The position numbers and the translations under genes are program-made. 16,946 bases of DNA from an uncultured Flavobacteriales bacterium (GTDB lineage: Bacteria > Bacteroidota > Bacteroidia > Palsa-965): NCBI GenBank assembly GCA_946478675.1, contig CAMLEF010000059.1, positions 1-16,946 of the forward strand. The letters run 5' to 3'. The notes below the pieces were generated by a model. That model was given only the letters and a program-made list of their open reading frames with translations, was not told where the DNA came from and searched no databases. Of the stretch, positions 1 through 16,946 are shown in pieces (within the stretch, counting starts at the first letter, position 1; every line of letters begins with the position of its first letter).

Positions 1-2205
1 AACACGTGGTCCAGCGGCGCGGCACTTCCTCCGGCAGTCGGCGATTACGCGATCGGCGTTTACAACGACTCACTCATCTACGTGGTTGGCGGTTACAGCG
101 GCAGTGCTGACGTGAACCTCGTGCAGATTTACGATACGTACAACAACACCTGGACGGCGGGCACTCCGAAAACCGGTGCTGCTGTTGCAGGTGCACGCAT
201 GGGCATCGCAGGCAACACGATCGTCTTCGTAGGCGGTTACAGCCAGACGCTCGCCGCCACGCAGCAACTCGCTTACTCCGGCGTGATCAACCCGTCGGCA
301 CCGGCAACGATCACCTGGACTTCGCTTCCGAATTTTCCTGCAGGACCTTCCGGCCGTCTCGGCGGTGGTGTGGCATTCGAAAACACCGGCCTCGTATATT
401 TCGCTGCCGGTGATCCGAACGGACAAGGCACCACGACGATCAGCTCGGTATTCGCTTACAACACGACGCTCGGCCAATGGGAAATCGGACCGAACATCCC
501 GGTTGGCGTCAGCAACATCAACACGCTCGCCGGCGCTGTGGTCAACGACAGCCTCTTCCTCATCTCGATGGGCGGCTACAACGGCACCGCAGTCGTGACC
601 AGCAACCAGTGGCTCAACCTCGGACCTGCCGCACCGCTTCCGTTCGCACAGAACGACACCGCGGTATGCGACGGCAGCCCGATGCAGCTGAACGCTTATT
701 ACGGAGAAACGTACCAATGGTCGCCCGCCGCATCGCTCACTGACGCCACGGTTGCCAACCCGATTTCCAACGCAACGGTGACGACGACTTACACGGTGAC
801 GATCACCAAAACGTACGGCTGCCCGGTCATCGACTCCGTAATGCTGACGGTGAACCCGCTTCCGACTGTTACGGCGAACGCCACGTTTTCTGCAGTCTGC
901 GCAGGTGATGCGGTAACGCTTTTCGGCAGCGGCGCAAACTCTTACAGCTGGACCAGCAGCGTAACGGATAACGTTGCGTTTGTTCCCACGATGACGGATT
1001 CCTACACGGTTACCGGCACGGACGGCAACGGTTGCTCCAACACCGACATGATCACGGTTACGGTGAACCCGCTTCCGACGGTCGTAGCGAACGCAACGGC
1101 AACTGCAGTCTGCGAAGGCAACACAGTAACGCTCACCGGCAGCGGCGCCACGTCGTATTCCTGGAGCGGTAACGTAACGGACAACGTGGCATTTGCCCCG
1201 ATGATGACGGACACCTACACCGTCACTGGTACGGATGGCAACGGTTGCTCCAACACCGACATGATCATGGTAACGGTGAATGCGCTTCCGATGGTAACGG
1301 CAACTGCAACGGCTGATTCAGTTTGCACCGGGTCTTCGGTAACGCTCTCCGGCAACGGCGCAGTTTCTTATTCCTGGACGGGCAGCGTAACGGATAACGT
1401 GGCGTTTGTTCCCACGATGACGGATTCCTACACGGTGACCGGCACGGACGCAAACGGTTGCTCCGACACCGCATCGATCATGATCGCGGTGAACGCGCTT
1501 CCGACGGTCGTAGCGAACGCTTCTGCAACGGCAGTTTGTGAAGGCTCACCGGTAACGCTCACCGGCAGCGGCGCAACGTCCTACAGCTGGACGGGCAACG
1601 TAACCGATAACGCAGCGTTTACCCCGATGACGACGGACACGTACACCGTCACCGGCACGGACACGAACGGTTGCTCGAACACTGACGAGATCACGGTAAC
1701 GGTCAACCCGAACCCGACGGTAACGGTATCGCTGTCGATGGATACGATTTGCGATAACGCAGGTATGTTTGCACTGAACGGCGCATCACCGGCAGGCGGC
1801 ACCTGGAGCGGCACCGGCGTAACGGGCAGCAGCTTCGACCCGATGTCGGCACCCGGCGCTTCGACGACGATCACGTATTCGTACACGGACAACAACGGTT
1901 GCTCAGGCACGGCTTCAGATGCGGTTTACGTAGAAACCTGCAGCGGCATCGCGGCGTTCTCCAACGAAAACATGCTGAACATTTTCCCGAACCCGACCAG
2001 CGGCAGCTTCACGATCCAGCTCACCACGGCTCCGGCTGCGGGCGTAACGGTGGAAATCACCAATGAGCTCGGACAGGTGATCGACGCTTTCACGATGACG
2101 TCTTCTTCGAAAGAAGTAAGCCTCGCTTCGATGAACAGCGGCGTGTACTTCGTCCGCCTCATCAGCGAAGGACATGTAACGGTACAGCGCGTGGTGAAAC
2201 ACTAA
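1..2205 (+). CDS. Kelch/Ig-repeat surface protein with T9SS type A sorting domain (5' partial)
   Basis: The frame is open from base 1, so the start and signal peptide lie upstream of the window. The visible N-terminal third looks like a kelch-type propeller, with recurring VGGY motifs followed by YDTYNNTW-type strands. From about base 640 the protein becomes a series of Ig-like/PKD-like modules with the pattern VC-G-VTL-GSGA-SYSW ... YTVTGTD-NGCS. Four consecutive modules (850-1701) have an identical length of 71 residues; a more divergent module precedes them and another follows. The last 80 residues (from about base 1963) form a T9SS type A sorting domain: the NIFPNPTSG motif, a central ELGQ strand and a GVYFVRL strand before the basic end. 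Known biology: such domains direct export across the outer membrane by T9SS and are then usually cleaved. Inference: a secreted or cell-surface adhesin-like protein. No enzymatic motif is visible. Confidence 0.9.
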   Translation, partial: NTWSSGAALPPAVGDYAIGVYNDSLIYVVGGYSGSADVNLVQIYDTYNNTWTAGTPKTGAAVAGARMGIAGNTIVFVGGYSQTLAATQQLAYSGVINPSAPATITWTSLPNFPAGPSGRLGGGVAFENTGLVYFAAGDPNGQGTTTISSVFAYNTTLGQWEIGPNIPVGVSNINTLAGAVVNDSLFLISMGGYNGTAVVTSNQWLNLGPAAPLPFAQNDTAVCDGSPMQLNAYYGETYQWSPAASLTDATVANPISNATVTTTYTVTITKTYGCPVIDSVMLTVNPLPTVTANATFSAVCAGDAVTLFGSGANSYSWTSSVTDNVAFVPTMTDSYTVTGTDGNGCSNTDMITVTVNPLPTVVANATATAVCEGNTVTLTGSGATSYSWSGNVTDNVAFAPMMTDTYTVTGTDGNGCSNTDMIMVTVNALPMVTATATADSVCTGSSVTLSGNGAVSYSWTGSVTDNVAFVPTMTDSYTVTGTDANGCSDTASIMIAVNALPTVVANASATAVCEGSPVTLTGSGATSYSWTGNVTDNAAFTPMTTDTYTVTGTDTNGCSNTDEITVTVNPNPTVTVSLSMDTICDNAGMFALNGASPAGGTWSGTGVTGSSFDPMSAPGASTTITYSYTDNNGCSGTASDAVYVETCSGIAAFSNENMLNIFPNPTSGSFTIQLTTAPAAGVTVEITNELGQVIDAFTMTSSSKEVSLASMNSGVYFVRLISEGHVTVQRVVKH
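850..1701 (+). repeat. Four tandem in-frame 213-bp coding repeats
   Basis: The landmark GTGAACCCGCTTCCGACG, or a close variant, occurs at 850, 1063, 1276, 1489 and (as GTCAACCCGAACCCGACG) 1702, exactly 213 bases apart each time. Each unit encodes 71 residues of an Ig-like module. The units have no indels and are highly similar at DNA level, which suggests recent duplication or gene conversion, so copy number may vary between strains. Confidence 0.9.
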
Positions 2206-2224
2206 GCTGTATTTTCTCCAATAG

Positions 2225-2259
2225 AAAAAAGACCGGTGAGCAATCGCCGGTCTTTTTTT
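2225..2259 (+). terminator. Rho-independent terminator (probably bidirectional)
   Basis: GACCGG (2231-2236) pairs with CCGGTC (2247-2252) around a ten-base loop. The stem is extended by an A-run on the left and a T-run on the right. It lies 20 bases after the stop codon of the kelch/Ig-repeat gene. The A and T tracts on both sides would also let it work for the convergent minus-strand genes ending at 2422. Confidence 0.85.
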
Positions 2260-2270
2260 ATGCTGTGCAG

Positions 2271-2420
2271 GTGGGTTGGATGGGTTGGTTAGTTGGTTGA
2301 GTTGGTTAAGGAATTTGTAATGCAGGAGCAGCTGCTAACACAAAAACCCGAAGCCTGCGATTCACGTCATAATTAACAGCAAACACTCCAACCAACTTAT
2401 CCAACTCAACCACCAACTCC
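2271..2420. repeat. Intergenic inverted array of GGTTGGTT-type words (element A)
   Basis: The left arm (2271-2311) is a G/T-rich run of GGTTGG/AGTTGGTT words. The right arm (2388-2420) is the C/A-rich counterpart. GGTTGAGTTGGTTAAG at 2295-2310 is complementary to CTTATCCAACTCAACC at 2396-2411 with one mismatch. The 85-base interior has no gene. The element fills the gap between two convergent transcription units. Its words recur in the element at 14409-14618. Confidence 0.75.
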
Positions 2421-2421
2421 A

Positions 2422-2757
2422 CTACCCCTTGTAGCCGCCCGCATGCACGCTGAACATCACGCGGTAATTTTTCGCCGTGAAATCTTCCATGCGGCAGAAG
2501 ACGGCGGCATCGGGACGACGGAAGCGATATGGAAGAACGTTTTTCTGAAACGGGATTGTGTGCTGCGGAAAAGAAACGTAGCGCTCCACCATCGTGTGCG
2601 GCGGCGGATAGATGAGTCCGAGATCCGTTATGAAAAACACCTGCGTTACCGGGAAAGACCAGGTAGAAATCCGTCCTCCGTCGATACCGAACGGCAAACG
2701 TTGCGCGCTGATCGTTGCAGCGAAGAAAACACCGAAGAAAAGCAGGATCGTTTTCAT
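2422..2757 (-). CDS. Small secreted protein of unknown function
   Basis: 111 residues. The N-terminus is a clear signal peptide: MKT, a hydrophobic LLFFGVFFAATIS core and an SAQ cleavage site around residue 19. The mature part is about 90 residues and contains a single Cys in a VFCRMED stretch followed by a Tyr/Gly-rich end. I do not recognise the family. The gene follows the GT2 glycosyltransferase on the same strand after a 33-base gap, so the two are probably co-transcribed. That, the signal peptide and the absence of a competing frame with family motifs are the reasons for calling it. No Shine-Dalgarno sequence is visible, as is usual in Bacteroidota. Function cannot be inferred from the sequence. 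Confidence 0.7.
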   Translation of the reverse strand: MKTILLFFGVFFAATISAQRLPFGIDGGRISTWSFPVTQVFFITDLGLIYPPPHTMVERYVSFPQHTIPFQKNVLPYRFRRPDAAVFCRMEDFTAKNYRVMFSVHAGGYKG

Positions 2758-2790
2758 AAGAGCATCTACGAAAACGGGAGAGAAAAAATT

Positions 2791-3522
2791 TTACGACTGT
2801 TTGGCCGGCTCGATTTTTTTGAAACGCATCTGCAGCACGCCCCAGAACGCTTCTTTAAAAATCTTCGTGCTCATTTTCGAAACGCCTTCGAGACGATCGA
2901 TGAACGTGATCGGAACTTCCTTGATTTTAAAGCCAAGCCGTTTCGCCGTGTATTTCATCTCGATCTGGAATGCGTAACCGACGAATTTGATATTATCGAG
3001 ATCGATCGTTTCGAGCACGCGGCGCTTGTAGCATTTGAAACCGGCGGTCGTGTCTTTCACACCGAACCACAGCACCATGCGCACGTACACCGAAGCGAAG
3101 TACGACATCAGCAGGCGGTTCATCGGCCAGTTCTGCACTTTGCCGCCCGCGGTGTAACGCGAACCGACAGCCACATCGGCGCCTTCGTTTTTGCACGCGT
3201 GATAAAGACGGTTGAGATCATCGGGATTGTGCGAGAAGTCGCAATCCATCTCGAAGATGAATTCGTAACCGTTCTTCAGCGCCCATTTGAAACCGTGGAT
3301 GTACGCGGTGCCGAGACCGAGCTTTCCTTTTCGCTCTTCCATGAAAAGACGTCCGGAAAATTCCTGCTGCAGGCGGCGAACGATATCCGCAGTGCCGTCG
3401 GGAGAACCATCGTCGACGATCAGCAAATGATAGCCACCGTCGAGCGACATCACTTTGCGAACCATCTTTTCGATGTTCTCTTTCTCGTTGTACGTCGGTA
3501 TGATGACGACCCGTTCGGGCAT
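2791..3522 (-). CDS. GT2 glycosyltransferase, polyprenol-phosphate mannosyltransferase-like
   Basis: 243 residues, the normal size of a single-domain DPM1/Ppm1-type enzyme. It opens with the GT-A nucleotide-binding strand VVIIPTYNEKENI (5-17), then VDDGSPDGT (36-44) and the metal-binding DCDFSHNP (93-100, a D-x-D pair), followed by GSRYTAGG (120-127) and the family's TTAGFKCY (158-165). Known for the family: transfer of mannose (or a related sugar) from a nucleotide sugar to a polyprenyl phosphate at the cytoplasmic face of the inner membrane, supplying a lipid-linked donor for periplasmic glycosylation. There is no C-terminal transmembrane GtrA-like extension, so it is the soluble/peripheral form. 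The start at 3522 gives the canonical N-terminus. It is the first gene of a probable operon with the small secreted protein downstream. The exact sugar is not determined by the sequence. Confidence 0.9.
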   Translation of the reverse strand: MPERVVIIPTYNEKENIEKMVRKVMSLDGGYHLLIVDDGSPDGTADIVRRLQQEFSGRLFMEERKGKLGLGTAYIHGFKWALKNGYEFIFEMDCDFSHNPDDLNRLYHACKNEGADVAVGSRYTAGGKVQNWPMNRLLMSYFASVYVRMVLWFGVKDTTAGFKCYKRRVLETIDLDNIKFVGYAFQIEMKYTAKRLGFKIKEVPITFIDRLEGVSKMSTKIFKEAFWGVLQMRFKKIEPAKQS

Positions 3523-3546
3523 AGCGGGAGAAACTTTTTAGGCCAA

Positions 3547-3577
3547 CGAAGATAGGTTTACCCCGGTGATCCTGCAA
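3547..3577 (-). promoter_or_regulatory. Candidate Bacteroidota-type promoter for the GT2 gene
   Basis: On the minus strand the sequence reads TTG (3577-3575), 20 bases, then TATCTTCG (3554-3547). This is one mismatch from the Bacteroidota -7 consensus TAnnTTTG, with a plausible -33 TTG. It would give a leader of about 20 bases before the ATG at 3522. It is a motif match only. Confidence 0.4.
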
Positions 3578-3685
3578 TTTGGATTAACAAGTTTTGGGCG
3601 CATGTAACAGTCGGTGCGTTCCGGAAAGGTTGCCCGTGCTGTTGCGTTTCTTTCGTATAATGACTAAATTTCTAAAAAGACACAG

Positions 3686-4138
3686 ATGATGCCCCGGCTG
3701 TTGCTTCTTTTATTGCTCACGCTCCCTTTCCGCCTCCCGGCGCAGGAAGTTCATACGGCCGAAGTAAAGCCCGCCGACAGTCTCGGCACGACCGTCGTTA
3801 ACGACACGCTTTGTTACGTGGAAACCGGAACGGCGAGTTGGTACGGCAAAAAAGCCGAAGGCCACCGCACCGCCAGCGGCGAGATCTTCCACGCCGACAG
3901 TCTCACGGCCGCGCACAAAACACTTCCGATGGGAACGCTCGTTCGCGTCACCAATCTCAAAAACGATTCGGTCGTCATCGTCAAGATCAATGATCGTTTG
4001 CCGAAGTCGACGAAATCGCGTTGCATCGACCTGACTTCGGGCGCGGCGCGAAAGCTGGGCTATTTGCGGGCGGGACTGGCGCCGGTGAAAATCGAAGTGA
4101 TCGGGGAAGCGCCGGTTTACCGGAAACCGAAACGGTGA
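3686..4138 (+). CDS. rlpA: RlpA-family septal ring lytic transglycosylase-like protein
   Basis: 150 residues: a signal peptide (residues 1-19, poly-Leu core, ending LPAQ) followed by a double-psi beta-barrel of the RlpA type. Visible motifs are TASWYG (49-54), RTASGE (61-66), LTAAHKTLPMGT (73-84), VRVTNL and IND (101-103). E66, H77 and D103 have the same 11- and 26-residue spacing that I recall for the catalytic Glu/His/Asp of Pseudomonas RlpA. Known for the family: secreted peptidoglycan glycanases acting on denuded septal glycan; some members only bind. The C-terminal SPOR domain of the proteobacterial protein is absent, as in many short Bacteroidota versions, and no lipobox Cys is seen, so the mature protein is probably soluble in the periplasm. 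Two adjacent ATGs (3686, 3689) make the exact start ambiguous by one residue. It is monocistronic: the previous gene is divergent and the next is 303 bases away. Confidence 0.88.
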   Translation: MMPRLLLLLLLTLPFRLPAQEVHTAEVKPADSLGTTVVNDTLCYVETGTASWYGKKAEGHRTASGEIFHADSLTAAHKTLPMGTLVRVTNLKNDSVVIVKINDRLPKSTKSRCIDLTSGAARKLGYLRAGLAPVKIEVIGEAPVYRKPKR

Positions 4139-4145
4139 AAGTAAT

Positions 4146-4277
4146 GTACGATTTACGAAGTACGATTTACAATTTCCGGTATATCAGCATTTGATTTTCC
4201 CTGCTTGTTCGAGCGGAGTCGAGAACCTTTCGCATTACAATGCACCAGGTTCTCGACTCCGCTCGAACAAGCAGGGA
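4146..4277. repeat. Intergenic composite repeat: direct 11-mers plus 31-bp perfect palindrome (element B)
   Basis: GTACGATTTAC occurs twice, at 4146-4156 and 4160-4170. It is followed by a perfect inverted repeat whose arms are 4198-4228 and 4247-4277 (31 bp each). The loop is 18 bases and itself contains GCATT/AATGC. The core of each arm is TTCGAGCGGAGTCGAGAACC. A related palindrome occurs at 14443-14521. The element takes up about half of the 303-base gap 4139-4441. It would form a very stable hairpin in RNA and could end transcription of the RlpA-like gene, although there is no T-tract. The remainder up to the box at 4379 holds nothing I recognise. Confidence 0.85.
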
Positions 4278-4378
4278 GAACTGAGGCGCTTCCAACTTTA
4301 ATACTTCTCCATTCTTTTCTTCCCCGTTAACGCGTAAGACATCCCGCAAATCGATTCTTCGCCGGTAACAACGCTCCC

Positions 4379-4386
4379 TACTTTTG
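4379..4386 (+). promoter_or_regulatory. Candidate -7 box for the sigma/anti-sigma operon
   Basis: TACTTTTG matches the Bacteroidota -7 consensus TAnnTTTG exactly and lies 56 bases before the sigma-factor ATG. No good TTG is found at the expected -33 distance (ATTCTTC only), which would suit a weak or alternative-sigma promoter. Motif match only. Confidence 0.4.
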
Positions 4387-4441
4387 TTACGGAAATTTTG
4401 CGCCTCACCCAACCTCCCGGCGTTTTCCTGCGTGTATACGG

Positions 4442-5053
4442 ATGAATAGTGACTGGTCCATAGGACAACCCAGCAATGTGCCGATCGTAGACGACGAACA
4501 GCTCCTGGATGCGTGCGCCCGCAATGACCGCCGGGCGCAGTACCGGCTTTACAGCCAGTGCTATTCATTCTTAATGGGCATTTGCATCCGTTATACCGTT
4601 TCGCGCGACGATGCCGAGGACCTGCTCAACCGCAGCTTCCTCAAGATCCTGCAGAACATCGGCGGCCGCCGTAAGGAAGTGCCGTTCGGCCTCTGGGCCC
4701 GCCGCATCACGATCAACACGATCATCGACGAGTTTCGCAAGAAAAGGAAGGAAGCGGCACAAACCGAGATCGTCGATTTCACCGAGCGCGCCGACGAATA
4801 CGATTCCGTGACGGTGAACAGCTACCTGCGGAAAGTGGAAGCGGAACAATTGCAGGCGCTCATCGACAAGCTCCCCGAAACCAGCCGGCAGGTGTTCAAC
4901 CTTTTTGCCGTCGACGGTTTCAGCCATAAAGAGATCAGCGCAATGCTCGGCATGTCGGAAGGCACTTCGAAATGGCACATGAACAACGCGCGCACACGAC
5001 TGAAAGAAATGATCGCCCAACAGCTCCCTCAACTTAAAACAATCGCTTCATGA
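4442..5053 (+). CDS. ECF-type sigma-70 family RNA polymerase sigma factor (Das-like)
   Basis: 203 residues. Sigma region 2 spans about 26-102: DDAEDLLNRSFLKIL (56-70) is the core-binding/-10 helix, and the LWARRITINTIIDEFRK stretch (84-100) is a typical ECF region 2.3-2.4. Region 4 spans about 135-192: LPETSRQVFNLFAVDGFSHKEISAMLGMSEGTSKWHMNNAR is the signature helix-turn-helix for -35 recognition. The first 20 residues are a short non-conserved extension. The stop codon overlaps the next ATG (ATGA at 5050-5053), so translation is probably coupled to the anti-sigma-like protein, which argues for a cognate pair at fixed stoichiometry. Known for the family: ECF sigmas are held by a membrane anti-sigma factor and released on an envelope signal. 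Inference: this one responds to an outer-membrane signal through its partner and probably autoregulates the operon. Confidence 0.92.
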   Translation: MNSDWSIGQPSNVPIVDDEQLLDACARNDRRAQYRLYSQCYSFLMGICIRYTVSRDDAEDLLNRSFLKILQNIGGRRKEVPFGLWARRITINTIIDEFRKKRKEAAQTEIVDFTERADEYDSVTVNSYLRKVEAEQLQALIDKLPETSRQVFNLFAVDGFSHKEISAMLGMSEGTSKWHMNNARTRLKEMIAQQLPQLKTIAS

Positions 5054-6573
5054 GCAACGAAGAGCAATCGTTCGAAGAGCTGGTCAGGGAAAAGCTGAAC
5101 CAACGCACGTTTTCGCCGGGAGCAAACAGCTGGGCGAAAGCGGAGCAATTGCTGGATGCGCAACAGCCGCGCAAACGCCGCTTCGTTTTCTGGTGGAGCG
5201 CTGCGGTATTGCTGCTCGCCGGGATCACGGCAGGTAGTTATTTCTTTTTCAGCGGAAAGAATGAACAACGTCTTTCGCAGGAAACAACGACGAATTCCTC
5301 AGCAAACGCATCGCAGCAAAACCGGAATGATCAGCATTCAGATGCGATGAACGGCGCAACGAATAACGAAGCGAATCCTTCTTCTTCCGTTACGAAAGAG
5401 AAAGATCCGCTGCAGGGAAATACAAATACTTCCGATCAAACTGTTGCGCAGCAGGGTGAACATCATTCTTCAGAGCAAAAAATCTCTGCAGGAAACGCTT
5501 CTCCTGCTTCCGCGGAAAACACTTCTGAAAAAACTGCGAATGCTTCTTCCGCAAAAACTTCTTCTTCGCAACAACACAGCAAACATTCTTCTGCGTCATC
5601 TTCTTCGAAAGCTGGAGTCGTTGTCAGCAACAATGCTGCCTCCGGCAATTCTTCCGCTGCACAAAATCATCCTGCGAAATCAACATCGTCGGGCGAAGAA
5701 AAGTCACACGTAAAATCTTCTTCTTCGCAGGACGGACAGCCGTATTCTTCCACGCACACTTCCGAAACAAACAACCGCACGCTCGCGACCCATTACACTG
5801 CCGACACCGCGATGCAGCGACTTTCTCCTGTGCAACCGAATCTCGACACAACGCTCCAGCATGCGGCAGCAGCGCAAATCAATCCCGATACCGCGATGCA
5901 GCACGTTGCGCAGCAGCATCCCGACACGAGCAATCCGCACCAGGAATATCAGCCTCCCGCATCGCACAGCGCGAATGTGAATTACTGGTTCGCGGAAGCC
6001 GGGTTCACCTTCCTTCCCGGCATCACCGGCATGCTGCGCTCTGTGAATCCTGTTATCGGCGGCGGTTACTGCATTCGTCTCGGGCAAACGTTCGGATTGC
6101 AGGCTGGCCTCAATTACACTTTTGTGAATCACATTTCCGACAGCAGCGTGGTGTACGCTTCGAACACGTACAGCTTCGGGCTGGAAACGCAGCGCACGGA
6201 GATCGGCCTGCGACGCCTGCATTACCTGGCCGCGCCGGTCACCGTGTGGTGGCATCCCGACAATAAACAGGCGATCTTCGGCGGCGTGGCGTTCCATTAC
6301 CTGCTTGCCACCGAAAGCCGCGAGCGCACTTACACGGAAACGTTCACGAGCATCAAGAATGAAAAAGTACGTTCCGTGTTCGGTTACGCGCAGGGCATTT
6401 CCGGCGGCGACGTTTTGCTCATGGGCGGTTACGCGCGCACGTTCGGCGCACACTGGACGATCGGCGCGGCGTTCTATTACGGTGTTGCCGACCTGAAGAA
6501 CGACGATTGGTATCACGTAACCAAAGCGGAACACAATTCCGGTTTGCGCCTCACTCTTCAATACGGATTCTGA
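5050..6573 (+). CDS. Dual membrane-spanning anti-sigma-like protein with C-terminal outer-membrane beta-barrel (Dma-like)
   Basis: 507 residues in four zones. Residues 1-44 are cytoplasmic-like, with FEELVREKL ... SPGANSWAKAEQLL resembling the short N-terminal anti-sigma segment common in such Bacteroidota proteins. Residues 45-67 are one hydrophobic helix preceded by RKRR (positive inside). Residues ~69-307 are a low-complexity, probably disordered linker rich in Ser, Asn, Gln, His and Ala. Residues ~308-507 are an outer-membrane beta-barrel: alternating aromatic/Gly strands such as GFTFLPG and AGLNYTF, and a terminal LTLQYGF ending in Phe, the usual C-terminal signature of outer-membrane proteins. 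It overlaps the sigma gene by four bases. Known: B. thetaiotaomicron Dma proteins have this topology, inhibit a cognate sigma (Das) and affect outer-membrane vesicle formation. Inference: same role here. The alternative, a plain OmpA-like protein, does not explain the N-terminal helix or sigma coupling. Confidence 0.82.
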   Translation: MSNEEQSFEELVREKLNQRTFSPGANSWAKAEQLLDAQQPRKRRFVFWWSAAVLLLAGITAGSYFFFSGKNEQRLSQETTTNSSANASQQNRNDQHSDAMNGATNNEANPSSSVTKEKDPLQGNTNTSDQTVAQQGEHHSSEQKISAGNASPASAENTSEKTANASSAKTSSSQQHSKHSSASSSSKAGVVVSNNAASGNSSAAQNHPAKSTSSGEEKSHVKSSSSQDGQPYSSTHTSETNNRTLATHYTADTAMQRLSPVQPNLDTTLQHAAAAQINPDTAMQHVAQQHPDTSNPHQEYQPPASHSANVNYWFAEAGFTFLPGITGMLRSVNPVIGGGYCIRLGQTFGLQAGLNYTFVNHISDSSVVYASNTYSFGLETQRTEIGLRRLHYLAAPVTVWWHPDNKQAIFGGVAFHYLLATESRERTYTETFTSIKNEKVRSVFGYAQGISGGDVLLMGGYARTFGAHWTIGAAFYYGVADLKNDDWYHVTKAEHNSGLRLTLQYGF

Positions 6574-6574
6574 G

Positions 6575-7678
6575 ATGAACAGGACGCTCTTCTTTTTTCT
6601 TTTGCTGATCGTTCCGCTGCTGCACAGCTGCCGGAAAGATGATCCTGCTGTGCCTGCCAATGGCACGCCGGTGTTTCATGCGACGGGCCGGCTCGACAGC
6701 ACATCCTTCAACCTGGAAGCGGGCGTGAATGATTATTACATGTACAGCTCCTACTCGTCCGATGCGCAGGATGTTTATGAATTCAAAGGAGAGCTGAAAA
6801 AACAGAATTGCGCTTCGCCCTGCCCCAACAGTCTTACGCTGCGCATCCGTGATTACGCTACGCACACGTCGCAGCAAACGATGATCGCCACTTCGCTTTC
6901 GCCGGGTTATTACAATTACCAGACGACCACCGGCAATTCCTACACGATCAATTTCACGTCGCAGGCTTCCGGCGATTCAGCTTATCAATATTCCTGGGAT
7001 TTCGGCGACAGCCAGTATTCCACGCAGATGAACCCGACGCACACGTACAACGCCGCCGGTTATTATTACGTCTGTCTTTCCGTCACCGGCATTTTCACAT
7101 CGACAAACGATACTTTTTGCGACAGTATTTACGTCGGCGCGCCGCAGCTGATCACGCCTTCGTTTACGGCAACCCCGCTGGCACCTACTGATTCGGTATC
7201 CTTTGTTGCATCTGCCAGCGGGGGAACGCCGCCGTATTCCTACTACTGGATCTTCGGCGATGCCACGTCGGCTTCGGGCAGCTCCGCAGTGCACGGCTAT
7301 TTCCTGCCGAACGTTTACACGGTGAAGCTGATGGTGACGGATGCGGCTTCGAACACGGCTTACGTTCGTAAAAACGTAGCTACGGCGAATACCAACAGCT
7401 GCGTTTCCAATTTCACCTGGCAGCCGCAGTTCGCACTGAACCTTTCGCAGGTGACGATCGAATGGACCGACGCGGCCGGCAACGTTTACACCTCTGCCGA
7501 TCCGCAGCAATCGTCCAACAGCACGTTCCAGCTTCTCTCCGTCGAAGATTACGCCGCCAACGAAAACCAGCAATCCACGAAAAAGATCCATGTACTGGCC
7601 AATTGCACGCTCTATCACGGGGCGAGCACGATACAGCTGCAGAACGCCGACCTTGTTTTTGCCGTGGCCTATCCGTAA
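6575..7678 (+). CDS. PKD-domain lipoprotein, third gene of the sigma/anti-sigma operon
   Basis: 367 residues. The N-terminus is a lipoprotein signal peptide with lipobox L-H-S-C (Cys19) followed by RKDD. At least two PKD modules follow: about 121-187, with the signature YSWDFGD (139-145) and NPTHTY (153-158), and about 195-268, with YYWIFGD (223-229). The regions before (30-120) and after (275-367) show no recognised domain; there are several Cys residues that could form disulphides. The start is one base after the stop of the anti-sigma-like gene, so it is certainly in the same operon. No T9SS sorting domain is present, so it probably reaches the outer membrane by the Lol route. Inference: a ligand-binding or structural partner of the envelope-sensing system, or an effector of it; the sequence does not decide between these. 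Confidence 0.85.
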   Translation: MNRTLFFFLLLIVPLLHSCRKDDPAVPANGTPVFHATGRLDSTSFNLEAGVNDYYMYSSYSSDAQDVYEFKGELKKQNCASPCPNSLTLRIRDYATHTSQQTMIATSLSPGYYNYQTTTGNSYTINFTSQASGDSAYQYSWDFGDSQYSTQMNPTHTYNAAGYYYVCLSVTGIFTSTNDTFCDSIYVGAPQLITPSFTATPLAPTDSVSFVASASGGTPPYSYYWIFGDATSASGSSAVHGYFLPNVYTVKLMVTDAASNTAYVRKNVATANTNSCVSNFTWQPQFALNLSQVTIEWTDAAGNVYTSADPQQSSNSTFQLLSVEDYAANENQQSTKKIHVLANCTLYHGASTIQLQNADLVFAVAYP

Positions 7679-7768
7679 TTTTTTCATCGTTAACCCAACC
7701 TTCCCCCCCAACTTCGCGTGTATATCACCGAAAAGCTCTCCTGGAATCATCCATTTATTTCAACCTTC

Positions 7769-9127
7769 ATGAAAACCAAGTCTACCTTTCTCAAAACGTT
7801 GCTCGTGGTGATCGCTGCAGGAATTTCCGCAGCTGCTGCCGCTCAATGCCAGGCCGGCTACACTGCGTCCGTCAGCGGTCCCACTGCATCGTTCACCAAC
7901 ACTTCGGTGTATACCGGCTACCCGGTGTATTCCTGGAACTTCGGCGACAATACCTATTCGAACAACGCCAACCCGGCGCACCAGTACCAGGCCGCAGGTT
8001 CGTATGTCGTTTGCCTGACAATGTATGACAGCCTCAACTTCACCGGTTGCTCGAGCAGCTTCTGCGACACGCTCGTGATCACTGCGGGCTGCAACAACTT
8101 CTCGGTGTCTGCAACGTCAACGAACGCTTCCGCCTGCAACGCCTGCGACGGAACGGCGGCAGCAACGCTCACCGGCGGCACCGCTCCGTTTTCGTATGCG
8201 TGGTCGAATAACGTAACGACACAATCGCAGAGCGGCCTGTGCGCAGGTTATTACACGCTGTTCGCGACCGATGCGAATGGCTGCAACGCTTCGGCTACGG
8301 CTTACGTCAGCTGCCCGCAAACCTGCAACGCCTCCTTCCAGGCGAACCCGAGCGGCAACTTCTATTACTTCCTCAACACGTCGAACGACACGATGACCGC
8401 TTCGTTCGTTTGGGATTTCGGTGACGGCAACTATGCATACACCACCAGCGCTTCGCACACCTACGCAACCAGCGGCATGTACGCGGTAACGCTCACCATG
8501 ACGGACTCCGTGAACATGTGCAGCGACACGTTTATCGACACGGTATATGTCGGCAACACGCTGGCTTGCGGCGTCGGTTTCCAGATGATGCAGGATTCCT
8601 TCAACCTGCTGCAGTGGTATGCTTTCCCGACGGTAAGCGGCACCGCGCCGTTCACCTACCTCTGGGATTTCGGCGACAACACGACCTCTACGCAGCAGTA
8701 CCCGACGCACACGTACGCCGTGCCCGGCCAGTACACAGTTTGCCTCTCGATCACCGACGCGACCAACTGCACCAGCACGTTCTGCGATTCATCGTCCGTA
8801 CACCGCGTACACAGCGCTTCCGTACAGTCGCAGCAGATGCAATATTTCACGGCGCTTTCCGGCCCGCTCGGCATCAGCGAACATTCGAATGAAGTAACGC
8901 TGCACGCCGCACCGAACCCGGCATCCGATGAGCTTCTCATCACGATGACTGCACCGGTCGACGGCAACATCCGCATCACGGACCTCACCGGCAAAGTCGT
9001 TGCAGAGCAGAAGATCAATGGTCAGCAGTCGCGCATCGACGTGAGCACGCTGCCGGTTGGTTGCTACAGCCTCAGCGTGGTTTCCGGCGCTTCAACATGG
9101 AACCAGCGCGTTGTGATCGTACGTTGA
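7769..9127 (+). CDS. Secreted PKD/SprB-repeat protein with T9SS type A sorting domain
   Basis: 452 residues from the ATG at 7769, chosen because it begins a clean signal peptide (MKTKS, a hydrophobic core, AAAAAQ near 26); an in-frame ATG at 7718 would put 17 extra residues before it. The order is PKD (about 31-104, YSWNFGD), a SprB-type repeat (about 109-177, CDGTAAATLTGGTAPFSYAW then GYYTLFATDANGC), PKD (184-262, FVWDFGDG), PKD (266-343, YLWDFGD), and a T9SS type A sorting domain (376-452: APNPASDEL, TDLTGKVV, VGCYSLSV, ending VVIVR). Known: SprB is the gliding adhesin of Flavobacterium, and its repeats occur in many surface proteins. Inference: a surface protein or adhesin. A 90-base gap separates it from the PKD lipoprotein with which it shares the PKD theme, so it may be read-through or have its own promoter. 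A terminator follows. Confidence 0.9.
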   Translation: MKTKSTFLKTLLVVIAAGISAAAAAQCQAGYTASVSGPTASFTNTSVYTGYPVYSWNFGDNTYSNNANPAHQYQAAGSYVVCLTMYDSLNFTGCSSSFCDTLVITAGCNNFSVSATSTNASACNACDGTAAATLTGGTAPFSYAWSNNVTTQSQSGLCAGYYTLFATDANGCNASATAYVSCPQTCNASFQANPSGNFYYFLNTSNDTMTASFVWDFGDGNYAYTTSASHTYATSGMYAVTLTMTDSVNMCSDTFIDTVYVGNTLACGVGFQMMQDSFNLLQWYAFPTVSGTAPFTYLWDFGDNTTSTQQYPTHTYAVPGQYTVCLSITDATNCTSTFCDSSSVHRVHSASVQSQQMQYFTALSGPLGISEHSNEVTLHAAPNPASDELLITMTAPVDGNIRITDLTGKVVAEQKINGQQSRIDVSTLPVGCYSLSVVSGASTWNQRVVIVR

Positions 9128-9159
9128 TCCGTTCGTTTGGGCAAACACAGATCAATAAG

Positions 9160-9196
9160 AAAACCCGGGCCGTGTGGAGCCCGGGTTTTATTTTTT
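9160..9196 (+). terminator. Rho-independent terminator (probably bidirectional)
   Basis: AAACCCGGGC (9161-9170) pairs perfectly with GCCCGGGTTT (9179-9188) around an eight-base loop and is followed by TTTTATTTTTTAT. It lies 33 bases past the stop of the PKD/SprB gene. The A-rich left flank gives a T-tract on the minus strand, so it can also end the acs operon, whose last gene stops at 9226. Confidence 0.88.
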
Positions 9197-9225
9197 ATAA
9201 ACGGAAGAAAAAAATCCTGCGCGGC

Positions 9226-9666
9226 TTATTTCGCCAGGATGCGTCGCAGGTAATTCATTTGCCCGACGTGGTAATTCAGATGTTCGAGCAGCAGGATGAG
9301 CACGTCGGCATTCGTGCGGCCTTCCCCGAACATATTCAGCGGGAAAACGGCGTTGAATTTTTCTTCCGGCATTTGCTCGAGCGTTTGCAGCACGACTTTA
9401 CGCACGTCGCCGAGCTTCGCCTGCAGCTGCGCGGTGGACAATCCGGTTTCGGAAAATTCTTTCTCGCGCTGGCGAACGTAACCGGTATTGCCGAGCTGCG
9501 CGCCGATGAAATGGTTCATGTTGCCGAACAGGTGCAGGAAAAACGTCCCGCAGGAATTCGTAATGCCCGGCGTCGTTTGCCACAAAAGCGCTTCGGGCGT
9601 GTTGTTCAATTCTGCCTGCAGCTTGTCGAGTGCGGCGATCCAGTGGGTGAGGAAGATGTTTTTCAT
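9226..9666 (-). CDS. DinB-like four-helix-bundle protein
   Basis: 146 residues, typical of the DinB/YfiT-like superfamily. The protein looks all-helical: THWIAALDKLQAEL, then SCGTFFLHLFGNMNHFIGAQ, then LLLEHLNYHVGQMNYLRRIL. Candidate metal ligands are H45 or H52 in helix 2 and the H129-x3-H133 pair in the last helix, matching the family's three-His arrangement. Known members include thiol-dependent transferases and proteins induced by DNA damage; most are uncharacterised. It is the last gene of the minus-strand operon, starting eight bases after the truncated haemoglobin stop. No specific substrate can be named. A link to thiol or nitrosative stress would fit the globin neighbour, but that is inference. 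Confidence 0.85.
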   Translation of the reverse strand: MKNIFLTHWIAALDKLQAELNNTPEALLWQTTPGITNSCGTFFLHLFGNMNHFIGAQLGNTGYVRQREKEFSETGLSTAQLQAKLGDVRKVVLQTLEQMPEEKFNAVFPLNMFGEGRTNADVLILLLEHLNYHVGQMNYLRRILAK

Positions 9667-9674
9667 GAAGTGAT

Positions 9675-10043
9675 TTATTTTCCGGTAACCTTAAATTCCA
9701 TCAATGGTGCAATCGAACGGGCGCGCTGCTTGATCATTTCGGCATTCCCGCCTTCGAACAATTCGTCGGTCGTCGACGTGAACAATTCCAGCCAGCGTTC
9801 GAAATGCGCATGCGCCATCGGATGTTTTTCGTGCAGGTGCTTGTGCACCGTCATCGGCTCGCCGCGATAACCGCCGGTGCCGAAAACAATTTGCTCCCAG
9901 AACGAATAAATTTTCGGCAGGTGTTTCGGCCAGTCGACTTCAGCGAAAAAAAATCCGATCGTGCCGTCGCGTTTTACTTTTTCATAAAAGGCGTCGATCA
10001 ACTGTTCGATATCGGCGCGGCTGCGGATGTCGTGACGTTCCAT
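9675..10043 (-). CDS. Group III truncated haemoglobin
   Basis: 122 residues, full length for the family. Compared with the Campylobacter jejuni globin Ctb as I remember it, the sequence aligns without gaps across the haem pocket: Tyr20 (in FYEKV) is at the B10 position, His41 (in WPKHLPKIYSFW) at the distal position, and His67 (in PMTVHKHL) at the proximal haem-binding position, each offset consistently from Ctb. The HFERWLELF helix (80-88) is also a family hallmark. Known members bind O2 and NO tightly and are linked to microaerobic or nitrosative physiology. The start codon shares its first base with the last base of the acs stop (TAATG), so the gene is translationally coupled to acs. His69 is an alternative ligand next to His67. 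Function as an NO or O2 handling protein is inferred from the family. Confidence 0.9.
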   Translation of the reverse strand: MERHDIRSRADIEQLIDAFYEKVKRDGTIGFFFAEVDWPKHLPKIYSFWEQIVFGTGGYRGEPMTVHKHLHEKHPMAHAHFERWLELFTSTTDELFEGGNAEMIKQRARSIAPLMEFKVTGK

Positions 10044-11935
10044 TATACTCTTCCTTTCACAATTTCTTCCACGACGGCAGGATCGAGCAGCGTCGACGTA
10101 TCGCCGAGATTGCTCACTTCGCCTTCTGCAACTTTTCGCAGGATGCGGCGCATGATCTTTCCCGAACGCGTTTTCGGCAAACCACGTACGACCTGGATCT
10201 TGTCCGGCTTCGCAATTGGACCGATGACCTTGGTGACTTCCGCGAGAATTTCACGGCGAAGAATATCCGCGTCTTTGCGATCGTTCGTGCAGATGACGTA
10301 AGCGTAAATGCCCTGGCCTTTGATGTCGTGCGGATAACCGACGACGGCGCTCTCGACGATATCGACGTGCATATTGATCGCGCTTTCCACTTCGGCAGTT
10401 CCGATGCGGTGACCGGAAACGTTGATCACGTCGTCGACGCGGCCGGTGATGCGGTAGTAACCGTCTTCATCGCGGCGGCAACCGTCTCCGGTGAAATAGA
10501 GATCGTGATACGTCGCGAAATAATTCGTGCGGCAGCGGTCGTGATCGCCGTACGTAGTGCGCAAGATTGCCGGCCACGGAAAACGAATGCAGAGATTGCC
10601 TTCCACACCGTTGCCTTCGATGATTGTTCCTTTGTCGTCGACAAGCACCGGCTGCACGCCCGGCAGCGGAAGCGTTGCAAATCCCGGTTTGGTTTTCGTG
10701 ATGCCCGCCAGCGGAGAAATGAGCATGCCGCCGGTTTCCGTTTGCCACCACGTATCCACGATGGGACATTTTCCTTTGCCGATGTGCTCGTTGTACCATT
10801 CCCAGGCTTCCACGTTGATCGGCTCACCCACGGAACCGAGCACACGCAGCGAATTCAATTTATACGGCTCCACGTAACCGAGACCTGCCGCTTCGAGCGC
10901 GCGGATCGCAGTGGGCGCCGTATAGAAAATGCTGACTTTGTATTTATCGACCACCTGCCAGAAACGTCCCGCATCGGGGAACGTCGGAACGCCTTCGAAC
11001 ATCACTGAAGTAGCGCCGGCCAGCAGCGGGCCATACACGATGTACGAATGCCCGGTGATCCAACCGATATCGGCGGTACACCAGTAAATGTCGTTTTCAT
11101 TGTATTGAAAAACGTTGCGGAAGGTATAATCGGTGTACACCATGTAACCGCCGCAGGTATGCACCACGCCTTTCGGTTTGCCCGTCGAGCCGGAAGTGTA
11201 CAGGATGAACAGCATGTCTTCGCTGTCCATGGCTTCGGGCTCGCATTCGGCGGAAGCGTCGGCCATTTCTTCGTGCCACCAGCTGTCGCGGTCTTCCACC
11301 ATGTTCACTTCCGTGCCGGTGCGTTTGCAGACGATCACGTTGCGCACGGAGAGACAGGTTTCGAGCGCCTCATCGACGACGGCTTTGATGGGCATATCTT
11401 TCGCGCCGCGATACGCGCCATCGCTCGTCACCACCACGCAGCAGTCGCTGTCCTGGATGCGACCGGCGAGTGAGTTAGAAGAGAATCCCGCGAACACGAC
11501 CGAATGTACGGCACCGATGCGCGCGCAGGCCAGCACCGCGATCGCCAGCTCGGGGATCATCGGCATGTAGAGGCAAACGCGATCACCTTTCTTCACGCCT
11601 TTGCGACGCAGCACATTGGCGAAACGGCACACCTGCGCATGCAGCTGCCCGTAGGTGATCGTCTTCGACGCTTCTTTCGGATCGTTCGGCTCCCAATAGA
11701 ACGCGACGCGATCGGCATTGGAAGTGAGATGCCGGTCGAGGCAATTCTCCGTGATATTGAGCTTGCCGTTGACGAACCATTTCACATCGGGCTGCTGGAA
11801 ATTCCATTCGAGCACGCGGTCCCACTTTTTCATCCAGGAAAACGTTTCTGCTTTTTCTTCCCAGAAAGCTTCCGGCTGTTCGACACTCTTCTTGTATTCG
11901 GACTGGTACTGCTCGAAGGTGGAAATGCGCATCAT
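10043..11935 (-). CDS. acs: Acetyl-CoA synthetase (AMP-forming)
   Basis: 630 residues, close to the usual ~650. It converts acetate, ATP and CoA to acetyl-CoA via acetyl-AMP in the cytoplasm. The N-terminal ACS segment is present (EAFWEEKAE, DVKWFVNGKLN). The P-loop-like YTSGSTGKPKG is at 246-256. The DTWWQTETGG motif at 394-403 includes the Trp (W397) that restricts the pocket to acetate in characterised Acs enzymes. The catalytic lysine lies in PKTRSGKIMRR (Lys593), the residue inactivated by acetylation in Salmonella. Two ATGs (11935, 11932) are adjacent; either is acceptable. It is the first gene of a tight operon with the truncated haemoglobin and DinB-like genes. The conserved motifs make acetate, rather than propionate, the expected substrate. 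Confidence 0.97.
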   Translation of the reverse strand: MMRISTFEQYQSEYKKSVEQPEAFWEEKAETFSWMKKWDRVLEWNFQQPDVKWFVNGKLNITENCLDRHLTSNADRVAFYWEPNDPKEASKTITYGQLHAQVCRFANVLRRKGVKKGDRVCLYMPMIPELAIAVLACARIGAVHSVVFAGFSSNSLAGRIQDSDCCVVVTSDGAYRGAKDMPIKAVVDEALETCLSVRNVIVCKRTGTEVNMVEDRDSWWHEEMADASAECEPEAMDSEDMLFILYTSGSTGKPKGVVHTCGGYMVYTDYTFRNVFQYNENDIYWCTADIGWITGHSYIVYGPLLAGATSVMFEGVPTFPDAGRFWQVVDKYKVSIFYTAPTAIRALEAAGLGYVEPYKLNSLRVLGSVGEPINVEAWEWYNEHIGKGKCPIVDTWWQTETGGMLISPLAGITKTKPGFATLPLPGVQPVLVDDKGTIIEGNGVEGNLCIRFPWPAILRTTYGDHDRCRTNYFATYHDLYFTGDGCRRDEDGYYRITGRVDDVINVSGHRIGTAEVESAINMHVDIVESAVVGYPHDIKGQGIYAYVICTNDRKDADILRREILAEVTKVIGPIAKPDKIQVVRGLPKTRSGKIMRRILRKVAEGEVSNLGDTSTLLDPAVVEEIVKGRV

Positions 11936-11958
11936 AACGAATCGTTTGGTGGTTAAAA

Positions 11959-11966
11959 CAAAGATA
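11959..11966 (-). promoter_or_regulatory. Candidate -7 box for the acs operon
   Basis: The minus strand reads TATCTTTG, an exact match to the Bacteroidota -7 consensus TAnnTTTG, 23 bases before the acs start at 11935. No TTG lies at the usual -33 distance, so an activator or an alternative upstream element may be needed. Motif match only. Confidence 0.45.
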
Positions 11967-12033
11967 CCTCTTCGCGATAATTTTTCCTTCCGGCAGAAAT
12001 GATCCTTCTCAGGCGATTTTCTTATCTTTCGTT

Positions 12034-12462
12034 ATGTCGCATCCGCAACTGGAATTCCGCTGTCCTGAAAAATTCAGCAGCATGTCGCCCAAAGGCGAAG
12101 ACCGTCATTGTGCCGTCTGCAACCGCATCGTGACCGATTTTTCCGGGAAAACGAACGACGAAATTTTATCGGTTCTGCAGGAACGTTCCGGAAAATCCTG
12201 CGGGCATTTCCGCGCGGTGCAGCTGAGCAATCCGTTCAACGATCGTCGTGATCGCATCGTCTCGCTTTATCAAACGATCGCACAATCGTCGCGACGCCGT
12301 TTGCCGAAATCGATTTTGCTGGGGCTCGCCACCGCGCTGCTGTTTCTCAGCGGCTGTCACGAACGACTCACGGGCGCCTACGAAACACGCGCACCGAAGA
12401 AGCATAAGCCGTTCGAAAAGCACCAGGCGAAACCCGTTTCCGGATCGCAGAGCGGCAAATAA
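12034..12462 (+). CDS. Small membrane protein with Cys-rich zinc-ribbon-like N-terminus
   Basis: 142 residues. The N-terminal 60 residues carry four cysteines in a zinc-ribbon-like arrangement: C10 in CPEKFSSM, C26-x2-C29 in HCAVCNRIVTDFS, and C56 in CGHF. This CPE ... C-x2-C ... VxDF pattern occurs as an N-terminal module in many uncharacterised Bacteroidota membrane proteins. A basic SSRRRLPK precedes one hydrophobic helix (about 92-108) and a short Lys/His-rich tail. The SGC at 106-108 resembles a lipobox but is not at the N-terminus, so I read the helix as an internal anchor with the Cys module in the cytoplasm. The gene is divergent from acs and has no clear operon partner. Function is unknown; metal binding is inferred from the Cys pattern. 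Confidence 0.75.
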   Translation: MSHPQLEFRCPEKFSSMSPKGEDRHCAVCNRIVTDFSGKTNDEILSVLQERSGKSCGHFRAVQLSNPFNDRRDRIVSLYQTIAQSSRRRLPKSILLGLATALLFLSGCHERLTGAYETRAPKKHKPFEKHQAKPVSGSQSGK

Positions 12463-12606
12463 GTTCCGGAAAACAGCAGCAACGCACCATACGCGGTACT
12501 TTTCACCCGACAAAAAATTCATCATTCTTACATCTGTACGATTCCGGTTTCCGCTGTAGAAACCGTAGCGGCGTGCGCGAGTTAAACTAGGAAAACCAAC
12601 CAACCC

Positions 12607-13083
12607 ATGTACGCTTTTTCCATGTTTCTCCCGCTGCCGGAACGACCTGTCAAACCGGCCCGTCGTATTCATCATTCGCTCGGTATCGACCAGTCTTCCA
12701 TTGAGATCCGCTCCACGCAAAGCGGCATTACGGAATTTCATTCGTTCATGGACAAGCTGCAGCAGGAATGGTCGATCCCCGATCCGTTGTTTGCACGATT
12801 GCTCATCGCCGTTTCCGAAGCCGTATTGAACGCCGTTTACCACGGCAATAAATTGTCGGCCGACAAATATGTAACGGTCACGTTCGAGCGCACGGAAGAA
12901 CTTTTTTCCGCTACGGTAGAAGATGAAGGAGATGGATTCGCTCACCGCCGCTATGGAACACCGCTCGAGGATTTCGAATTGCTGAAACCGTCCGGCCGCG
13001 GCATTTTCATTATGCGCCACCAGTCGGATTTCGTCTACTATTCGAATCGCGGCAGTAAAGTGAAGCTGCTGTTTTACAAGTAG
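12607..13083 (+). CDS. RsbW/SpoIIAB-like ATP-binding protein (HATPase_c_2)
   Basis: 158 residues with the GHKL ATPase boxes: N-box SEAVLNAVYHGN (70-81, with Glu71 and Asn75), G1 DEGDGF (106-111) and G2 GRGIFIM (130-136). There is no histidine-kinase DHp domain, so it belongs to the anti-sigma regulatory factor / serine kinase type rather than a sensor kinase. Known members bind a sigma factor or phosphorylate a STAS-domain antagonist. Neither a STAS protein nor a PP2C phosphatase is visible in the window. The first ATG at 12607 is used; ATG 12622 would remove five residues and leave the domain intact. The gene is convergent with the NtrC-like regulator, separated by the heptamer inverted array. 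Its partner is unknown. Confidence 0.85.
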   Translation: MYAFSMFLPLPERPVKPARRIHHSLGIDQSSIEIRSTQSGITEFHSFMDKLQQEWSIPDPLFARLLIAVSEAVLNAVYHGNKLSADKYVTVTFERTEELFSATVEDEGDGFAHRRYGTPLEDFELLKPSGRGIFIMRHQSDFVYYSNRGSKVKLLFYK

Positions 13084-13088
13084 AGCGT

Positions 13089-13185
13089 GTATTGAGTATT
13101 GAGTATTGAGTATTGAGTATTGAGTACAGAGTATTGAGATTTGTGAATGAAGATTTCTCAATACTCAATACTATCTACTCAATAC
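13089..13185. repeat. Inverted array of GTATTGA heptamers between convergent genes (element C)
   Basis: Five perfect tandem GTATTGA units run from 13089 to 13123. A degenerate unit (GTACAGA, 13124-13130) and a further perfect unit (13131-13137) follow. After about 20 bases the reverse complement TCAATAC appears at 13158-13164, 13165-13171, a degenerate TATCTAC at 13172-13178, and 13179-13185. The array begins five bases after one stop codon, and its last base is the first base of the other gene's stop triplet, so it fills the whole gap. RNA from either strand would fold into a long hairpin, which could serve as a two-way terminator or 3'-end protector. Confidence 0.85.
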
Positions 13186-14348
13186 TACTCCTTCGGTTTT
13201 GCGTAGGCTACGACGTCTTTGTCGGTGATCGTTTTGTCGGAGAGGATGATGAGACGTTCGATCACGTTGCGGAATTCGCGGATGTTGCCGGTCCAGTTGA
13301 TTTTCTGAAGCTCTTTGATCGCATCTTTCGAGATGGATTTCTGCGGCGTACCGTGATCTTCGCTGATTGATTTCAGGAAGTGTTCGGCCAGCAGCGGGAT
13401 ATCTTCTTTGCGATCGTTCAGCGAAGGAACGTGAATAAGAATGACGCTGAGGCGATGGTATAAGTCTTCGCGGAAATTTCCTTTCAGTATCTCCTTTTTC
13501 AGATCTTTATTCGTTGCTGCGAGCACGCGCACATTCACTTTGATTTCCTTGTCGCCGCCTACGCGCGTGATCTTGTTTTCCTGGAGCGCACGCAGCACTT
13601 TCGCCTGCGCGCTGAGGCTCATGTCGCCGATCTCATCGAGGAAGATCGTACCGCCTTCGGCCAGCTCGAACTTCCCTTTGCGCTGCGCAACGGCAGAAGT
13701 AAACGCACCTTTCTCGTGACCGAACAGTTCCGATTCGATGAGCTCGGAAGGAATAGCCGCGCAGTTCACTTCGATGAGCGGTCCGTTGGCGCGGGAACTT
13801 TTTTCATGCAGCCATCGCGCAACAAGCTCCTTGCCCGTTCCGTTCTCGCCGGTGATCAGCACGCGCGCATCCGTCGGCGCCACTTTGTCGATCATGTCTT
13901 TGATCTTCGCGATCGCTTCCGATTCGCCGATCATGTCGTAGGTCTTGCTGATCTTTTTCTTCAGCGAGCGCGTCTCCGTCACGAGCTTCGATTTGTCGAG
14001 CGCGTTGCGGACTGTCACGAGAAGACGGTTCAGGTCGAGCGGCTTCTGGATGAAATCGTACGCTCCTTTTTTTACCGCTTCAACAGCCGTTTCGATATTG
14101 CCGTGACCGGAGATCATGATGACCGGTGCGTCGACGGCAGCTTCCATGAGCTTGTCGAGCGCTTCCATGCCGTCCATCTTCGGCATCTTAATGTCGCAAA
14201 GAATGATGTCGAATTTTTCCTTCTGCGCAAGGTTCAGCCCTTCGAGACCGTCACCGGCTTCTTCTACTTTAAAATTTTCATATTCGAGAATTTCACGAAG
14301 CGTGCGACGAATGCTTTTTTCGTCGTCGATGATCAGGATACGGGCCAT
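13185..14348 (-). CDS. NtrC-family sigma-54-activating response regulator without DNA-binding domain
   Basis: 387 residues from ATG 14348, chosen because [10 protein letters not shown] is the standard receiver start; the frame stays open to 14570 only by reading through the repeat element. The receiver (1-~115) has Asp8/Asp9, phospho-acceptor Asp52 (CDIKMP), Ser80 and Lys102. The AAA+ domain (about 138-370) has Walker A GENGTGKE (167-174), the sigma-54-contacting loop as GAFTSA instead of GAFTGA (214-219), Walker [12 protein letters not shown] (232-242) and [16 protein letters not shown] (351-366). The protein stops at KPKE soon after, so the usual C-terminal Fis-type helix-turn-helix is missing. 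Such regulators (for example FlgR-type) act from solution or through other DNA-binding partners. No cognate histidine kinase is adjacent. Confidence 0.93.
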
Positions 14349-14408
14349 AATGGAATTGTGATGAAGGGTAAAAATACAAATACAGATCAAATCAGCAGGA
14401 GGAAAAAG

Positions 14409-14618
14409 TTGGTGGGGTTGGTTGGGTTGGAAGGTTGGAGTCCCCCGGCTTATTCGAGCGAAGTCGGGAACCTGTTGCATTGGAATGAAACAAGTTCTCG
14501 ACTTCGCTCGAACAAACGGGGAAAAAGCTGCTGTTAAATCGTACGCAGCGTAACCAGCCAACCAACTCAACCAACTTAACCAACCTTATCAACCTTACCA
14601 ACCCTCCACCTCCCCAAC
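14409..14618. repeat. Composite palindromic repeat between divergent genes (element D)
   Basis: From outside in: a G/T-rich arm (14409-14438, GGTTGG words) faces a C/A-rich arm (14551-14618, CCAACC/CCTTATCAACC words). Inside these is an imperfect palindrome (14443-14521) whose core TTCGAGCGAAGTCG at 14453-14466 pairs exactly with 14499-14512. TAAATCGTAC (14535-14544) is the reverse complement of most of the 11-mer found beside the palindrome at 4146. It therefore combines modules of elements A and B. It occupies most of the 376-base gap 14349-14724; the rest holds the candidate promoter at 14657 and nothing else recognised. Confidence 0.8.
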
Positions 14619-14656
14619 TTTTCCTCCCCATCCCACGTATAATTATCCACAGCTGA

Positions 14657-14685
14657 TTGACGCTGCTGCTTTTTTTCTATCTTTT
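14657..14685 (+). promoter_or_regulatory. Candidate Bacteroidota-type promoter for the type B T9SS protein
   Basis: TTG (14657-14659), an 18-base spacer and TATCTTTT (14678-14685) lie close to the -33/-7 consensus (TTG and TAnnTTTG, one mismatch). The predicted start would leave a leader of about 30 bases before ATG 14725. Motif match only. Confidence 0.45.
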
Positions 14686-14724
14686 CAGTGGCAACTCTTT
14701 AACACATTATTTAAACGGAACCTC

Positions 14725-15774
14725 ATGAAAAAACTACTCACGATGGCGGTCGTGCTGTGCGCTGCTCTTTCCGCCGACGCGCAGGTTTTCTGCGTTCAGT
14801 GCTTTGATCAGCGAGCGCCGATGAGCACAGGCGTTACCAACCTGATCCAGAACGGAAGCTTTGAAACCCACACCTGCGGAACAATCGGCATGTTTTGCCC
14901 GAATGCTTCCGGTTACCAGTGCGACATTTCCAACTGGACCTGCACCGGCGGCGGACCGTCTACGTACGCGTCGGTTGAGTCGAGCATGTATTCAGCCACT
15001 GCCGACGGGTCGTACTCCGTGTACATGGGCAACTTCTTCTGCAACGCCTGCACGTCCACTACTGACGACATTTCCTGTCTCGTCGATTCCGGCTGCGTGG
15101 TGCACGGCGTTCCGGCAGGTTACCCGACGAACACGCCTTCTTACGGCGGCAACACCGGTCTCAGCCTCGAGCAAACGGTTACGGGACTTACGCCCGGCAA
15201 TTGTTACGTGCTCGAATTCTGGGTGGGCGGCGAAGGCGGCTTCACGGCCCCCGGCATTTTTGCGCTCGACCTCGGCTTCGGCAAAATGTGGCTGCGCTGT
15301 CATATGACGTATCCCAACTCCACCGATCCCGGCCTGCGTTACGTCGTGGCATTCAAAGCCAATGCAGCTTCGCACACGATCCGTTTCACCAATGTCGGAC
15401 ACATTTGCTCCACCTGCACGGAAGCGGTGCTCGACGACGTGATGCTGTATACGTATAATGAGCTTTCACCGTCCATCACAGCCTGCAGCGGCGGTTGCGA
15501 CCGCGTGTTCTCCTGTGAGAATGATTCGGTGACCGTTCCGAACGTGTTCACACCGAATGGCGACGGCAAGAACGACAACCTCGAAGTGCATGCGCTGTGC
15601 GACGTGAAGATCACGATCTACAATCGCTGGGGACAGGAACTGTTCGACGGCAACGGCACCACCGTGAGCTGGAACGGCAAATACAATAATAAGGACGTTC
15701 CCGACGGCGTATATTATTACGTCCTCGAGCAGGAAACCAAATCGCGTACCGGCTTTGTCGAAGTGATACGGTGA
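14725..15774 (+). CDS. Secreted protein with T9SS type B (gliding-motility-associated) sorting domain
   Basis: 349 residues. The signal peptide is MKKLLTMAVVLCAALSADAQ (cleavage near 20). The central region (about 38-255) resembles a beta-sandwich, carbohydrate-binding-like module: NLIQNGSFE near its start, LSLEQTVTGLTPGNCYVLEF in the middle and AVLDDVMLY at its end. It is Cys-rich, so disulphides are likely. The last 79 residues (271-349) are a type B T9SS sorting domain: VPNVFTPNGDGKND, VKITIYNRWGQELF, WNGKYNNKDVPDGVYYYVL, ending VIR. Known: type B domains direct T9SS export and need PorP/SprF-like partners, here not in the window. Inference: a surface-bound or released glycan- or ligand-binding protein. 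It is monocistronic, with its own promoter candidate and a hairpin after it. Confidence 0.9.
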   Translation: MKKLLTMAVVLCAALSADAQVFCVQCFDQRAPMSTGVTNLIQNGSFETHTCGTIGMFCPNASGYQCDISNWTCTGGGPSTYASVESSMYSATADGSYSVYMGNFFCNACTSTTDDISCLVDSGCVVHGVPAGYPTNTPSYGGNTGLSLEQTVTGLTPGNCYVLEFWVGGEGGFTAPGIFALDLGFGKMWLRCHMTYPNSTDPGLRYVVAFKANAASHTIRFTNVGHICSTCTEAVLDDVMLYTYNELSPSITACSGGCDRVFSCENDSVTVPNVFTPNGDGKNDNLEVHALCDVKITIYNRWGQELFDGNGTTVSWNGKYNNKDVPDGVYYYVLEQETKSRTGFVEVIR

Positions 15775-15804
15775 CGTTAGAAAACAACTTCTGAATTACG
15801 AAAC

Positions 15805-15848
15805 ACAAATTCCAAAAGCGCCCTTGTTTTTGGAATTTGTTCCTTTTG
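15805..15848 (+). terminator. Hairpin terminator after the type B T9SS gene
   Basis: ACAAATTCCAAAA (15805-15817) pairs perfectly with TTTTGGAATTTGT (15828-15840) over 13 bp with a ten-base loop. A short T-rich stretch (TCCTTTTG) follows. It lies 30 bases past the stop. The tract is weaker than in the other two terminators. Confidence 0.7.
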
Positions 15849-15903
15849 TTACCCTGCGGTGTTATAGGAATAAAGCAATATCACATCCGCAGGCCGCGTT
15901 TTG

Positions 15904-15932
15904 TTGTGGTCGGTAACGGATGTTATACCTTG
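15904..15932 (+). promoter_or_regulatory. Candidate promoter for the TonB-receptor-like gene
   Basis: TTG (15904-15906), a 19-base spacer and TACCTTG (15926-15932), a near match to TAnnTTTG that is one T short, about 32 bases before ATG 15964. Weak motif match. Confidence 0.3.
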
Positions 15933-15963
15933 CAGCTTTTACCGCTCACACACAAACGCTACC

Positions 15964-16946
15964 ATGTTCCGTTCTCTCCTCCTTTTGCCGGCATTGCTCG
16001 GCCTTTGTGGTTCTGTCGCCGCTTCGACAATTCGCGGAACGGTAAGCGGACCGGAAAACAAGCCTTTTGAATTTGCGGTCGTCACGCTGTTATCGGCGAA
16101 TGATTCTTCGCTCGTCAAAGGCGGCGTGACGGATGCGGCGGGCGCTTTTTCACTGGAGAATATTTCCGGCGGATCGTATTTGCTCACTGTCTCTTTCACC
16201 GGGTACACGAAAGCAACGCACGGCCCGTTCACACTCAGCGGCGATACGGATTATGTGGTACCGGCCATCGCGCTGCTCTCCACTAAAGAAATGAATGCGG
16301 TGACAATTTTTTCGACGGCGCCGCTCTTCCAGCAAAAACCCGGCATGCTCGTGATGAACGTCGAAGGAAGCCCGGTGCGTATTGCGGGAACGGCGTGGGA
16401 CCTGTTGTATAAAGTGCCCGGCGTTTTCATCGACCAGAACAACAACATTTCGCTGAAAGGGAAATCCGGTGTAAAAGTGTACATCGATGATCGTCCGTCG
16501 TATCTCAGCGGCGACCAGCTGAAAACGTATTTGCAGTCGATGTCGGCGGAAGACATTTCGAACATCGAGATCATTTACAGCCCGGGCGCGAAATACGATG
16601 CGGAAGGAACGGCCGGTATTCTCAACCTCATCACGAAAAAAGGCGCGCGGCAGGGATTGCACGGGAATGTGCGGCTGGGTTACGGCATCGGCCTGCGACC
16701 GAAATATTTCTCGAGCGGCAACTTCAATTATGCGAAAGAGAAATTCAACATCTACGGAAGTGCGGCGCTGAACCAGCGTTACGACGTAGAGCGCGTGGAG
16801 CTTTCCCGCAGGATCACTTACGCCGGGAATACGTCGTCGTTCGGACAGCACAACACGACTTACGGAACGTCGCCGGTATATCTTGCGCGGCTCGGCATCG
16901 ACTTTTTTCCGAATGAAAAAGTGAAATACGGTTTCCGCGGAGAATT
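15964..16946 (+). CDS. TonB-dependent receptor / outer-membrane beta-barrel family protein (3' partial)
   Basis: 327 complete codons are visible and the frame runs off the window end. The signal peptide is MFRSLLLLPALLGLCGSVAA (1-20). It is followed by a carboxypeptidase-regulatory-like Ig fold: TIRGTVSGPENKPFEFAVV, then GVTDAAGAFSLENI and YLLTVSFTGY (about 22-105). A plug-like domain comes next: WDLLYKVPGVFIDQNNNISL, VKVYIDDRPSYLSG, ISNIEIIYSPGAKYDAEG, then AGILNLITKKG (about 140-230). The beginning of the barrel is at about 235 onward (GNVRLGYGIG). This is the order seen in the Bacteroidota 'outer membrane beta-barrel family', related to SusC/TonB receptors but often with no SusD partner. 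Full proteins of this type are about 800 residues, so over half is missing here. Ligand unknown. Confidence 0.9.
   Translation, partial: MFRSLLLLPALLGLCGSVAASTIRGTVSGPENKPFEFAVVTLLSANDSSLVKGGVTDAAGAFSLENISGGSYLLTVSFTGYTKATHGPFTLSGDTDYVVPAIALLSTKEMNAVTIFSTAPLFQQKPGMLVMNVEGSPVRIAGTAWDLLYKVPGVFIDQNNNISLKGKSGVKVYIDDRPSYLSGDQLKTYLQSMSAEDISNIEIIYSPGAKYDAEGTAGILNLITKKGARQGLHGNVRLGYGIGLRPKYFSSGNFNYAKEKFNIYGSAALNQRYDVERVELSRRITYAGNTSSFGQHNTTYGTSPVYLARLGIDFFPNEKVKYGFRGE

Follow-up and report, generated by a model that had tools for sequence, protein, structure and literature searches.

A putative outer-membrane-tethered anti-sigma factor of the Dma type, its ECF sigma factor and a conserved PKD lipoprotein in a Flavobacteriales genome, with type IX-secreted surface proteins as predicted targets

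Dual-membrane anti-sigma factors of Bacteroidota have been described under the name Dma. In the part of that report available to us, the proteins combine an N-terminal anti-sigma domain, one transmembrane helix, a long disordered tether and a C-terminal barrel; their genes adjoin an ECF21 sigma gene, and the class is restricted to Bacteroidota (PMC13088901). The experiments described there concern one gut species, with vesicles and glycan-use genes as outputs. Dma2 and Das2 of Bacteroides thetaiotaomicron are BT_1558 and BT_1559, and the dma2 operon comprises das2, dma2, BT_1557 (DUF4943) and BT_1556 (DUF4858), with BT_1555, which resembles nitronate monooxygenases (NMO), beside it. Deletion of dma2 raises das2 and neighbour genes. 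Control of outer-membrane vesicles is published for Dma1, whose output runs through NigD1, and for Dma2; Dma3 (BT_2778), in which a sigma domain is fused to the anti-sigma, had no vesicle effect in the mutants tested (PMC13088901).

Other published work connects ECF sigma factors with type IX secretion. The SigP-PorXY system of Porphyromonas gingivalis links an ECF sigma factor to it in the available part of the source (PMC4800418). For Flavobacterium psychrophilum, the available part of another study predicts an ECF motif, SM6, with the type IX genes GldN and PorU as well as one sigma/anti-sigma pair among its targets (PMC9723704). In the open-licence literature we found no paper joining anti-sigma factors with flavobacterial outer-membrane barrels, and none since 2023 joining anti-sigma factors, type IX secretion, lipoproteins and Bacteroidota.

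Here we analysed a stretch of 16,946 nucleotides (the window) from an uncultured Flavobacteriales bacterium (contig CAMLEF010000059.1, assembly GCA_946478675.1). The genes of the operon, its promoter, the domains of its products and the predicted targets all lie on the forward strand. The predicted operon promoter (4408-4436) consists of CCCAAC at 4408-4413, 17 bases and CGTGTA at 4431-4436. It precedes the gene of a Das-like ECF sigma factor (4442-5053), whose ORF gives a product of 203 aa. The start at ATG 4442 probably lies too far upstream, and the true one is likely GTG 4478, which would give 191 aa and agrees with the relatives and with the promoter. This sigma factor, classed to ECF level only (the Dma class being tied to ECF21), adjoins the gene of a Dma-like dual-membrane anti-sigma factor of 507 aa (5050-6573). 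The ATGA overlap of the two genes, mentioned in a preliminary description of this DNA, is present in the sequence. The third gene (6575-7678) encodes a lipoprotein (Cys19) with PKD domains, 367 aa long. Elsewhere in the window, the stretch from the upstream gene (3686-4138) to the operon promoter contains a perfect inverted repeat (4200-4275) whose arms, 29 bases or longer, flank an 18-base loop, and a HATPase_c_2 protein (12607-13083) adjoins an ORF on the other strand (13185-14570) that by eye resembles a sigma-54-type response regulator.

The preliminary description gave the 507-residue protein a cytoplasmic N-terminus, one transmembrane helix, a disordered linker and a C-terminal barrel, an architecture that hydropathy and predicted structure both bear out. 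Residues 1-38 (5050-5163) form the N-terminal cytoplasmic segment, a predicted sigma-binding helix-Trp-helix. The inner-membrane helix covers residues 45-67 (5182-5250): the hydropathy peak lies at residue 45, just after RKRR, and the structure model has a helix at 27-67, with low confidence for the N-terminal helices. The disordered linker takes up residues 68-307 (5251-5970), with pLDDT below 50 across residues 56-307; as measured it has 244 residues, 10.7% of them hydrophobic. An outer-membrane-type beta-barrel is predicted at residues 308-507 (5971-6570). By the alignment measure, the linker ranges from 113 to 394 residues and the barrel part from 189 to 265 in complete relatives (six proteins are cut, and for L060 and L063 the wrong hydropathy peak was used in measuring the linker). 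The sequence of the linker is not conserved among relatives. An extended chain of at least 113 residues is long enough for a periplasm of usual width, so that the linkers of the complete relatives with the correct peak fit a tether across it.

A search of genome contigs with the 507-residue protein as single query recovered no relative; the relatives' loci were obtained from an alignment search with the sigma factor. A protein search with the same query found 5 relatives among 7989 candidates scored. The sigma profile search of genome records yielded 584 confirmed loci, the best 80 of which were examined; 79 of these are titled Bacteroidota and one merely 'bacterium'. One sigma factor of the family, P0114, is labelled Fimbriimonadaceae, perhaps a binning error. 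Three loci (L028, L040 and L048) stop short of a readable next gene, leaving 77 testable. In all 77 the next same-strand ORF carries the helix-Trp-helix segment and the membrane helix, as judged by eye after the starts of L015 and L053 had been read anew and L039 measured again; in L057 the segment lacks the Trp. The pair proposed in the preliminary description is thus conserved together. Trp28 is the sole column besides Met1 conserved in at least 90% of 78 aligned rows. The two barrel families of Pfam match 42/78 and 19/78 of the partner proteins (E 0.01 or better). The 71 complete ORFs among the 77 are all at least 377 aa long as first called, or at least 389 aa with the re-read starts. A plain porin reading was rejected because the anti-sigma segment and the barrel stay in one gene.

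In some relatives the membrane helix comes only at residues 78-163 because of tandem copies ahead of it. By eye, the N-terminal sigma-binding-type segment occurs in four copies in L016, three in L027 and two in L029, and the Crocinitomix-type proteins of L055, L069, L071, L075 and L077 seemingly contain several degenerate copies before the membrane helix.

Used alone, the N-terminal profile produced 67 matches in 29 of 118 genomes of the phylum. Thirty of these loci were fetched, and all except L101 have such a sigma factor directly upstream. Among the 29 sigma-linked partners, 14 (L083, L084, L086-L088, L090, L092, L093, L095, L098, L100, L102, L105 and L107) are only 204-281 aa long and carry the same N-terminal segment. 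They are too short for linker and barrel. The anti-sigma segment is thus a module, found both joined to an outer-membrane part and lacking one.

We compared the family with Bacteroidaceae-type loci, the label being assigned through the 16S probe Bac303 (2 of 296 genomes) and through the family of those genomes, not by name. The dma2 gene order supports this label: both loci whose downstream genes were scanned for it, L191 and L193, have it. All five dma2-type genes were tested by Pfam in L191; in L193, Dma, DUF4943 and DUF4858 were tested and the NMO-like gene was seen as a similar ORF. An RNA-family search for Bacteroidales had 3 weak matches in the 118 genomes.

The N-terminal profile of the window family matches the Dma proteins of both dma2-type operons (26.2 and 21.6 bits). 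With hhalign, based on 60 of the 78 anti-sigmas after omission of cut and tandem ones, the N-terminus reaches a probability of 94.7 and the barrel one of 96.3 against the dma2-operon orthologues, as opposed to 0.1 for a mismatched-domain control; when the comparison is with the 27 members of the larger Bacteroidaceae-type set, they rise to 96.5 and 98.5. The N-terminal match is the more telling of the two because the barrel families are broad. The window sigma factor shares 31% and 29% identity with the Das2-like sigmas of the two dma2-type operons. A tree was built from 135 sigmas, 47 of them drawn from the 81 of the window group; in it, the 124 with such partners split from 11 with FecR-like or other partners at a support of 0.996. 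This split was obtained after five control sigmas had been re-sorted by eye, L314 and L316 being moved to the 'FecR or other' set and L318, L319 and L328 to the one with 'such partners'; with the sets as assigned automatically, the groups did not separate cleanly. Fusions of sigma and anti-sigma on one chain (547-586 aa) that has a membrane helix and ends in a barrel-like part were found in 11 of the 12 fused-frame loci examined in Bacteroidaceae-type genomes, and the sigmas of these Dma3-like fusions sit in the window sigma clan. A FecR-type anti-sigma was rejected as an identity for the partner, which had no FecR family match in Pfam or NCBIfam at E 0.1.

The dma2-type order (DUF4943, DUF4858, NMO) is absent in the window, where the next genes encode the PKD lipoprotein and a PKD type IX protein. 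Taken together, the profile homology, the sigma tree and the differing gene order place the window pair, as far as sequence comparison reaches, as a distant Dma-type pair and not as a Dma2 orthologue. Membership in the Das/Dma type, asserted in the preliminary description, is supported in this wide sense: all four published domains are present and the profiles match proteins of dma2-type operons.

The PKD lipoprotein is the third gene in 63 of the 65 testable loci, the window included. Two Crocinitomix isolates (L055 and L075) are among the carriers of all three genes. A profile of its first 125 residues, built from 11 seed members, matches 61 of 63 callable third ORFs and two missed by the gene caller (L001 and L049). 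An earlier profile over the first 230 residues also matched other PKD proteins and was replaced. In L023 and L041 neither the third ORF nor any other ORF of at least 80 aa matches the profile. The alignment used 54 of the 61 rows, and in these the lipobox Cys is invariant. The structure model of the lipoprotein is confident (mean pLDDT 91.9); Pfam recognises mainly PKD parts, and the Foldseek and VIA matches likewise cover mainly the PKD part. Across the 118 genomes the profile has matches in six: three strong ones adjoin anti-sigma matches, and three weak ones look like lipoprotein leaders only, with no sigma in the stretch fetched. Among the listed downstream ORFs of 15 Bacteroidaceae-type loci (L187-L201) the profile has no match.

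The sequences upstream of the sigma genes share a promoter-like motif. CCAAC and CGT stand exactly 17 bases apart in 56 of 76 upstream regions, the very regions in which the motif had been noticed; other gaps occur 0 or 1 times each, with a shuffle mean of 0.26. A motif before a sigma factor's own operon is the usual sign of self-control, and the prediction that the sigma factor controls its operon is well supported at the sequence level. The longer form CCAAC-N17-CGTRTA, defined after the window sites were seen, has three copies in the window (starts 4409, 7695 and 14614) and none in 200 shuffles. The second copy (7694-7722) lies 48 bases before ATG 7769 and the third (14613-14641) 85 bases before ATG 14725. 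The third copy is weakened by its position inside a CCAAC-like repeat; a run of this repeat occupies 14560-14612, immediately before it. In 20 genomes of the loci, CCCAACY-N16-CGTRT has 81 matches, compared with 16 and 18 when the spacing is changed by +2 and -2, and with 34, 24 and 32 for the reversed patterns; 17 of the 81 are the operons' own promoters, the same letters as in the upstream-region count. At gap 17 the motif occurs at 0 of 30 Bacteroidaceae-type sigmas; among 29 loci from the phylum at large it is seen once. The Bacteroidaceae-type upstream regions (L111-L140) are enriched in GCAGTAT, TACTGCA and CACGTGT, and those of the wider phylum (L081-L110) in GCAACC and GTCTAT, perhaps the promoters of the respective groups.

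The two downstream copies in the window point to surface proteins as targets. The predicted target at 7769-9127 is a PKD protein with a type IX secretion tail (Por_Secre_tail) and that at 14725-15774 has a CHU_C type IX secretion domain. Type IX domains were found in 3 of 9 window proteins scanned, and the motif precedes both of those whose upstream DNA falls within the window. We fetched 63 sites with the true spacing, one of them an own-operon promoter (L266 (593)), and 34 control sites, some loci being shortened by contig ends. Only 7/63 true-spacing sites lie inside an ORF of at least 120 aa, compared with 24/34 control sites, and a start follows within 350 bases at 42/63 sites versus 9/34. 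By a crude hydropathy rule, the protein at that start has a signal-peptide-like segment at 34/63 sites and at 2/34 controls.

Of the 59 proteins that have a start, 46 were scanned with Pfam after removal of own-operon rows and duplicates; several of these are cut at 5 kb, so that tails can be missed. These 46, the window's two included, gave 15 matches to Por_Secre_tail, 10 to CHU_C, 18 to PKD and 2 to HATPase_c; the last indicate that the targets are not all type IX proteins. Outside the window, the 44 scanned proteins gave 14 Por_Secre_tail and 9 CHU_C. Counted per site, type IX tails follow 23/63 sites and 3/34 controls (p 0.004), where the 23 presuppose that the two kinds of tail never occur in one protein, and two of these proteins come from outside the 63. 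When only ORFs with a start are counted, the proportions are 23/44 and 3/9 (p 0.47, not significant), two of the three control ORFs being copies of one gene. Por_Secre_tail is common: each of 4 genomes has at least 150 matches to it. A second motif site lies 3.17-3.37 kb past the operon's own, beyond the lipoprotein gene, in 7 genomes (3.29 kb in the window). The protein after it, judged by eye, is long and of secreted type in L236, L287 and L294, short in L238 and kinase-like in L285; nothing is callable after it in L247 and L251. Control of type IX cargo by the sigma factor is thus a good prediction. The suggestion of the preliminary description that the output might differ from that of the known pairs fits this motif evidence, which points to the own operon and to type IX-secreted proteins.

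We consider it likely that the window encodes a Das/Dma-type pair in which an outer-membrane-tethered anti-sigma factor controls its own operon and secreted surface proteins, with the lipoprotein as a third partner. Residues 1-38 would hold the sigma factor at the inner membrane, helix 45-67 would cross that membrane, the disordered linker would traverse the periplasm, and the barrel would sit in the outer membrane as a sensor. A change at the barrel or the cell surface might then free the sigma factor, by conformational pull or by cleavage. The freed sigma factor is predicted from the DNA to read CCAAC-N17-CGTRTA and to transcribe its own operon (sigma, Dma and lipoprotein) as well as genes for type IX-secreted surface proteins such as those at 7769-9127 and 14725-15774. 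New Dma protein would re-capture the sigma factor and close the loop; the published effect of the dma2 deletion may be compared. The lipoprotein may serve as a sensor cap or belong to the output. More tentatively, and with less than even confidence, the Dma barrel and the PKD lipoprotein might together gauge the cell surface, one chain setting the supply of type IX-secreted proteins.

An unlikely but considered alternative is that the barrel is a built-in check of outer-membrane assembly: a protein whose barrel is not inserted would be degraded, the sigma factor freed and an envelope-stress response produced. A single chain stable only on reaching the outer membrane would serve such a check, and the narrower length range of the barrel part (189-265 residues), next to a linker that varies from 113 to 394, is in keeping with it. 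However, secreted surface proteins are abundant among the predicted targets, the 25 most frequent target families shown include neither a chaperone nor a periplasmic protease, and the barrel core of six close relatives has many invariant polar residues, seemingly more than insertion needs. We regard it as distinctly improbable that the motif belongs to another sigma factor and that the window pair controls something else. ECF sigmas of one group often share promoters, and another sigma factor of the same group could read the motif, but its presence at the own operon in 56 of 76 loci argues against this. Somewhat less probable again is a linker cut in normal life, the inner-membrane half acting as anti-sigma and the barrel half as an independent porin-like protein. 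The linker is indeed long, disordered and not conserved in sequence; yet the parts stay in one gene in 71 complete ORFs of at least 377 aa, barrel families are recognised in 42/78 and 19/78 partners, and in some fusions the sigma factor is part of that chain as well. FecI-FecR-type cell-surface signalling, which likewise joins an ECF sigma factor to a one-helix partner in Bacteroidota, is highly implausible, as control sigmas whose partners look FecR-like by eye lie outside the clan, and those partners differ.

If the more tentative reading, with barrel and lipoprotein gauging the surface, is correct, transcription of secreted cargo would be wired directly to the outer membrane, with no two-component system in between. 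The Dma architecture and its sigma factor can now be followed through many other Bacteroidota records, together with a constant partner gene, and the promoter motif is sharp enough for target prediction. Two questions thereby become accessible to experiment: what it is that the barrels of Dma proteins sense, and whether the supply of type IX-secreted surface proteins is set by a pair of this type.

Among the systems linked to type IX secretion, SigP-PorXY resembles the window in tying an ECF sigma factor to this pathway; as described in the available part of the source, SigP acts on secretion-machine genes, downstream of a two-component system, unlike what is predicted for the window (PMC4800418). 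The SM6 study is the nearest precedent, with an ECF-type motif whose targets include a sigma/anti-sigma pair and type IX genes. In the available part of that study, by whose description alone the likeness is drawn, the type IX targets named are parts of the machine and no dual-membrane protein is described (PMC9723704). Dma1/Das1, known here through the partial description in PMC13088901, belongs to the architecture class of the window pair. Dma3 is one sigma-anti-sigma chain, whereas the window has two separate genes. The Dma2/Das2 operon has DUF4943 as its third gene where the window has the PKD lipoprotein; the window motif was not seen at dma2-type loci, and the type IX-secreted proteins predicted as output of the window pair are unlike that of Dma2. 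What the two pairs share is the four-part architecture, an adjacent ECF sigma factor, a further gene of unknown function next in the operon, although of different families, and a detectable homology of anti-sigma segment, barrel and sigma factor, seen with two dma2-type operons.
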